DNA of 64,000 nucleotides, from assembly GCF_014651895.1 (NCBI RefSeq), contig NZ_BMXT01000001.1:868001-932000 (forward strand), read 5' to 3'. The notes below the pieces were generated by a model that did not search any database, was not told where the DNA came from, and saw nothing but the letters and a program-made list of their open reading frames with translations. Shown here in pieces: positions 1 through 64,000 of this stretch (position 1 is the first letter of the stretch; the number at the start of each line of letters is the position of its first letter). This DNA is from Rhodanobacter panaciterrae. GTDB taxonomy: Bacteria > Pseudomonadota > Gammaproteobacteria > Xanthomonadales > Rhodanobacteraceae. A program made the translations under genes and the position numbers.

Positions 1-132
1 GAGTTGCCGGCCGCGGCCTCGACGGTCGACAGCACGCATTGAATCGCTGATGCGCGCGCTGGCCCGGTGGCGCATCATGGGCGTCCACGGCCAGGCGCGG
101 TGTCTGGCCGCCACGTCAACGAGGAGACTTCC

Positions 133-474
133 ATGTTGGATTGGCTGGGTTACCGCAAGGAATTGATCGGGCGCATCGGCGATATCGGCAAGCTGAGCCC
201 GGATACGTTGAGGGGTTATCAGACCCTGTCCGGCGCCGGCGAGAAGACCGGCCACCTGGATGCCAAGACGCGCGAGCTGATCTCGCTGGCGGTGGCCGTC
301 ACCACCCGCTGCGACGGCTGCATCACCGTGCATACCGGTGAGGCGCTGAAGCATGGCGCCACCCGCGAGGAAATCGCCGAAGCGCTCGGTGTGGCGATCG
401 CAATGAATGCCGGCGCCGCGCTGGTGTATTCGGCACGGGTGATGGATGCGGTCACCGCGCACAGCGCCGGTTGA
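133..474 (+). CDS. Carboxymuconolactone decarboxylase (AhpD-like) family protein
   Basis: A 113-residue protein of the carboxymuconolactone decarboxylase/AhpD fold. The middle reads DAKTRELISLAVAVTTRCDGCI, and CDGC followed by His three residues after the second Cys (CITVH) is the CxxC...H redox site of AhpD-type peroxidase partners. The C-terminal half is the alanine-rich helix pair typical of the family (EALGVAIAMNAGAALVY). The start at 133 was chosen over an upstream ATG at 67 because GAGGAGAC lies 5 nt before it and the family begins with a short helix here. The exact substrate is not shown by sequence; a role in thiol or peroxide redox chemistry in the cytoplasm is inferred. It stands alone, with no ahpC beside it. 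Confidence 0.85.
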   Translation: MLDWLGYRKELIGRIGDIGKLSPDTLRGYQTLSGAGEKTGHLDAKTRELISLAVAVTTRCDGCITVHTGEALKHGATREEIAEALGVAIAMNAGAALVYSARVMDAVTAHSAG

Positions 475-558
475 GCTGACATGGTTGATGGTCGCCTGCC
501 GGTACGGAGCTGGCGGCCATCTTTCTTGCGGCGTGATTCGCGGCATCTGCCGCCAGCG

Positions 559-933
559 TCACTCCGGTTCCTTCAGCGTGTGATCCCGACGGCAGACCGC
601 AAGAGCCTTGGCGCGAGCGGTCGTGATGCGCATGACTTCGTGGGTGCTGGCGGAGACCACGACATCGAGGCAGGCGCAGCCATGCCCGTGGTGTCCGTTG
701 GTGTCGAGCCACTGCGCGTCACTGAATTCGGGCCAGTCGCCGTCGGCTTGGTGACCGCCCTGAATGCCGATCACCCATTCGCCATCGCGGTCGAACAGCG
801 ATGCGTTGCCCGGCGTCGGGTTGTCGAACCAGCCACAGCGGGTCTGGGTCTTGGCTGGGGATTGCTGTGCTCGCGCCGCGGATACGGCCAGCACGGCGCA
901 CAGCAGGGTCGGTAGCACTTTCCAGTAAGTCAT
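559..933 (-). CDS. Secreted DUF4087 family protein
   Basis: A 124-residue protein with a clear Sec signal peptide (positive start, hydrophobic stretch LLCAVLAVSA, cleavage near ARA-QQ). The mature part has the pattern of DUF4087: RCGWFDNPTP near its start, a DRDGEWVIGIQGG segment, a Cys pair in HGHGCACLDV and a C-terminal CRRD. The cysteines fit a disulfide-stabilised periplasmic protein. The start at 933 was chosen because it places the signal peptide at the N terminus; an upstream in-frame ATG at 981 would put 16 unlikely residues before it. Function is unknown. Confidence 0.75.
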   Translation of the reverse strand: MTYWKVLPTLLCAVLAVSAARAQQSPAKTQTRCGWFDNPTPGNASLFDRDGEWVIGIQGGHQADGDWPEFSDAQWLDTNGHHGHGCACLDVVVSASTHEVMRITTARAKALAVCRRDHTLKEPE

Positions 934-1100
934 GGTTATCCCGGCGAGGTCATTCGGGGTGAAGCCTGCTCGATGTGACACCAGCTTGGCGTCGGATTCG
1001 CCGGATCATGCCACGGCAGTTCCACCGTGGCGTGGCGCGTGGGTATCCAGGCTGGCCGCCACGTACAATGCCGCCACTGTTTCATGGTTGAAGAGATGAC

Positions 1101-2171
1101 GTGACTGCTGCCGGATTTTTTGCAGCCGCGCCGGATGCGGCGTTGGCGGCCCTGTTTGTGCCATTCGAATCGGCCGAGTTGCAACTGCCGGCGGACGGTC
1201 GTGTGCTGTTCCTGCGTGCGCGTGCCGGCATGCGGCTGCGCGAGATGGCGCAGCCCGGCTGGTTGTGCGAGCAGGGTTTCATGCCGTTTGCCGATGAGCT
1301 GGCGCGCAACGGTCTGCGCGTCGGTGAGCCGGCCGCCGGTGAAGTGTTTCCGCTGGTGCTGGTGCTGCCACCGCGCCAGCGCGATGAGGCACGCGCGTTG
1401 TTCGCCCGCGCGTTGTTGCACACGGCGCCGGGCGGCACCGTACTGGCCAGCATGCCGAATGCCGAGGGCGCGAAATCGGGCGAGGCGGATCTGGCGAGAT
1501 TGGCCGGCGCCGTGCAGCACCAGTCCAAGCACAAGTGCCGGGTGTTCTGGAGCACGCCGGACGCGGCCGACATCGACCAGGCCTTGCTGACCGAATGGCT
1601 GGCGCTGGATGCGCCGCGCGCAATCGTCGACGGCTACGTCAGCCGTCCCGGCCTGTTCGCATGGGATCGCATCGACCGTGCCTCGGCGCTGCTGGCCGCG
1701 CATCTGCCGGGCGACCTGCACGGCCGCGTGGCGGACCTTGGTGCGGGTTACGGCTATCTCGCCAGCCAGGTCATCGCACGCTGCCCGGAAGTCAGCGCGA
1801 TCGACCTGTATGAAGCCGAGGCGCGCGCGCTGGAACCGGCGCGGATCAATCTGGCCAGGGCCAAGCACGAGTGCGGGCGCGAACTTGGCGTGGCGGTCTA
1901 CTGGCACGATGTCACGCGTGGTCTGGCGCAGCGTTACGACGCCATCGTCAGCAATCCGCCGTTTCATCAGGGTCGTGCCGATCTGCCGGAGCTGGGGCGT
2001 GCCTTCATCACCAGCGCGGCCGAAGCACTGGAGCCGGATGGGCGTCTGTTGATCGTGGCGAACCGGCATCTGCCGTATGAGGCGATACTGACGGCGCGTT
2101 TTCGCGACGTGCGCACGCTGGTGACGCAAGAGGGATTCAAGGTGATCGAAGCGGTTGGAGTGCGTGGATGA
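1101..2171 (+). CDS. rsmC: 16S rRNA (guanine-1207-N2)-methyltransferase RsmC-like
   Basis: A 356-residue class I SAM methyltransferase of the RsmC/RlmG type. The N-terminal third is the degenerate, non-catalytic methyltransferase-like domain of this family. The C-terminal half holds the SAM-binding motif VADLGAGYGYLAS (about residues 211-223) and the catalytic NPPFHQG (about 280), the N2-guanine methyltransferase signature. Expected role: methylation of G1207 in 16S rRNA within the 30S subunit. The start is a GTG at 1101. Its stop overlaps the ATG of the next gene, a pseudouridine synthase, by 4 nt, so two small-subunit rRNA modification enzymes look translationally coupled. Confidence 0.85.
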   Translation: MTAAGFFAAAPDAALAALFVPFESAELQLPADGRVLFLRARAGMRLREMAQPGWLCEQGFMPFADELARNGLRVGEPAAGEVFPLVLVLPPRQRDEARALFARALLHTAPGGTVLASMPNAEGAKSGEADLARLAGAVQHQSKHKCRVFWSTPDAADIDQALLTEWLALDAPRAIVDGYVSRPGLFAWDRIDRASALLAAHLPGDLHGRVADLGAGYGYLASQVIARCPEVSAIDLYEAEARALEPARINLARAKHECGRELGVAVYWHDVTRGLAQRYDAIVSNPPFHQGRADLPELGRAFITSAAEALEPDGRLLIVANRHLPYEAILTARFRDVRTLVTQEGFKVIEAVGVRG

Positions 2172-2875
2172 AATTGGTCAAACTCATTGCGAACCTGGGC
2201 TATGGCAGCCGCAAGGACGTGACGCTGTTGTTCCGTTCCGGCCGCATCACCGATGCCGATGGCGAGGTGCTGTATGCCGACGACGTGGTGCCGTACGAAA
2301 CCGTCCGCGTCGATGACGAACCGCTCGATCCGCCGCCGGGTCTGGTGTTGATGATGAACAAGCCGCTCGGCGTCACCTGTTCGCGCAAGGATCCGGGCCG
2401 GGTCGTGTATGACCTGCTGCCGCCGCGCTACAACGTGCGTTCGCCGGTGCTGTCCAGCGTGGGTCGGCTCGATCGCGATACCAGCGGCCTGCTGCTGTTT
2501 ACCGACGACGGCGCGCTGCTGCACCGGATCATCTCGCCGAAGGCACAGGTGACCAAGGTCTACGAGGCGACGCTGGCGCAGGATCTGCGCGGCGATGAAG
2601 GCGAGTTGTTCGCCAGCGGCACGCTGATGCTGGAGACAGAAAAGGAGCCGTTGGCGCCGGCTGTGCTTGATGTCTTGGGACCGCGGCATGCCCGGCTCAC
2701 CGTCACCGAGGGTCGCTATCACCAGGTGCGTCGCATGTTCGCCGCCGCTGGCAATCACGTCGAAACGCTGCGGCGCATTTCGGTCGGCGGGCTCACCTTG
2801 GGCGAGTTGCCGCTGGGTGAATGGCGCGCGATTGATGCCGCCGAGGTCGCGTTGATTTTTGGCACTACGGCCTGA
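2168..2875 (+). CDS. rsuA: 16S rRNA pseudouridine synthase (RsuA family)
   Basis: A 235-residue RsuA/RluB/E/F family pseudouridine synthase. It has an N-terminal S4-like RNA-binding segment (MKLVKLIANLGYGSRKD) and the catalytic motif GRLDRDTSGLLLF, whose Asp is the nucleophile, near residues 98-110. The C-terminal EGRYHQVRRMF is also a family signature. Size and organisation best fit RsuA, which makes pseudouridine 516 in 16S rRNA, but RluE/RluF-type specificity cannot be excluded from sequence alone. The ATG overlaps the stop of the rsmC-like gene (ATGA), which indicates coupled translation. Confidence 0.85.
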   Translation: MKLVKLIANLGYGSRKDVTLLFRSGRITDADGEVLYADDVVPYETVRVDDEPLDPPPGLVLMMNKPLGVTCSRKDPGRVVYDLLPPRYNVRSPVLSSVGRLDRDTSGLLLFTDDGALLHRIISPKAQVTKVYEATLAQDLRGDEGELFASGTLMLETEKEPLAPAVLDVLGPRHARLTVTEGRYHQVRRMFAAAGNHVETLRRISVGGLTLGELPLGEWRAIDAAEVALIFGTTA

Positions 2876-2890
2876 GCCTGAGTCGCCTGG

Positions 2891-3223
2891 TTACAGCATG
2901 TGCACGGCAGTGGGAATCGTCGCGCCGAACCACTTGTGCCGCTCGTCGCGACAGCTCGGGCTGCCCATCGCGTACTTGCGGCAGATGGTGGGGCGATCCT
3001 CGTAGATCGTGCAGCCGGACGTGTTCGGATTGACCGCGGCACACCAGCCGTCTTCACCCTTGGCCAGGATTTCCAGGCCGTGCTCGTCGTGGTCGACCAG
3101 CCACGCCGGCACGTGATCTTCCGGCATCAACACCACGGTGAGGCGGCAGCACACGGCTTCGCAGGTCGTGCATTGCACGCTCGGGTCGACGCTTTCCGCG
3201 TAGGGATCGGGGAGATTGTTCAC
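2891..3223 (-). CDS. YkgJ family cysteine cluster protein
   Basis: A 110-residue protein with the CxxC-type cluster of the YkgJ/CxxCxxCC (UPF0153) family: CTTCEAVCC near residue 18 and a second set in CTIYEDRPTICRKY and SCRDE. These cysteines are thought to bind zinc or an Fe-S cluster; the biochemical role is not established. It is convergent with the rsuA-like gene, 15 bp from its stop. The ATG at 3223 is the only good start. Confidence 0.82.
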   Translation of the reverse strand: MNNLPDPYAESVDPSVQCTTCEAVCCRLTVVLMPEDHVPAWLVDHDEHGLEILAKGEDGWCAAVNPNTSGCTIYEDRPTICRKYAMGSPSCRDERHKWFGATIPTAVHML

Positions 3224-3270
3224 TCGTCAGCATGACAGGGGCGGCATGAACGCTTTGTTGTGGTGGCTGT

Positions 3271-3864
3271 TCAGCTTGGCTTGTCGTGCCACAGCGCTTG
3301 CCAGCCGTCGGCTCCCAACCGTTGCAGCGTCTCGATATTGCGCCGGTAGATGCTGTCGGTATCGCTCATCACGTCCATCGCGCGTTCGATGCTCGATTCA
3401 CGCAGCAGGTGCAGGGTGGGGAATGGCGAGCGGTTGCTGAAGTTCTCGACGTCGTCCTTGGCGCTTTCGGCGAACTGGTAGTCGGGATGGAAGCTGGCGA
3501 CCTGCCACTCGCCCTCCAGCCCCAACGTCTGCACCGCCGCATCGGCCACATCGAGGAAGTCGTTGTAATCGAGAAAATCCGTCAGCACGAACGGATGGAT
3601 CAGCAGGCCGGTTTCGCATTCGTCCGGCGTCAGCGCGTTGAGCGACTGCAGCTCGCCGCACAGATCGTCGAGCAGCGCATCGGTATCGCGCGCATGGCTC
3701 ACCCGCATGCGCAGCTTGCCCTGCACATGCGGTGCGCGGGCGAACGGACACAGGTTGAGTCCGATCACCGCACGTTCCAGCCAGCGCGTGGTGGCGGCGA
3801 TGTACGGCGCATCCTCGGGCAGCGCATCGGCGTTGAGGCTGGTGGACGGCGGCGTGTCGGTCAT
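3271..3864 (-). CDS. DUF1415 domain-containing protein
   Basis: A 197-residue protein matching DUF1415 along its length, including the family signatures GLNLCPFA and a central segment around TDFLDYNDFL. The start at 3864 is preceded by CAGGAAAA (on the minus strand) at good spacing; longer in-frame starts upstream would run into the selO promoter region. No catalytic motif is recognised and the function is unknown. It is divergent from selO, with 122 bp between the two starts. Confidence 0.8.
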   Translation of the reverse strand: MTDTPPSTSLNADALPEDAPYIAATTRWLERAVIGLNLCPFARAPHVQGKLRMRVSHARDTDALLDDLCGELQSLNALTPDECETGLLIHPFVLTDFLDYNDFLDVADAAVQTLGLEGEWQVASFHPDYQFAESAKDDVENFSNRSPFPTLHLLRESSIERAMDVMSDTDSIYRRNIETLQRLGADGWQALWHDKPS

Positions 3865-3986
3865 GGGTTTTCCTGAATGGCTGGCGGCGCCGACTATAGC
3901 GCCATGCGATGGAAGCGCTTCGCCCTTGCATGAAGCGTAGCGCGCCCGGATATAGGATCGGTCTGTTCCATTGTCCCGGGCCACCC

Positions 3987-5546
3987 ATGTTCAAGCTCCA
4001 TTTCGACAACGCGTTCGTTCGCGAGCTGCCCGGCGATCCGGAGCAAGGCGCGCGCCTGCGCCAGGTCGAAGCGGCGCTGTATTCACGCGTCGATCCCTCG
4101 CCGGTTGAGGCGCCGCAGCTGCTGGCGCATTCGGTGGAGATGGCGGCGACACTCGGTTTCAGCGAGGCTGAGGTCGCTACGCCGGAATTTGCGCAGTTGT
4201 TCGGCGGCAATGCGCTGCTCGATGGCATGCAGCCGTATGCGGCGAATTATGGCGGTCATCAGTTCGGCCACTGGGCGGGACAGCTCGGCGACGGCCGGGC
4301 GATTTCACTGGGCGAGACGATCAACGCCGCCGGCGAGCGTTGGGAACTGCAGCTGAAAGGTGCCGGGTTGACGCCGTATTCACGTGGCGCGGACGGGCGT
4401 GCGGTGCTGCGTTCGTCGGTGCGCGAGTTCCTGTGCAGCGAAGCGATGCATCATCTCGGCGTGCCGACCACGCGCGCATTGAGCCTGGTCGATACCGGTG
4501 AGCTGGTCGTGCGCGACATGTTCTACGACGGCCACGCGAAACCGGAGCGCGGCGCAGTCGTCTGCCGTCTGGCGCCTTCGTTCATCCGCTTCGGCAATTT
4601 CGAATTGCCTGCTTCACGCGGCGATACGGCGCTGTTGCAACAGCTGGTCGATTTCACCATCCGCCGCGATTTCCCGGAGCTGAGTGGTCAGGGTGAGGCG
4701 CTGTACGCGGAGTGGTTTGCACAGGTGTGCGAGCGCACCGCCACGATGATCGCGCACTGGATGCGCGTGGGCTTCGTGCATGGCGTGATGAACACCGACA
4801 ACATGTCGATCCTCGGCCTCACCATCGACTACGGTCCGTACGGCTGGGTCGACAACTACGATCCGGACTGGACACCGAACACGACAGACGCGCAGCGCCG
4901 CCGCTATCGCTACGGCCAGCAACCGGACGTGGCGTGGTGGAATCTGAGCCGTCTGGCCGGCGCATTGGCGCCACTGTTTGCCAGTGTCGAGCCTTTGCAG
5001 GCCGGGCTGGATCGCTACGCGGCGACCTATGCTGTTGCCGATCGCGCCAACATCACCGCCAAACTCGGTCTGACCGAATGCCGCGATGACGACGTGGTGC
5101 TGATGCAGTCGCTGCAGACGCTGATGCAGCAGGCCGAAATCGACATGACTTTGTGGTTTCGTGCGCTGGCCGACGTCGATGCACGGGCGCCGACACTGGA
5201 ACCGTTCAACGATGCGTTCTACGACGAGACGAAACGACGCGAAGCGGAGCCGGCGCTCAACGACTGGCTGACTCGTTATGTCGCCCGTCTCGCCACCGAT
5301 CCACAATCGGCCGAACAACGCCGGACGCGCATGCGCGAGGCCAATCCACGCTACGTGTTGCGCAATTATCTGGCCCAGCAGGCGATCGACCGGGCTGAAC
5401 AGGGCGATCCCGGCGGCATTACGGAATTGCTCGACGTGATGCGGCGCCCTTACGACGACCAGCCCGGTCGCGAGGCATACGCGCAGAAGCGCCCGGACTG
5501 GGCCCGGCACAAGGCTGGCTGCTCGATGCTGTCGTGCAGTTCGTGA
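3987..5546 (+). CDS. selO: Protein adenylyltransferase SelO (YdiU family)
   Basis: A 519-residue SelO pseudokinase. These enzymes bind ATP in a flipped orientation and transfer AMP to Ser, Thr or Tyr of target proteins, linked to redox stress. Family signatures are present: [11 protein letters not shown] followed by GRAVLRSS (about residues 115-135), the metal-binding [10 protein letters not shown] (about 268) and the DYGPYGW segment after it. The protein ends CSMLSCSS, so the position that is selenocysteine in animal homologues is Cys here, which is usual in bacteria. The start at 3987 matches the family N terminus; an upstream ATG at 3909 would add 26 atypical residues. A hairpin follows the stop. 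Confidence 0.93.
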
Positions 5547-5557
5547 GCCGAAAAGCA

Positions 5558-5582
5558 CAAAGGCCGGCATGGTCGGCCTTTG
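5558..5582. terminator. Hairpin between selO and tRNA-Arg
   Basis: Perfect 9-bp stem CAAAGGCCG / CGGCCTTTG with a 7-nt loop, starting 12 nt after the selO stop. On the plus strand it ends in TTTG with no longer T run. It lies between the convergent selO and tRNA-Arg genes and could act on either. Confidence 0.55.
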
Positions 5583-5593
5583 AATCTTGCGAA

Positions 5594-5670
5594 TGGTGCC
5601 CTCGAGACGATTCGAACGTCCGACCTGTCCCTTAGGAGGGGACCGCTCTATCCAACTGAGCTACGAGGGC
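5594..5670 (-). tRNA. tRNA-Arg (anticodon CCT)
   Basis: A 77-nt cloverleaf on the minus strand. The acceptor stem GCCCTCG pairs fully with CGAGGGC, the anticodon loop is CTCCTAA (anticodon CCT, reading AGG), the T loop is TTCGAAT, and 3' CCA is encoded. It reads the rare AGG codon, so one gene copy is expected. tRNA genes of this type are common integration sites; the 3' end faces selO and no repeated att-like copy of it was noticed nearby. Confidence 0.96.
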
Positions 5671-5795
5671 AGCGGCGGGATTTTCGCATGGATCGCCCGG
5701 TTCTTGCTCGATGGTATCCACAGGTGACGTGCCTGCACCGTTGCCTGTGTCATGCCCCGATTCCTCGATGTCATGGTCCAGGCAGGCGACGCATT

Positions 5796-6956
5796 TCATC
5801 GTTCCGGCCAGTGCCACGCAGGCTCATCCAGCAGACGCTGTCCGGCGATCTTGGTTTGGCTGAGATCTTTTTCCAGATGGATAATGTTGCACTCAGGCAT
5901 GCTTTCCAGCGCGGCAATCAGGCGTGGAGCATGCGATACAACCCAGACCTGGCTCCGCTGTGACGCCTTCACGATCAGTCGTGCCAGAGCAGGCAGCAGA
6001 TCGGGATGCAGGCTGGTTTCCGGCTCGTTCAATACCATCAGTGGTGGTGGGCGAGGCGTATGCAGTGCGGCGATCCATAGCAGGTAACGCAAGGTGCCAT
6101 CGGACCATTCGGTGGCTTCCAGCGGCCGCAGAAGTCCGTGCTGGTTGAACCGGAGGCTGAAGCGCTCGTCATCGATGGCGACCTGTACTTCTGCGCCAGG
6201 AAAGGCGTCCTCCACAGCATGGTCGAGCGCCCGCGCATCACCTATCTCGCGGATCGTCTGCCAGGCGGCGGCGAGATCGTGCCCGTCGTGGCTGAGTACG
6301 GGTGTGCGGGTTCCTGTCTGCGCCCGGCGCGCGGGTGCCTCGGCGTCGGAGCGGAAGTGGTCGTAGAAGCGCCAGCCGCGTATCGACTCGCGCAGTGACA
6401 GCACCTCTGCCGCACGCTCCGGGTCGGCCAGTTGCGAAAAGATGCTCTCGAAACCATTCAGATGTTCAGCGGCGACGCGCCAGTGCTTCCCGTCCCGCAC
6501 GCGAGCCACCGCACCATGTCGATCGACCAGCGTATTTGATGGTCGCAGGAACGGACCGGACCAGATGACTTCTCGCTTGATTTCTGGATCACGATGGAAC
6601 GCCGAAGACGACGGCGTGGGCAGCCCCAGATCGATGGCATAGCCAAAATCCTCGCCTGCAAAGCCCAGCTTGAGCGCCACCGGCTGCTGGCGCGGGCCGC
6701 CCTGTACTGGCATTTCGCCGCGTTGCATGGCGGACGTGATGTTCTCGGGGCCTGCCCACAAGGTCGATGACAGGCCGCCTTCGCGTGCCAGTGCGCTGAT
6801 CACGCCGCCCTGCGCTGTTTCTGCCAGCAACCGCAAGGCGCGGTAAAGGTTCGATTTTCCGCTGCCGTTGGCGCCGGTGATCAGATTCAGCCGGCCCAAC
6901 CGTAGCGTCAGTGAACGTAGCGAACGGTAGTTGGCAATCGCCAGAGTGTTCAGCAT
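5796..6956 (-). CDS. AAA family ATPase (ABC/RecF-like head, predicted)
   Basis: A 386-residue stand-alone ATPase of the RecF/OLD-like AAA_21 group. It opens with LAIANYRSLRSL and has a Walker A GANGSGKS (residues 28-35), a WSDGTLRYL signature-like segment and a Walker B-like LMVLNEPETSLHPD in which Asn replaces the usual Asp before the Glu. VSHAPRL follows as the H-loop region. There is no TOPRIM nuclease domain after it, unlike OLD proteins. Members act in DNA metabolism or defence, but the job of this one cannot be read from sequence. It sits alone between tRNA-Arg and the ALDH gene, with a divergent 280-bp promoter region. Confidence 0.8.
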   Translation of the reverse strand: MLNTLAIANYRSLRSLTLRLGRLNLITGANGSGKSNLYRALRLLAETAQGGVISALAREGGLSSTLWAGPENITSAMQRGEMPVQGGPRQQPVALKLGFAGEDFGYAIDLGLPTPSSSAFHRDPEIKREVIWSGPFLRPSNTLVDRHGAVARVRDGKHWRVAAEHLNGFESIFSQLADPERAAEVLSLRESIRGWRFYDHFRSDAEAPARRAQTGTRTPVLSHDGHDLAAAWQTIREIGDARALDHAVEDAFPGAEVQVAIDDERFSLRFNQHGLLRPLEATEWSDGTLRYLLWIAALHTPRPPPLMVLNEPETSLHPDLLPALARLIVKASQRSQVWVVSHAPRLIAALESMPECNIIHLEKDLSQTKIAGQRLLDEPAWHWPER

Positions 6957-7236
6957 GGGGAGAAATCGTTGATACGTATCAGCGTTTTACCACTCTCGCA
7001 GAGCTTCCATTGAAGTCGATGCATGCGTCTTCGATCCCTGTGAAGGTGCGTGTGGGTAATATGCCATCCACTTGCGTTGCGGCGGAGCTTCCGTCGCCTG
7101 TTATCGCAGGTATCGGATGTCGTTGCCGTTTCCGGGACGTCGGGCGGGCAGCAGCATGCGGGCGAAGCTGCCCTGTTAGAATGGCGGTTTCCCATTCCCC
7201 ATGGCGCCCTGTCGCCATGCAAGTCCAGGAGACACC

Positions 7237-8772
7237 ATGTCCCACGCCATCCTCAACGCCCTCGGCCTCCATGGCGAGCAGTCCGGTACGTACCTCGGCC
7301 AAGGCGAGTGGTCGAAGACCGCCGACGCCGGCGCGTTGCAGCCGGTGAATCCGGCCACCGGTGAAGTGCTCGGCACCGTGCATGCCTCCAGCGCTGCCGA
7401 CTACGAAATCATCGTCAAGCGCGCGCAGGCCGCCTTCAAGGTATGGCGCACGACGCCTGCGCCGGCGCGTGGCGAAGCGGTGCGCCTGTGCGGCGAAGCG
7501 CTGCGCAAGCACAAGGATGCGTTGGGTTCGCTGGTCGCGCTGGAGATGGGCAAGATCAAGCCCGAGGGCGACGGCGAAGTGCAGGAGATGATCGACATCG
7601 CCGACTTCGCGGTGGGCCAGAGCCGCATGATGTACGGCGCCACCATGCACTCGGAGCGCCCGGGCCATCGCATGTACGACCAGTACCATCCGCTGGGCTT
7701 GGTCGGCATCATCAGCGCATTCAATTTCCCGGTTGCGGTGTGGGCGTGGAATTCGTTCCTGGCCACGATCGCCGGCGACATCTGCATCTGGAAGCCGTCG
7801 CCGAAGACGCCGCTGTCGGCGATCGCCACCATCCGCATCTGCAACGAGGCGCTGAAGGCCGGCGGTTTCCCCGATCTGTTCTTCCTGTTCAACGATGCCG
7901 GCACCGATCTGTCGCAGGCGTTCGTCGACGACAAGCGCATTCCGCTGATCAGCTTCACCGGCTCGACCAAGGTCGGCCGCATGGTCGGTGAGCGCGTGGC
8001 GCAGCGCATGGGTCGTTCGCTGCTGGAGCTGGGCGGCAACAACGCGATCATCCTCGACGAAAGCGCCGACCTGAAGCTGGCGATTCCGGGTATCGTGTTC
8101 GGCGCCGTCGGTACCGCCGGCCAGCGCTGCACCACCACCCGCCGGCTGTTCGTGCACGAGTCGATCTACCAGAACGTGCTGGAGACCTTGGTCAAGGCGT
8201 ACAAGCAGGTCGAAGGCAAGATCGGCGATCCGAACCTGTCGACCACATTGATGGGTCCGCTCAACAGCTCCGAAGCGGTGCAGGGTTATCTTGTCGCAGT
8301 GGACAAGGCCAAGGCGGCCGGCGGCACGATCGCCACCGGCGGCGCGGCGCTGACCGATCGCAAGGGCAACTTCGTGCTGCCGACCATCGTCACCGGCATT
8401 GCGAACTCGCATGAGGTCGTGCAGACCGAAACGTTCGCGCCGATCCTCTACGTGATGCCGTTCAAGACGCTGGACGAAGCGATCGACATGCAGAACGACG
8501 TGCCGCAGGGCCTGTCCTCGTCGATCTTCACCAACAACCTTCGCGCGGGCGAGCAGTTCCTGTCGGCAGCCGGTTCGGATTGCGGCATCGCCAACGTCAA
8601 CATCGGCACCTCGGGTGCGGAGATCGGCGGCGCTTTCGGCGGCGAGAAGGAAACCGGCGGTGGTCGCGAGTCGGGTTCGGACGCGTGGAAGGTCTACATG
8701 CGCCGCCAGACCAACACGATCAACTACTCCGATGCATTGCCGCTGGCGCAGGGCATCAAGTTCGAGTTCTGA
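7237..8772 (+). CDS. amaB: Aldehyde dehydrogenase, ALDH7 (aminoadipate-semialdehyde/P6C dehydrogenase type)
   Basis: A 511-residue NAD-dependent aldehyde dehydrogenase of the ALDH7 (antiquitin) subfamily. The general-base Glu lies in [10 protein letters not shown] (E264) and the nucleophile Cys in [12 protein letters not shown] (C298). The ELGGNN pattern and the C-terminal [13 protein letters not shown] are typical of ALDH7. Characterised relatives (AmaB/Pcd) oxidise alpha-aminoadipate semialdehyde, formed from piperideine-6-carboxylate, in lysine catabolism. No other lysine catabolic gene is adjacent, so the substrate is inferred from subfamily only. The start at 7237 has CCAGGAGA 5 nt upstream; a 12-codon longer version is less likely. 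Confidence 0.87.
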
Positions 8773-8785
8773 GCAGATGCAACCA

Positions 8786-8814
8786 GGCTACGGGCCGCGT
8801 TGTCGCCCGTAGCC
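8786..8814 (+). terminator. Hairpin after the ALDH gene
   Basis: A perfect 10-bp stem GGCTACGGGC / GCCCGTAGCC with a 9-nt loop, 14 nt after the ALDH stop. There is no T tract after the stem, so it may be a weak or Rho-assisted terminator or an mRNA-stabilising structure. Confidence 0.45.
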
Positions 8815-8894
8815 GATGACAATGCATGCCGGCGCTGATCCACTTCGACCTGATCCATTTCGACGTGCCCCACCTCGACCGAGTGAGCGATCCG

Positions 8895-9188
8895 ATGAGC
8901 TATCAACCGTCCTACCGGCCCGCTGCCAGCACCAGTTCGCTGGCAATCGTGAGTCTGGTCTTCGGCATTCTTACCTGGTGCCTGCTGCCGTTCATCGGCG
9001 CGATCGTGGCGATCATCTGCGGGCATATGGCGCGCAGTGAAATCCGCAAGGCGGCTCCGGAGGCCGTGATCGAGGGCGATGGTATGGCTATCGCCGGGCT
9101 GGTGCTTGGTTACGCGCATCTTGCGCTGGTCGTGCTGGGCATGTTCGTGCTGATTGCCTTCGGCTTGGCCTTCCTGCACTGGCACTGA
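8895..9188 (+). CDS. DUF4190 domain-containing small membrane protein
   Basis: A 97-residue inner-membrane protein. After a short Tyr/Ser-rich N terminus (MSYQPSYRP) come two transmembrane segments, LAIVSLVFGILTWCLLPFIG-type and LALVVLGMFVLIAFGLAF, separated by the GHMARSEIRK and GDGMAIAGLVLG motifs that define DUF4190. Function unknown. The start at 8895 gives the canonical N terminus; longer in-frame starts would add an unrelated His/Asp-rich stretch. It lies 9 bp before the SDR gene and may be co-transcribed with it. Confidence 0.78.
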   Translation: MSYQPSYRPAASTSSLAIVSLVFGILTWCLLPFIGAIVAIICGHMARSEIRKAAPEAVIEGDGMAIAGLVLGYAHLALVVLGMFVLIAFGLAFLHWH

Positions 9189-9197
9189 GGCAACCTG

Positions 9198-9974
9198 ATG
9201 GCTGCCATCCGGCCCTCCGCTTCTTTTGATTTTCAGGGTTATCGCGTCGTCGTCGCCGGCGGCAGCCGCGGCATCGGTCGCAGCATGGCGCTGGCTTTTG
9301 CCCAGGCTGGTGCCGCCGTGTCGATCTGCGCACGCGGCGCAGCGTCGCTGGAAGAAGCCCGCCAGGCGATCGCCACGCTGGGCGCCACCGTGCATGCGCA
9401 AAGCTGTGACCTGGCCGATGCGACAGCGATCGACGCCTATGTGGCGAATGCCGCCGCTGCGCTCGGCGGCATCGACGTGCTGATCAACAACGCCAGTGGC
9501 TACGGCTTCGACGAGAGCGACGAGGGCTGGATCGCCGGCTTCAACGTCGACCTGATGGCGGCCGTGCGCGCATCGCGTGCGGCGTTGCCGTATCTCAAGA
9601 CATCACCACAGCCGTGCATCCTGCACACCAGCTCGATTGCGGCCTTCCGTCCGCGCGCCAGTGGCGCGCCTTATGCGGCGGTGAAGGCAGCGCTGAGCCA
9701 GTACACCACCTCGCAAGCACTGGCGCTGGCTGAGCATCGCATCCGCGTCAACGCGATCGCACCGGGTTCGATCGCGTTTGCCGACGGCCTGTGGGAGCGC
9801 CGCAAACTCGAACAGCCGCAGCTTTATCAGGCTACGCTGGCGAAGATTCCGTTCGGCCGTTTTGGTCGCCCGGAGGAAATCGCCCATGCTGCGTTGTTCC
9901 TGGCCTCGCCATGGGCCGGCTGGATCACCGGGCAGACGCTGGCGGTCGATGGCGGCCAGATGCTCAATGGCTGA
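9198..9974 (+). CDS. SDR family NAD(P)-dependent oxidoreductase
   Basis: A 258-residue classical short-chain dehydrogenase. It has the cofactor motif GGSRGIGRS near residue 17, a LINNASG motif (about 95) and the catalytic Ser plus YAAVK pair (Tyr-xxx-Lys, near residue 157), and ends with the usual GQTLAVDGGQM. The preference for NADP or NAD and the substrate are not evident. It lies between the DUF4190 gene and a methyltransferase on the same strand, with gaps of 9 and 18 bp. Confidence 0.85.
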   Translation: MAAIRPSASFDFQGYRVVVAGGSRGIGRSMALAFAQAGAAVSICARGAASLEEARQAIATLGATVHAQSCDLADATAIDAYVANAAAALGGIDVLINNASGYGFDESDEGWIAGFNVDLMAAVRASRAALPYLKTSPQPCILHTSSIAAFRPRASGAPYAAVKAALSQYTTSQALALAEHRIRVNAIAPGSIAFADGLWERRKLEQPQLYQATLAKIPFGRFGRPEEIAHAALFLASPWAGWITGQTLAVDGGQMLNG

Positions 9975-9992
9975 CCAGACAGGACGGATGAC

Positions 9993-10760
9993 ATGAGTGA
10001 CCTGCACTCCACTGCGCGCTTCAGCGACCGCGTCGACGATTACGTGCGCTACCGGCCGGACTATCCGCCGGCGCTGCTCGAATGGCTGCAGCGCGAGCAA
10101 GGTGTCGGTGTGGATTGGCGGGTCGCGGATGTCGGCGCCGGCACCGGCATCTCGTCGAAGCTGTTTCTCGATGCGGGCTATCGCGTGACCGCAGTGGAGC
10201 CGAATGCGCCGATGCGCGCCGCCGCCGAACGCTGGCTGCAGGCTTACGAAAATTTCGACGCTATCGACGGCAAAGCCGATGCCACCGGGCTGCCTGATGC
10301 CAGCGTGGACCTGGTCACCGTGGCGCAGGCGTTCCACTGGTTCGACGAGGAAACCACGCGACGCGAGTTCGCGCGCATCCTGCGCCACGGCGGCCTGGTC
10401 GCGATCTGGTGGAATTCGCGCCGGCTGATCGGTACGCGTTTCCTCGAAGGCTATGAGGCGTTGCTGCAACAGTTCGGTACCGACTACACCAGCGTAGCCG
10501 AGCGCTACGCCGACGATGCACGGATGCGCCACTGGTTCGGCGTCGGTTTCCGCGGCAGCGCCAGTTTCGAACATGCCCAGCGGCTGGATTTCGAGGCGTT
10601 GCGCGGGCGTCTGATGTCGTCGTCGTATGCGCCGCAGGCCGGACACCCGCAACACGAACCGATGCTGCAGGCGCTGCGCGAACTGTTCGACAGCTGTGCC
10701 GAGCACGGCACGGTAAGCTTCGACTACGACACCCGCATCTTTGCCGGACATATGGGCTGA
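9993..10760 (+). CDS. Class I SAM-dependent methyltransferase
   Basis: A 255-residue methyltransferase of the Methyltransf_11 type (UbiE/Coq5-like small-molecule group). It opens with FSDRVDDYVRYRPDYP, common in this family, and has the SAM motif VADVGAGTGISSKLF (about residues 44-58), the acidic motif II end VEPNAPM and the post-II segment AQAFHWFDEE. Substrate unknown. It starts 18 bp after the SDR gene with AGGACGG upstream and is 3 bp from pyrD, so it is probably in the same transcript. Confidence 0.82.
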   Translation: MSDLHSTARFSDRVDDYVRYRPDYPPALLEWLQREQGVGVDWRVADVGAGTGISSKLFLDAGYRVTAVEPNAPMRAAAERWLQAYENFDAIDGKADATGLPDASVDLVTVAQAFHWFDEETTRREFARILRHGGLVAIWWNSRRLIGTRFLEGYEALLQQFGTDYTSVAERYADDARMRHWFGVGFRGSASFEHAQRLDFEALRGRLMSSSYAPQAGHPQHEPMLQALRELFDSCAEHGTVSFDYDTRIFAGHMG

Positions 10761-10763
10761 CCC

Positions 10764-11801
10764 ATGTACGACTACCTGCGCCCGCTGCTGTTCAAGCTCG
10801 ATGCCGAAACTGCGCATCGCGTGACCATGTATGGACTTGGCGTGGCCCAGCGCAGCAACTTCGCGCACTGGATCGCCAAGCCGCCGGCCGACTTGCCGAC
10901 CACCGTGTTCGGCATCACCTTCCCAAATCCGGTGGGCCTCGCCGCCGGGCTGGACAAGAATGCCGACCACCTCGACGCGCTCAACGCGCTCGGTTTCGGC
11001 TTCATCGAAGTGGGCACGGTGACGCCGCTGCCGCAGCCGGGTAACGACAAGCCGCGCATGTTCCGGCTGCCGCAGCACGAGGCGATCATCAACCGACTCG
11101 GCTTCAACAACGGCGGCGTCGATGCGCTGGTGCGCAACGTGCAGCAGTCCAGCTATCACGGCGTGCTCGGCATCAACATCGGCAAGAACAAGGACACGCC
11201 GAACGAGAAGGCGGTCAACGACTACCTGACCTGCCTGCACAAGGTCTACGAGCACGCCAGCTACATCACGGTGAACATCTCCTCGCCGAACACCCAGGGG
11301 CTGCGCGACCTGCAGCAGGAAGCCACGCTGTACAAGTTCATCTCGCTGTTGCGCGCGGCGCAGGAACGGCTGGGTTCGCAGCAGGGCCGGCGCAAGCCGA
11401 TGCTGCTGAAGATCGCGCCGGATCTGAGCGAAACCGAACTCGACGCGATCGCCGAAGTATTACTGCGCACCGGCATCGATGGCGTGATCTGCACCAACAC
11501 CACCATCGACCATGCAGCGGTGGCCGATGATCCGCATGGCGGTGAAACTGGCGGGCTGTCCGGCAAGCCGCTGTTCGAGCGTTCCACCGCGGTGCTCGCC
11601 GGCATGCACAAACGCTTGCAGGGGCGCATCCCGTTGATCGGCGTGGGCGGCATTCTCGATGGCAGCGATGCCGCCGAGAAGCTCGACGCCGGCGCCTCGC
11701 TGGTGCAGGTCTATTCGGGGCTGATCTATCGTGGGCCACATCTGGTTGGCGAATGCGTCAACGAAATCCGTCGCCAGCGCGAGGCTGCCAATGCCGGTTG
11801 A
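10764..11801 (+). CDS. pyrD: Quinone-dependent dihydroorotate dehydrogenase (class 2)
   Basis: A 345-residue PyrD, fourth enzyme of pyrimidine biosynthesis, oxidising dihydroorotate with electrons passed to membrane quinone. The N-terminal amphipathic helices (YLRPLLFKLDAETAHR) are those of membrane-bound class 2 enzymes. Other signatures are the FMN motif GLAAGLDKNAD, the catalytic-loop NISSPNTQGLR and the C-terminal IGVGGI followed by GASLVQVYSGLIYRG. Length and domain order are normal. The stop overlaps the likely murB start by 11 bp. Confidence 0.95.
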   Translation: MYDYLRPLLFKLDAETAHRVTMYGLGVAQRSNFAHWIAKPPADLPTTVFGITFPNPVGLAAGLDKNADHLDALNALGFGFIEVGTVTPLPQPGNDKPRMFRLPQHEAIINRLGFNNGGVDALVRNVQQSSYHGVLGINIGKNKDTPNEKAVNDYLTCLHKVYEHASYITVNISSPNTQGLRDLQQEATLYKFISLLRAAQERLGSQQGRRKPMLLKIAPDLSETELDAIAEVLLRTGIDGVICTNTTIDHAAVADDPHGGETGGLSGKPLFERSTAVLAGMHKRLQGRIPLIGVGGILDGSDAAEKLDAGASLVQVYSGLIYRGPHLVGECVNEIRRQREAANAG

Positions 11802-12840
11802 ACAGGTAGACATGGGTGGTTACACGCTCATCGAAAACGCTTCGCTGGCCAATCGCAACACGTTGCGCGTGGCCGCACGGGCGACACTGCTGGCGGAGAT
11901 CCGCGACGCCAGCAAGCTGCCCGAGCTGCTCGACTTTCCGGCCGTGCGCAACGGACGCCTGTTGGTGTTGGGCGAAGGCAGCAATGTGCTGTTCACCGGC
12001 GATTTCGACGGCACCGTGCTGGCGATGGAAACCCGTGGCGTCCAGGTGGAAAGTGATGGCGATAGCGCACGCATTGCCGTCGCCGCCGGTGAGCGCTGGG
12101 ACGACTTCGTGCGCTGGACCCTGGGCCACGGCTACGCCGGGCTGGAAAACCTGATCCTGATTCCCGGCACTGTCGGCGCCGCGCCGATCCAGAACATCGG
12201 TGCGTATGGCTGCGAAGTGGCCGAGTTCATCGAAAGTGTGGAAGCGTGGGATATCCGCGAGTGCCGCGTGGTGACGCTGGATCATGCGACCTGCGCATTC
12301 GCCTACCGCGACTCGCTGTTCAAGCATGAACCTGGCCGTTACATCGTCACCGCCGTGCGTTTCGTGTTGCCGCGCAGCCGTCCGCTGCGTACCGACTACG
12401 CCGGTATCAACGAACAACTGGCGCGGATGGGCGTGGACAAGCCCGCGCCGTTCCACGTGGCCGAGGCAGTGGTGCACCTGCGTACGAGCAAGCTGCCCGA
12501 CCCGGCGGTGATCGGCAATGCCGGCAGCTTCTTCAAGAATCCGATCATCGACGCCGCGCTGGCTGATGCACTCAAGCGTGAGCATCCCGGACTGGCCGTG
12601 TGGCCGCAGCCGGACGGCCGCTGCAAAGTTTCCGCTGCCTGGATGATCGAGGCCGCTGGTTTCAAGGGTATCCGCGAAGGCGATGCGGGCATCTCCAATC
12701 GGCACGCGCTGGTGCTGGTGAATCATGGCAAGGCGACGGGGCCGCAACTGTGGGCGCTGGCGGAGCAAGTGATGCACGGTGTGCGCGACAAGTTCGGTGT
12801 CATGCTGGAGTCGGAGCCGGTGGTGATCGGCGCGCGCTGA
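11791..12840 (+). CDS. murB: UDP-N-acetylenolpyruvoylglucosamine reductase MurB
   Basis: A 349-residue MurB, the FAD and NADPH enzyme that makes UDP-N-acetylmuramate for peptidoglycan. Visible signatures are LGEGSNVLF, the FAD pyrophosphate loop IPGTVGAAPIQNIGAYG (about 135-151), the type I substrate-site YRDSLFK and the catalytic-Ser motif GNAGSFFKNP, ending with AAWMIEAAGFKG. The ATG at 11791 has GAGG 6 nt upstream; an ATG at 11812, with CAGG upstream, would also give a complete enzyme (342 aa). It overlaps pyrD. Downstream lies the repeat-flanked island. Confidence 0.94.
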   Translation: MPVEQVDMGGYTLIENASLANRNTLRVAARATLLAEIRDASKLPELLDFPAVRNGRLLVLGEGSNVLFTGDFDGTVLAMETRGVQVESDGDSARIAVAAGERWDDFVRWTLGHGYAGLENLILIPGTVGAAPIQNIGAYGCEVAEFIESVEAWDIRECRVVTLDHATCAFAYRDSLFKHEPGRYIVTAVRFVLPRSRPLRTDYAGINEQLARMGVDKPAPFHVAEAVVHLRTSKLPDPAVIGNAGSFFKNPIIDAALADALKREHPGLAVWPQPDGRCKVSAAWMIEAAGFKGIREGDAGISNRHALVLVNHGKATGPQLWALAEQVMHGVRDKFGVMLESEPVVIGAR

Positions 12841-12848
12841 GTCTTTCT

Positions 12849-13174
12849 TGTAGGAGCGTGCCCTGTGCGCGATGCTCTGCATTGCTTTGATTGATTTCAA
12901 GCGAAGAGCTTTCGTGCTCCTGCGGAGCCCGAGTCACTTTTCTCTTGCGTGGCCAAGAGAAAAGTAACCAAAAGAGAAGGCCACCCCGCTTGGCGCTTGC
13001 CGCCCATCCATGGGCGGCAAGTCCGTGAGGGCCGGCCGGGTTTTTCGACAGGACTCCTGTCCTGACGAAAAATGATCGGCATCCATGCCGATCACCGCTG
13101 CGCGGCCTGTCGTCCGTCCCTCACCGCCGCACAGGGGCCCCGGGTAGAGCAGCGGGCCATCCTGGCCCGCACTC
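12849..13174 (+). repeat. Left copy of an inverted ~325-bp intergenic repeat
   Basis: This block begins 8 nt after the murB stop and reads, in reverse complement, almost the same as 14574-14894. Shared landmarks are TTGTAGGAGC at the outer edge, a purine-rich AAGAGAAAAGTAACC-type stretch, CCCCGCTTGGCGCTTG, a fully shared core (CGGACTTGCCG, CCGGCCGGGTTTTTCGACAGG), a GATCGGCAT/ATGCCGATC dyad and GGGCCAT...GGCCCGCACTC at the inner edge. No gene is credible inside. Repeats of this look are dispersed between genes in Xanthomonadales genomes. It is followed by about 200 nt (13175-13381) that hold one hairpin and nothing else recognised. Confidence 0.85.
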
Positions 13175-13178
13175 GGTA

Positions 13179-13199
13179 CGCAACCGCTTCGCGGTTGCG
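13179..13199. repeat. Short perfect hairpin inside the island
   Basis: CGCAACCGC and GCGGTTGCG, a 9-bp stem around a 3-nt TTC (a minimal loop), just inside the left repeat and about 180 nt beyond the stop codon of the orphan gene. It could end transcription of that gene, which runs toward it on the minus strand, but there is no T run. Confidence 0.5.
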
Positions 13200-13381
13200 A
13201 GAGCTGAAGAGCCGTAGCCAGACGTCGAATTGAAGTATTGGTTTCTGCTGCTACGAATGTTTGCGATCGCCAAGAAGCAAATGGTCACCGTTTAGGTTCA
13301 CCTGCATCTTGGCGACGACGCGAAGCGGCTGCAGGGGCTTTGGGTGGAGTTGCTGATTGGGCGTCTCCATCTAAGCTCGCA

Positions 13382-14293
13382 TCAGACTGCTTCTTCTGGC
13401 GTGCAACGTCTGACGGCCATTGCATGTGCAGCGATGTTTCCCTCACGCGAATATGAAAATTGCTCATAGTTGCTACGTATGGGGCACGCCTTTCCGTGCT
13501 CAATGTCATCGATAGCTTTCTCTGACTCATCAATCGACGACAAAGTATCCTCGTAGTATTCGGAGAACGTACTATCGGTGTTCATGGCCTCGACAATTTT
13601 CTTAAGATCAAAAGGTCGAGTGCTTCTCCAATGACGAGGCCAATCCAAAATCAGTCCACTAGCTTCGCGCACGGAAGACTTCTTCATTTGCTGACTAAAC
13701 GAAAGAGCGAAGCGCTTAGGGATCGTTTGACTAACAAATGAACTACACATCCCAGCACCAATGAACTTTTGATCATGCTCCAGTAGGTTCGCGTCGATGA
13801 TTGGCTGACCTAAGAAGATGTTTCTTTCCTTATCCAAAATGGCATCACCAACAGCCAGCGCGCCTCGAAGTGGTAAGCCTACTTGCAAGCTTCGGCACAT
13901 CAATTCGCTGCAGATTTCCAAAAATGCGTCGCACGGGATTGGCTGAAAAAGCCAGTCATGGTTCGAATCTTTGGACAGCTTCTCCAGCTCGTCCTGAGTG
14001 CGCACATGCAGGTCGGTCCAAGTGTAGTTAGCCCAGACCACGAAGGTATCGCTGGCATAAGCAGCGTAGACTTTTGTTATAGGTAAAATTTCACCGCCGG
14101 CGCACCAATAAGGACCTTCTTTCGGGAAAAATGTCTTCGTCTTCGCCATGTGCTCATCTCGTTTAACGACGATATCGATGAGCGCCCTGTATCGAGCGGT
14201 AATTTCCTCAAGGCCGAATTTTTCGAATCTCCTTTTGAAGCCTAGGACATCAAAAATCCCAACGGCGTAAGGGCGCGCGATGACAGGGTTCAT
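13382..14293 (-). CDS. Orphan protein with cyclase-like motif order (function unknown)
   Basis: A 303-residue protein with visibly lower GC and different codon use from everything around it. It is not a family I can name. Motifs in order from the chosen start are AVGIFDVLGFK with Asp15, a hydrophobic strand ending SDTFVVW with Asp82, LPLRGALAVG (140-149), then FLGQPIIDANLLE (160-172) and a variable C-terminal half. This order resembles class III nucleotidyl cyclases (FxDIxGF, GD, RxGIxxG, GxxVNxAxRLE), with both metal-binding Asp positions kept; this is pattern reading, not a database match. The start at 14293 has GGTGGA 9 nt upstream; an ATG at 14332 would add 13 residues. It is the only gene between the two inverted repeats. 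Confidence 0.75.
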   Translation of the reverse strand: MNPVIARPYAVGIFDVLGFKRRFEKFGLEEITARYRALIDIVVKRDEHMAKTKTFFPKEGPYWCAGGEILPITKVYAAYASDTFVVWANYTWTDLHVRTQDELEKLSKDSNHDWLFQPIPCDAFLEICSELMCRSLQVGLPLRGALAVGDAILDKERNIFLGQPIIDANLLEHDQKFIGAGMCSSFVSQTIPKRFALSFSQQMKKSSVREASGLILDWPRHWRSTRPFDLKKIVEAMNTDSTFSEYYEDTLSSIDESEKAIDDIEHGKACPIRSNYEQFSYSREGNIAAHAMAVRRCTPEEAV

Positions 14294-14332
14294 CGCAGAA
14301 ATTCCACCAAGATTGTCCTGATCCTCAATCAT

Positions 14333-14573
14333 CTGACACCCAACGCTTAGTAGCCCCTAAAAATCCAGGGTACGCAAAGGATGGTGCGAGCCTTGAATCA
14401 TGACGTCAAGGATAGGGATTCCTGTGCAACAACATGGCTTGGTCGATAGTCGGAATGTCAATTGCGGTGCGCCGTTGGCCGCGCCACAGAGATGACTCAG
14501 ATCTTTCAACCGTTGCTGTTGTTCTGCTTTGCCTTTGCTCTGCTTTGCTTTGCTTTGCTTTGGCTCTTCTGAA
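14333..14573. other. Non-coding stretch upstream of the orphan gene
   Basis: About 240 nt of moderate GC between the orphan gene and the right repeat. It must contain the orphan gene's promoter, but no convincing -35/-10 pair is seen. Its far end holds a degenerate CTTTG-rich run. Confidence 0.5.
14542..14561. repeat. GCTTT tandem repeat, four perfect units
   Basis: Four uninterrupted GCTTT units, preceded from about 14523 by imperfect ones (GCTTT, GCCTTT, GCTCT). It lies just outside the right inverted repeat. It is too far upstream of the orphan gene start (about 250 nt) to be an obvious spacer-length switch. Confidence 0.7.
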
Positions 14574-14894
14574 GAGTGCGGGCCACGATGGCCCGCTGCT
14601 TTACCGGGGCCCCTGTGCGGCGGTGAGGGGCGGACGACAGGCCCGCAGGGGGATCGGCAGGGATGCCGATCATCTTTCGCCAGGACAGGAGTCCTGTCGA
14701 AAAACCCGGCCGGCCCTCACGGACTTGCCGGGCAGGATGCTCGGCAAGCGCCAAGCGGGGTGGCCTTTCTCTTTGGTTAGCTTTCTCTTTGGCCACACAA
14801 AGAGAAAGTAACTCGGGCGCCGTAGGCGCACGAAAGCTCTGCACTTAATCAAAAAAATCGAGCAAGACCATCGCGGCTGAAGCCGCTCCTACAA
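14574..14894 (-). repeat. Right copy of the inverted ~325-bp intergenic repeat
   Basis: The inverted partner of 12849-13174, ending 5 nt before the stop codon of the fsr-like gene. The middle (from GGACAGGAGTCCTGTCG through CCGGCCGGCCCTCACGG) matches the other copy exactly; both ends have scattered differences and small indels, so the copies are diverged relatives rather than a fresh duplication. Open frames across it are artefacts of its base composition. Confidence 0.85.
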
Positions 14895-14899
14895 AAGAA

Positions 14900-16141
14900 C
14901 TACGCGTGAGCCCGCTTCTCGATATTCGGCAAAAACACCGTAATCAACCCCATCAACGGCAGATACGCACACAACCGGTAGACATACTCGATGCCATGCG
15001 CATCCGCCAGTCCACCAAGCACGGCCGCACCAATGCCGCCCATGCCGAACGCGAAGCCGAAGAACAAACCGGAGATCATGCCGACGCGCCCGGGGATCAG
15101 TTCCTGTGCGTAGACCAGGATTGCCGAGAACGCCGAGGCCAGAATCAATCCGATGATCACGGTCAGCACGCCGGTCCACATCAGGTTCGCGTGCGGCAGA
15201 AGCAGGGTGAACGGCGCCACGCCTAGGATCGATACCCAGATCACCCACTTGCGCCCGATGCGATCGCCGATCGGGCCGCCGATCAGCGAGCCGGCGGCCA
15301 CCGCGAACAGGAACACGAACAGGTGCACCTGCGCGCTCTGCACCGATACGCCGAACTTGTGGATCAGGTAGAACGTGTAATAGCTGCTGAGGCTGGCCAG
15401 GTAGAAATACTTGGAGAAGATCAGCAGGCCGAGGATCGCCAGCGCGCCGATGATCTGGTTGCGTGTGAGCGACACGACGGTCAGATGACGCGCCGCCGAC
15501 TTGCTGCGCGCGACATGATGCTGCCCATACCAGCGGCCGACCTGCAGCAGCACCACGATCGCCAGCAGCGCCGCCAGCGAGAACCACGCCACGCTGCCGC
15601 GCCCGTGCGGCACGATGATCCATGCGGCCAGCAGTGGGCCCAGCGACGCGCCGGTGTTGCCGCCGACCTGGAACAGCGATTGCGCCAGGCCATGTCGGCC
15701 GCCGGAGGCCATCCGCGCCACCCGCGAGGATTCCGGATGGAATACCGACGAGCCGGTGCCGACCAGCGCGGCGGCGACCAGCAGGATCGGGAAGTTCGGT
15801 GCCACCGCCAGCAGCAACAGGCCGCATAGGGTGAAGCCCATGCCCACCGGCAGCGAGTACGGCATCGGCCTGCGGTCGGTGACCATACCGACGAGTGGCT
15901 GCAGCATCGAGGCAGTGAGTTGGTAGGTCAGGGTGATCAGGCCGACCTGGGCGAAGCTCAGGTGGAAATCGCTTTTCAGGACCGGATAGATCGCCAGCAG
16001 CAGCGACTGGATCATGTCGTTGAGCATGTGCGCGAAGCTGATGCCGCCAAGCACACCAAAGGCCGTGCCTTCGGCCGGAATTGCTGTCGGTGGGGTCGTC
16101 GGCTGAACCGGCAGGCTCGCCTCGTCGACGCGGGTATCCAT
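14900..16141 (-). CDS. fsr: MFS transporter, fosmidomycin-resistance (Fsr) type
   Basis: A 413-residue major facilitator with 12 predicted membrane segments. The N-terminal half carries the Fsr-family signatures: HMLNDMIQSLL in the first helix, LTYQLTASMLQPLVG followed by TDRRP in loop 2-3, and GSSVFHPESSRVAR plus GRHGLAQSLFQVGGN. Characterised relatives export fosmidomycin; the natural substrate is not known. The start at 16141 has GAGAG upstream; an upstream ATG at 16177 would add a proline-rich stretch. It is divergent from an AraC regulator, a common arrangement for this transporter, and convergent with murB across the repeat island. Confidence 0.85.
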   Translation of the reverse strand: MDTRVDEASLPVQPTTPPTAIPAEGTAFGVLGGISFAHMLNDMIQSLLLAIYPVLKSDFHLSFAQVGLITLTYQLTASMLQPLVGMVTDRRPMPYSLPVGMGFTLCGLLLLAVAPNFPILLVAAALVGTGSSVFHPESSRVARMASGGRHGLAQSLFQVGGNTGASLGPLLAAWIIVPHGRGSVAWFSLAALLAIVVLLQVGRWYGQHHVARSKSAARHLTVVSLTRNQIIGALAILGLLIFSKYFYLASLSSYYTFYLIHKFGVSVQSAQVHLFVFLFAVAAGSLIGGPIGDRIGRKWVIWVSILGVAPFTLLLPHANLMWTGVLTVIIGLILASAFSAILVYAQELIPGRVGMISGLFFGFAFGMGGIGAAVLGGLADAHGIEYVYRLCAYLPLMGLITVFLPNIEKRAHA

Positions 16142-16192
16142 GGGGACTCTCGGGGATGGGGGAGGGTTGGCGCGCATTGCATCGCCAGGAGC

Positions 16193-16208
16193 GCCACTTT
16201 AGAGTGGC
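16193..16208. promoter_or_regulatory. Small dyad in the fsr-araC divergent region
   Basis: GCCACT-TTAG-AGTGGC, a 6-bp-arm palindrome in the middle of the 132-bp region between the divergent fsr-like and araC-like genes. It could be an operator for the regulator; AraC proteins more often use direct repeats, so this is weak. Confidence 0.3.
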
Positions 16209-16273
16209 CGGTAGCGGCCCGCATGTATTGCTGGGTCAAATGTTGTCGAATTCGGGCCAAGATCCCGCTCATC

Positions 16274-17074
16274 ATGCGCAATACCCGCGTCACCCACTAC
16301 GAAGACACCCCGCGCGACGTTGTCATCACCGGCAACGACTATCCGCCGCACTACGTGCTGCCGCGTCATGCCCACAAGCGCGGCCAGCTGCTGTACGCAG
16401 CCACTGGCGTGGTCACGGCAATCACCGACGAAGGCAGCTGGGTGGTGCCGCCGCGTCGCGCGCTGTGGATACCGGCAGGCGTGGCGCACGAGGTGCGCAT
16501 GAGTGGTGCCGTATCCACGCGAAGCGCCTATGTGCGGGATGAAGCGTCCGCGCTGCTGCCGACGCATTGTCGGGTGATCGGGGTATCGCTGCTGTTGCAC
16601 GCCTTGCTGCTGGAAGCGGTGGACCTGCCCGCCGAGTACGCGCTGGGCGGGCGCGACGGCCGTGTAATGGCGCTGTTGCTGGACGAGATTGCCGCGATGC
16701 CGGCGCTGGCGCTGAACACGCCGCTGCCACGCGATCCGCGGCTGGCCCGTCTGTGTCGTGCCCTGATCGCCGCGCCGGCGCTGGAAATCGATATCGACGC
16801 GATGGCGCACAAGGCCGGCATGAGCCGACGCAGTTTCACCCGGCTGTTTCGCCAGGAGACTGGCATGAGTTTCAGCGCATGGCGCCAGCAGGCGTGCCTG
16901 CTCGCCGCGCTGACCCGGCTGGGCGGTGGCGATTCAATCACCCAGGTCGCGGTGGATCTCGGCTACAGCAGTGCCAGCGCATTCACCGCGGCGTTCCGGC
17001 GCGTGCTGGGTGCAGCGCCCAGCCGTTACCTGGCAGCGGACGAACGGTGGCGCCGTGACGCCATTGATGCATGA
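16274..17074 (+). CDS. AraC family transcriptional regulator
   Basis: A 266-residue regulator with an N-terminal cupin-like sensing domain (HYVLPRHAHKRGQLLYA near residue 28, VPPRRALWIPAGVAHEV) and a C-terminal AraC-type double helix-turn-helix from about residue 170 (IDAMAHKAGMSRRSFTRLF and ITQVAVDLGYSSASAFTAAFRR). The ligand is unknown. It is transcribed divergently from the fsr-like transporter, which it probably controls. The ATG at 16274 gives the normal family length; earlier in-frame starts run into the transporter gene. Confidence 0.87.
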   Translation: MRNTRVTHYEDTPRDVVITGNDYPPHYVLPRHAHKRGQLLYAATGVVTAITDEGSWVVPPRRALWIPAGVAHEVRMSGAVSTRSAYVRDEASALLPTHCRVIGVSLLLHALLLEAVDLPAEYALGGRDGRVMALLLDEIAAMPALALNTPLPRDPRLARLCRALIAAPALEIDIDAMAHKAGMSRRSFTRLFRQETGMSFSAWRQQACLLAALTRLGGGDSITQVAVDLGYSSASAFTAAFRRVLGAAPSRYLAADERWRRDAIDA

Positions 17075-17222
17075 AGCTCCTGAATAACCCGTGTCACCTG
17101 GTAGTCAGAAAACTGCAGCATACTGACCAATGCAGCACCATCGCGGTGCGCCGATCCGGCCGTCACCCGCGGTGCGCTACCGTGATTGAACGCACTCGTC
17201 CCTTGCCAGAGCTGGTGTACCG

Positions 17223-19388
17223 ATGAACAGCCGCATCATCCGCGAGACCTCGCCACCCGACGCTTCCGTGCCGGCCGCCAACGATGCCGTGTCGGCGACG
17301 CCGGCGGTGGATCTCACCGACAATCGCCTGTACATCCACCGCGAGCTGTCGCAGCTGCAGTTCAATATCCGCGTGCTGGACCAGGCGTTGGACGAGCGCA
17401 CGCCGCTGCTGGAGCGGCTGAAGTTCCTGCTGATCTTCTCGCGCAACATGGACGAGTTCTTCGAGATCCGCGTGGCCGGGCTGAAAGGCCAGATCGCGCT
17501 GGATCACGAGATGATCGGCGCGGACGGCATTCCACCGAAGCGCGCCCTGGCCGAGATCAGCGAGATCGCGCACAAGCAGATCGAACGGCAGTACGCGATC
17601 CTCAACGAGCGCATCCTGCCGGAGCTGGCCGGGCAGGGCATCCGCATCGTTCGCCGCACCCAGTGGACGCACAAGCAGAAGTTGTGGGTACGCCGCTATT
17701 TCCGCGAGGAAGTGGCGCCGCTGATCACGCCGATCGGGCTCGATCCGACCCACCCGTTTCCGCTGCTGGTCAACAAGAGCCTCAACTTCATCGTGCGGCT
17801 GGATGGCGTCGATGCATTCGGCCGCGATTCCGGCCTGGCGATCGTGCCGGCGCCGCGCGTGCTGCCGCGGCTGATCCGTTTGCCGCTGGAGATCTGCGAG
17901 GGCGGCGACAACTACGTGCTGCTGTCCTCGATGATCCACGCGCATGCGGAGGAACTGTTCCCCGGCATGACCGTGCTCGGCTGCTACCAGTTCCGGTTGA
18001 CCCGCAATGCCGACCTCACGCTCGATCCGGAAGACGTCGAGGATCTGGCGCTGGCGCTGCGCGGCGAGCTGTATTCGCGCCGCTTCGGCGATGCGGTGCG
18101 GCTGGAAGTAGCCGACAACTGCCCGAAGGATCTGGCCGACTACCTGCTCAGGCAATTCGGCCTCAACGAGTCCGAGTTGTACGAAGTGAACGGCCCGGTG
18201 AACCTGGCGCGGTTGTTCCGCATCGCCAGCGAGGCGGGTTATCCGCAGCTGCAATATCCGCCGTTCACCCCGGTGCTGCCGAAGGTACTCAAGCACGCCG
18301 AGGACCTGTTCCAGATCATCGGCAAGCAGGATGTGCTGCTGCTGCATCCGTACGAATCGTTTTCGCCGGTGGTCGACCTGCTGCGCCAAGCGGCGAAGGA
18401 TCCGCAGGTGCTGGCGATCAAGCAGACGCTGTACCGCACCAACGCGAATTCGGAAATCGTCGATGCGCTGGTCGACGCGGCGCGTGCCGGCAAGGAAGTG
18501 ACCGCGGTGGTCGAGTTGCGCGCGCGTTTCGACGAGGAGTCGAACCTCACGCTTGCCTCGCGTCTGCAGCAGGCCGGCGCGATGGTGATCTACGGTGTCG
18601 TCGGCATCAAGACGCACGCCAAGCTGATGCTGATCCAGCGCCGCGAGGGCAGCGAGCTGGTGCGTTACGCCCACATGGGCACCGGCAACTACCACACCGG
18701 CAATGCGCGGCTGTACACCGACTACAGCCTGCTCACTTCCGACGAGGCCTTGTGCGAGGATGTGCACAAGCTGTTCAGCCAGCTCACCGGCATGGGCAAG
18801 GTGCTGCGCATGAAGAAGTTGCTGCATGCACCGTTCACGCTGAAGAAGACCCTGCTCGAACTGATCGCGCGCGAGACCACGCACGCCGCCGCCGGCAAGC
18901 CGGCGCAGATCGTCATCAAGGTCAATGCGCTGACCGAGCCGAAGGTGATCCGTGCGTTGTACAAGGCCAGCATCGCCGGCGTGCAGATCGAGCTGATCGT
19001 GCGCGGAGTTTGCTGCCTGCGTCCCGGCGTGGAGGGCGTCTCCGAAAATATCCGCGTACGCTCGATCATCGGCCGTTTCCTCGAACATAGCCGTGTGTAT
19101 TGGTTCGCCAACGATGGCGAGCCGCAGCTGTACCTGTCCAGCGCCGACCTGATGGAGCGCAACCTGGATCGTCGCGTCGAAAGTGCATTCCCGATCGAGG
19201 GCAAGAAGCTGCAGCAACGCGTGCGCAATGCACTGGATCTCTACCTCGCCGACAACACCAGTGCATCACTGCTGCAAGCTGACGGCCAGTACCTGCGCCC
19301 AGCGACGACCAGTGACGAGCCGGTCCGTGATGTGCAGGCCGAGCTGCTGGAAAAACTGTGCGGGACAACGGCCGGCAACAGCCGCTAG
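17223..19388 (+). CDS. ppk1: Polyphosphate kinase 1
   Basis: A 721-residue PPK1, which reversibly makes long-chain polyphosphate from ATP. It has the N-terminal helical domain ([14 protein letters not shown], then [13 protein letters not shown]), the middle domain and two phospholipase D-like catalytic domains. The autophosphorylated His is in [10 protein letters not shown] (H465), the second conserved His in [10 protein letters not shown] (H622), and [10 protein letters not shown] is present. Length and motifs are complete. It stands alone: no ppx follows, and the next gene is convergent. Confidence 0.96.
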
Positions 19389-19426
19389 ACAGGTTGTTGC
19401 CTGGCCAATGCGTGGTCCGGATTTTC

Positions 19427-21424
19427 TCAGTGGGTGGGCTGCAGGTGCTGTGTCATCCAGCTCACCCAGCGCCGGTATACGTCGGTGGTGCGCACGATGT
19501 CCTTGGGGAAATGCGTGTCCGCCGGATAAGCGTAGAACTCCACCGGTACGCCGTTGTCGCGTAGCGCGTGATACCACTCATAGCTGTTCACCAGCGGCAC
19601 GTTGGGGTCGCCCACGTCGCCCATGATCAGGGTCGGCGCGGTGACATTGTGTGCATAGGCGATGGGTGATTGTTCGCGCCAGATATCGTGGTCCTTTGTC
19701 GTCCACGGCGAGCCGCCGAAGAAATAGGTGTCGCCGGTCTGGTAATACGAGATGGTGTAGTCCATGACCCAGTCCGTCAACGCGGCACCGGATACGGCGG
19801 CTTTCCACACCGGGTAGTGCCCGGTCAGCCAGGTGGTCATGTAGCCACCGTACGACCAGCCGCTGACGCCGATGCGCTGCGCATCGACGAAGCCGAGCTT
19901 CTGCACCGCATCCACGCCTGCCATCACATCCTTGCCGGGACCGACACCGGTGTCGCGGAAGATCGCGTGCTGGTAGGCGTCGCCGAGATTGATGCTGCCG
20001 CGATAATTCGGCTGAAATACCGCGAAGCCCGCGGCAGCCAGCAGTTGCGGCAATGCTGCGAACTTCACCGTGGATGCCGCTTCCGGGCCACCGTGAATCA
20101 CCAACGCCAATGGATAGGATTGTCCGCGCTGGTAGCCCACCGGATAGGTCAGCACACCATCTTCGTGGAAGCCGTCCGATCCCTGCCATTCGATCGATTC
20201 GGTGCGGCCCAGTGCGAGGTTGTCGACGAACGCATTGAGGTTGGTGAGCCGGCGCGGTTTCGCGCTCACCGAATCCATCACATACAGCTCGGCCGGATGC
20301 GTCGTGGTGCTGCCGACGAAGGCCAGCGCCCCGGTTTTCGACACGCTCACATCCGCACCAGCTTCCACTTCGCCAAGGTCGAGCTTCTTCGCGGCGCCCG
20401 TCAGCGGTTGCTCCCACAGCACCGAGTGAGTGCCATCTTCGCCTGCCAGCACGAGTGCCTTGCCGTGCGGCAGCCAGACGTAGCTGTTGAAGTTGCGCGC
20501 CGATGCCTCGGTGACATCGCGGCTGTTGCCGTCCGCCGTCACGTAGACCGCATTGCCGTTGTTCTGATCACCGTTGCGCGGGCGCATGAAGGCGAAGCTG
20601 TCGCTGTCTGGCGCATACATGGCATTCACCGCGCCTTCCGCCGGTACCAGTGTGTGCGGCTCGCCGCCACCGGCATCCACGGCGGCAATCACCGAGTGGA
20701 ATGACGGCCCCCAGTACGCGCCGGGAAAGCGCGTGAACGCGATGCTGCGGCCGTCACGACTCCATGTCGGTACTGGTGCGTTGTCCTGCTGGTCGGTCTG
20801 CAGGCTGTAGCTGCCCCGGGTGAGTTGTTTCGCGGTGCCGCCGGCACTGGGCACCAGCCACAGGTGCCATGGCGTGAGGGTGGCGCGAGTGAGGAAGTGG
20901 TTGTCGGTGACCTGGAATGCGTCGTCGTGTTCCTTGATGGCTTTCGCGTTGGCAGGTTCGTCCTCGCTGACGAACGCGATTTGCTTGCCATCTGGACTCC
21001 AGCTGTACGCATCCACGCCGCGCTTGGTCTCGGTGATACGCAACGCATCGCCGCCGTCCATCGGCATCACGTAGAGCTGTCCTTCTTTCGTTTCCGCATC
21101 CTTGGCGATGAACGCCAGCCGCGCGCCATCCGGCGACCAGCGCGGCGACGAGAGCCCCTCGCGTTTCCAGGTCAGTGCGCGCCGGACGCCGCTGGCGACA
21201 TCCACCAGGTCGAGTTCCTGCTGGCTCTTGTCGGTCTTCCAGTCCGGCGTCGACACGACCACCGCGATGCGTTTGCCGTCCGGTGAAATCTGTGGCTCGC
21301 TCAGGCTCACGACCCGCTGCAGGTCGTTCAACTGGAATGCCTGCGCAGTCGTGGCGGCATGCGCCGATAGCGACAGCGCAAACACGCAGCATGCCGCGTA
21401 CGCAAAATAACGAGTGGACTTCAT
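19427..21424 (-). CDS. S9 family serine peptidase (prolyl oligopeptidase/DPP type), exported
   Basis: A 665-residue peptidase. A signal peptide (MKSTRYFAYAACCVFALSLSAHA) sends it to the periplasm. Residues about 35-390 form a beta-propeller with TolB-like blades (ISPDGKRIAVVVS, PRWSPDGARLAFIA, YSWSPDGKQIAFVS). The C-terminal alpha/beta hydrolase holds the triad Ser524 in GWSYGGYM, Asp near 606 in GDPNVP and His638 in DTHFP. Expected activity is cleavage of short peptides, perhaps after proline or as an acylaminoacyl peptidase; specificity is unknown. The start at 21424 places the signal peptide first. Upstream lies a near-perfect inverted repeat. Confidence 0.9.
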   Translation of the reverse strand: MKSTRYFAYAACCVFALSLSAHAATTAQAFQLNDLQRVVSLSEPQISPDGKRIAVVVSTPDWKTDKSQQELDLVDVASGVRRALTWKREGLSSPRWSPDGARLAFIAKDAETKEGQLYVMPMDGGDALRITETKRGVDAYSWSPDGKQIAFVSEDEPANAKAIKEHDDAFQVTDNHFLTRATLTPWHLWLVPSAGGTAKQLTRGSYSLQTDQQDNAPVPTWSRDGRSIAFTRFPGAYWGPSFHSVIAAVDAGGGEPHTLVPAEGAVNAMYAPDSDSFAFMRPRNGDQNNGNAVYVTADGNSRDVTEASARNFNSYVWLPHGKALVLAGEDGTHSVLWEQPLTGAAKKLDLGEVEAGADVSVSKTGALAFVGSTTTHPAELYVMDSVSAKPRRLTNLNAFVDNLALGRTESIEWQGSDGFHEDGVLTYPVGYQRGQSYPLALVIHGGPEAASTVKFAALPQLLAAAGFAVFQPNYRGSINLGDAYQHAIFRDTGVGPGKDVMAGVDAVQKLGFVDAQRIGVSGWSYGGYMTTWLTGHYPVWKAAVSGAALTDWVMDYTISYYQTGDTYFFGGSPWTTKDHDIWREQSPIAYAHNVTAPTLIMGDVGDPNVPLVNSYEWYHALRDNGVPVEFYAYPADTHFPKDIVRTTDVYRRWVSWMTQHLQPTH

Positions 21425-21456
21425 GGCAGCACTCCCGTTCTGAACGCGCAACTGAC

Positions 21457-21483
21457 GTGACGGCGTGCCAGGCATGTCGTCAC
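21457..21483. promoter_or_regulatory. Inverted repeat upstream of the S9 peptidase
   Basis: GTGACGGCGTGCC-A-GGCATGTCGTCAC, 13-nt arms with two mismatches, 33 bp before the peptidase start. Position and symmetry fit a repressor or activator site, or a leader hairpin. No known operator consensus is claimed. Confidence 0.35.
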
Positions 21484-21639
21484 GCCACAAAAGATCGGCT
21501 ATTTCTGCAGGCAGATTCCCGTTGGGAAGACTGGCACGTTCCACCGCTTCCGGAAAAGTGCTTGGCAAGGTCTGCCCGGGTCAGACGGCCGGATGGGGAG
21601 TAGGCTTCTGCAATCCAAGTCAAAGTCCGCGAGGTCAGC

Positions 21640-21843
21640 TTGAACGCATCGACACTACTGTGGGGCGTGTTGTTCGGGTCGATCGGATTCGGTTTTCTCC
21701 TGTACGGAAAGAAACAGCGCGCGATCGTTCCGCTGGTCTGCGGACTGGCGTTGATGGTGTTTCCGTATTTCGTGTCGCGTACCGGCCTGCTGATCGTCAT
21801 CGGGATTGCGCTGATGGCGATCCCCTATTTCGTCAGGGTGTAG
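21640..21843 (+). CDS. Small two-helix membrane protein (67 aa)
   Basis: A 67-residue protein starting at a TTG with GAGG about 5 nt upstream. It is almost wholly hydrophobic: LLWGVLFGSIGFGFLLYG, a short charged turn KKQR, then IVPLVCGLALMVFPYFV and LLIVIGIALMAIPYFV, so two or three membrane segments. Closely similar small proteins occur across Xanthomonadales and are sometimes labelled amino acid transport protein without evidence; function is unknown. A terminator hairpin follows. Confidence 0.7.
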   Translation: MNASTLLWGVLFGSIGFGFLLYGKKQRAIVPLVCGLALMVFPYFVSRTGLLIVIGIALMAIPYFVRV

Positions 21844-21876
21844 GCATCGGGTGTAGTGCCGCCCAGCGCGCACGAA

Positions 21877-21899
21877 AAAGCCGGCGCAAGGCCGGCTTT
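21877..21899 (+). terminator. Rho-independent terminator between the small membrane gene and tRNA-Ala
   Basis: AAAGCCGGC-GCAAG-GCCGGCTTT, a perfect 9-bp stem with a 5-nt loop, preceded by an A run and ending in TTT. It lies 34 nt after the stop of the small membrane gene and 20 nt from the 3' end of the convergent tRNA gene, so it may work both ways. Confidence 0.8.
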
Positions 21900-21918
21900 C
21901 CGTCAATCGTAAAATCCG

Positions 21919-21994
21919 TGGTGGAGCGGATGGGGATCGAACCCACGACCTCCACGATGCGAACGTGGCGCTCTCCCAGCTGAGCTACCGCCCC
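21919..21994 (-). tRNA. tRNA-Ala (anticodon CGC)
   Basis: A 76-nt cloverleaf on the minus strand with encoded CCA. The anticodon stem CCACG/CGTGG encloses TTCGCAT, giving anticodon CGC (reads GCG). The acceptor stem GGGGCGG/CCGCTCC contains the G3:U70 pair that defines tRNA-Ala, and the discriminator is A. Confidence 0.97.
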
Positions 21995-22062
21995 ACGGAA
22001 GCCGCAAATGTTAGCAGTGTGCGCCGGTTTTCGCCAAGCCCTGCGTTCGACCCTGGTCGGGA

Positions 22063-23178
22063 TCAGCCGGGCAGCAGAGCGGCCAGACGATCGTGCAGCA
22101 CCTCGCGGCGCCAGCCTTCGAGGAACTCGGGCCATTCGGCGGTGACCACGTATTCCTCCAGTACTTTGCGCGGGCAGAGCAGGCCGGGTGGCAGGTCGAG
22201 TTCAACCGCGAGACTGTCGATCAACTGCTTCATTTCGCCGAGTGCTTTCTTCGCCTCGCCTTGTGGGTGGCCGGGGATGCGTACGGTGGTGGCGATTTCC
22301 TCGACGCTGACGGCGGGTGCGAGCAGCTCGAACAATTCGCTGCGTTGGGCCGAGCGCAATGCACGCTGGCCACGGCCGCGTTGCTCGAGATCGGCGAGGC
22401 TGGCTGGCGGTTGCTGCGCTAGGCTCAGCGCCAGCGTGTCGTCGAGCAGCCACGGGCGCGGCACGTCGAGGCGACGTGCGCTGCGGTCGCGCCACTGCAG
22501 CAGTCGGCGCAGCAGGGCTTGTTGTGCGGCCGGCCATTCAGCGGCGCCGCGCATCGCGCGTTGCGGCTGCGGGTCGCCGTCGCGATGGCTGGCGCGGCTT
22601 TTCAGGCGTTCGCAGTCCTCGGCGTGCCAGGCGCTGCGGTCGCGTTGCTGCAGGCGCTCGCTGAGTTGCTCATGGATGGTTTTCAGATACACCACATCCA
22701 GCGCGGCATAGCTGCATTGCGACGCAGTGAGCGGACGCTGCAGCCAGTCGGAACGGGTCTCGCCCTTGTCCAGTTCCACCCCGGTCAGCTCGGCGACCAG
22801 TGCGCGGTAGCTGATGCCCAAGCCCATGCCGACGAAGGCGGCGGCGATCTGCGTATCGAACAGGATGTGCGGACCATCCGGCAGCAGTGGCGAAAGGGTT
22901 TCCAGATCCTCGCTGGCGCTGTGCATCACGGTGACGGCCGGGCCGGCGCCGAGCAGCGGCTGCAGCGCGTCGCCGATCTCGAACGCGAGTGGGTCGATCA
23001 GTGCATGACGGCCGTTCCATCCCAACTGCAATAGCGCCAGCTGCGGATAGAACGTATTGCGACGCATGAACTCGGTATCCAGGCCGACCGCGGCGTCCGC
23101 GGGTATCGTGGCCAGCCACGCCTGCAGCGCGTCGCGATGATCGATCCACTCGGCGGCGGCGGTTTCGGGCAATGACAT
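22063..23178 (-). CDS. rnd: Ribonuclease D
   Basis: A 371-residue RNase D, a 3'-5' exoribonuclease for tRNA 3' end trimming. The DEDD metal-binding residues are visible: Asp34 and Glu36 in GLDTEF, Asp in SASEDLETL and the final Asp in YAALDVVYL (DEDDy type). An HRDC domain follows (QQALLRRLLQWRDRSARR). The start at 23178 has AAGGAA upstream. It is divergent from the SUMF1-domain gene with 100 bp between starts, and its 3' end is next to tRNA-Ala. Confidence 0.93.
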   Translation of the reverse strand: MSLPETAAAEWIDHRDALQAWLATIPADAAVGLDTEFMRRNTFYPQLALLQLGWNGRHALIDPLAFEIGDALQPLLGAGPAVTVMHSASEDLETLSPLLPDGPHILFDTQIAAAFVGMGLGISYRALVAELTGVELDKGETRSDWLQRPLTASQCSYAALDVVYLKTIHEQLSERLQQRDRSAWHAEDCERLKSRASHRDGDPQPQRAMRGAAEWPAAQQALLRRLLQWRDRSARRLDVPRPWLLDDTLALSLAQQPPASLADLEQRGRGQRALRSAQRSELFELLAPAVSVEEIATTVRIPGHPQGEAKKALGEMKQLIDSLAVELDLPPGLLCPRKVLEEYVVTAEWPEFLEGWRREVLHDRLAALLPG

Positions 23179-23278
23179 CGATATTCCTTGAAAGGCGCAG
23201 GGCGCGGATTGCCCTGTCGGCGGTTTGTGCCTATGGTGGACGGCGCACGATAACAGGCCGCACCAAGGACGCCCATCT

Positions 23279-25216
23279 ATGCCGAGCAATGCAACCCTTC
23301 GCCGTCAGCGCACTCTTGGTGGAGCGCTGGGGGTGATCGTGCTGGGGTTCGCGCTGACGTATCACTTTTTCCCGCGGGTATTCCACGTCGATCCGACCCA
23401 GGCACCGCGACGTTCGATGTCGATGGGCACCCAGGCGCCGACCAGCGGATTGCAGCCGGAGAGCGTATCGGCGATCAGCGAAATCAACGCCGGGCCGCCA
23501 CTGACGCTGGCACCGGCCGCCGTGATCGCCGCGCACAGCAGCAAGAATGCAAACCTGCCCGAGCAGCTGAGTGCGGATACGCCGGCGGTGCAGGCGTTGC
23601 TGGTGCGTGCGGCCAAGGCGCTGCATGACGGTCAACTGGCCGGCGACGCAAACAGCGCTGCGGCGCTGTTTGCGCAGGCGCTGAAGGACAAGCCGGACAG
23701 CCGTCGCGCCGCGCAGGGTCTGTTCGACGTGCGGGCGCGGCTGGTGGCAGAGATCGATCAGGACATCGCAGTAGGCGACGCCGATGCCGCGGAGGATCTG
23801 CTCGATGCGTTGCGTCCGCTGCCGGATGCCGCCGACGATGTGGCGCAGCTGGAAGCCAGCCTGAAAACCCTAGTCAAGGTCCGGCCGATGCTGGCGAAGG
23901 CGGCCGGCCTGCTGCAGCAGGGCAAGGTGGATCAGCCGCATGGCGGAAGTGCGCTGGACATCTACCGTGAGGTACAGCAGCTCGATCCGCAGAATGCGGT
24001 GGCCGAGCAGGGCATTTTCCAGGTGCAGCGTGCGGTGCTCGATCGCGCACTGGCCGCCGTGGCGCAGAACGATTTCGTCGGTGCGGACCAGCAACTGGCC
24101 GAAGCGCAGACCATCCGTCCCGGTTCGCAGCAGATGCTCGATGTGCACAAACGCGTCGACGACATGCGCGAACAGCGCGCGAACGGCGTGCTGGCGCAGG
24201 CGCGTTCGGCGCTGGATGCCGGCAATGTCGAACTGGCCGAGAAACTGGCAGTGCAGGCCCGGGCGATCGATCCGGGGCTGGCAACGCTGGCGGATTTCGA
24301 TGAGCGGCTGACCAACGCGCGCCTGTATGCCAGCTACAAACCGGGCCAGGTCTTCACCGATCGCTATGTCGACCTGCCGGGCAAGACGCCGGCGATGGTG
24401 GTGATTCCCACTGGCAGTTTCCAGATGGGCGTGTCGGCTGACGCGGATGAGCGCATCGACGCCGAAATGCCGCAGCACGCGGTCACCATCGACAAGGGTT
24501 TCGCGATGGCGCGCACGGCGGTGACGGTGGGCGAATTCCGCGAGTTCGTGCGCGCCAGCGGCTATGTGCCCGATTCGGTCAAGCTGGGCGGCTCCAGCGT
24601 GTATGACGAGCGCAGCGGTGCGTTGCGTGACGACTCCGACGCGACCTGGCAGGACGACTATGCCGGTCACAAGGCCGACGACAAGCTGCCGGTGGTGAAC
24701 ATCTCGTGGAACGATGCCAAGGCGTACACCGATTGGCTCAGCCAGCGCACCGGCAAGATCTACCGCTTGCCCAGCGAAGCCGAATTCGAATATGCCCTGC
24801 GTGGCGGCACCACCAGCCGCTACTGGTGGGGCGACGGTGTGCCCACCCATCCGGTGGAAAACCTCACCGGTTCCGGCGACCGCTCGCGCAGCGGCCGGCG
24901 CTGGAGCCATGCCTTCCGCGGTTATCGCGATGGCTACTGGGGGCCGGCACCGGTGATGAGCTTCGTCGCCAATCCGTTCGGCCTGTACGACATCAACGGC
25001 AATGTGTCCGAGTGGGCGCAGGACTGCTGGCACGACAGCTACCTGCGCGCACCAGTCGACGGCAGCGCATGGCTCAATCCGGGTTGCCGCGTCCACGTGG
25101 TGCGTGGCGGTTCCTGGGGCAGCTCACCGGAGCAGGTGAACTCGGCCTATCGCCAGGGCGTCAATGGCGATGCGCGCAGTGGTCGCGTGGGTTTCCGCGT
25201 GGTGCGCGAGTTGTAG
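23279..25216 (+). CDS. Membrane-anchored SUMF1/formylglycine-generating-enzyme-like protein with helical repeat region
   Basis: A 645-residue protein in three parts. Residues about 8-28 (TLGGALGVIVLGFALTYHFF) are one N-terminal membrane anchor. Residues about 90-360 are alanine-rich helical repeats resembling TPR units (ALFAQALKDKPDSRRAAQGL, YREVQQLDPQNAVAEQGIF and a third, similar ALDAGNVELAEKLAVQARAI block). From about 373 it is a SUMF1 domain (MVVIPTGSFQMG, AMARTAVTVGEFREF, YRLPSEAEFEYALRGG, ending VVRGGSWGSS and GRVGFRVVREL). Many such domains in bacteria are not true sulfatase activators, and no sulfatase is nearby. The catalytic domain should lie in the periplasm. The start at 23279 has AAGGA upstream. 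Confidence 0.85.
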   Translation: MPSNATLRRQRTLGGALGVIVLGFALTYHFFPRVFHVDPTQAPRRSMSMGTQAPTSGLQPESVSAISEINAGPPLTLAPAAVIAAHSSKNANLPEQLSADTPAVQALLVRAAKALHDGQLAGDANSAAALFAQALKDKPDSRRAAQGLFDVRARLVAEIDQDIAVGDADAAEDLLDALRPLPDAADDVAQLEASLKTLVKVRPMLAKAAGLLQQGKVDQPHGGSALDIYREVQQLDPQNAVAEQGIFQVQRAVLDRALAAVAQNDFVGADQQLAEAQTIRPGSQQMLDVHKRVDDMREQRANGVLAQARSALDAGNVELAEKLAVQARAIDPGLATLADFDERLTNARLYASYKPGQVFTDRYVDLPGKTPAMVVIPTGSFQMGVSADADERIDAEMPQHAVTIDKGFAMARTAVTVGEFREFVRASGYVPDSVKLGGSSVYDERSGALRDDSDATWQDDYAGHKADDKLPVVNISWNDAKAYTDWLSQRTGKIYRLPSEAEFEYALRGGTTSRYWWGDGVPTHPVENLTGSGDRSRSGRRWSHAFRGYRDGYWGPAPVMSFVANPFGLYDINGNVSEWAQDCWHDSYLRAPVDGSAWLNPGCRVHVVRGGSWGSSPEQVNSAYRQGVNGDARSGRVGFRVVREL

Positions 25217-25224
25217 CCAGACAT

Positions 25225-25252
25225 GAAAAACCCCGCGCAAGGCGGGGTTTTT
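25225..25252 (+). terminator. Rho-independent terminator after the SUMF1-domain gene
   Basis: AAAAACCCCGC-GCAAG-GCGGGGTTTTT: a GC stem of 6 bp extended by A/T pairs, with T5 on the plus strand, 9 nt after the stop. Strong canonical terminator, lying just before the 3' end of the convergent tRNA-Leu. Confidence 0.93.
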
Positions 25253-25259
25253 CATTAAT

Positions 25260-25345
25260 TGGTACCGGTGATAGGACTCGAACCTACACGACATCGCTGC
25301 CAGCGGATTTTGAGTCCGCCGCGTCTACCATTCCGCCACACCGGC
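25260..25345 (-). tRNA. tRNA-Leu (anticodon CAA)
   Basis: An 86-nt class II tRNA on the minus strand with a long variable arm and encoded CCA. The anticodon stem GCGGA/TCCGC encloses CTCAAAA, anticodon CAA (reads TTG). The acceptor stem GCCGGTG/CACCGGT has a G1:U72 wobble at the first pair; the discriminator is A, as for tRNA-Leu. Confidence 0.95.
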
Positions 25346-25370
25346 ATGTGAGCGGCGTATTATGCCGGGT

Positions 25371-25952
25371 TCAGTGCACGCGGTCGAGTCCCAGTTGACG
25401 CACGTCGCGACCGTACCAGCGATCCTCGGGCAGCGGCCGGAACACCGCGCACTGGGTCATCGGGCCGGAATAGATGTGCAGGCTGACGGTGACCGCGTTG
25501 TCGCTGGGGTTGCGGATGCTGTGGTACTCGTGCGGCGGGATCAGGCTGCCGGCCGAGCCGGCGCCGGCCTGGATCGAGCCGACCGGCTGGAAGCAATAAC
25601 GCTGCGCGTCGTGCTCCAGCAGCTCGTACTGCACGATTTCCAGCGCGCCGTTCCACACGCCCTCGACGCACCACATGCCGTCGTGATCGTGGATCGGCGT
25701 GCCCTGGCCCGGGCCCCAGGTCATCGCCACCACGCAGTAGCCGTGCTCCTCGCTGCGGTAAAGCTCGCGGCGGGCGTAGTGCTCGGGATTGGCTTCGAAC
25801 ACGCAGTCGGGCAACTTCACGGCGTTGTCGCGGATCAGCTTGCACAGGCTGTTGCGCAGGCTGTCGGTGAGTTCGTGGGTGGTCGGCTTGGCCACGGCGG
25901 CGTCGATCGCGTCGATCAGGGTGCGGCTGCCGGGGAAATCCAGGGTAAGCAT
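25371..25952 (-). CDS. Cysteine dioxygenase family cupin protein
   Basis: A 193-residue cupin of the cysteine dioxygenase type I family. The iron-binding His residues are visible: H88 and H90 in GTPIHDHDG and H144 in EYHSIRN. Relatives oxidise the thiol of cysteine or 3-mercaptopropionate to a sulfinate; bacterial members of this length act on one or the other. The residues that decide substrate cannot be judged safely here. It follows the serine O-succinyltransferase-like gene by 48 bp on the same strand, so both may concern cysteine supply and disposal (inference). Confidence 0.84.
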   Translation of the reverse strand: MLTLDFPGSRTLIDAIDAAVAKPTTHELTDSLRNSLCKLIRDNAVKLPDCVFEANPEHYARRELYRSEEHGYCVVAMTWGPGQGTPIHDHDGMWCVEGVWNGALEIVQYELLEHDAQRYCFQPVGSIQAGAGSAGSLIPPHEYHSIRNPSDNAVTVSLHIYSGPMTQCAVFRPLPEDRWYGRDVRQLGLDRVH

Positions 25953-26000
25953 GATGGTCTCGGATGGTGCGTGATGCCGCTTATCTTAGCAGCGGGGCGG

Positions 26001-27125
26001 TCAGGCGGCCGGCAATCGGTTCAGGAAGCCACCGATGGCGCGACTGTAGTTTTCGATATCGACCAGGAACGCGTCGTGGCCCTGCGGCGAATCCAGTGCC
26101 ACGAATTCCACCTTGGCACCGGCGGCTTGCAAGCCTTCGGCGATCTGCTCCTGCTGCTGCAGCGGAAACAGGATGTCGGTACTGACGCCGATCACCATGG
26201 CCTGTTCGATATGGATGCGCTTGAGTCCTTCCAGCACGCTGCCGTGGCCGTATTCGGCGATGTCGAACCAGTCGCTGGCGCGCGACAGGTAGAGGTAGCT
26301 GTTCGGATCGAAGTTGCGCACGAAGCGCTGGGCGTGGCCTTCTAGATAGGACTCGACCTGGAACTCGCGACCGAACGGATTCTCGTCGCGCTGCTCCGGG
26401 TCGAGCCGGATGCGCGCGAAGCGGCCATTCCATTCCATCGCCGAGCGATAGGTGATCACGCCGAGCTTGCGCGCGATGCTCATGCCCAGGTCGGGATAGT
26501 TGCCGCCTTCCTTGGCGTGAATATCGTATTGGCCGTCGTTGAACTGCGGGTCGAGCCGGATCGCCTCGCGCTGCAGCGAACGGATCGCGATCGCGAATGG
26601 CTGCGCCTGCGGCGCGGTGTCCACGCTGATATGCGCGCGCACGCTGCCGGGGTGCAGCAGCATGTAGGCCAGCGCGCTCATGCCGCCCATCGAGCAGCCG
26701 ATCAGGCAGGCGAGTTGCGTAATGCCGAGGCTGCTGACGGCGGCGTGCGCGGCGTTGGCGACGTCTTCCAGCGCCAGCTCGGGAAACGTCAGCCGATAGG
26801 CTTCGCCGGTGGCTGGGTCGATCGAGGCGGGGCAGGTCGAGCCCTTGTCGCTGCCCAGCGAGTTCACGCAGATCACGAACCAGCGCGAGCTGTCGATCGC
26901 CTTGCCCGGGCCGGCCATGTCTTCCCACCAACCGGGCGTGGGATCTTCCTCGCACGACATCATGTGCGCGCTGGGCGACAGGCCGGTGAGTACCAGCACG
27001 GCATTGTCGCGGGCGGCGTTCAACGTACCCCAGGTTTCGTAGGCAACATGGGCGCCGTGCAGTTCGCCACCGCGTTTCATCGCGAACGGCGAGGGCAGTG
27101 CAAAATAGCGGCGCGCATCGCTCAT
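26001..27125 (-). CDS. MetX-family acyltransferase, probably serine O-succinyltransferase
   Basis: A 374-residue alpha/beta hydrolase of the homoserine O-acyltransferase (MetX) family. The nucleophile is Ser145 in IGCSMGGMSA; an Asp in the C-terminal region and the His in DSPQGHDAFLVD complete the triad. The acyl-pocket segment reads GLSPSAHMMS (residues 48-57) rather than the GDxH pattern of acetyltransferases. Xanthomonadales MetX homologues of this kind have been reported as L-serine O-succinyltransferases feeding cysteine synthesis, so serine is the more likely substrate than homoserine; this rests on lineage and motif, not on a test. The ATG lies 2 bp after the ccmI stop, so it is coupled to the ccm operon. 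A cysteine dioxygenase-like gene follows. Confidence 0.85.
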   Translation of the reverse strand: MSDARRYFALPSPFAMKRGGELHGAHVAYETWGTLNAARDNAVLVLTGLSPSAHMMSCEEDPTPGWWEDMAGPGKAIDSSRWFVICVNSLGSDKGSTCPASIDPATGEAYRLTFPELALEDVANAAHAAVSSLGITQLACLIGCSMGGMSALAYMLLHPGSVRAHISVDTAPQAQPFAIAIRSLQREAIRLDPQFNDGQYDIHAKEGGNYPDLGMSIARKLGVITYRSAMEWNGRFARIRLDPEQRDENPFGREFQVESYLEGHAQRFVRNFDPNSYLYLSRASDWFDIAEYGHGSVLEGLKRIHIEQAMVIGVSTDILFPLQQQEQIAEGLQAAGAKVEFVALDSPQGHDAFLVDIENYSRAIGGFLNRLPAA

Positions 27126-27127
27126 CG

Positions 27128-28180
27128 TCAGTGCACCTTGTCGATACTGATCTTGATTGGCGTCTTGCTGTCCACCGCCACGATGCCGGCGTCGCCTTCC
27201 AGATCACCGGGTTGCGCGATCGGCTGGCCGCTATGGCTGATCCGTGCGCCGACGAAGACGCGCGTGACCGAGGACAGTTTCATCGCCGGCGTCATCGCCA
27301 TCGCGTCGGTCAGGGTGACGCTGGCCGGCAACTGGCCGGCATCAAGTCTGGCGACAGCCAGCGGCATCGGTGGGCCGTTCTCCGCGCGGGCATAGACGAA
27401 TAGAACATCGCCCGGAGCCAGCTTGTCCTTCAGTGCCGGTGCCAGCGCGACCTGCACTTGCAACGCGGCACCTTGCGGCGCGGGCACGACGGCGCTGCTC
27501 GCGGCTTCAGCCGGTGTACCGCCAGCGCGAGCGTCGGCCACGGCGATCTGTTCGGCGACTGCCTTGGCCACGTTCGAGCCGGGTTCCAGTTGCGGTTGCA
27601 GCAGGCGCCAGGTGGCAGCGGCATGGCGGTATTCGCCGTGCTGGAAGTCGCTGATGCCGAGCAGCCACAGACCGCGCTGGCTGTCCGGATGCAATTGCAC
27701 GGCACGCTTGAGCAGGTCCAGTGCGCGGCCTTCGATCATGTGATCGCTGCGCGTCATTGAATCGTTCTCGGCCCAGCCAACCATCGCCTCGGCGTTGTTG
27801 GCATCGAGCTTCAGCACGTGGTCGTAGGCATCGCGCGCGGCGGCCGGATCGTGCTGCATGGCGCTGGTCTGTGCCAGCAGCATCCAGCCCTGCACATCGC
27901 CCGGTTGCTGGGTCAGGTGGGCGCGCAGTTCGTCGAGTGCCTGTTGCATGGTCAACGGCTGCGAGGCTTCAGCGGACACACCGTTGAGCGCAGCTGGCGT
28001 GCCTATCAGCAGGTACAGGCTGGCAGCCGACAGCGGCAGCACGAAGGCAATCGCCAGGGTCAGCGCAAACACGCCACGGCTGCGGCCAGACTTGCGGCCC
28101 TGGCGCACCAGCGGCAGCAGCAAGGCTGCCAGCGCCACAGCGATCATCACTGCAGCGGCTATGAAAAAAACGGTTTTCAC
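27128..28180 (-). CDS. ccmI: Cytochrome c maturation protein CcmI (TPR)
   Basis: A 350-residue CcmI, the chaperone that presents apocytochrome c to the haem ligation complex. Two N-terminal membrane helices (VFFIAAAVMIAVALAALLLPLV and VFALTLAIAFVLPLSAASLYLLIG) are followed by TPR repeats from about residue 80 (LRAHLTQQPGDVQGWMLLAQ, DHVLKLDANNAEAMVGWAE). The C-terminal ~130 residues form the periplasmic apocytochrome-interacting domain seen in long CcmI forms. The start overlaps the ccmH stop by 4 bp. Confidence 0.88.
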   Translation of the reverse strand: MKTVFFIAAAVMIAVALAALLLPLVRQGRKSGRSRGVFALTLAIAFVLPLSAASLYLLIGTPAALNGVSAEASQPLTMQQALDELRAHLTQQPGDVQGWMLLAQTSAMQHDPAAARDAYDHVLKLDANNAEAMVGWAENDSMTRSDHMIEGRALDLLKRAVQLHPDSQRGLWLLGISDFQHGEYRHAAATWRLLQPQLEPGSNVAKAVAEQIAVADARAGGTPAEAASSAVVPAPQGAALQVQVALAPALKDKLAPGDVLFVYARAENGPPMPLAVARLDAGQLPASVTLTDAMAMTPAMKLSSVTRVFVGARISHSGQPIAQPGDLEGDAGIVAVDSKTPIKISIDKVH

Positions 28181-28656
28181 CAGTCGTCCCCGTTATCGGT
28201 CGGCGTGCTGTCAATCAAGGCGTTGTCGGTCGAGGCTTCCGTGGCGACGGTGCCGCGCTGGCTGCGTTTGCGGATTGCCAGCAGTACCGCAGCGCCACCG
28301 CTGAGCAGGATCAGCAGCGGTCCGAACCACAGCAGCCAAGTGCCGGCGGTAAGTGGCGGGTCGTACAGCACGAAGTTGGAGTAGCGCGCGACCAGGTATT
28401 GCTTGATCTCGTCGTCGCTGCTGCCGTGCTGCATCATCTGGAAGATCTGGTTGCGCAGGTCGCGCGCGATCGGCGCGTTGGAGTCGGCCAGCGTCTCGTT
28501 CTGGCACATCGGGCAACGCAGTTGCTGGGTGAGGTGCTGAAAGCGCAACTCCTGCGCATGGTCGGCGAACGGCATCGGCTCGATCGCCTGTGCGTGGGCC
28601 ATGCCCGCGCACGCCAGCAGCATCACCAGCAGCATGCGAATGAGGCTGCGCGTCAT
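28177..28656 (-). CDS. ccmH: Cytochrome c maturation thioredoxin-like protein CcmH
   Basis: A 159-residue CcmH (CcmL) with a signal peptide (LIRMLLVMLLACAGMAHA), the redox motif LRCPMCQN (C48, C51) in the three-helix domain and one C-terminal membrane helix (AGTWLLWFGPLLILLSGGAAVLL). It keeps the apocytochrome CxxCH thiols reduced with CcmG. It corresponds to the N-terminal half of the E. coli CcmH fusion; the other half is the separate ccmI here. It overlaps both neighbours by 4 bp. Confidence 0.93.
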   Translation of the reverse strand: MTRSLIRMLLVMLLACAGMAHAQAIEPMPFADHAQELRFQHLTQQLRCPMCQNETLADSNAPIARDLRNQIFQMMQHGSSDDEIKQYLVARYSNFVLYDPPLTAGTWLLWFGPLLILLSGGAAVLLAIRKRSQRGTVATEASTDNALIDSTPTDNGDDW

Positions 28657-29198
28657 GGCTGGGCCTCGCGTGCCATCGCGGCAATCGCCGGTTTCAGTTC
28701 CCTAGCCACCACGTCGGGCGTGAGCGGACCAATGTGCTTGTAGCGGATCATGCCCTTCGCATCGATCAGGAAACTTTCCGGTGCGCCATACACGCCGAAG
28801 TCGATCGCGGTGTGACCCGGTTCGTCGGCAATCAGCAGGTTGTACGGATTGCCGTGTTCGGCCAGCCAGCGTTTCGCATCGGCCGGCGCGTCCTTGTAGT
28901 TGTAGCCGACCAGTTGCACGCCGAGACTAGGGCCTTCAGCTTCCAATACCGGATGCTCCACGCCGCATTCGACACACCAGCTGGCGAACACATTGAGCAG
29001 GTAGGGCTGGCCGAGCAGGTCGGCCTTGCTGACCGTTTGCGTGGGTTCGTACAGCTTGGGCAGGTTGAACGCGGGCGCCGGCTTGTCGAGCAGCGGCGAC
29101 GGGATCGCGTTCTGGTCGTGCTGGGTGTTCCACCAGATGCCGAAGCCGAACAGCAGCACCAGCAGCATGAAACCGAAGAACGGCAGCAACCGGTTCAT
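28653..29198 (-). CDS. ccmG: Thiol:disulfide interchange protein DsbE/CcmG
   Basis: A 181-residue membrane-anchored thioredoxin. It has an N-terminal helix (FFGFMLLVLLFGFGIWW), the active site FASWCVECGVEHP (C75, C78) and the YNYKDAPADAKRWL and GAPESFLID segments that distinguish CcmG from other thioredoxins. It reduces apocytochrome c or CcmH in the periplasm. The start at 29198 gives the membrane anchor at the N terminus and overlaps the ccmF stop by 4 bp. Confidence 0.93.
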   Translation of the reverse strand: MNRLLPFFGFMLLVLLFGFGIWWNTQHDQNAIPSPLLDKPAPAFNLPKLYEPTQTVSKADLLGQPYLLNVFASWCVECGVEHPVLEAEGPSLGVQLVGYNYKDAPADAKRWLAEHGNPYNLLIADEPGHTAIDFGVYGAPESFLIDAKGMIRYKHIGPLTPDVVARELKPAIAAMAREAQP

Positions 29199-31171
29199 GC
29201 GTGTGTTTCCTGTACCTGCAGGCCCGCCGCAGCGGCTTCCGTTTTCGCAGCGCGCTTGATGCGGAAGCGCTTGTCGCCGGCGCAGACGAAACCGCCCAGC
29301 ATCATCAGCAGACCACCGCCCCAGATCCAGCGGATGAACGGCTTGTAGTACAGCCGCAGCGACCATGCGCCTTCGATGTTGCCGGTATCCATCGGCTCGC
29401 CCAGTGCCACGTACAGGTCGCGGAAGACGCCGGCGTCCACCGCCGACTCGGTTTGCACCTGGCCACGCAGATAAGTCCGCTTCTGCGGATGCATCACGGC
29501 GACCGCCTTGCTGTCGCGGGTGACCGTGACCACGCCTTGATCGGCGCGCCAGTTCGGACCCGTCGCACGGTGTACGCCGTCGAAGCGGAAATCGTAGCCG
29601 CCGATGTGCTGGGTCTGGCCCGGCGCCATCCGCACGTCGCTGGTCACGCTGAGCGATTCGGACAGCAGCACGCCGGCCACGAACACGCCCACGCCCAGAT
29701 GCGCCAGCAGCATGCCGGCCATCTCAGCCGGATAACGGCGGCCGCGCGGCACTTCGCGCCAGCGCTTGATCGCGTACAGCAGCACGCCGACGGTAAGCCA
29801 GACCAGCGACGCCACGCCGGCGATCGCCTTGAGATGGCCGTCGACGAAGAACGCCGCCACGATCGCGCACGCCGCCGCGGCGATGCCTGCGCGCAACAGC
29901 ACCTGCTTCAGCACCGGTGTGTCGCCCTTGCCCCAGCGCAGGAACGGTCCGAACGGCAACAGCAGCACCACCGGCAGCATCAACAGCGGGAACAGGAAGC
30001 CGAAGTAGGGCGGTCCGACCGAGACGCGGCCCAGATTCAGCGCATCGCCGATCAGCGGGAACAGTGTGCCCAGCAGCACCATCGCGGCAGCCACTGCGAA
30101 CATCAGGTTGCCGATCAGCAACACGGTCTCGCGTGATACGACCTTGAACGGTTTGCCGCCTGCCACCTTCGGTGCGCGCAGCGCGTACAACAGCAGCGAG
30201 CCGCCGACCACGATGGTCAGGAACGCCAGAATGAAGATGCCGCGGCGCGGATCGGAGGCGAACGCATGCACCGAGGTGAGCACGCCCGAGCGCACCAGGA
30301 AGGTACCGAGCAGACTCAGCGAGAACGCGAAGATCGACAACAAGATCGTCCACGCACGCAGCGAGCCGCGCTTCTCGGTGATCGCCTGCGCATGGATCAG
30401 ACCCAGACCCACCAGCCATGGCATGAAGCTGGCGTTTTCCACCGGGTCCCAGAACCACCAGCCGCCCCAGCCCAGTTCCGCGTAGGCCCACCAGCTGCCG
30501 GCGACGATGCCGCAGGTGAGGAAGGCCCACGCGATATTCGTCCACGGCCGCGCCCAGCGCACCCATGCCTGTTCCAGCTCGCCGCCGAGCAGGGCGGCGA
30601 TCGAGAACGCGAACGCCACCGAGAAACCGACGTAGCCCATGTACAGCATCGGTGGGTGGAACGTCATGCCCGGATCCTGCAACACCGGATTCAGGTCTGC
30701 GCCATCGCCAGGCATCGGCAGCAGTCGTCCGAACGGATCGGAAGTGAAGATGATGAAGGCGAGGAAGCCCACCGCGATCAGGCCCATCACCGCGATCACG
30801 CGCGAGGCGAATACTTCGGGCAGCTTCTGGCTGAACGCGACCAGCGCCACCGTCCATATATTGAGAATCAGGATCCACAGCAGCAGCGAACCTTCATGCG
30901 CGCCCCACACCGCGGCGATGCGGTAGTACCACGGCAGCGCCAGGTTCGAATTGTCGGCCACGTACTGCACCGAGAAGTCGAAGCGCAGGAACGCCCACGC
31001 CAGGATGCCGAACGCGAAGGCCACGAAAACAGCCTGACCCGCCGCGGCCGGACGCGCCACTGCCATCAGCGCACGATTGCCGCGCCACGCGCCGACCAGC
31101 GGCAGGATGCTCTGCGCCAGCGCCAGCAGCAGGGCGAGGATCAGCGCGAGCTGGCCAAGTTCCGGCGTCAT
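29195..31171 (-). CDS. ccmF: Cytochrome c haem lyase subunit CcmF
   Basis: A 658-residue polytopic protein with about 15 membrane segments. The haem-handling WWD domain is clear ([21 protein letters not shown] region, about residues 230-250), and His-containing loops of the family flank it. Together with CcmH and CcmI it ligates haem to apocytochrome c. It overlaps ccmE and ccmG by 4 bp each. Length is normal. Confidence 0.95.
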
Positions 31172-31644
31172 GGCATCTTGTCCTGTACGGCGGTTTCCTC
31201 TTCGATCTTCTTGTCCGCATGCGCCTTCGCCATCGCGTCCTTCAGCTCTTTCGGCATGTAGGTCTCGTCATGCTTGGCCAGCACTTCGGTGGCGATGAAG
31301 TGCGCATTGTCCATGTGCCCGGTGGCGATCACCGACTGGTTGTCGCGGAACAGGTCCGGCAGGATGCCGGTGTATTCGACGGGCATCGCGCCGCCGGCAT
31401 CGACCACGGTGAAGGTGACCTTGAGCGAGTCGTTGCTGCGCTGGATCGAGCCGGCCTTGACCATGCCGCCGAGGCGGAACGTCTTGTAGCTGCCCGCTTC
31501 ACCCGATTGCACCTGACTCGGGGTGAGCAGGTAGTTCATGTTGTTCTGCAGCGCCAGCACGACCAGTACCGCAGCGATGGCAGCTGCGACGAGGATCGAC
31601 ACCACGATGGTGAGTCGGCGTTTGCGGGTGGGATTCATGGGCAT
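31168..31644 (-). CDS. ccmE: Haem chaperone CcmE
   Basis: A 158-residue haem chaperone with an N-terminal membrane anchor ([22 protein letters not shown]) and a periplasmic OB-fold. The His that binds haem covalently is H125 in [10 protein letters not shown], with the conserved Tyr four residues on. A second ATG at 31638 (MNPTRKRR) is an equally natural start, and neither has a strong ribosome binding site. The stop overlaps the ccmF start by 4 bp. Confidence 0.94.
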
Positions 31645-31662
31645 GGTCGAGAGCCGCCCCCG

Positions 31663-31902
31663 TCAAGGGGAAAGTGGAGTGGAGTTGCCGCCGGCACGAT
31701 CCTGTCGTGCCTGTTGACGCGACAGCCGTGCGCGGAGTTCCCGCAGCACGCGGCGACGGCGCAGGCGCGGTGCGATGGTGTCGGCGATCAGCACGATGAA
31801 GAACAGTGCGTAGGCCGGCCACACGTAGATGGCATAACCACCCATCCTGAAAAAAGCGGCGGCATCGCCGCTCACGGCAAGGAACGTCTGCACGGTGCTC
31901 AT
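31663..31902 (-). CDS. ccmD: Haem exporter protein CcmD
   Basis: A 79-residue small protein with one membrane helix (GGYAIYVWPAYALFFIVLIADTIAP) followed by a strongly basic tail (RLRRRRVLRELRARL), the standard CcmD layout. It helps release holo-CcmE from the CcmABC complex. The ATG overlaps the ccmC stop (ATGA). The C-terminal extension of about 20 residues is longer than in E. coli CcmD. Confidence 0.88.
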   Translation of the reverse strand: MSTVQTFLAVSGDAAAFFRMGGYAIYVWPAYALFFIVLIADTIAPRLRRRRVLRELRARLSRQQARQDRAGGNSTPLSP

Positions 31903-32657
31903 GATTTCGCCTCGTCTTCGGCGATCTTGCGCACCCAATCCTTGCCGCCTTCCAGCGCCAGCAGGTCGGTGCGCACGCGGCGGAACAGGCTGGCGGCGTA
32001 ATAGAACTTGGTCGCCAGCATCATCGTCAGCAGCGGCCACAGCATGTCCCAGGACATCTTGGACTGGCCGAACACGTTGATCGTGCTGCCCTGGTGCAAG
32101 GTGTTCCACCAGTTCACCGAGAAATGCACGATCGGCACGTTGATGATGCCGATGATCGCCAGGAAGGCGGCGGCGCGCGCGCCCTGGCGACGATCCTCAA
32201 ACGCGTGATACAGCCCGATCACGCCGAGATAGAGGAACAGCAGCACCAGCTCGGAGGTGAGCCGGGCGTCCCAGGTCCACCAGGTGCCCCACATCGGCTT
32301 GCCCCACAGCGAACCGGTGATCAGGGTGATGAAGGTGAACGCCGCGCCGATCGGCGCCGATTCCATCGCCACCACCTCGGCCAGCTTGATCCGCCACACC
32401 AGTGCGATGAACGCAGCCACGCCCATCACCGCATAGATGAACATGCTCATCTCGGCGCTGGGCACATGGATGAAGATGATCCGGTAGGCGTCGCCCTGCT
32501 GGTAGTCGGCCGGCGCCAGCACCAGCCCGCCGTACAGCGCGATCGCGCCCAGCAACAACGCCAGCGTCATCGCCCACGGCTGCAGTGTGCCGGCGAAACG
32601 GTAGAACGTCGGCGGCGAGCCGAGTTTGTGCAACCAGAGTGGAATCCAGTTAGACAT
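31899..32657 (-). CDS. ccmC: Haem exporter permease CcmC
   Basis: A 252-residue membrane protein with six predicted helices and the WWD motif (WGTWWTWDARLTSELVLL region, about residues 120-137), plus two His residues flanking it that coordinate haem (HVPSAEMSMFI and VHFSVNWWNTLHQG). It transfers haem to CcmE. Start ATG at 32657; it lies 6 bp after ccmB. Confidence 0.94.
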   Translation of the reverse strand: MSNWIPLWLHKLGSPPTFYRFAGTLQPWAMTLALLLGAIALYGGLVLAPADYQQGDAYRIIFIHVPSAEMSMFIYAVMGVAAFIALVWRIKLAEVVAMESAPIGAAFTFITLITGSLWGKPMWGTWWTWDARLTSELVLLFLYLGVIGLYHAFEDRRQGARAAAFLAIIGIINVPIVHFSVNWWNTLHQGSTINVFGQSKMSWDMLWPLLTMMLATKFYYAASLFRRVRTDLLALEGGKDWVRKIAEDEAKS

Positions 32658-32663
32658 GAGTCG

Positions 32664-33350
32664 TTAGGCGTCCAGGGCAATACGAAGGGCGGCGGCACAG
32701 GCCAGTGGCGCCAACACCACAGCCAGCACCAAGGCGGCAGCGAGCCAGCTGATCGGCGCGAGCCACGGCAATCCCTGCTGGGCGGCTGCCACGGCACCCG
32801 CGGCAAAGATCACTGCGGGCACGCATAAAGGCAGCAACATCAAGGCGAGCAGCATACCAGAGCGCCGGGTGCCGGCCGTCAGCGCAACCAGCACCGCACC
32901 GAGCAGGCTGAGCAGCGGCGTGGCCAGCAACAGCGCCAGCAGCAGCACCGGAATCACCGCGCCGGGCAGATGCAGCATCGCGGCCATCAAGGGCGCGATC
33001 ACGATCAGCGGCAAGGCCGTGGTGATCCAGTGGGCGAGGATCTTCATGCCCAGCATCAGTGCCAGCGGCTGCGGTGCCATGACCAGTTGTTCCAGCGAGC
33101 CGTCCTCGATATCGCTGGAGAACATCGCATCCAGCGCCAGCAGCATCGCCAGCAACACGGTGACCAGCACCACGCCGCCGGCGATCCGCTGCAGCAGCGT
33201 GTCCTCCGGCCCCAGCGCGAACGGGAACAGCATCGTCACGATCAACGCGTACAGCACCGGCATCGCGATGTCGCCGCGCCGGCGCCAGGCCAGGGTGAGG
33301 TCGCGCCGCAGCATCGCCGTGCAGGCGGCAAGGAGGCCTGCACGGTTCAT
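32664..33350 (-). CDS. ccmB: Haem exporter permease CcmB
   Basis: A 228-residue integral membrane protein of the CcmB family with six predicted helices. Family signatures include the RDLTLAWRRRGD start and the DIEDGSLEQLVMAPQPL segment between helices 2 and 3. With CcmA it forms the ABC transporter that powers release of CcmE-haem. The start at 33350 is preceded by GGAG at 7-nt spacing, and this site lies within the outer arm of a palindromic repeat that occupies the ccmA-ccmB gap. Confidence 0.92.
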   Translation of the reverse strand: MNRAGLLAACTAMLRRDLTLAWRRRGDIAMPVLYALIVTMLFPFALGPEDTLLQRIAGGVVLVTVLLAMLLALDAMFSSDIEDGSLEQLVMAPQPLALMLGMKILAHWITTALPLIVIAPLMAAMLHLPGAVIPVLLLALLLATPLLSLLGAVLVALTAGTRRSGMLLALMLLPLCVPAVIFAAGAVAAAQQGLPWLAPISWLAAALVLAVVLAPLACAAALRIALDA

Positions 33351-33359
33351 GATTTTTCT

Positions 33360-33452
33360 CCCTCCCCTGCGTGCAGGGGAGGGTTGGGGAGGGGTAAGGC
33401 TCTCCCGCGAGAGCGAACCCCCTCCCAGCCTCCCCCTGCTTGCAGGGGGAGG
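33360..33452. repeat. Paired palindromic repeat between ccmA and ccmB
   Basis: Two perfect hairpins: CCCTCCCCTGC-GT-GCAGGGGAGGG at 33360-33383 and CCTCCCCCTGC-TT-GCAGGGGGAGG at 33429-33452, separated by 45 nt. The same kind of pair occurs at 53182-53282 (the second hairpin differs only in its loop) and a shorter relative at 50280-50408. REP/BIME-like element placed inside the ccm operon. Confidence 0.9.
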
Positions 33453-33476
33453 AGCCAATACATGAGGCGCTGCGTA

Positions 33477-34112
33477 TCAATCATGCATGCGAATCCGTCG
33501 CGGCTCGCCGCCATGGAAACTCATCGTGCCATGACTGGTGACCAGCGCCGCGCCGCCGGCATCGGTGTGTTTTTCCAGCAAGTCGTTCACCAGCGCGATG
33601 CCGATGCGGTCAAGGTTCGCGTACGGCTCGTCGAGCAGCCACAACGTGGCTGGCAGCAACAGCAGCCGCGCGAGTGCGGCGCGCTTCTTCTGGCCGGCCG
33701 ACAGGCGGCGCACCGGTTCGTCTTCGTAACCGCGCAGGCCGATCTCGGCCAGCACCGCCGTCACACTGACGCCGTCGCGGCAGCCATGCAGGCCGGCGGC
33801 GATCTGCAGGTTCTCGCGTGGACTGAGATCGGCCTTCAGGCCGAGCTGGTGGCCGAGAAACAGGATTTCGCCTGCGCAGGTGTCGCGCTGCAGCGGCTCG
33901 CCGCGCCAGTGCAGTTCGCCCTCGCCGACATGCAGCAGGCCGGCGAGGATGCGCAGCAAGGTGGTCTTGCCGCTGCCATTGTCGCCCTCGACCAGCGCCA
34001 GTTCGCCCGCGTGCAACTGGAAATCCAGTGGCGCGAACACCGGTTCGTCCTGGCGTAGGAAACTCAGGGCCCGCGCTTCAAGCAGGGACACAGTGGGATT
34101 TGCGGCGGTCAT
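33477..34112 (-). CDS. ccmA: Haem exporter ATP-binding protein CcmA
   Basis: A 211-residue ABC ATPase with Walker A GDNGSGKTT, signature LSAGQKKRAALARL, Walker B LWLLDEPYANLD and switch His in TSHG. The short length, the KKR in the signature motif and the C-terminal HGGEPRRI are typical of CcmA. The start at 34112 is an ATG with AAGG close upstream; a TTG at 34130 is possible. It opens the ccm operon, 61 bp after a DUF3293 gene. Confidence 0.93.
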   Translation of the reverse strand: MTAANPTVSLLEARALSFLRQDEPVFAPLDFQLHAGELALVEGDNGSGKTTLLRILAGLLHVGEGELHWRGEPLQRDTCAGEILFLGHQLGLKADLSPRENLQIAAGLHGCRDGVSVTAVLAEIGLRGYEDEPVRRLSAGQKKRAALARLLLLPATLWLLDEPYANLDRIGIALVNDLLEKHTDAGGAALVTSHGTMSFHGGEPRRIRMHD

Positions 34113-34173
34113 TGCCTTGATTGTCCGCAATGCCGATGGCGCTTGTCCATGCGGCGTGCTGCCGCTGACCGGG

Positions 34174-34584
34174 TCACTCCAGCACGCGCAAGTGGGCGAT
34201 GCTGTTGGCGTGGCCGTGGATGTAGGCCAGTTGTTCGTGACGCCTGGCCAGTGCGTCCAGCGTGGCGATGTCGGGGCCGATCACGAACAGGCTGGGTTCG
34301 CTCCAGCCGGTGCGGCCGATGCCGATCGCCGGATGGATCACGGCTTCGGGCCATGCGCGCAGCGCGCCCAGCAATTCGCGTTGTGCGGCGAGATTGTCCG
34401 CGGGTGCGCGTGTCGTCTCCGCGCGGGGATTCCATGCGGTGATGAAACCCCAGCAGCGTGCGCCGACCAGCGCCTGCAGCGATGACGGCAGTGGCTGGTC
34501 GATGCGGATGTCGGCCCATTCCGCCGCGTCGATGCAGACGAGGTAGTCGGTGGCGCGGAACGCGTCGAGCAGCGCCCTATCCAT
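34174..34584 (-). CDS. DUF3293 domain-containing protein
   Basis: A 136-residue protein with the pattern of DUF3293: an N-terminal FRATDYLV segment, GFITAWNPRAETT near residue 47 and the EPSLFVIG strand near 100. No catalytic residues are known. The start codon overlaps the 3' end of kmo by 8 bp, so it is probably translated together with that gene. Confidence 0.75.
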   Translation of the reverse strand: MDRALLDAFRATDYLVCIDAAEWADIRIDQPLPSSLQALVGARCWGFITAWNPRAETTRAPADNLAAQRELLGALRAWPEAVIHPAIGIGRTGWSEPSLFVIGPDIATLDALARRHEQLAYIHGHANSIAHLRVLE

Positions 34585-35980
34585 GCCGCAGCGGCGGCAA
34601 CGGCGGCAGGCTGGACTGAAACAGGCTCACCGCGGCATCGAGATCGATATTCGCGACCTGCGGCGTATTGCGCAGCAGCTGTTCCAGCAGCGCATCCTGC
34701 GCACGCCCGCGCTCGAGCGCATAGGCATAAGGCACGTGCGAGAACGTGACCAGCCGATAGCGCGCCATGTAGTGCTCGGGCGCACGGGTTGCCAGCAGGG
34801 CGCCGAGTTCGCGCTTGGCCAGGTAATGTGGGTCGGCGACCGAGTCGCGCATCTCGACGTAGTTTTCCAGCGCCATCGCGGCGATCGCGTTCGCGTTGGG
34901 TTGGCGTACGCGCTGAAATTCGGCGAACACCTCGGCGCTGTCGTTCGGCGCTGCGGCCAGCAGGTTCGCCAGCACCACGGTGTCCTCGAAGCCGCAGTTC
35001 ATGCCCTGGCCGTGGAACGGCACGATCGCGTGGGCGGCATCGCCGATCAGCAGCGCGCGGCCGTCCAGGTGCCAGCGCTCCAGATACAGCGTGGACAGCG
35101 TGCCGACCGGGTGACTGTCGAAGTCCTCGTTGAAGCGCGGGATCAGCGGCAGCAGCCCCGGAAACTGTTCACTGAAGAAAGCAGCCGCTGCCGTCGCATC
35201 GGGCACGGTGGCGAAACTCGGTGCCGTACCCTGGGCTGGCAGGAACAAGGTGACGGTGAAGCTGCCTTCGGTATTCGGCAGCGCGATGCACATGTAGCCG
35301 CCGCGCGGCCAGATATGCAGCGCATGCGGCTCCAACGCGAACTGGTCGTGGCCGCCACTGGATTGCCGCACGGCGTCAGGCAGTTCGCCTGCAGGTGGAA
35401 TCTCCAGCTCCTTGTAGCCATGGCCGAGCGACTCGATGCGCTCGCCCAGCGGGCTGTGCGCATTCATCGCCGCACGCACCGCCGAGCCGGCGCCGTCGGC
35501 ACCGATCAGCATGCCGACCGGCGAATCGCGTTCCACACCGGAGGCGTCGGCCAGTCGGATGCGCTGTGCGTCGAAGTCGGCACTGACCAGTGACTGCCCG
35601 AAATGGAACTGCACGCCAGCCGCCTCGGCGGCATCCAGCAGCAGCATGTTCAAGGCACCGCGCGAAACCGACCAGATCACCTCGCTGTCGTCGACACCGT
35701 AACGCTGCAGTCCGCTGTTGCCGTCGAGGGCATGCACCATGCGTCCGCGCATCATCACCGCGCGTTGCAGCACATCGTCGGCCAATCCGGCTGTGCGCAA
35801 CGCCTGCAATCCACGTTCAGCCAAGGCGAGATTGATCGAGCGACCACCAAGGAAGCCGGTCAGCCGCGGATCAGGGCGCTTCTCATAGACCTCGACGGCA
35901 AAACCGCGCTGCGCCAGCTGCTGCGCCAGCAACGCGCCGACCAGGCCGCCGCCAATGAGGGTGATGGGTTGCTGCGCCAT
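34577..35980 (-). CDS. kmo: Kynurenine 3-monooxygenase
   Basis: A 467-residue FAD monooxygenase that hydroxylates kynurenine with NADPH and O2 in tryptophan breakdown or quinolinate synthesis. It shows the dinucleotide motif ITLIGGGLVGALLA at the N terminus, the KMO-specific GGRSINLALAERG (about 45-57), and the second FAD motif LLIGDAAHAIVPFHGQGMNCGFED. The start at 35980 removes a 13-residue in-frame upstream extension. No kynureninase or tryptophan dioxygenase gene is in the window. It follows phbB by 77 bp. Confidence 0.92.
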   Translation of the reverse strand: MAQQPITLIGGGLVGALLAQQLAQRGFAVEVYEKRPDPRLTGFLGGRSINLALAERGLQALRTAGLADDVLQRAVMMRGRMVHALDGNSGLQRYGVDDSEVIWSVSRGALNMLLLDAAEAAGVQFHFGQSLVSADFDAQRIRLADASGVERDSPVGMLIGADGAGSAVRAAMNAHSPLGERIESLGHGYKELEIPPAGELPDAVRQSSGGHDQFALEPHALHIWPRGGYMCIALPNTEGSFTVTLFLPAQGTAPSFATVPDATAAAAFFSEQFPGLLPLIPRFNEDFDSHPVGTLSTLYLERWHLDGRALLIGDAAHAIVPFHGQGMNCGFEDTVVLANLLAAAPNDSAEVFAEFQRVRQPNANAIAAMALENYVEMRDSVADPHYLAKRELGALLATRAPEHYMARYRLVTFSHVPYAYALERGRAQDALLEQLLRNTPQVANIDLDAAVSLFQSSLPPLPPLRHG

Positions 35981-36057
35981 GCTGCGATCCGTGGAGGGAA
36001 TCTGCCCACTGTTCCGCAAGCCGCACGCAACTGCAATCCCGGCAACGCCGGAATGGC

Positions 36058-36849
36058 CTAGAAGCTCATGAAGTAGCCGCCATTGACCGGCAGATTGGCG
36101 CCGGTGATGTAGCCGGCGTCATCGGCCGCGAGAAATTTCGCGGCACGGGCGATGTCGGCGGGAGCGCCGAGCCGGCCGACCGGGATGTCGGCAATGATCT
36201 GCGCGCGGATCTCGGCGGATACCGCGGCGACCATCGGGGTGTCGCAATACCCCGGTGACACGGTGTTGACGGTGACACCCTTGCGCGCAGTCTCGCGTGC
36301 CAGCGCCATGCTGAAACCGTGCACGCCGGCCTTGGCGGCGGAATAGTTGGTCTGGCCGAACTGGCCGGTCTGGCCGTTCACCGAGCTGATGTTGACGATA
36401 CGTCCGAAGCTGCGAGCGGTCATGCCCTCGACCACGTTGCGGCACATGTTGAATACACCGTCCAGATTCACCCGCATCAGCTCGTGCCACTGGTGCGGCG
36501 ACATCTTGCGCAGGCTGGCGTCGCGGGTGATGCCGGCGGCATTGACCAGGATGTCGACGCCGCCGTGCTGCTGTTCGATGCGGGCGATCAGCTGCTGGCA
36601 GCTATCGAAGTCGCTGACGTCGGCCGGCTCGAACGTGATGCTGTCCCCGAAGCCGGCAACCTCGTCGCGGAATGCGGCGACGCGCTCGCTGCGTGCGGCC
36701 AAATCCACCGCGACCACCTGACGTCCAGCCTGGGCCAGTTGCCGGCAGATTTCCGTGCCGAGGCCACCGATGCCGCCGGTGACCAGCGCGACACGTTTTT
36801 CAACAGCTGGTTTCTCAACAGCAGGTTTCTCAACGGCAGTCTGGTTCAT
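36058..36849 (-). CDS. phbB: Acetoacetyl-CoA reductase
   Basis: A 263-residue SDR of the PhbB/PhaB type: NADPH reduction of acetoacetyl-CoA to 3-hydroxybutyryl-CoA for polyhydroxyalkanoate synthesis. It has VTGGIGGLGTEIC, NAAGITRDASLRKM, the catalytic Ser in NISSVNGQTGQFGQ and YSAAK, which together fit PhaB better than FabG. The N terminus carries three tandem AVEKP-type units coded by a 15-bp repeat, absent from the usual enzyme. phaR, a PHA regulator, lies 117 bp upstream on the same strand; no phaC or phaA is present in the window. Confidence 0.88.
   Translation of the reverse strand: MNQTAVEKPAVEKPAVEKRVALVTGGIGGLGTEICRQLAQAGRQVVAVDLAARSERVAAFRDEVAGFGDSITFEPADVSDFDSCQQLIARIEQQHGGVDILVNAAGITRDASLRKMSPHQWHELMRVNLDGVFNMCRNVVEGMTARSFGRIVNISSVNGQTGQFGQTNYSAAKAGVHGFSMALARETARKGVTVNTVSPGYCDTPMVAAVSAEIRAQIIADIPVGRLGAPADIARAAKFLAADDAGYITGANLPVNGGYFMSF
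36796..36840 (-). repeat. 15-bp tandem repeat, three units, in the 5' end of phbB
   Basis: Units 36796-36810, 36811-36825 and 36826-36840 differ at one to three positions each. They code for three AVEKP-like pentapeptides before the Rossmann fold. Being a multiple of three, changes in unit number would keep the frame. Confidence 0.85.
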
Positions 36850-36966
36850 GGATTTCGGTCTGTTGGCTCGATCATGCGGCATGGCAGCACATGCTGTGCT
36901 GCAGCGATCGGATCAGGGGGAGATAAACGAACGGCGCGTCGATGCGCGCCGTCGGCCGGGCTGGTA

Positions 36967-37464
36967 TCAGCCGGATTTCTTGCCGCTGCGGTTGCTGGCA
37001 ACCGGCGTCGGGATCACCTTGGCGGCCGTGTCGATCAGCCCACGCTGCATCGCCTGGAAGGCCGCCATGTTGCGCTCGGTCAGGTCATTCAGCGTGTTCC
37101 ACGGGGTCTGTCCCATCAGGCTGTTGAGCTGGCTGCGGAACTGGGTCTGCTGATCGAGGAACACCTGCAGGCTGCGCTCCAGATAGGGTCCCATGAAGCC
37201 CTGCAGCGAATCGCCGTAGAAGCGGATGATCTGGCTGAGCAACTGCGGCGACAGCATCGGCTGCCCCTTGTCCTCATGCTCGGAGATGATCTGCAGCAGG
37301 ACAGAACGGGTCAGTTCTTCACCGCTCTTGGCGTCGCGGACTTCGAAATCTTCGTTGTCCAGGACCAGCTGACGGACTTCCTCCAGCGTGATGTAGCTGG
37401 AGATTTCCGTGTCGTAGAGACGCCGGTTCGGGTACTTCTTGATGATGCGTTTGGTTTGTGCCAT
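36967..37464 (-). CDS. phaR: Polyhydroxyalkanoate synthesis repressor PhaR
   Basis: A 165-residue PhaR. The N-terminal DNA-binding domain reads IKKYPNRRLYDTEISSYITLEEV, the signature of PHB/PHA accumulation regulators, and the C-terminal half is helical and polar (PHB-granule binding in characterised members). It represses phasin and its own gene until granules form. It heads the minus-strand run with phbB. Confidence 0.93.
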   Translation of the reverse strand: MAQTKRIIKKYPNRRLYDTEISSYITLEEVRQLVLDNEDFEVRDAKSGEELTRSVLLQIISEHEDKGQPMLSPQLLSQIIRFYGDSLQGFMGPYLERSLQVFLDQQTQFRSQLNSLMGQTPWNTLNDLTERNMAAFQAMQRGLIDTAAKVIPTPVASNRSGKKSG

Positions 37465-37557
37465 GCGGCGAACGCTAACAGAAGATATTGCGGCGCACCA
37501 GCCGGGGCCGGGTATTCATGCTGCAGCCCGATGGCTGCAGCAATCTGCAGCAATCGG

Positions 37558-39126
37558 TCAGTGGCCCCCCGGACCACCGGCACTTCCAAACGGTGGTTTG
37601 GCCAGCCACAGCAGCGGGATCAACAGGATGAAGATGACCGAGCACAGCCAGAACACATCGTTGACCGCCAGCGTGGCGGCTTCCCGGCTGAGCAACTGAT
37701 CGACCACGGCCAGTCCACGCTGGCCGGCTATCCCGGCACCCTTCAATTGCTGCAGGAATCCGGTCGCCGCCGGTGCGGCAGCGGTGATGTTTTCGGTCAG
37801 CGAGGCGTGATGAAATTCGGTGCGGTGCTGCCACAACGTCACGGTCAGGGCGGTGGAGACGCTGGAGCCGAGCGTGCGGAAGAAGTTGGCCAGGCCCGAG
37901 GCGCTGGCAATCTGATCTGCCGGCAGGCCGGACAGGTAGATCTGGTTCAGCGGAATGAAGAACAGCGGAATACCCAGGCCCATCACCAGCCGCGGCCACA
38001 CCATGCTGCCGTAGGAAGCGCCGCTGTCGTAGGTGGACAGCCAGAACGAGGTGCCGGCAAGTATCACGAAGGCCATCGTGATCATCGCGCGCAGGTCAAA
38101 CTTGCCCAGCGTGCTGCCGACCACCGGAGACAGCAGGAAGGCCAGCACGCCGACCCAGGCACTGGTCATGCCGGACCAGCTGGCAGTGAAGCCAAGGGTA
38201 GTCTGCAGCCACAGCGGCGACACCACGTTGATCGCGAAGAACGCCAGCATGCCGAATGACATGGCACTGACGCCGATGGTGAAATTGCGCTGCTTGAACA
38301 ACGTGAGATCGATCACCGGATGTTTCGCGTTGAGCTCCCACACGACCAGGAAGCTCAGACAGACCACGGCAATCAGTCCCAGCGTGAGGATCAGCGGCGA
38401 GGCGAACCAGTCGTGGTCGTTGCCGTTGTCCAGCATGAACTGCATGCAGCCGATGCCTGCCACCAGCAGCACCAGGCCGATCACATCGATCGGTGCCTTC
38501 ACCGTCTTTGATTCACGCTTGCGCAGCAGGAACCAGGTGGTCACGGCTGCGCCGATACCGACCGGCAGGTTGATATAGAAAATCCACGGCCAGGAGAAAT
38601 TGTCGGTGATCCAGCCACCGAGGATCGGCCCCAGTACGGGGGCGATCACGATCGTCATTGCCCAGATCGCCAGGGCGATGCCCTGCTTGCTCTTCGGGTA
38701 GTTCCCCAGCAGCAGCGACATCGACAGCGCCACCATCGGGCCGGAGCCGGCGCCCTGCATCAATCGACCGACCACCAGCATCGGCATGCTGGTGGCCAGG
38801 CCGCACAGCATCGAAAACACCACGAACAGAAAGACCGAAAAGACGAAGGTGCGCACTTCGCCGAAGCGCTTGGCGATCCAGCCGGTCAGCGGCTGCATGA
38901 TCGCGCTGGCCATCGAGTAGGAACTGATCGCCCAGGTACCCTCGCTCGGACTTACCGCCAGGCTGCCGGCGATATGCGGCACGGCCACGTTGACGATGGT
39001 CATGTCCAGCACTTCCATGAAGGTGCTGAATGCGATCGCGACGGTCATCAGGGCGAGCATGCCGCCCTGCAACGGCTTCAGGGGGGCGGCATCGGCGGGT
39101 ACGGCGTCGGAAGAAATGGCAGCCAT
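37558..39126 (-). CDS. emrB: DHA2 family MFS drug efflux transporter (EmrB type)
   Basis: A 522-residue transporter with 14 predicted membrane segments. The first helix contains LDMTIVNVAVPHIAGSL, the hallmark of DHA2/EmrB transporters, and motif C of antiporters appears around APVLGPILGGWIT. It would form a tripartite pump with the adjacent EmrA-like adaptor and outer membrane factor. It starts 16 bp after the adaptor stop in the marR-led operon. Confidence 0.92.
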   Translation of the reverse strand: MAAISSDAVPADAAPLKPLQGGMLALMTVAIAFSTFMEVLDMTIVNVAVPHIAGSLAVSPSEGTWAISSYSMASAIMQPLTGWIAKRFGEVRTFVFSVFLFVVFSMLCGLATSMPMLVVGRLMQGAGSGPMVALSMSLLLGNYPKSKQGIALAIWAMTIVIAPVLGPILGGWITDNFSWPWIFYINLPVGIGAAVTTWFLLRKRESKTVKAPIDVIGLVLLVAGIGCMQFMLDNGNDHDWFASPLILTLGLIAVVCLSFLVVWELNAKHPVIDLTLFKQRNFTIGVSAMSFGMLAFFAINVVSPLWLQTTLGFTASWSGMTSAWVGVLAFLLSPVVGSTLGKFDLRAMITMAFVILAGTSFWLSTYDSGASYGSMVWPRLVMGLGIPLFFIPLNQIYLSGLPADQIASASGLANFFRTLGSSVSTALTVTLWQHRTEFHHASLTENITAAAPAATGFLQQLKGAGIAGQRGLAVVDQLLSREAATLAVNDVFWLCSVIFILLIPLLWLAKPPFGSAGGPGGH

Positions 39127-39142
39127 GGGATCGGACTCAGCC

Positions 39143-40375
39143 TCAGTTCGAGTGCTTGCTGCCGGTATTGCCGGATGAGCTCAGGTTGGCACTGATCACC
39201 TGGTCGGCTTCGGCATCGGCCTTGCTGGCCATCTGGTCATAGACCGTGGTCTCGGCGACAGCCGGATGCTCGGTCTGCGGCGCCAGCACGGCGCCCCGAT
39301 CGTCGGTGATGTCGATCGTGACGTCGCTGGACAGGCCGATGCGCAGCGGGTGCTTGTCCAGTTCCTGGTTGTCCAGCGCGATGCGCACGGGGACGCGCTG
39401 CACCACCTTGATCCAGTTGCCGGTGGCGTTCTGCGCGGGCAGCAACGAGAACACGCTGCCGGTGCCGGCGCCCAGGCCGATCACCTTGCCGTGGTATTCG
39501 ACATTGCTACCGTAGATGTCGGTCTCGATCTTGGCCGGCTGGCCGATACGGATGTGGCGCAGCTGGCCCTCCTTGAAGTTGGCGTCGATCCACAGATCGT
39601 GCAGCGGCAGCACGGTCATCAACTGCTGGCCGGGCTGCACGCTATTGCCCAGCTGCACGCTGCGTTGTGCCACGTAGCCTGAGACTGGCGCGTAGATCGT
39701 ATTGCGCTGCGCTGCCACCCAGGCAGCGCGGAAATTTGCCCGCGCCTGCAGCACCGCCGGGTTATTGGCGATATCGGTGCCTTCGATCGAGGCGTGCTCG
39801 GCCGATGCCTGGGCCTGGGCCGAGGTCAGGGCGGCACTTGCCTGATCGACAGCGTCACGCAGGTGCTGGATGGTTTCCGGCGCTTCGGCCTGTGCGGCGA
39901 TCAACGGCAGGCGTCGCTTGAGATCGGCTTCGGCTTTTTTCAGGTCGATCTGGCGTGCGGCGACGGCGGCATCGCTGCCGCTGGCAGAATCCGTCTGCTG
40001 GCGTACCTGTCGCACGGCCTGTGCCAGTGCACTGCGCGCCTGGCTCAGGCGAACGCTGGCATCGGTGCTGTCCAGCTTGACCAGGATCTGGCCAGCGTCG
40101 ACGTGCTGGGTATCGTCGGCAAGGATCGCCACCACGGTACCGGGTACTTGGGCGGAGATCGCCACCTGGTTGCCGCCGACATACGCGTTGTCGGTGGTTT
40201 CGCGCCTGGAAAACACCAGCGTCCACAGCAGGAACCAGATCACGCCGATCGCCACGAACACCAGCAGCATGATCAACAAGGTCTTGCGGCGCTTGGCCGG
40301 GTTCTTCGCTGCCAGGCCGCTGTCGTTGTCGTCAGCGGTCGTGTTGACGGTCTTGTCGGACTCAGTGGCGCTCAT
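39143..40375 (-). CDS. emrA: HlyD/EmrA family efflux adaptor
   Basis: A 410-residue periplasmic adaptor. A cytoplasmic basic segment (AKRRKTLL) precedes one membrane helix (LLIMLLVFVAIGVIWFLLWTLVF). Next come the first half of a biotinyl-lipoyl domain (TDNAYVGGNQVAISAQVPG), a long helical hairpin with coiled-coil character (about 110-210), and the YAPVSGYVAQRSVQLGNSVQPGQQL half-motif. The start at 40375 has GGAG at 9-nt spacing. It overlaps the outer membrane gene by 14 bp. Confidence 0.9.
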   Translation of the reverse strand: MSATESDKTVNTTADDNDSGLAAKNPAKRRKTLLIMLLVFVAIGVIWFLLWTLVFSRRETTDNAYVGGNQVAISAQVPGTVVAILADDTQHVDAGQILVKLDSTDASVRLSQARSALAQAVRQVRQQTDSASGSDAAVAARQIDLKKAEADLKRRLPLIAAQAEAPETIQHLRDAVDQASAALTSAQAQASAEHASIEGTDIANNPAVLQARANFRAAWVAAQRNTIYAPVSGYVAQRSVQLGNSVQPGQQLMTVLPLHDLWIDANFKEGQLRHIRIGQPAKIETDIYGSNVEYHGKVIGLGAGTGSVFSLLPAQNATGNWIKVVQRVPVRIALDNQELDKHPLRIGLSSDVTIDITDDRGAVLAPQTEHPAVAETTVYDQMASKADAEADQVISANLSSSGNTGSKHSN

Positions 40376-41858
40376 GGGCGTCATCTCCGGACGGATTTGC
40401 AAGGGAAGGGGGTGTCGGGCTGGCGTTGTCGCTCTCGCCGGTGGCCTGGTAGCCGCCGCCGAGTGCCTTGATCAGGGCCAGGTCCGTGGACACGGCCTGG
40501 GCATGCAGGCTGGCGGCATCGTCTTGCTGCTGTATTAGCTGTGCCGCCGCTGCCAGTCCCTCGCGTGCGTCACGCACACCCTGATGGGCACGCGCCTGCG
40601 CAGTGGCGAGCAGGCGTTCATTGGCGGTGATCTGCGCGGACTGCTCCTTGCGTCGCGCGGCGATCTGCTGTGCGGTGAGTGCCTGGGTGGCCACCTCGCG
40701 TGCCGCGCCGACCACGGTGCTGTTGTATTGCGCAACAGCCGCTGCGAGCTGGGCCTTGCTGACGCCGTAATTGGCTTTCAGCTGACCACCCTCGAAGATC
40801 GGCAGATGCAGTGCGGGAGTCAGCGCAAACGTACGGCTACCGGCCTCGAGTAATTTGCCCAGGTCGATGCTGGACAGGCCGGCCATCGCGCTGATGCCGA
40901 TGTCCGGGAAGTACTGTGCGCGCGCCACGTCGGTCTGCTTCAGTGCCGCTTCAACCTGCCAACGGCTGGCCGCAATGTCGGGTCGGCGCGCAATCAAGTC
41001 GAGCCGCGCATTGGCGGGAATGCGGCTGTCCACCTCGGGCAACGGTCGAGGCTGCAACACGGGCAGATCCGCCGGTGCAATGCCGAGCAGGGAGGCCAGC
41101 GCCACTTTGCGAATGGCGGCCGAGCCCTGCAGGGTGACGTGCATCTCACGCGCTGCTGCGAGTTGGGTCTTGGCCTGTTGCGCGGTATCGGCGAGATCCA
41201 CGCCCTGTGCCACGCGCAGCTCGGCGATGTGCACGAATCGTTCCTGCGCGCTGACCAGCTGGGTGGAAAGTGCGAGGCGTGCCTGATCGCCCTGCCAGCC
41301 AAAATAGGTGTCGGCGACGGCGTTCTGGATCGTCAGCGCGGCGGCGCTGCGCTGGGCTTCGGCGGCGTGCGCCTGATCGAGTGCGGCCTCGATGCTCGAA
41401 CGCTTCTTGCCCCACCAGTCGAAAGTGTATTTCGCCTGCAGGCCGAGATCGCTCTGGTTGTACCAGGGATCGATGCCGATATTTTTCGGCAGCAGGCTGA
41501 TGATGCCGTTTTCGCTGAGGCGTTGACGCTCGAATTGCGCATTGCCATTGACGTTGAGGCCAGCCTGCGCAGCAGCAAGCCGCACCGATTGTTCGGCATT
41601 GATCACGCGGCTGTGCGCCTGTTCCAGATCCGGTGACTTTTGCATGGCGATCGCGATCAGTTGATCCAGTTGCGGATCACCGTAAGCGCGCCACCAGTCG
41701 GTGGCCGGCCAGCCGTCACGGGCAGCGGACTCAAGGCCGGCGAGCGGCACGTCATCGCGCAGGTTCGGGTGACCCAGCTTGGCAGGTATCGCACAGGCAG
41801 CCAGCAACAAGGTCAACGCCGTTGCCAGGGCTGCGCGCTGAAACGGGAAGTTTTTCAT
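40362..41858 (-). CDS. Efflux outer membrane lipoprotein (NodT/OprM family)
   Basis: A 498-residue TolC-like channel with a lipoprotein signal (ALTLLLAACAIP, lipidated Cys near residue 22) and two OEP domains (WWRAYGDPQLDQLI start; LIARRPDIAASRWQVEAAL in the middle, the NodT signature). It should form the outer membrane duct for the EmrAB-like pump. The ATG at 41858 was chosen over one at 41873 because AAGGAAG lies 5 nt upstream of it. Confidence 0.9.
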   Translation of the reverse strand: MKNFPFQRAALATALTLLLAACAIPAKLGHPNLRDDVPLAGLESAARDGWPATDWWRAYGDPQLDQLIAIAMQKSPDLEQAHSRVINAEQSVRLAAAQAGLNVNGNAQFERQRLSENGIISLLPKNIGIDPWYNQSDLGLQAKYTFDWWGKKRSSIEAALDQAHAAEAQRSAAALTIQNAVADTYFGWQGDQARLALSTQLVSAQERFVHIAELRVAQGVDLADTAQQAKTQLAAAREMHVTLQGSAAIRKVALASLLGIAPADLPVLQPRPLPEVDSRIPANARLDLIARRPDIAASRWQVEAALKQTDVARAQYFPDIGISAMAGLSSIDLGKLLEAGSRTFALTPALHLPIFEGGQLKANYGVSKAQLAAAVAQYNSTVVGAAREVATQALTAQQIAARRKEQSAQITANERLLATAQARAHQGVRDAREGLAAAAQLIQQQDDAASLHAQAVSTDLALIKALGGGYQATGESDNASPTPPSLANPSGDDAHERH

Positions 41859-41898
41859 CAAGACTTCCTTCATTTTTTGGTCTCGATTTTCTGGGCCT

Positions 41899-42423
41899 TC
41901 ATGGCTGGGCGTCCGAGTTCAGCTGATCGAGATTGTGGGCGAGCTTGCGCAGCAGACGGCTCAGGTTGTGTTTGTCGTTGTCGCTGAAGCCGGCAAACAT
42001 GGTGGCGACGCGAGGAAACATGGGCGGCAGCATCTTCTGCACGAAGCGCTTTCCGGCTGGCGTGATGCGAATCAGCACGCGGCGGCGATCCTCTTCGCTG
42101 GCGCCACGGGTGATCAGCCCGCGCTTGACCAGCGCGTTGGCAATACGGGTCATGTTGGTGGCGCCCTGGGTGGCGAACTCGCACAGCTCGCCCGGCGTGG
42201 AACTGCCATCCGGGCGGCTGTACAGGATCATCAGGGTCAGAAATTCGCTGTGGTTGAGCTTGTGCGGCTTGAGCTTGAACTCGAGCTCTTCTTCAAGGCT
42301 GGCGCCGACCATCAACATCAGCCGGCATAGCCGCGCTTCGGGCGCAGGCAGCTGCGGAATGATCTGGCTCACCCGGCCGATACCTTCGTCCATCATCGCG
42401 ATGCAATTCGTCAGATGCGCCAT
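41899..42423 (-). CDS. MarR family transcriptional regulator
   Basis: A 174-residue winged helix-turn-helix regulator. The recognition helix region (TPGELCEFATQGATNMTRIANALVKRGLI) and the wing (ASEEDRRRVLIRITPAG) are clear. It heads the operon marR-oprM-emrA-emrB, 40 bp before the outer membrane gene, as local repressors of EmrAB pumps do. Its own start codon lies in a long palindrome that is probably its operator. Phenolic or drug ligands are typical for the family; none can be assigned here. Confidence 0.92.
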   Translation of the reverse strand: MAHLTNCIAMMDEGIGRVSQIIPQLPAPEARLCRLMLMVGASLEEELEFKLKPHKLNHSEFLTLMILYSRPDGSSTPGELCEFATQGATNMTRIANALVKRGLITRGASEEDRRRVLIRITPAGKRFVQKMLPPMFPRVATMFAGFSDNDKHNLSRLLRKLAHNLDQLNSDAQP

Positions 42424-42452
42424 TTCATCAATTCATATTTCACTGATGAAAT
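42422..42452. promoter_or_regulatory. Putative MarR operator overlapping the marR start
   Basis: ATTTCATCA-13 nt-TGATGAAAT, perfect 9-bp arms in an AT-rich patch of an otherwise GC-rich region. The start codon of marR is inside one arm. Position and symmetry fit autorepression of the efflux operon. A TTGCTA about 40-45 nt upstream of the start codon may be the -35 box. Confidence 0.6.
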
Positions 42453-42517
42453 AAAAGATAGCAAGCACGGGCCGGCCGGCGCAAGTGACTATGGACACAG
42501 TGGCTGTTGAGTCTTGC

Positions 42518-43300
42518 TCAGCTGGCGCGGCGGTCGAGCCCGAACAGGCGGCGTGCGTTGGCGCTGGTCGCGGCGGCGATGTCCGCGGCCGGTTCGTCGC
42601 GCAATTCCGCGACGCAGCGCAATACCTCGGCGACTCGCGCCGGTTCGTTGCGCTCGCCGCGATGTGCGGCGTCGGGTTGATCTGGCGCATCGCTTTCCAG
42701 CAGAAGGAATTCGATTGGCATCTGCGCCACGATGCGGCGCAGGCGCTGTGCGCGGTCATAGGTCACCGGGCCGCCAATGCCAATGCAGAAGCCCATGTCC
42801 CAAAGGTGCCGTGCCTGCTGCTCGCTGCCGGAAAAGCTGTGCACAACCCCGCGCAAGCCACCGGTGCGGCGCAGGGTCAGGCTCACTTCCTCCAGTGCGC
42901 CGCGGGCGTGCACGATCACCGGCAGGTCGTGCTCGCGCGCCAGTTGCAGCTGACGCGAGAAATAATCCCGCTGGAGTTCATGGTCGAGTCCGTCGACATG
43001 GAAATCCAGGCCGATCTCGCCGACGGCGACCACCTGGCCTTCGTCGAGCCATGCAGACAGTGCGTCCACATCTGCAGGTACATGCTTGGCAAGAAACATC
43101 GGATGCAGCCCGAAAGCGGGATATAGCTGGGCATGCTTGGCGCAAAGCGCCTTGATCCGCGGCCAGCTGTCGGCGTCGACGGCCGGCACGATCATCGTGT
43201 CGACTCCGGCCAGGGTTGCGCGTTCGATCACCGCGTCGCGATCGGTGGCGAACGCGTCGTCATCGAGATGGACGTGGCTGTCGACGAGTTTGGGCATCAT
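42518..43300 (-). CDS. TatD family metal-dependent hydrolase
   Basis: A 260-residue TIM-barrel DNase/hydrolase of the TatD family. Metal ligands are visible in VDSHVHLDDD at the start, the Glu in VAVGEIGLDFH, His in VIVHARGA and VHSFSG, and Asp in LLLESDAPDQ. Family members have 3'-5' DNase activity. The start is one of two adjacent ATGs (43300 or 43297); longer in-frame starts upstream are unlikely. It lies 94 bp upstream of marR. Confidence 0.9.
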   Translation of the reverse strand: MMPKLVDSHVHLDDDAFATDRDAVIERATLAGVDTMIVPAVDADSWPRIKALCAKHAQLYPAFGLHPMFLAKHVPADVDALSAWLDEGQVVAVGEIGLDFHVDGLDHELQRDYFSRQLQLAREHDLPVIVHARGALEEVSLTLRRTGGLRGVVHSFSGSEQQARHLWDMGFCIGIGGPVTYDRAQRLRRIVAQMPIEFLLLESDAPDQPDAAHRGERNEPARVAEVLRCVAELRDEPAADIAAATSANARRLFGLDRRAS

Positions 43301-43472
43301 GCGGTTTTCGTGCACTGGCAGAGAGTTCGATGGCTTTGACGTGAAGATAATGTCATGAGCGCGAGCTAGCTCCGATTCAGTTGGATAGCGGTTCAATGGC
43401 GCCGCAGGTTATTGCGCGGGTGCAAAACGTGCCCGGCAACGCATCAATGTACAAACAGTGGAGAGGATCGTG

Positions 43473-44078
43473 ATGAACAGGTTGATGGTCAATGTACTCA
43501 ATATCGCTATCGCGGCAGCGCTCGCGACCAGCCTCGCGGCTTGCAACCGCAGCGCGGATGCAGGCATCTCCAATGGTGCCGCTGACACAGGCGTCAGCGC
43601 GGCTGCCAATGCGGATGGCAGCGCGGATGCCACAGTCAAATACGCCAAGGTAGTCAGTGTCGACCCCGTGCGTTCGACGACGAACAATCCGCGGGAGGTC
43701 TGCCACGATGAAACCGTGACGCAGACGGCACCGCCGAAGGATCAGCACCGGATTGCCGGTACCGCGATCGGTGCGGTCGCAGGTGGTCTGCTGGGTCACA
43801 TGGTCGGCGGTGGCAAGGGCAATACGCTGGCCACGGTCGCTGGAGCCGTCGGCGGCGGCTATGCCGGCAATCGCATCGAGGCCAGTCGACAGCATGCCCA
43901 GGTGACTTCATCCGTGCAGCGCAAGTGCAGCACCGTCAACAACCCCAGCGACAAGATCGTTGGCTATGACGTGAAGTATCTGTACAACGGAGTCACCCGC
44001 ACGGTACGCATGGATCATGATCCGGGTGATCGGGTGCAGGTGCAGGAAGGTGTGACCGCCGTATCCGATGCTCGATGA
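43473..44078 (+). CDS. Glycine-zipper 2TM domain lipoprotein
   Basis: A 201-residue lipoprotein: signal peptide VLNIAIAAALATSLAAC with the lipid Cys near residue 24, a Ser/Ala/Asp-rich linker, then a glycine-zipper segment (AGTAIGAVAGGLLGHMVGGGKGNTLATVAGAVGGGYAGN, about residues 95-135, paraphrased) and a soluble C-terminal domain ending RVQVQEGVTAV. This is the Rick_17kDa/SlyB-like layout. The start at 43473 has GAGAGG upstream. It is in tandem with a related but shorter gene 29 bp downstream. Confidence 0.83.
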   Translation: MNRLMVNVLNIAIAAALATSLAACNRSADAGISNGAADTGVSAAANADGSADATVKYAKVVSVDPVRSTTNNPREVCHDETVTQTAPPKDQHRIAGTAIGAVAGGLLGHMVGGGKGNTLATVAGAVGGGYAGNRIEASRQHAQVTSSVQRKCSTVNNPSDKIVGYDVKYLYNGVTRTVRMDHDPGDRVQVQEGVTAVSDAR

Positions 44079-44107
44079 ATCGAACCATTGAAAAAGGAAA
44101 TGACTCA

Positions 44108-44605
44108 ATGAATGCACTGATCAGCAAGTTTGCCCTGGTTGCAACGGTCGCAGCCGGCCTTGCTCTTGGCGGTTGCGTGACGGCACCTTACGGCAACGGT
44201 GGCAACTACAACCGCAGCTATCAGGGCCAGCAGGGCGGCTACGGCAATCGGAACACCCGCTGTCAGGCATGCGGCGTAGTGCAGGATGTGCAGCAGGTCG
44301 CCATCAGCGGCAACGGTGGCAATGGCGGTACGCTCGGGGCGGTCATTGGTGCGGTGGCCGGCGGTGTGCTCGGCAGCACGATCGGCAAGGGCGATGGCCG
44401 CACGGCCACCACGGTAGTCGGCGCGGTAGCTGGTGGCGTTGTCGGCAATCAGATCGGTCAGCGCAGCGATGGCAATGGCGCGGGATGGCGCATTGTCGTG
44501 CGGCTCGACAACGGGCAGTACGCCACGGTAACCCAGCGCGAAAACCCTGGCGTCCGCAATGGCGATTATGTGGAAGTCAGTGACGGTCACGTTTACGCGC
44601 GTTGA
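44108..44605 (+). CDS. Glycine-zipper lipoprotein (SlyB/PcP-like)
   Basis: A 165-residue outer membrane lipoprotein: signal LVATVAAGLALGGC, then a Gly/Asn/Tyr/Gln-rich stretch, a conserved CQACGVVQDVQQV, a glycine zipper (GAVIGAVAGGVLGSTIG and VVGAVAGGVVGNQIG) and a C-terminal beta domain (WRIVVRLDNGQYATVTQ). SlyB-type proteins stabilise the outer membrane under stress. AAGGAA precedes the start at 44108. A terminator follows. Confidence 0.87.
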   Translation: MNALISKFALVATVAAGLALGGCVTAPYGNGGNYNRSYQGQQGGYGNRNTRCQACGVVQDVQQVAISGNGGNGGTLGAVIGAVAGGVLGSTIGKGDGRTATTVVGAVAGGVVGNQIGQRSDGNGAGWRIVVRLDNGQYATVTQRENPGVRNGDYVEVSDGHVYAR

Positions 44606-44617
44606 GTTTTCATTGTC

Positions 44618-44644
44618 ATATGGACGTCCGTATATATGGACGTC
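44618..44644. repeat. Direct repeat of ATATGGACGTC
   Basis: Two copies, 44618-44628 and 44634-44644, 5 nt apart, between the second glycine-zipper gene and its terminator. GGACGTCC in the first copy is itself palindromic. Meaning unknown. Confidence 0.5.
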
Positions 44645-44651
44645 AAAAAAT

Positions 44652-44679
44652 AAAAAAGCCCTCATTCGAGGGCTTTTTT
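44652..44679. terminator. Bidirectional terminator
   Basis: AAAAAAGCCCTC-ATTC-GAGGGCTTTTTT: GC stem plus A/T extension and U runs on both strands. It serves the glycine-zipper gene on the plus strand and the SleB-like hydrolase on the minus strand. Confidence 0.93.
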
Positions 44680-44707
44680 ATTGACGTTGGATTGTGCGTA
44701 TCATGAA

Positions 44708-45142
44708 TCAGTTTACCGCGTAGAAGGCGTGTTCACCGATCGTCACACTGGGGCGATTGTGCGACCACGCTGGAGAGATCGCAGTCGTGGCAAAGTGATC
44801 GGCACGCGGCACCAGCATATGGCGCTGCGCCAGCGGCAATTGCCAGTTGCGCAGTGACCTCCCGGCTACCTGCCATGCCTTGTTGAAGGCTTCGAGATTG
44901 TTGACCTCGAATGAGCCGGGCGTCGTGGTCGTCGCGAACTGATGCGGCGAAGTCACCACCTTGCACACGGTCGCACCCCACTGGCCGCGGTCACGGCGAC
45001 GCAGTGCAACTTCGGCAACGGCGAGCTGACCGATCGTCGGTTCGCTGCGTGCTTCCAGGTAGACGGTGGTGGCCAGGCATGCCTGGTCAGCGACGGGCTG
45101 GGGCATCAATGACGTCAGCCACAACAGCATGGAAAGTTTCAT
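44708..45142 (-). CDS. SleB-like cell wall hydrolase
   Basis: A 144-residue protein with an N-terminal hydrophobic segment (signal-like, LSMLLWLTSLMPQPVA) and a Hydrolase_2 domain. Features are the catalytic Glu in ATTVYLEARSEP, the family LAVAEVALRRR, the substrate loop PHQFAT and the ending HNRPSVTIGEHAFY. Related proteins are lytic enzymes acting on peptidoglycan, named after the spore cortex enzyme SleB, but occur widely in non-sporulating proteobacteria. GGAGG lies 7 nt before the start at 45142. Confidence 0.83.
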   Translation of the reverse strand: MKLSMLLWLTSLMPQPVADQACLATTVYLEARSEPTIGQLAVAEVALRRRDRGQWGATVCKVVTSPHQFATTTTPGSFEVNNLEAFNKAWQVAGRSLRNWQLPLAQRHMLVPRADHFATTAISPAWSHNRPSVTIGEHAFYAVN

Positions 45143-45616
45143 GGTTCTGCCTCCAACGTGCTGTACGCGCAAAGCAGACTGCAAGCTTTGAGCGCCATTG
45201 CGATGGACGGGCGGGCAGGCCGTTCCATCTGGATCTATCGCCGTGACCGAAACTTGTGGTCAGGCGCTTTGCCACGGGATTGTGGCGGTCGAGCGGCTGG
45301 TCTGTGCCGATCGGGAGTTGGGTGCTGCTGGGCGTTGCGCGTGCCGGGTCGGCCGTGTTGCCTGCAACTGCTACGCACTCGTTGGATGCGAGGCGATATG
45401 CCATCCGGCGATGCTTCTGCCGGGTCGCGCCGATTCGGATTCATCCGGTTCGTCGCGTACTTCGACACCCCGTGTTCCGGATGTCGCGATATTCAATCGG
45501 CGAAGCCTAGTGGCGGTATCCACCGCTGGCAAGTGCCGGGGGAGTGAAGTTTAACTTACGCTCACAATCCGTTGGCAAGTGCCATCACAAAATTTGTTTG
45601 TAACAACAAGCATTAC
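45143..45616. other. Gene-free stretch between the SleB-like gene and ygfZ
   Basis: 474 bp without a credible gene; open frames here show no recognisable protein. It contains two copies of TGGCAAGTGCC (45527-45537 and 45573-45583), each able to form a 4-bp hairpin, and turns AT-rich at about 45550-45610, which may hold the promoter of the SleB-like gene. Confidence 0.6.
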
Positions 45617-46420
45617 TCATGCCGACCACGACGTGTCGAGGTGAATCATGAGACTGTCGTCGAGTGGATTCAGATGTCCGTCGCGCGCTTGTGCAGCAGC
45701 GTCGTCACTCAACACAACGAGTGCTGCGATGTCGTCATGCGTGGTAATCACATCGAGCACGCAACCGACTTCGCGATCACCACGGCGCAGCACGTCGCCG
45801 GCATTTGCGACTTGCGACAATGTGACGCTGTGCAGATGTCGCTTGTGACCACCGCGATAGTGCAGCCGCGCGACGATTTCCTGGCCGGGGTAACAACCCT
45901 TGTCGATGGCGACTGCCTGCAGACGCTGCAGCGACAACGCCGCTGGCAACAACTCATTCAATGTTTGCGGCGGCAGCCACGGCCAGCCTGCGCGTAGTTG
46001 CGGCAAGCGCCATGCATCGTCTCCGATGTTCGCAGCGGTGATCTGCAAGCTGTGCGTGTCGCAACCCAGTGAGAGTATTTCGGCGTCATCGCTGATCGCA
46101 TGCAGCGGCATGCTCGGGCCAGTCGTCAGTGCGCGCACGGGTAACGCAGTCAAACTGAGTTTCGAGCGGAACACGAAACGCTTTAGCGCCTCGACCATGG
46201 CTGTTGCAGTGCCGCCGCGCAGCAAGACGAGATAGCGATCGTCAGCGAGTCGGGCCAGATGAAACAGCGCACGCACGCGACCTTGCGGATCGAGCCATGC
46301 ACTGAACTGCCACTGGCCGGTAGCGAGCGAACTGACATTGCTGCTGAACTGGGCATGCGCAAACGCCATCGCGTCCGGGCCTTCGATCAGCAGGGTTTCC
46401 GCAGGATAGGATGTCGGCAT
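45617..46420 (-). CDS. ygfZ: Folate-binding Fe-S assembly protein YgfZ
   Basis: A 267-residue protein of the YgfZ/GcvT family, a tetrahydrofolate-binding factor needed for activity of some Fe-S enzymes such as MiaB. The signature KGCYPGQEIVAR with the essential Cys is at residues 174-185, followed by HYRGGHKRHL. The position next to the sdh cluster, divergently oriented, resembles E. coli where ygfZ is divergent from sdhE (ygfY). Confidence 0.9.
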   Translation of the reverse strand: MPTSYPAETLLIEGPDAMAFAHAQFSSNVSSLATGQWQFSAWLDPQGRVRALFHLARLADDRYLVLLRGGTATAMVEALKRFVFRSKLSLTALPVRALTTGPSMPLHAISDDAEILSLGCDTHSLQITAANIGDDAWRLPQLRAGWPWLPPQTLNELLPAALSLQRLQAVAIDKGCYPGQEIVARLHYRGGHKRHLHSVTLSQVANAGDVLRRGDREVGCVLDVITTHDDIAALVVLSDDAAAQARDGHLNPLDDSLMIHLDTSWSA

Positions 46421-46550
46421 AAGGGACTATAGGTTGGGGCAGCAGAAGCCTGTCGCAAGTACGGACGGCGAAAGCGCCGCCAACACGGCGTCTCAGTCAA
46501 GGTTGTGCTGCTTTGCCGCAAGTATTAACCTTCGTCGGCTTATAAAAACC

Positions 46551-46718
46551 ATGTCCGATACCTCTTCCTCAGCCGAATCCACACCTGCTTCCGTTCCGAC
46601 GGAAACAACCGCCGTGCCTGTGGGCCCGGTGCAGGACAGGCTGCCGGCGGAGCGGCCGGTTCCTGATCCCACCCGCTACGGCGACTGGGAAAAGAACGGG
46701 CGCTGCATCGACTTCTGA
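46551..46718 (+). CDS. DUF1674/SDHAF4-like succinate dehydrogenase assembly factor
   Basis: A 55-residue protein. The N-terminal 35 residues are polar and low complexity; the C terminus PDPTRYGDWEKNGRCIDF is the DUF1674 signature shared with eukaryotic SDHAF4, which binds the flavinylated SdhA subunit before assembly. It lies 83 bp upstream of sdhC on the same strand, which supports that role. The ribosome binding site is weak (ATAAAAACC before the ATG). Confidence 0.87.
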   Translation: MSDTSSSAESTPASVPTETTAVPVGPVQDRLPAERPVPDPTRYGDWEKNGRCIDF

Positions 46719-46801
46719 ACGACCGCAACGGCGCTCGTCGCCGATCGCGTACAGGGGCAGATGCGGCACGGACACCAGCGATTCCACTCAGGATAGCCGC
46801 C

Positions 46802-47197
46802 ATGGCAAACACGCAACGACCGCTCTCTCCGCATCTACAGATCTACAAGCGGCAGGTGCAGATGATGACTTCCATCGTGCATCGCGCCACCGGTATCGCC
46901 TTGGCTGTCGGTAGCGTGCTGGTGGTCGGTGGCCTGCTGCATCTGGCCGCAGGCGAAGACAGTTTCAACCACTTCAAGAGCATCATCGGCAGTCCGGTCG
47001 GCATGATCCTGCTGGTCGGCTGGAGCTGGGCGTTGTTCTATCACCTTTGCAATGGCATCCGTCATCTGATCCAGGATGCCGGCCTCGGTTACGAAATTCC
47101 CCAGTTCATACGCTCCAGCTGGCTGTCGGTCGCCGGAAGCATCGTGCTCACCGTGCTGGTGTGGGCTTATGTCATGACGGCCGGAGGTGCGGCATGA
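46802..47197 (+). CDS. sdhC: Succinate dehydrogenase cytochrome b556 subunit
   Basis: A 131-residue membrane subunit with three helices. RPLSPHLQIYK at the start, SIVHRATGIAL in helix 1 and the haem-ligand region FYHLCNGIRHLIQDAG in helix 2-3 are the family signatures. With SdhD it anchors the enzyme, binds haem b and carries the quinone site. Its stop overlaps the sdhD start by 4 bp. Confidence 0.95.
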   Translation: MANTQRPLSPHLQIYKRQVQMMTSIVHRATGIALAVGSVLVVGGLLHLAAGEDSFNHFKSIIGSPVGMILLVGWSWALFYHLCNGIRHLIQDAGLGYEIPQFIRSSWLSVAGSIVLTVLVWAYVMTAGGAA

Positions 47198-47598
47198 GCG
47201 CGAAGGACACCGTCGTGAAAGATCGACGCAACCCGTTGAAGGTTGCCCGCGGGCTGGGTTCGTCCCAGTCCGGTGTGAGCCACTGGTGGACCCAGCGTGT
47301 GACAGCCGCCGCCCTGGTATTGCTGGGCGTATGGTTTGTGGTCACCGTGCTCTGCCTGCTACATGCCGATTACGCGACCGCGCACGCCGCCGTCGCCAAG
47401 CCATGGAATGCGCTGCTGCTGATCGCGTTCGTGCTCACCATGTTCTGGCATGCCGTGCTCGGCCTGCAGGTGGTGATCGAGGATTACGTGCATACCCGCT
47501 GGAAGGAAGTCATCCTGCTGGTGGCGATCAAGTTCCTCGCGGTGCTGGGCGCGCTGGCAAGCGTGCTGGCCGTGCTGCGCATTGCGCTGACCCCATAA
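47194..47598 (+). CDS. sdhD: Succinate dehydrogenase membrane anchor subunit
   Basis: A 134-residue three-helix anchor. [20 protein letters not shown] and the [21 protein letters not shown] region (haem or quinone-proximal His, then Asp-Tyr) are typical of SdhD. CGGAGG precedes the ATG at 47194, which overlaps the sdhC stop (ATGA). Confidence 0.94.
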
Positions 47599-47617
47599 GA
47601 CGCGAGGCCGAGAGTTC

Positions 47618-49405
47618 ATGGAAAGCTACAAGATCCAGCAACATCTGTATGACGTGATCGTGGTCGGTGCCGGCGGCGCGGGTTTGCGCGCCACCTTCGG
47701 TCTGGCCGAGAAGGGTCTCAAGGCCGCTTGCATCACCAAGGTGTTCCCGACCCGCTCGCACACCGTGGCGGCGCAGGGCGGTATTTCCGCAGCGCTCGGC
47801 AACATGGGCGAGGACGACTGGCGCTTCCACTTCTACGACACCGTCAAGGGTTCCGACTGGCTCGGCGACCAGGACGCGATCGAGTACATGTGCCGCGAGG
47901 CGATTCCCTCGATCATCGAGCTGGAACATTACGGCGTGCCGTTCTCGCGCACCGACGAAGGCAAGATCTACCAGCGCCCGTTCGGCGGCATGACCACGCA
48001 TTACGGCAAGGGCACCGCGCAGCGCACCTGCGCCGCGGCCGACCGCACCGGCCACGCGATCCTGCACACGCTGTACCAGCAGGCGCTGGCGCATGACGCG
48101 ACGTTCTTCATCGAATACTTCGCGATCGACCTGATCTTCGACGAAGCCGGCGTTTGCCGCGGCGTGCTCGCGCTCGACATGAACGAAGGCACCCTGCATT
48201 TCTTCCGCGGTCACGCGGTGGTGATGGCGACCGGCGGCTACGGTCGCGCCTACTTCAGCGCCACCTCGGCGCATACCTGCACCGGCGATGGCGGCGGCAT
48301 GGTGCTGCGCGCGGGTCTGGCGCTGCAGGACATGGAGTTCGTGCAATTCCATCCAACCGGTATCTACGGCGCGGGCTGCCTGATCACCGAGGGCGTGCGT
48401 GGTGAGGGCGGTTACCTGACCAACTCCGCCGGCGAACGCTTCATGGAACGCTATGCGCCCAGCGCGAAGGATCTGGCCTCGCGCGACGTGGTCAGTCGTG
48501 CGATGACGATGGAAATCCGTGAAGGCCGCGGCGTCGGCGAGCACAAGGATCACATCTTCATCAACCTGATGCACCTCGGCCCCGATGTGATCCACGAGCG
48601 CCTGCCAGGCATCGCCGAGTCGGCGCGCATCTTCGCCGGCGTGGATGTGACCAAGGAGCCGATCCCGGTCATTCCGACCGTGCACTACAACATGGGCGGC
48701 ATCCCGACCAACTACCACGGCGAAGTCGTGCAGAAGAAGGGTGACGACGTCGATGCGGTCGTGCCGGGGCTGTTCGCGATTGGCGAAGCGGCCTGCGTAT
48801 CGGTTCACGGTGCGAACCGTCTCGGCTCCAACTCGCTGCTCGACCTGGTGGTGTTTGGCCGTGCGGTTGCGCACCGTTGCGCCGAGCTGATCAAGCCGGA
48901 AACGGCGCACAAGGATCTGCCGACCAATGTGCTGGACAAGGCACTGGCCCGCTTCGACGGCCTGCGCAACGCCAATGGCAGCAAGCCGACCGCGCAGATC
49001 CGCCTGGAGATGCAGCGGACCATGCAGAGCGATGCGGCAGTGTTCCGTACCGGCAAGACGCTCAAGGAAGGCTGCGAAAAAATCTCTGCCGTGCGCGAAT
49101 CGTTCAAGGACGTCCGCGTCAGCGATCGTTCGCTGGTGTGGAATTCCGACCTGATCGAAACGCTGGAGCTGGCCAACCTGCTGGATCAGGCGATTGCCAC
49201 CATGTATGGCGCCGAACAGCGAGAGGAAAGTCGCGGTGGCCATGCGCGCGAGGATTTCCCAGAACGCGATGACGTCAACTGGATGAAGCACACGCTGGCA
49301 TGGGTCGACGAGACCGGCAAGCCGCGCTTCGATTCCCGTCCCGTGCATCTGAATCCGATGACCGACGAGGTCAAGGCCGTGCCGCCGGCGAAACGCGTTT
49401 ACTGA
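47618..49405 (+). CDS. sdhA: Succinate dehydrogenase flavoprotein subunit
   Basis: A 595-residue SdhA, complete. It shows the FAD motif [14 protein letters not shown], the covalent flavin His in [11 protein letters not shown] (about residue 46), the substrate loop [15 protein letters not shown], the catalytic-Arg region and [17 protein letters not shown]. It oxidises succinate and passes electrons to SdhB. It lies 19 bp after sdhD with GAGAG before its ATG. Confidence 0.96.
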
Positions 49406-49501
49406 TTCCGCGAGGCGGCTGCGGCCGCACCGTGGCATGGACATCATTAGTTGTACGGTCGGGGCGCAAGCCCTCCTGCAGAAAGTCGAAGGGTTCAGCA
49501 C

Positions 49502-50244
49502 ATGGCAGAGTTTTCGCTACCGAAAAATTCGAAGATCCAGCCGGGCAAGCACTACCCGGCCAAGGATGCGAAGAAGCCGCGCACCTTCCGTATCTATCGC
49601 TGGTCGCCGGATGACGGACAGAATCCGCGCATCGACACCTACGAGGTCGATCTGGCTGCGTGCGGCCCGATGGTTCTGGACGCGTTGCTGAAGATCAAGA
49701 ACGAGATCGATCCCACGTTGACGTTGCGTCGCTCGTGCCGCGAAGGCATCTGCGGTTCGTGCGCAATGAACATCGACGGCACCAACACGCTGGCCTGCAC
49801 CCGTGCGATCGAAGAATGCGCGTCCGGCGATGTGAAGATCTACCCGCTGCCGCACATGCCGGTGGTAAAGGACCTGGTTCCCGACCTGACCCACTTCTAC
49901 GCACAATTCGCCTCGATCAAGCCATGGCTGCGCACGCAGAGTCCGGCACCGGATCGCGAGCGGCTGCAGTCGCCGGAAGAGCGCAAGAAGAGACGAGCTG
50001 CCCGAGCTACTGGTGGAACGGCGACAAGTACCTTGGCCCGGCGATCCTGCTGCAGGCCTATCGCTGGATCGTCGATTCGCGTGACGAGGCCACCGGCGAA
50101 CGGCTGGATGATCTGGAAGATCCGTTCAAGCTGTACCGCTGCCACACCATCATGAACTGCACGCGCACCTGCCCGAAGGGTCTCAATCCGGCCAAGGCGA
50201 TTGCCGAGATCAAGAAGCTGATGGTGGAGCGGCGTTCGCCCTGA
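49502..50244 (+). pseudogene. sdhB: Succinate dehydrogenase iron-sulfur subunit, frame broken by a ~40-nt internal deletion
   Basis: The N-terminal part (49502 to about 49990) is a normal SdhB with the 2Fe-2S ligands in [22 protein letters not shown]. After SPEERKK the frame is lost. From 49993 the next frame resumes with [16 protein letters not shown] and continues through [21 protein letters not shown] to a stop at 50244. In the family, [20 protein letters not shown] is expected at this junction. The missing piece is 14 codons minus 2 nt, about 40 nt, and holds the CxxCxxC ligands of the 4Fe-4S cluster. Read in the first frame the protein runs on with unrelated residues to 50155. It is either a true inactivating deletion or an assembly error; all partner genes are intact. 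Confidence 0.88.
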
Positions 50245-50279
50245 AGCCGCCGTCGCCGCTACGCGGCGACGCCGCATAA

Positions 50280-50408
50280 CCTCTCCCCACAGGGGAGAGG
50301 GCAGGGTGAGGGGCGGGTGCTCGCGGGGACGTTGATCGAAGCTTCCTTTCGATGAGGGTGTCCCGCAAGATTGCCCCTCTCCTCAATCCTCTCCCCGCAG
50401 GGGAGAGG
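50280..50408. repeat. Paired palindromic repeat between sdhB and sdhE
   Basis: CCTCTCCCC-ACA-GGGGAGAGG at 50280-50300 and CCTCTCCCC-GCA-GGGGAGAGG at 50388-50408, with 87 nt between them that include a further small dyad (ATCGAAG...TTTCGAT). It fills almost the whole space between sdhB and sdhE. Confidence 0.88.
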
Positions 50409-50441
50409 AAGCAAAGGAGGCGCTTCGCGCGATTTGATTTT

Positions 50442-50690
50442 ATGGAAGCAGCACGCATCAAGCGCCTGCGCTGGCGCACTCGTCGCGGTACCCGCGAGCT
50501 GGATGCATTGTTCGGCGGCTGGCTGGACGAGCGTTTTGCAGGTGCCGACGAAGCGCAGCAGCAGGCGTTCGACGAACTGCTCGACGTGCAGGATCCGGAT
50601 CTGTGGGACTGGGTGATGGGTCATGCGCGCCCGGAGCGGACGGACTGGCAGGCGATCATCGATGACATCCGCGCCCGCCATCGGCTTTGA
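50442..50690 (+). CDS. sdhE: FAD assembly factor SdhE
   Basis: An 82-residue SdhE (formerly YgfY/CptB), which promotes covalent attachment of FAD to SdhA. RIKRLRWRTRRGTRELDALFGGWLD contains the RGxxE motif needed for function, and LWDWVMGHARP is the C-terminal signature. The only strong ribosome binding site, AAAGGAGG at 50413, is 21 nt upstream with no start codon in frame between, so initiation may be weak or depend on mRNA folding. It overlaps the next gene by 29 bp. Confidence 0.9.
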   Translation: MEAARIKRLRWRTRRGTRELDALFGGWLDERFAGADEAQQQAFDELLDVQDPDLWDWVMGHARPERTDWQAIIDDIRARHRL

Positions 50691-51099
50691 ATACCGACCG
50701 TCGCGATTGCTGCGACGCGTGCTGCTGGTGATCGCTGTTCTGGCGTTGCTGGCCGTCGTGCTGTGCGCGCTGACGCCGTGGCTGAAACTGCTGTTGATCG
50801 TGGGCGTGCTGCTGGCGACGTGGCAGTCCGTTCGCAAGACGGCAGGTTCGCCGGTAACGGCCGCGGGCTGGAGTGCTGATAGCAACTGGACGCTGCATCT
50901 GGCCGATCATGAGGACGTGCCGGCCACGCTGGCCTCGTTTCGTGTATTGGGTGATTTCGTACTGCTGCGCCTGCAGACCGCGAAGCAGGGCATGCAGGTC
51001 TTGTTGTTGGCGCCTGACAACAGCGATGCAGACATTCGTCGTCGATTGCGCATGCGGCTGGCAACCGTGCAGCCGGGCGAGGCGGTGCCGCGGCTCTGA
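50662..51099 (+). CDS. ygfX: YgfX (CptA) family membrane protein
   Basis: A 145-residue protein: a short basic N terminus with EYRPSRLLRRVLL, two adjacent membrane helices (VLLVIAVLALLAVVLCAL and LKLLLIVGVLLATWQSV), then a soluble domain of about 85 residues (LHLADHEDVPATLAS, FVLLRLQ). This layout, and the position directly after sdhE, fit YgfX, which partners SdhE/YgfY in enterobacteria and was once described as a toxin. The start overlaps sdhE by 29 bp. Confidence 0.72.
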   Translation: MTSAPAIGFEYRPSRLLRRVLLVIAVLALLAVVLCALTPWLKLLLIVGVLLATWQSVRKTAGSPVTAAGWSADSNWTLHLADHEDVPATLASFRVLGDFVLLRLQTAKQGMQVLLLAPDNSDADIRRRLRMRLATVQPGEAVPRL

Positions 51100-51209
51100 T
51101 CCCGCGGTTCGAGCCGCCGGCAACTTCGTTGCCGCAGCGCGGTCTCATCGAATACCTGATAATGGACGACCGGGCGGCCCGCCCTGCGATCCCCACAAGC
51201 GACCCGCCC

Positions 51210-52451
51210 ATGTTCCGACCGCTCGAACTCTTCATCGGCCTGCGCTACACCCGCGCCAAGCGACGCAACCAGTTCATCTCCTTCATTTCCACCGTTTCGA
51301 TCGTCTGCATCGCGATCAGCGTGATCGCGCTGATCACGGTGATGTCGGTGATGAACGGTTTCGACTACCAGATGCGCTCGCGCATTCTCGGCGCGATCTC
51401 GCATGCGACTGTCTCCGGCGTCGGCGAAAGCGTGCAGGACTGGCCGCGCGCGCTAAAGGTGGCCGAGGCGAATCCGCATGTGCTTGGCGCCGCGCCGTAC
51501 GTCGAATCCGAAGCGATGTTGCTGGCCCGGCGCTCCAGTGGTGCGATGGTGCGCGGCATCGAGCCAACGCAGGAGCCGAAGGTCGTCGACATCGGCAAGC
51601 ACATGCTCGAGGGCAAGCTCGATGAGCTGACCCCGGGCAGCTGGAATATCGTGTTGGGTCGCGAGCTGGCGATGACGCTGGGCGTCAGCGTTGGCGATCG
51701 GGTGACCATGGCGGTGCAGCAGCTGCGCGGATCGCCGTTGGGCAGCGTGCCGCGGATGCGCAGCTTTCATGTGGTGGGCACGTTCGAGCTGGGCATGGAG
51801 CAGTTCGACTCGGGCCTGGCGCTGGTCAACATGAGTGATGCCGAGAAGCTCAATGACCTGAGTGGCCCCACCGGCATCCGGTTGCGCCTGGACGACTTGT
51901 TCAACGCGCGCCCGGTCGCCACCCAGCTGGCTGACCAATTGGGCCAGGTCTATCGGGTGCAGACTTGGATGGATACCAACGCCAACCTGTTCGCCGCGCT
52001 GTCGATGGAAAAGATGGTGATGTTCATCATCCTGTCGCTGATCATCCTGGTCGCGGTGATCAACCTGATCTCGATGCTGATGATGCTGGTCACCGACAAG
52101 CAGGCCGACATCGCGATCCTGCGCACGCTCGGCGCCACGCCGCGCAGCATCATGGGCATGTTCATGGTGCAGGGCGTGCTGGTGGGCTTTGTCGGCATCG
52201 GCTTCGGTGTGGGCTTCGGCTCGCTGCTGTCGTGGAAGTTGCCCGGCATCATCAAGTGGATCGAGCACACCTTCCACGTCACCTTCCTGTCGCCGGACGT
52301 CTATTACATCAGCGAGGTGCCGAGTTTGCTGCTTTGGCGCGATGTCGGCTGGGTCGCACTGTTGACTTTCACCTTCTCGCTGCTGGCCACCCTCTATCCC
52401 GCGTGGCGCGCCTCGCGCACGCAGCCGGCGCAGGCGCTGCGCTATGAATGA
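51210..52451 (+). CDS. lolC: Lipoprotein-releasing ABC transporter permease LolC/LolE
   Basis: A 413-residue permease: [24 protein letters not shown] start, helix 1 near residues 25-47, a large periplasmic domain (about 50-265) and three C-terminal helices from about 270 ([61 protein letters not shown]). It takes outer membrane lipoproteins from the inner membrane and hands them to LolA. Only one permease is present beside lolD, so a LolF-like homodimer is possible rather than a LolC-LolE pair. The start at 51210 matches the family N terminus. Confidence 0.92.
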
Positions 52452-53172
52452 GACCACCAAGAAAGAGAGCGCCACGATGTCGTCGACCGAAAACGTGCTG
52501 CGCGCCAGCCACGTCGCCAAGACCTACGACGAAGGCGGCCTGCGCACCGACGTGCTCAGCGACGTCAGCTTTACCCTGAAGCGCGGCGAGACGATGGCGA
52601 TCGTCGGTGCCTCCGGTTCGGGCAAGAGCACGCTGCTGCACATCATCGGTGGGCTCGACACGCTGACCGCCGGCGAAGTGGAAGTGGATGGCCGCATCTT
52701 GTCGAAGCTCTCCGATGCCGAACGTGGTCGCGTGCGCAACCGATCGCTCGGCTTCATCTACCAGTTCCATCATCTGCTGCCCGAGTTCACCGCATTGGAG
52801 AACGTGTGCATGCCGCTGCTGATCCGCGGCACCGCGATCACTGAAGCCGAGCGCGAGGCTTCGGTGTTGCTGGAACGAGTCGGTCTGGGCGGCCGCATGC
52901 AGCACAAGCCGTCGGAGTTGTCCGGCGGCGAGCGCCAGCGTTGCGCGGTGGCGCGTGCGCTGGTGACCAAGCCGGCCTGCGTGCTCGGCGACGAGCCCAC
53001 CGGCAATCTCGACGAAGGCAATGCCGCGCAGGTCTATGCGCTGATGCTGGAGCTCAATCGCGAGGTCGGCACCAGCTTCATCCTGGTTACCCATGACACT
53101 CGTCTGGCGGCGCGGATGGATCGCACCCTTGTGCTGCACAACGGCGTGCTGCAGGAAAGCCCGAAGCACTGA
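52444..53172 (+). CDS. lolD: Lipoprotein-releasing ABC transporter ATPase LolD
   Basis: A 242-residue ABC ATPase of the MacB/LolD group: Walker [11 protein letters not shown]-loop [20 protein letters not shown], signature [15 protein letters not shown], Walker [12 protein letters not shown] and H-loop VTHD. The first ATG overlaps the permease stop by 8 bp; an ATG at 52477, with AAAGAGAG upstream and the more usual N terminus, is an alternative (231 aa). It is followed by a palindromic repeat pair and comEC. Confidence 0.93.
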
Positions 53173-53181
53173 TCTCTGGCC

Positions 53182-53282
53182 TCTCCCCCTGCGCGCAGGG
53201 GGAGATTGAGAGGGGTTTGTTCGGGCTTGCGAGAAAGGTCAAGAGCTCCCCACCCCAACCCTCCCCTGCAAGCAGGGGAGGG
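53182..53282. repeat. Paired palindromic repeat between lolD and comEC
   Basis: TCTCCCCCTGC-GC-GCAGGGGGAGA at 53182-53205 and CCCTCCCCTGC-AA-GCAGGGGAGGG at 53259-53282, 53 nt apart. The second hairpin has the same arms as the one at 33360-33383. It begins 9 nt after the lolD stop. Confidence 0.9.
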
Positions 53283-53421
53283 AGCTGATTCGATGCTTCC
53301 CGGCAGATCGGTGAAGGCATGTGCGATCCCACGCACAGGCGAGTGCCTACATGCTTTTCATCCTCGATGCTGCAAGCGCCACGCTAGGCTCGACCGTATC
53401 CACGATGGAACGGGGCGCGGC

Positions 53422-55731
53422 ATGGCACGAGCGGTGGCAATCACGACAGCATTGGCCTTGCTGGCTGGCGTGCTGCTGGTGCAATGGCTGCCGAACCTGC
53501 CGCCACGCTGGTGTCTCGGTCTGTTGCTGCTTGGGGCGTTGTTGCTTGCGTGGCGCTGGCCGCGCTGGCGATGGCTGGCGTGTGTGTTGTTCGGCATCGT
53601 CTGGGCGGCATGGCATGGTGCCACGGCGATGGAAGCGCGTTTGCCACGTGCGCTGGAGGGTCAGGACATCGCGGTGACCGGCAGCATCATCGATCTGCCA
53701 CAGGCCGGCAGCGATGCCAGCCGTTTCACGTTGCGGGTGGAACAGGCCACGCTGGATGGCCATCCGGTCGCATTGCATGGCCGGGTGACGGTGTCCTGGT
53801 ACGACGATGCACCGACGCTGCAGCCGTGTACCCGCTGGCAGTTGTTGCTGCGGCTGAAACGGCCGCGCGGGTTGCTCAACCCAGGCGTGGCTGACAGTGA
53901 GCGCTCGGCGCTGGAGCGCGGCATCGTTGCTACGGGCTATGTGCGTGACGACCCAGGCAATACCCGGTTGGCTGGTCCGCACTGGTGCGTTGATGGTGTG
54001 CGCGACGCGGTCGCCCGTGGCATCGCGGCGCGCGTGCATGTCCCCCATGACGCGGCGTTGTTGCAGGCATTTTCGGTTGGCGACACCCGCGGGTTGACGC
54101 CACCGGATTGGGAGGTGGCGCGGGCGAACGGCGTCTCGCACCTGATCGCGATCTCCGGTTTTCACGTCGGGGTGGCCGCGGTGTTCGGGGTCTGGCTGGC
54201 GATGCTGGCTTACGCGTTGTGGCCGCGGCTGGGTTTGTGGCTGCCTCGACCGCAGGCGCAGGCGGCGGCCGCATTGCTGGTCGCTGGCATCTATAGCGCG
54301 CTGGCTGGTTTCGGCCTGCCGACGGTGCGCACCTTGCTGATGATCGCCGTGGTGGCGCTCGCACGCTGCAGCCGGCGCAGCAGCAGCGGCGCGCAATCGC
54401 TGGCGCTGGCGATGATCGCGATTCTGCTGTTCGACCCGCTGGCGGTGCTGGCCGCCGGGTTCTGGCTGTCGTTCGTCGGCGTGGCCTTCCTGATGCTGTG
54501 CCTGCAGTCGCGTGGCCGCGGCTTGCGCGCGTTCCTGCATGAACTGTCGGCGGGGCAGATGGTGATGACGGTGTCGCTGCTGCCGCTGACCTTGTGGTTT
54601 TTCGGGCAGGCCTCGCTGGTGGGCGCGTTGTCCAACCTGATCGCGGTGCCGCTGGTCAGTTTCGTGATCGTGCCGTGTGCGCTATGCGGCATGTTGCTGC
54701 TGGGACTGTGTCCGCCGCTGGCCACACCGGTGCTGTGGCTGGCCGCGCAACTGGCGCACGCGCAATGGTGGCTGCTGGAACAGATGTCGGATTGGCCCGG
54801 TGCGCACTGGTATCTGCCAACCGTGCAGCCGTGGGCGTTGCTGCTGGCGGTACTGGGCGCGCTGTGGCTATTTCTGCCGCGCGGCCTGCCGTTGCGCTGG
54901 TTCGGTGTGTTGCTGTTCCTGCCGCTGCTGTGGCCACCGCGCCAATTGCCGGCCGAAGGCGCGTTCCAGGTCTGGGTGCTGGATGTGGGGCAGGGCCTGT
55001 CGGTGCTGCTGCGCACTCGGGATCATGTACTGGTGTACGACACCGGCGCGCGCTATCCGTCCGGTTTCGATCTAGGCGAGGCGGCGGTGCTGCCGTCGAT
55101 CCATGCTTTGGGCATCACGCGGCTGGACATGCTGATGATCAGTCACGGCGACAACGACCATGCCGGCGGTGCGGAGGCGGTCGTGAACGCGTTTCCGCAA
55201 GCGTTGCGCTATACCGGCGAACCATTGCGCATGGCGCGGATGAAGCTGCCGATGCGCCAGTGTGTCGCCGGACAATCGTGGCAGTGGGATGGCGTGCGCT
55301 TTCAGGTGTTGAGCCCGGCCGAAGGCGGCGGTGATCGCGACAACGACAGCTCCTGCGTGTTGCTGGTCGAGGGGCGTGGCGGCCGCTTGCTGCTGACCGG
55401 CGATATCAGTTCGAAGATGGAGCCGCAGGTGGCCGCCAGGCTCGATCCAGGGATGCGACCGGTGCTGCTGGTGCCGCATCACGGCAGCAAGACCTCGTCC
55501 AGCGCGGCTTTCATCAGTGCAGTGCAACCGCCGCTGGCGCTGGTCTCGGCGGGCTGGCGCAACCGCTTCGGCCATCCCAAGCCGGAGGTGCTGGCGCGTT
55601 ATGCCGAAGCCCATGTGCCAGTGTTCAATACGGCCGAGCGGGGCGCGATCTCGCTGGACTTCCCGGCGGATGCCCCGCCGCAGCGCGGGCCGGGCTGGCG
55701 CCAGCGGCAGCCGCGCTACTGGCGCGAGTGA
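53422..55731 (+). CDS. comEC: DNA internalisation-related competence protein ComEC/Rec2
   Basis: A 769-residue ComEC, the inner membrane channel for single-stranded DNA in natural transformation. It has N-terminal membrane helices and an OB-like DUF4131 region (about 60-200), the Competence domain with many helices (SHLIAISGFHVGVAA near 240), and a C-terminal metallo-beta-lactamase-like domain from about 515 (LDVGQGLSVLL, SHGDNDHAGG, TGDISSKME, PHHGSKTSSS). The start at 53422 places the first helix correctly; the longer frame upstream runs through the repeat. It precedes exbB by 87 bp. Confidence 0.93.
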   Translation: MARAVAITTALALLAGVLLVQWLPNLPPRWCLGLLLLGALLLAWRWPRWRWLACVLFGIVWAAWHGATAMEARLPRALEGQDIAVTGSIIDLPQAGSDASRFTLRVEQATLDGHPVALHGRVTVSWYDDAPTLQPCTRWQLLLRLKRPRGLLNPGVADSERSALERGIVATGYVRDDPGNTRLAGPHWCVDGVRDAVARGIAARVHVPHDAALLQAFSVGDTRGLTPPDWEVARANGVSHLIAISGFHVGVAAVFGVWLAMLAYALWPRLGLWLPRPQAQAAAALLVAGIYSALAGFGLPTVRTLLMIAVVALARCSRRSSSGAQSLALAMIAILLFDPLAVLAAGFWLSFVGVAFLMLCLQSRGRGLRAFLHELSAGQMVMTVSLLPLTLWFFGQASLVGALSNLIAVPLVSFVIVPCALCGMLLLGLCPPLATPVLWLAAQLAHAQWWLLEQMSDWPGAHWYLPTVQPWALLLAVLGALWLFLPRGLPLRWFGVLLFLPLLWPPRQLPAEGAFQVWVLDVGQGLSVLLRTRDHVLVYDTGARYPSGFDLGEAAVLPSIHALGITRLDMLMISHGDNDHAGGAEAVVNAFPQALRYTGEPLRMARMKLPMRQCVAGQSWQWDGVRFQVLSPAEGGGDRDNDSSCVLLVEGRGGRLLLTGDISSKMEPQVAARLDPGMRPVLLVPHHGSKTSSSAAFISAVQPPLALVSAGWRNRFGHPKPEVLARYAEAHVPVFNTAERGAISLDFPADAPPQRGPGWRQRQPRYWRE

Positions 55732-55818
55732 AACGAGGAATGCCACGCCTGCCGCAGTACGGCGGGGCGAGACTGCTATCATGCGCGCTCCTTGTCAGGC
55801 AGTGCGGTGGGTCGAAAA

Positions 55819-56487
55819 GTGCTGGAAATTCTGATGGCTGGCGGCTGGGCGATGGTGCCCATCCTGATCTGTTCGGCGATTGCCCTGGCGATCGTGCTGG
55901 AGCGTTGCTGGACCCTGCGTCGCAAGTCGGTGTTGCCGCCGGGTCTGGGTGACGAGGTGCGCCAGTGGGCGCGTGCCGGTCAGCTCGACCCGAGCCATCT
56001 CGAAACGCTGTCGAACGGTTCGCCGCTCGGTGAATTGCTGGCCGCTGCCTTGGCCGTGCGCAAGCAGCCACGCGAACTGATAAAGGAGCGCATCGAGGAC
56101 ACCGGCCGGCACGTGATCCACCGGATGGAGCGTTACCTCAACACGCTGGGCACGATCGCGCTGATCGGACCGCTGCTGGGTCTGTTCGGTACCGTGATCG
56201 GCCTGATTCGCATGTTCATGGAAGTGATGGCCGGCGGCATCGGCGATCCGGCCAAGATGGCCGGTGGCATTGGTGAGGCACTGATCTGCACCGCGTCGGG
56301 CCTGACCGTGGCGATTCCGGCGTATGTGCTGCACCGTTATTTCCGTTCGCGTGTGGCGGGTTATTGCGTGGAGATGGAAAAGCAGGCGACTGCCTTGCTC
56401 GACGATCTGACCCTTGCGCCCCCCGTGGCGGCGACACCGGTGCGGCCACGGCGTACGCCGATGCCAACCGCGCCGGGCGCAGGCTGA
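55819..56487 (+). CDS. exbB: MotA/TolQ/ExbB proton channel family protein
   Basis: A 222-residue three-helix protein of the TolQ/ExbB family. LEILMAGGWAMVPILICSAIALAIVLERCW is helix 1 (quoted in part), and the conserved channel segments are LGTIALIGPLLGLFGTVIGLI and the GEALICTASGLTVAIPAYV helix. It uses the proton gradient together with the ExbD partner next door. The start is taken as GTG 55819; TTG 55792, GTG 55807 and ATG 55834 are alternatives. In Xanthomonadales this pair sits between comEC and msbA, as here. Confidence 0.88.
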   Translation: MLEILMAGGWAMVPILICSAIALAIVLERCWTLRRKSVLPPGLGDEVRQWARAGQLDPSHLETLSNGSPLGELLAAALAVRKQPRELIKERIEDTGRHVIHRMERYLNTLGTIALIGPLLGLFGTVIGLIRMFMEVMAGGIGDPAKMAGGIGEALICTASGLTVAIPAYVLHRYFRSRVAGYCVEMEKQATALLDDLTLAPPVAATPVRPRRTPMPTAPGAG

Positions 56488-56497
56488 GCACGCACCG

Positions 56498-56929
56498 ATG
56501 CGTATCGGCAACGACCGCCGCCAGGATGATTTCGAGATCAACGTGATTCCGTTGATCGACGTGCTGCTGACCCTGCTCATGTTCTTCGTGCTGACCAGTA
56601 CGTTCGTGCAGCATTCGCGCATGCAGGTGACCCTGCCGCAGGCGAGCACGCAGGATCGCGACATGAATGCTCCGGCGCTGACCATCATGATCGACCGCGA
56701 TGGCCACTTCTACGTGGGCAGCGATGAAGTGCTGGGCGAGGGCATCGAGCCGCTCAAGCAGACCATCGCGCGCAACGCCGGTGCCGATCGCGAGCGTCAG
56801 GTGACGATCCGCGCCGATGCGATGACGCCGCATCAGGACGTGGTCACCGCGATGGATGCGCTGGGCCAGCTCGGTTTCACCAAGCTGTCGATCGCGACGA
56901 CACCGAGCAAGCCGGGCGCCGCGCAGTGA
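56498..56929 (+). CDS. exbD: Biopolymer transport protein ExbD/TolR family
   Basis: A 143-residue partner of the ExbB-like protein: one N-terminal helix with the essential Asp (NVIPLIDVLLTLLMFFVLTS, residues about 18-37) and a periplasmic domain (LTIMIDRDGHFYVGSDEV, TIRADAMTPHQDVVTAMDALGQLG). It starts 10 bp after exbB, and its stop overlaps the GTG start of msbA. Confidence 0.92.
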   Translation: MRIGNDRRQDDFEINVIPLIDVLLTLLMFFVLTSTFVQHSRMQVTLPQASTQDRDMNAPALTIMIDRDGHFYVGSDEVLGEGIEPLKQTIARNAGADRERQVTIRADAMTPHQDVVTAMDALGQLGFTKLSIATTPSKPGAAQ

Positions 56930-58716
56930 GCGACAAGCCCAAGAAGATATCGATCTGGGACGCGGAGACCCGTCGGGTCTATGGGCGTCTGCTCGGCTAT
57001 ACCCGGCGCTATTGGGTGGTGGGCCTGATCTCGATGCTTGGCATGCTGGCGGATGGCGGCGGCCAGGCGATTTTCACGGACCTGTTCAAACTCATCACCG
57101 ATGAGCTGTTTACCAAGAAAGATCCTTATCTGATTTTCTGGATGCCGATCTGGATCATCGCCCTTTTTCTGGTGCGTTCAATCGGCACCTTCGTCAGCAG
57201 TTACGGCATTTCGTACATGGGTCGCCATGTGGTGCAGGCGGTCCAGCAGGATGTGTTCGATGCCTATCTGCGACTGCCGGCAGCGTTTTTCGGTGCCGAA
57301 CCGTCGGGGCAGCAGATTTCCCGCATTACCTACACCAGCGAACAGGTGGCCGCTGCAGCGACGGATGCCATAAAGACGGTCGTGACCGACGGCTTCACCG
57401 TCATCGCCATGCTCGGCGTGATGCTCTACAACAGCATCTATCTCACTTCGGTGTTGCTGGTGATGGTGCCGGCGATCGCCTTGATTGCTGCCGTGGTCAG
57501 TCGACGCTACCGGCAGATCAGCCGACGGATTCAGGGTTCAATGGGTTCGGTCACCGGCACGGTGGAGGAGTCGGTCGGTGCGCATCGCGAGGTTCGGGTC
57601 TACGGTGGTCAGGCCCATGAGAGCGGACGCTTCGATGAGGTCACCCGACGCACCCGCGGGCTGAATCTGAAGATCGCGGCGACCAATGCAACATCCAGTT
57701 CCACCATCCAGCTGGTGGCCGCCTGCGCGCTGGCCGCGTTGGTGTTTATGGGTACACGGCCACAAGTGCTGAATGAAATGTCGGCAGGCGTGTTCGTGGC
57801 CGTGCTGACGGCGATGGGCATGATGTTGCCGGCGCTGCGGCGGCTCGCCAATGTGCAGGCGAATATCCAGCGTGGACTGTCGGCGGCCGAGGACTTGTTC
57901 GAAATCATCGACCTGCCGCCCGAGCCGGATCACGGCACGCTGGTGCTGGATCGCACGCGCGGCGAGCTGTCGATGCACGGCATCCGGCTGGCCTATCCGC
58001 GCAGCGAGGTTGAAGCCCTGCGCGGCGTCGACCTGCATTGCGCGCCGGGTACGGTGACCGCCCTGGTCGGTCGCTCCGGTAGCGGCAAGAGCAGCCTGGT
58101 CAGCCTGTTGCCGCGCTTCTACGCACCCAGCGACGGACAGATCATGCTGGACGGCCAGAATTACGAGGCCTACACGCTGGCCTCGCTGCGCCGGCAGATC
58201 GGCTGGGTCGGGCAAAGCGTGGTGCTGTTCGACGGCAGCGTGGCCGACAACATCGCCTACGGCGAACTGGCTGGCGCCAGCGAGGCGGACATCATCGCCG
58301 CCGCCGAGGCGGCCAACGCGATGGAGTTCATCGCGCGCATGCCGAAAGGCATCCACACCCAGATCGGACAGAGCGGCAACATGCTTTCCGGTGGCCAGCG
58401 CCAACGCATTGCGATCGCCCGCGCGATCCTCAAGAACGCGCCGATCCTGGTGCTGGACGAGGCTACCAGCGCGCTGGATACCGAATCTGAGCGATTGATC
58501 CAGCAGGCCCTGCAACGCCTGATGAAGGACCGCACCACCCTGGTTATCGCCCATCGCCTGTCCACCATCGAAGGCGCCGACCAGATCGCGGTGATGGATC
58601 AGGGCCGCATCGTCGAACGCGGCACGCATGCCGAGCTGCTGGCGCTGGGCGGACATTACGCTGCGCTGCATCGCATGCAGTTCCACGACCACGCTCATCA
58701 ACAGGCTGGCGACTGA
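56926..58716 (+). CDS. msbA: Lipid A export ATP-binding/permease protein MsbA
   Basis: A 596-residue ABC half-transporter that flips lipid A-core across the inner membrane. Residues about 20-330 hold six helices; the ATPase has Walker A GRSGSGKSS, signature MLSGGQRQRIAIARAI, Walker B ILVLDEATSALD and H-loop AHRLSTIEGAD. GTG start at 56926 overlapping exbD by 4 bp. It is followed by lpxK after 9 bp, the classic msbA-lpxK pair. Confidence 0.94.
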   Translation: MSDKPKKISIWDAETRRVYGRLLGYTRRYWVVGLISMLGMLADGGGQAIFTDLFKLITDELFTKKDPYLIFWMPIWIIALFLVRSIGTFVSSYGISYMGRHVVQAVQQDVFDAYLRLPAAFFGAEPSGQQISRITYTSEQVAAAATDAIKTVVTDGFTVIAMLGVMLYNSIYLTSVLLVMVPAIALIAAVVSRRYRQISRRIQGSMGSVTGTVEESVGAHREVRVYGGQAHESGRFDEVTRRTRGLNLKIAATNATSSSTIQLVAACALAALVFMGTRPQVLNEMSAGVFVAVLTAMGMMLPALRRLANVQANIQRGLSAAEDLFEIIDLPPEPDHGTLVLDRTRGELSMHGIRLAYPRSEVEALRGVDLHCAPGTVTALVGRSGSGKSSLVSLLPRFYAPSDGQIMLDGQNYEAYTLASLRRQIGWVGQSVVLFDGSVADNIAYGELAGASEADIIAAAEAANAMEFIARMPKGIHTQIGQSGNMLSGGQRQRIAIARAILKNAPILVLDEATSALDTESERLIQQALQRLMKDRTTLVIAHRLSTIEGADQIAVMDQGRIVERGTHAELLALGGHYAALHRMQFHDHAHQQAGD

Positions 58717-58725
58717 GGACTGCCG

Positions 58726-59727
58726 ATGGCGCTGATCGACACGCTCGAATCAGCCTGGTACGCCGGTGGCCGCGCGCCATGGTGGACGTGGCCACTGGCG
58801 GTGCTTTACGGCGGCGTGATCCACCTGCGCGGTGGCCTTTATCGGGCTGGCGTATTACGCAGCGTGCGTCTGCCGGCGCCGGTCATCGTGATCGGCAACC
58901 TCAGCGTGGGCGGCACCGGCAAGACGCCGTTGACGATCGCCGTGGTCGCGGCCTTGCGTGCACGCGGTTATCGGCCCGGCGTGGTCAGTCGCGGCTATGG
59001 CGGCAGTCAGCGCGAACCGCTGCTGCTCGCTGAGAAACCGGATCCGGCGCAAGTCGGCGATGAGCCTTGCCTGATCCACGCCAGTGGCGTACCGGTGGCG
59101 GTAGGGCGTGATCGCCCTGCGGCGGCGCAACTGTTGCTCGACGCAGGCTGCAATGTGCTGGTCGCCGACGACGGCCTGCAGCATTACCGGTTGGCGCGCG
59201 ACGTGGAAATCTGCGTAATCGACGGTGTGCGCCGTTTCGGCAATCGGCGGCTGCTGCCAGCCGGGCCGCTGCGCGAGCCGCTGAGCCGGCTGCAGCGGGT
59301 GGATTTGCGCGTCTGCAACGGCGGCATCGCCGAAGACGGCGAATACCCGATGCGGCTGCGCGGTGGCGATGTCGTTGCGCTGGTCGACGGACGAACTCAG
59401 CCGCTGGCCAGCTTCAGTGGTCAGCGCGTTCATGCGGTGGCCGCCATCGGCAATCCGCGGCGCTTCTTCGACAGCCTGCGAGCCGCAGGTATCGAGCCAA
59501 TCGAGCATGCCTTTGCCGATCACCACGAATTCGTGGCGACGGAGCTGGATTTCGCCGATGACCTGCCGGTGCTGATGACCGACAAGGATGCGGTCAAATG
59601 CAGGCGCTTCGCCCAGCCTCACTGGTGGCGGGCGCCGGTGCAGGCGGATCTGCCGCAGGCCTTTTACGACGCGCTGGACAAGCGGTTGGAAGGCTTGCGG
59701 CGTGAGACGGTTTCGCCGGCCACATAG
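58726..59727 (+). CDS. lpxK: Tetraacyldisaccharide 4'-kinase
   Basis: A 333-residue LpxK, which phosphorylates the 4' position of the lipid A disaccharide. The P-loop [19 protein letters not shown] (about 57-75), SRGYGGS and [13 protein letters not shown] are the family signatures. The N-terminal helix associates with the membrane. Its last 64 bp overlap the 3' end of hutI on the other strand. Confidence 0.94.
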
Positions 59728-60926
59728 ATCTTGCGGGCCAGGCTGCCGCTGATCCAGTAGCACAGCTCGGCCGGTCGGCGCGCATTCCATACCACCAGAT
59801 CGGCACGCTGGCCCACCGCAAGAGTGCCGCGATCAGTCAGACCCAACGCGCGGGCGGCGTAGACGGTAACTCCCCGCAGTGCCTCTTCGGGCGTCAGCCG
59901 GAACAGCGTGCAGGCCATGCCGGCAGCGAGCCGCAATGACAACAATGGCGAGGTGCCGGGATTGCAGTCGGTGGCGATCGCCATCGGTACCGCATGCTGG
60001 CGCAGCAAGGCGATCGGCGGCAGTTTCGTTTCGCGCAGCGCGTAGAACGCACCGGGCAGCAGCACGGCGACAGTGCCGGCGCTGGCCATCGCGCGGATAC
60101 CGGATTCGCTGAGGTATTCCAGATGATCAGCGGAGAGACCGCCGAACTCGGCGACCAGCGCGGCACCATCCTGATCGGACAATTGCTCCGCATGCAGTTT
60201 CACCGGCAGGCCGAGTTGCTTCGCACACTCGAACACGCGACGGGTTTCCTCGCGGCTGAAACCGATGTTCTCGCAGAACGCATCGACCGCATCGACCAGA
60301 CCTTCGGCGGCGAGCACGGGCAGCATGTCGTCGCAGACATGCGTGACATAGGCGTCGCGTCGATCCATGTATTCCGGCGGCAACGCATGCAGGCCGAGAA
60401 AACTGGTGCGCACGGTCATGCCGAGTTCACGGCCGATGCGTCGCGCGACCCGCAACATGCGTCGTTCGGTTTCCAGGTCGAGACCGTAGCCGGACTTGAT
60501 TTCCAGCGTAGTCACACCGTCGGCAAGCAGTGCCCGTGCGCGCGGCAGCGATTGCGCGAACAGTTGCTCCTCGCTGGCAGCGCGGGTCGCGTTGACGCTG
60601 GAGACGATGCCGCCACCGGCGCGGGCGATCTCTTCGTAGCTGGCGCCATTGAGGCGCAAGTCGAATTCATGCGCGCGATCGCCGCCGAACACCAGATGGG
60701 TATGGCAGTCGATCAGCCCCGGCGTGACCAGTGCACCATCGAGCGATTCGACCACGCTGGCCAGCGCTACCGGGGCATCCGGCAACGCATCCATGCCACC
60801 GATCCAGGCGATGCGGCCGTGGTGCAGCGCGATCGCGCCATGCTCGATCAGGCCGTACGGCGCGTCGCCGACGAACGTCGCCAGCGTGGCGTTCAGCAGC
60901 AGTCGATCCCAGCGGGGTTCGCTCAT
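59664..60926 (-). CDS. hutI: Imidazolonepropionase
   Basis: A 420-residue amidohydrolase, third step of histidine breakdown (imidazolone propionate to formiminoglutamate). Metal ligands are in [13 protein letters not shown], His in KLHAEQLSD and Asp in [10 protein letters not shown]; the HutI-specific [11 protein letters not shown] and [11 protein letters not shown] are present. No hutU, hutH or hutG is in the window. The start at 60926 gives the normal N terminus. It ends inside lpxK, convergent, with a short non-conserved C-terminal tail. Confidence 0.93.
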
Positions 60927-60951
60927 GTTTTCGGTGACTCCGTGACTGCGT

Positions 60952-62430
60952 TCATGTCTTGCTGGATGGATCATCGTCCATGTCGTCGATGGGCGCAGCC
61001 GGTTCGTCGAAGGCGCTGGTGCTGCCGGCGTGCTGCAGCGCCTCGGTTTCCAGTCGGGTCTTCTCGGCGTTTTCAGCATGGCCAGCTTGTTGATGCTCGA
61101 AGTCCTGCACCATCCGTTCGGCAAAATCCTTGTAGACCGGCGTCGGGCAGAACAGCGAGGCCGCCGCGCGGGCGAGCAGGCAGGCGGCCATGATCGGGAT
61201 CACCATGGCCTGATTGTCGGTCAGCTCCATCGCGATCACCGCCGAGGTCAGCGGCGCGCCGGTGACGCCGGCCAGATACGCGCTCATGCCCAGCAGCACG
61301 ACCGCACTGGCCGGTACATCCGGCAGGAAATAGGCGATGTTGTGACCGAGTCCGGCGCCCACCGCCAGTGCCGGTGAAAAGATGCCGCCGGGAATGCCGG
61401 CCCAGTACGACACCACGTTCGCCGCAAGCTTGGCGATGCCGAACGTATGTCCCGGCGTGACCGCCGCTTCCTGCACGAACGCCCGAGCCTGGTCGTAGCC
61501 GGTGCCGTAGACGGTGTTGTGCGAGAACAGCCCGATCAGCGCCAGCGCGAGTCCGCAACCGGTCGCGAACAACACCGGCGCATGCGCACGCAATCGACCG
61601 ACCAAGGCCAGCGGTCCGTGCCGGCTGAGCAAGATCAGCCGCGCGAACAGGCCGCCCAACAGGCCACAGATGATGCCGGTCAGCAATACCGCCAGCCACG
61701 CATGACCCAGGGGAAGATCGGCCTGCACCCTACCGAAATAGGAATAGTTGCCCATGATGCCGAGTGACACCACGCCACCGATGAACACCGCGGTCAGCAG
61801 CAGGCCGCTGAAACGATGCTCGAAGGTGCCGGCGAGTTCCTCGATCGCGAACACCACGCCGGCCAGCGGGGCATTGAAGGCCGCAGCGATACCGCAGGCG
61901 CCACCGGCAAGGATGAAACGCGAGGCAGCCTTGGGATCGGTGAAGCCGAAGCGCCGGCCGAGCGAATAGAACAGGCCGGCGCCGACGTGCACGGTCGGGC
62001 CCTCGCGGCCGATCGAGGCGCCGACGGCCAGCGCAATCAGGGTCAGTACCATCTTGCCGGCGGCAATCGGCAGCGCCAGCATGTGGGCGCGAAAGCCTTC
62101 GTCTTCGATGTGCAGGGTGCCGATCACTTGCGGGATGCCGCTGCCGCGGGTGGCGCGCAGGCGTCCTTCGGTAATCCAAGCGAGCAGGCCGAACACGACC
62201 GGCGTCAGGATCAGCGGAATCCACGAACCGTGACTGAGGACGCTTTGAAAAAGCTGGTAGGCCCATGTACTGGCCTTGGCGAACAGGATCGCGGCCAGGG
62301 CCACCAGCACCGCGCCGAACCAGAGCACGAGGCGACGTTTCCAGTGCTGCGGGGCGAAAAATTCATGGCCGAGCAAGGCCTGCAGACGCGGGCTCGACGA
62401 CTTCGAGGCAGGTTCGGGTAGCTCGGACAT
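60952..62430 (-). CDS. clcA: ClC family chloride/proton transporter
   Basis: A 492-residue ClC protein with the anion-pathway motifs GSGIP (residues 96-100) and GREGP (141-145, including the gating Glu143), and the [18 protein letters not shown] segment in the second half. The helix pattern is that of the dimeric E. coli ClcA. No CBS domains follow; the C-terminal ~50 residues are polar. Whether it is an antiporter or a channel depends on the proton-Glu position, which was not resolved here. It is upstream of hutI on the same strand by 25 bp. Confidence 0.92.
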
Positions 62431-62475
62431 GCAACGATTATCGCAGACCGGGCGCTATAGCCGGCACGCCATCTC

Positions 62476-64000
62476 TCAGCGCGGCCGCCAGCGCGTCTCG
62501 TACAGATCGAAGCGGCGATCCTTCAGATTGGTCACGGCACCGGCGTTGCGCGCGCGTGCCAGGGTTTCCAGCCGCAGGTCGGCAAACAGCACGGTCTCGA
62601 TGTTCGGCGTGGAGTCGGCGGCGATGCCATCGCGGGCGAAGCCGAAATCGCTGGGGGTGAGGATGCAGCTCTGGCCGTACTGGATGTCGAAGTTGTTGAC
62701 GCCGGGCAGGTTGCCGACGTTGCCCGATAGCACCACGTAGCACTGGTTCTCGATCGCGCGCGCCTGCGAGCAGTAGCGCACGCGCAGGTAACCCTCGCGC
62801 ACGTCGGTGCAGAACGGCACGAACAGGATCAGAGCGCCCTGGTCGGTCAGGTGCCGCGCCACTTCGGGAAACTCCGCGTCGTAGCAGATCATCACGCCGA
62901 TCGGGCCACAGTCGGTCAGCACAGTCGCCGCGCTGTCGCCGCCGCTGATGTTCCATACGTTGCGTTCGCTCGGCGTCGGGTGCAGCTTCTCGCGCTCGTG
63001 GATCGAGCCATCGCGCAGGCATACGTAACAGACGTTGTGGATATCGCCGTTGGCCTGTTCGGTCGGATGCGTGCCGGCGATGATGTTGATGTTGTAGTGC
63101 ACGGCCAACCGGCTGAAGAGTTCCTTCACCTGCGGCGTGTAATGGCTCAGCTTGCGGATCGATTCGACCGGCGACAGCTCGGTGTTCTCGATCGACAGCA
63201 GTTGCAGCGTGATCAGTTCGGGAAAGGTGACGAAGTCGGCGCTGTAGTCGGCGGCGATGTCGGTGAAGTATTCGACCTGGGTGGCGAACTGCTCGAACGA
63301 GGTGATCCGGCGTTGCTGGTATTGCACTGAGGCCACCCGCACCGAATCGGGCAGCAGCCGCGCCGACGTGATCGGCGGGATGTCCGGCTGGTCGAGCAAT
63401 TGCGGATTGCGCCAGACCAGATGCGCCGCGTAGCCGAGCGACTCGTGATCGGATGGCACATAGGCGCGCAGCAGGCCGATCACTTCGAAGTCATTGGCCA
63501 GCTGGAAGCTCAGCGTGAGGTCGCGCCGCTTGCCTTCCGTCACCGCCTGCACGTACGCCTCGGCGTTGCCGTAGCGTGCGAGGTTTTTCGCCAGGCCCGG
63601 GATGCGGCCGCCGAACACGATGCCACGCAGCTTCAGATCCATGCACAAGCGCTTGCGCGCCTGGTACAGCCGCTGGCCGATGCGCATGCCACGGTAATCC
63701 GGGTGCACCACCACTTCCATGCCGTACAGCCAGTTGCCGTCGGGCTTGTGGCGCGAGCCCATGCCGCCGCCAGTGATCTGCATCCAGGTATGCGGCGCCA
63801 GCGCGGTGGCTTCGTCGATACGGAACGTGGCGCAGTAACCGACGATCCGTCCCTCGTACTCGACCACGAACTGGCCTTCGGGGAAGTGCGTCTGCTGGGA
63901 GCGCAGCATCTCCACCGAATGACCCCATTCTTCGGAGTAGATCCGCGCGGTAAGGTCAGCCAGTTGTGGCACGTCCGCCAGCACGGCCTGCCGCAGCAGC
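62476..64000 (-). CDS. GNAT acetyltransferase/carbon-nitrogen hydrolase fusion, 5' end cut by the window
   Basis: About 508 residues visible. The N-terminal ~190 form a GNAT domain (acetyl-CoA site near HPDYRGMRIGQRLYQARK), and from about 215 a nitrilase-type hydrolase with the triad Glu in VTFPELITLQ, Lys in REKLHPT and Cys in GVMICYDAEFPE. The substrate of such fusions is unknown. The frame stays open to the end of the window (LLRQAV precedes a GTG at 63984), so the true start is probably outside. It is 45 bp upstream of the ClC gene on the same strand. Confidence 0.9.
   Translation of the reverse strand, partial: LLRQAVLADVPQLADLTARIYSEEWGHSVEMLRSQQTHFPEGQFVVEYEGRIVGYCATFRIDEATALAPHTWMQITGGGMGSRHKPDGNWLYGMEVVVHPDYRGMRIGQRLYQARKRLCMDLKLRGIVFGGRIPGLAKNLARYGNAEAYVQAVTEGKRRDLTLSFQLANDFEVIGLLRAYVPSDHESLGYAAHLVWRNPQLLDQPDIPPITSARLLPDSVRVASVQYQQRRITSFEQFATQVEYFTDIAADYSADFVTFPELITLQLLSIENTELSPVESIRKLSHYTPQVKELFSRLAVHYNINIIAGTHPTEQANGDIHNVCYVCLRDGSIHEREKLHPTPSERNVWNISGGDSAATVLTDCGPIGVMICYDAEFPEVARHLTDQGALILFVPFCTDVREGYLRVRYCSQARAIENQCYVVLSGNVGNLPGVNNFDIQYGQSCILTPSDFGFARDGIAADSTPNIETVLFADLRLETLARARNAGAVTNLKDRRFDLYETRWRPR

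Follow-up and report, generated by a model that had tools for sequence, protein, structure and literature searches.

The sdh locus of Rhodanobacter panaciterrae raises the question whether this strain still encodes a functional SdhB of complex II, and, if the break seen in the gene is taken at face value, whether it exists in the cells or only in the sequence record.

Organization of the sdh locus

In the window, by which we mean the whole analyzed stretch of 64,000 nucleotides, the usual gene order sdhC-sdhD-sdhA-sdhB was found, surrounded by genes for assembly and accessory proteins. The features are as follows:

46434..46718, + strand: SDHAF4-like (DUF1674) small gene, upstream of sdhC (PF07896, 4.5e-10)
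46802..47197, + strand: sdhC, intact (TIGR02970, 4.1e-36; Sdh_cyt, 2.1e-33)
47194..47598, + strand: sdhD, intact (TIGR02968, 2.5e-24; Sdh_cyt, 1.5e-23)
47618..49405, + strand: sdhA, intact, 595 aa (TIGR01816, 1e-295)
49502..49990, + strand: N-terminal part of sdhB in the normal frame, 163 codons, [2Fe-2S] domain (Fer2_3, 1.6e-34; TIGR00384 positions 1-137)
49991..49992, + strand: junction of the net 40-nt deletion with frame switch (frame reading and congener comparison)
49993..50244, + strand: C-terminal part of sdhB in the other frame, last cysteines and stop codon kept (TIGR00384 positions 150-222)
49502..50155, + strand: unshifted translation from the sdhB ATG, 163 normal and 54 out-of-frame residues
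50352..50690 (open frame), + strand: sdhE, FAD assembly factor (Sdh5, 2.8e-25)
50623..51099, + strand: ygfX-like membrane protein (PF07254, 1.7e-09)

The initial annotation had described sdhC, sdhD, sdhA, sdhE, ygfX and the SDHAF4-like gene as intact, and family matches were obtained for all six.

The break in sdhB

Starting from the ATG at 49502, sdhB is read in its normal frame (frame 2) up to the residues SPEERKK, the last base of which is 49990. Two bases follow at 49991-49992, after which the reading continues in frame 1 from 49993 and ends at the stop codon 50242-50244. The unshifted frame from the same ATG stops at 50155, which by arithmetic corresponds to 217 aa, while the list of open reading frames gives 234 aa for the frame ending there if it is counted from an upstream TTG. 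Both halves align to the SdhB family of succinate:quinone oxidoreductase (TIGR00384; solved relatives 8gs8_B and 1yq3_B). The match to TIGR00384 is split, covering profile positions 1-137 and 150-222 of 222 and leaving positions 138-149 uncovered. Among the Pfam families, Fer2_3 was matched by the N-terminal part and the later positions of Fer4_17 (2.7e-06) by the C-terminal part.

Compared to the family, the window gene has a changed frame and lacks a net 40 nt at the [4Fe-4S] ligand motif, as it comprises 743 nt compared to 783 nt in the best congener match. According to the congener comparison, the missing stretch includes the codons of the CxxCxxC motif, the cysteines of which are ligands of the [4Fe-4S] cluster in SdhB. 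These results agree with the initial annotation, which had placed the end of normal reading at 49990 and its resumption one frame over at 49993, and had described a loss of about 40 nt with named residues that carry the CxxCxxC ligand codons; the motif was read in congeners and is absent in the window. A functional SdhB needs a [2Fe-2S] domain, which is present in the N-terminal part (Fer2_3, 1.6e-34), a CxxCxxC motif, which is missing here and was found in 34 of 34 congeners read, and a single open frame through the C-terminal cysteines, which is interrupted at 49991-49992.

Comparison with relatives

A comparison with the sdhB of relatives had been asked for in the initial annotation. According to DNA matches, the 44 other genomes of the genus, two of which were judged by match length only, all lack the deletion, and the same junction occurs in none of them. 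The motif was read directly in 34 congeners (29 as well as G001, G013, G014, G018 and G026); among the remaining ten, eight were judged by a full-length family match and two (G064, G065) by match length alone. In most congeners the sdhB match is 40 nt longer than in the window. The offsets of 46 nt in G001 and G008 and of 37 nt in G022 are taken as small length differences elsewhere in the gene.

In the family search, all 59 relatives scored above the family cut-off, with a match along the full length. One open frame with three cysteine groups was present in 80 of 80 named relatives, these being the best 80 of a longer list, and the nearest of these 80 named sdhB loci belong to Rhodanobacter, Dyella and a Rhodanobacteraceae bacterium. 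The solved relatives 8gs8_B and 1yq3_B, aligned to an intact congener, also comprise the CxxCxxC motif. Among the relatives examined, the sdhB break is thus private to the genome of the window.

Five congeners (G002, G006, G030, G060 and G064) carry one or two extra divergent sdhB-like genes with 69-73% DNA identity. Such extra genes were not found in the genome of the window.

Selection and decay

A recent pseudogene should have intact orthologues among its close relatives and be largely or wholly undecayed apart from the lesion. The former were found in 44 of 44 congeners (in two by match length only), and the latter is reflected by both the private residues and the dN/dS values. Compared to 28 congeners (L136 was excluded, being cut by a contig end), the window sdhB showed no private amino acid in 246 aligned residues (163 + 83). 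Since 14 of the 28 intact congeners likewise showed none, the others having 1 to 5, this value is no rarity and discriminates little. The dN/dS values determined by the Nei-Gojobori method for the window against 27 congeners (without L136 and, due to a length difference, L143) ranged from 0.015 to 0.15 for the N-terminal part and from 0 to 0.09 for the C-terminal part, compared to 0-0.22 and 0-0.09, respectively, for the controls, 28 pairs formed from the eight nearest congeners. The nearest congeners differ from the window sdhB at a dS of roughly 0.2-0.4; therefore, had the gene been unconstrained over much of the branch leading to it, numerous amino-acid replacements would be expected. Altogether, this points to a break that is either young or an artifact, an undecayed sdhB being equally expected under an assembly error.

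Search for a second copy in the genome

The searched genome comprises 3.457 Mb in 12 contigs (99.94% complete, contamination 0.01). In the whole assembly, TIGR00384 matched one locus in two pieces, which is the window sdhB; Fer2_3 gave one match, and so did the DNA search of the genome for sdhB. For SdhA/FrdA, one match over the threshold was obtained, so that a second sdhA or frdA above threshold is absent from the assembly. An unlinked second sdhB or frdB, which the initial annotation had offered as one option, is accordingly rejected for this 99.94%-complete assembly. Since sdhB is the sole sdhB/frdB-like locus and sdhA/frdA is single, neither a second copy nor a fumarate reductase is available as backup.

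An isocitrate lyase family match was located at G000:C2:549300-550550. The match is divided into two pieces that adjoin each other, either of them lying within an open frame of 458 aa, and about 100 profile positions are skipped; presumably, the enzyme belongs to the common short type.

Assembly quality and the junction

Frame breaks were searched by comparing 344 kb of the strain's genome to 380 kb of G026; the aligned portion amounted to about 138 kb in 50 blocks of more than 500 nt. Among 120 matched places, including some shadow ORFs, three were flagged as split. At C1 ~1044430-1044537, the flagged ORF runs antisense to real genes of the opposite strand, and the candidate at 912084-912602, with query ranges that overlap, appears to be an internal resemblance. 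Consequently, sdhB stands alone in the 344 kb, and judged by this stretch a genome with widespread frame errors can be rejected. When the 64-kb window was compared to G003 and G026 (39 and 38 places), nine rows were flagged besides sdhB and its shadow. One of them, at 23205-23474, was inspected closely, and its first piece precedes the gene start; the others were judged by overlapping ranges or by one low-identity piece (42-64%). In this comparison, sdhB is the sole gene with a clean split of its match into two pieces that are collinear and highly identical (92-96% and 100%). The assembly around sdhB is not generally prone to indels, which leans to a real mutation.

With G061 as proxy for the undeleted gene, one 40-nt deletion and one difference account for the 64 nt around the junction, while any of the other 28 congeners as proxy requires two or more differences. 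At the deletion site, G061 contains a 5-nt direct repeat with copies 38 nt apart, from which a loss of 38 nt and not of 40 nt is predicted. Judged from this proxy sequence, plain slippage between a short direct repeat would not be expected to yield the junction, which counts against a real mutation.

Origin of the break

In our view, the locus is best explained by a very young null mutation in the single sdhB of the strain, to which we assign a probability of about 0.6. A net 40-nt deletion would have hit the gene very recently, shifting the frame and taking out the codons for the CxxCxxC cysteines that bind the [4Fe-4S] cluster. With the ligand codons lost and the frame shifted, the 217-aa product would lack the ligands of both the [4Fe-4S] and the [3Fe-4S] cluster. 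Electrons from the intact flavoprotein SdhA could then no longer be passed to the quinone, and cells with the deleted allele would have no working complex II; the allele itself would be real in the cells and the activity presumably lost. This reading is supported by a break with both halves otherwise normal, which is private to the genome, undecayed and embedded in a clean assembly. Recent loss-of-function alleles of central metabolic genes occur in single strains, and the window gene likewise shows one lesion and no later decay. In contrast to such alleles in general, it is a sole-copy gene retained in every relative examined, and its lesion is known from the record.

The sole-copy state and the retention in all 59 relatives of the family search also speak against a young mutation. 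In a Rhizobium leguminosarum transposon screen, sdhB is classed as growth-impaired, i.e. growth-defective on two media (PMC5118466). Taken together, a strain without sdhB should therefore be disadvantaged. An E. coli sdhB mutant is described as viable but with reduced fitness in an infection test and under peroxide, fumarate reductase being a partial substitute (PMC7064253); in contrast to E. coli, no fumarate reductase was found in the genome of the window. At the level of titles, literature on sdhB loss in Rhodanobacter, small colony variants, experimental evolution and Xanthomonas essentiality contained nothing on this case.

A sole conserved gene without a trace of relaxed selection and without a backup copy would also be explained by a local consensus or assembly error, in which the cells carry an intact sdhB and about 40 nt were dropped from the record. 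The short direct repeat with copies 38 nt apart at this site in congeners is also in line with such an error. However, no other genuine frame break was found among the 120 matched places in 344 kb, and in an assembly of such quality, errors would not usually take the form of a clean 40-nt loss at a site lacking a long repeat. We consider an error a serious competitor, with a chance of roughly one in three. Of the four readings of the initial annotation, very recent loss and assembly error survive, the second sdhB or frd is rejected for this assembly, and no support was obtained for a deletion tolerated in some other way. For the latter, a ribosomal frameshift at the junction could fuse the halves into a working protein, consistent with the normal amino-acid pattern in both of them, but the fused product would still lack the ligand cysteines present in 34 of 34 congeners read, and the arrangement occurs in no congener, which makes this rescue the least credible of all explanations. 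Hardly better is the idea of a species that persists stably with no complex II activity. The isocitrate lyase in the genome means that part of the cycle can be bypassed; since this enzyme produces succinate, it is no replacement for complex II, and the undecayed sdhB as well as the intact sdhA, sdhC and sdhD point against stable loss. That habitat or culture favored a naturally occurring complex II null strain, viable without fumarate reductase and with the rest of its sdh locus intact, is improbable, though less so than these two.

Whether young mutation or sequencing error, the event is of an ordinary kind, and neither outcome alters the knowledge of the enzyme itself. If the young mutation is real, one strain without complex II and without backup would be a useful natural mutant, and a true viable null would allow life without succinate oxidation to be tested in a free-living organism. 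In the case of an error, the locus is a caution against inferring complex II loss from the sequence record.

Genes 3' of sdhB

Compared to NCBIfam NF008130, sdhE showed a match (1.6e-13) under the curated cut-off (50.4 of 120 bits). Its Sdh5 match begins at residue 37 of the open frame, and the true start may be located further inside 50352..50690. The ygfX-like gene gave no match to NCBIfam at 0.001. Between 50270 and 50400, repeated motifs of the kind CTCTCCCC..GGGGAGAG were recognized by eye; this region resembles an intergenic repeat element and overlaps the beginning of the sdhE reading frame as listed.
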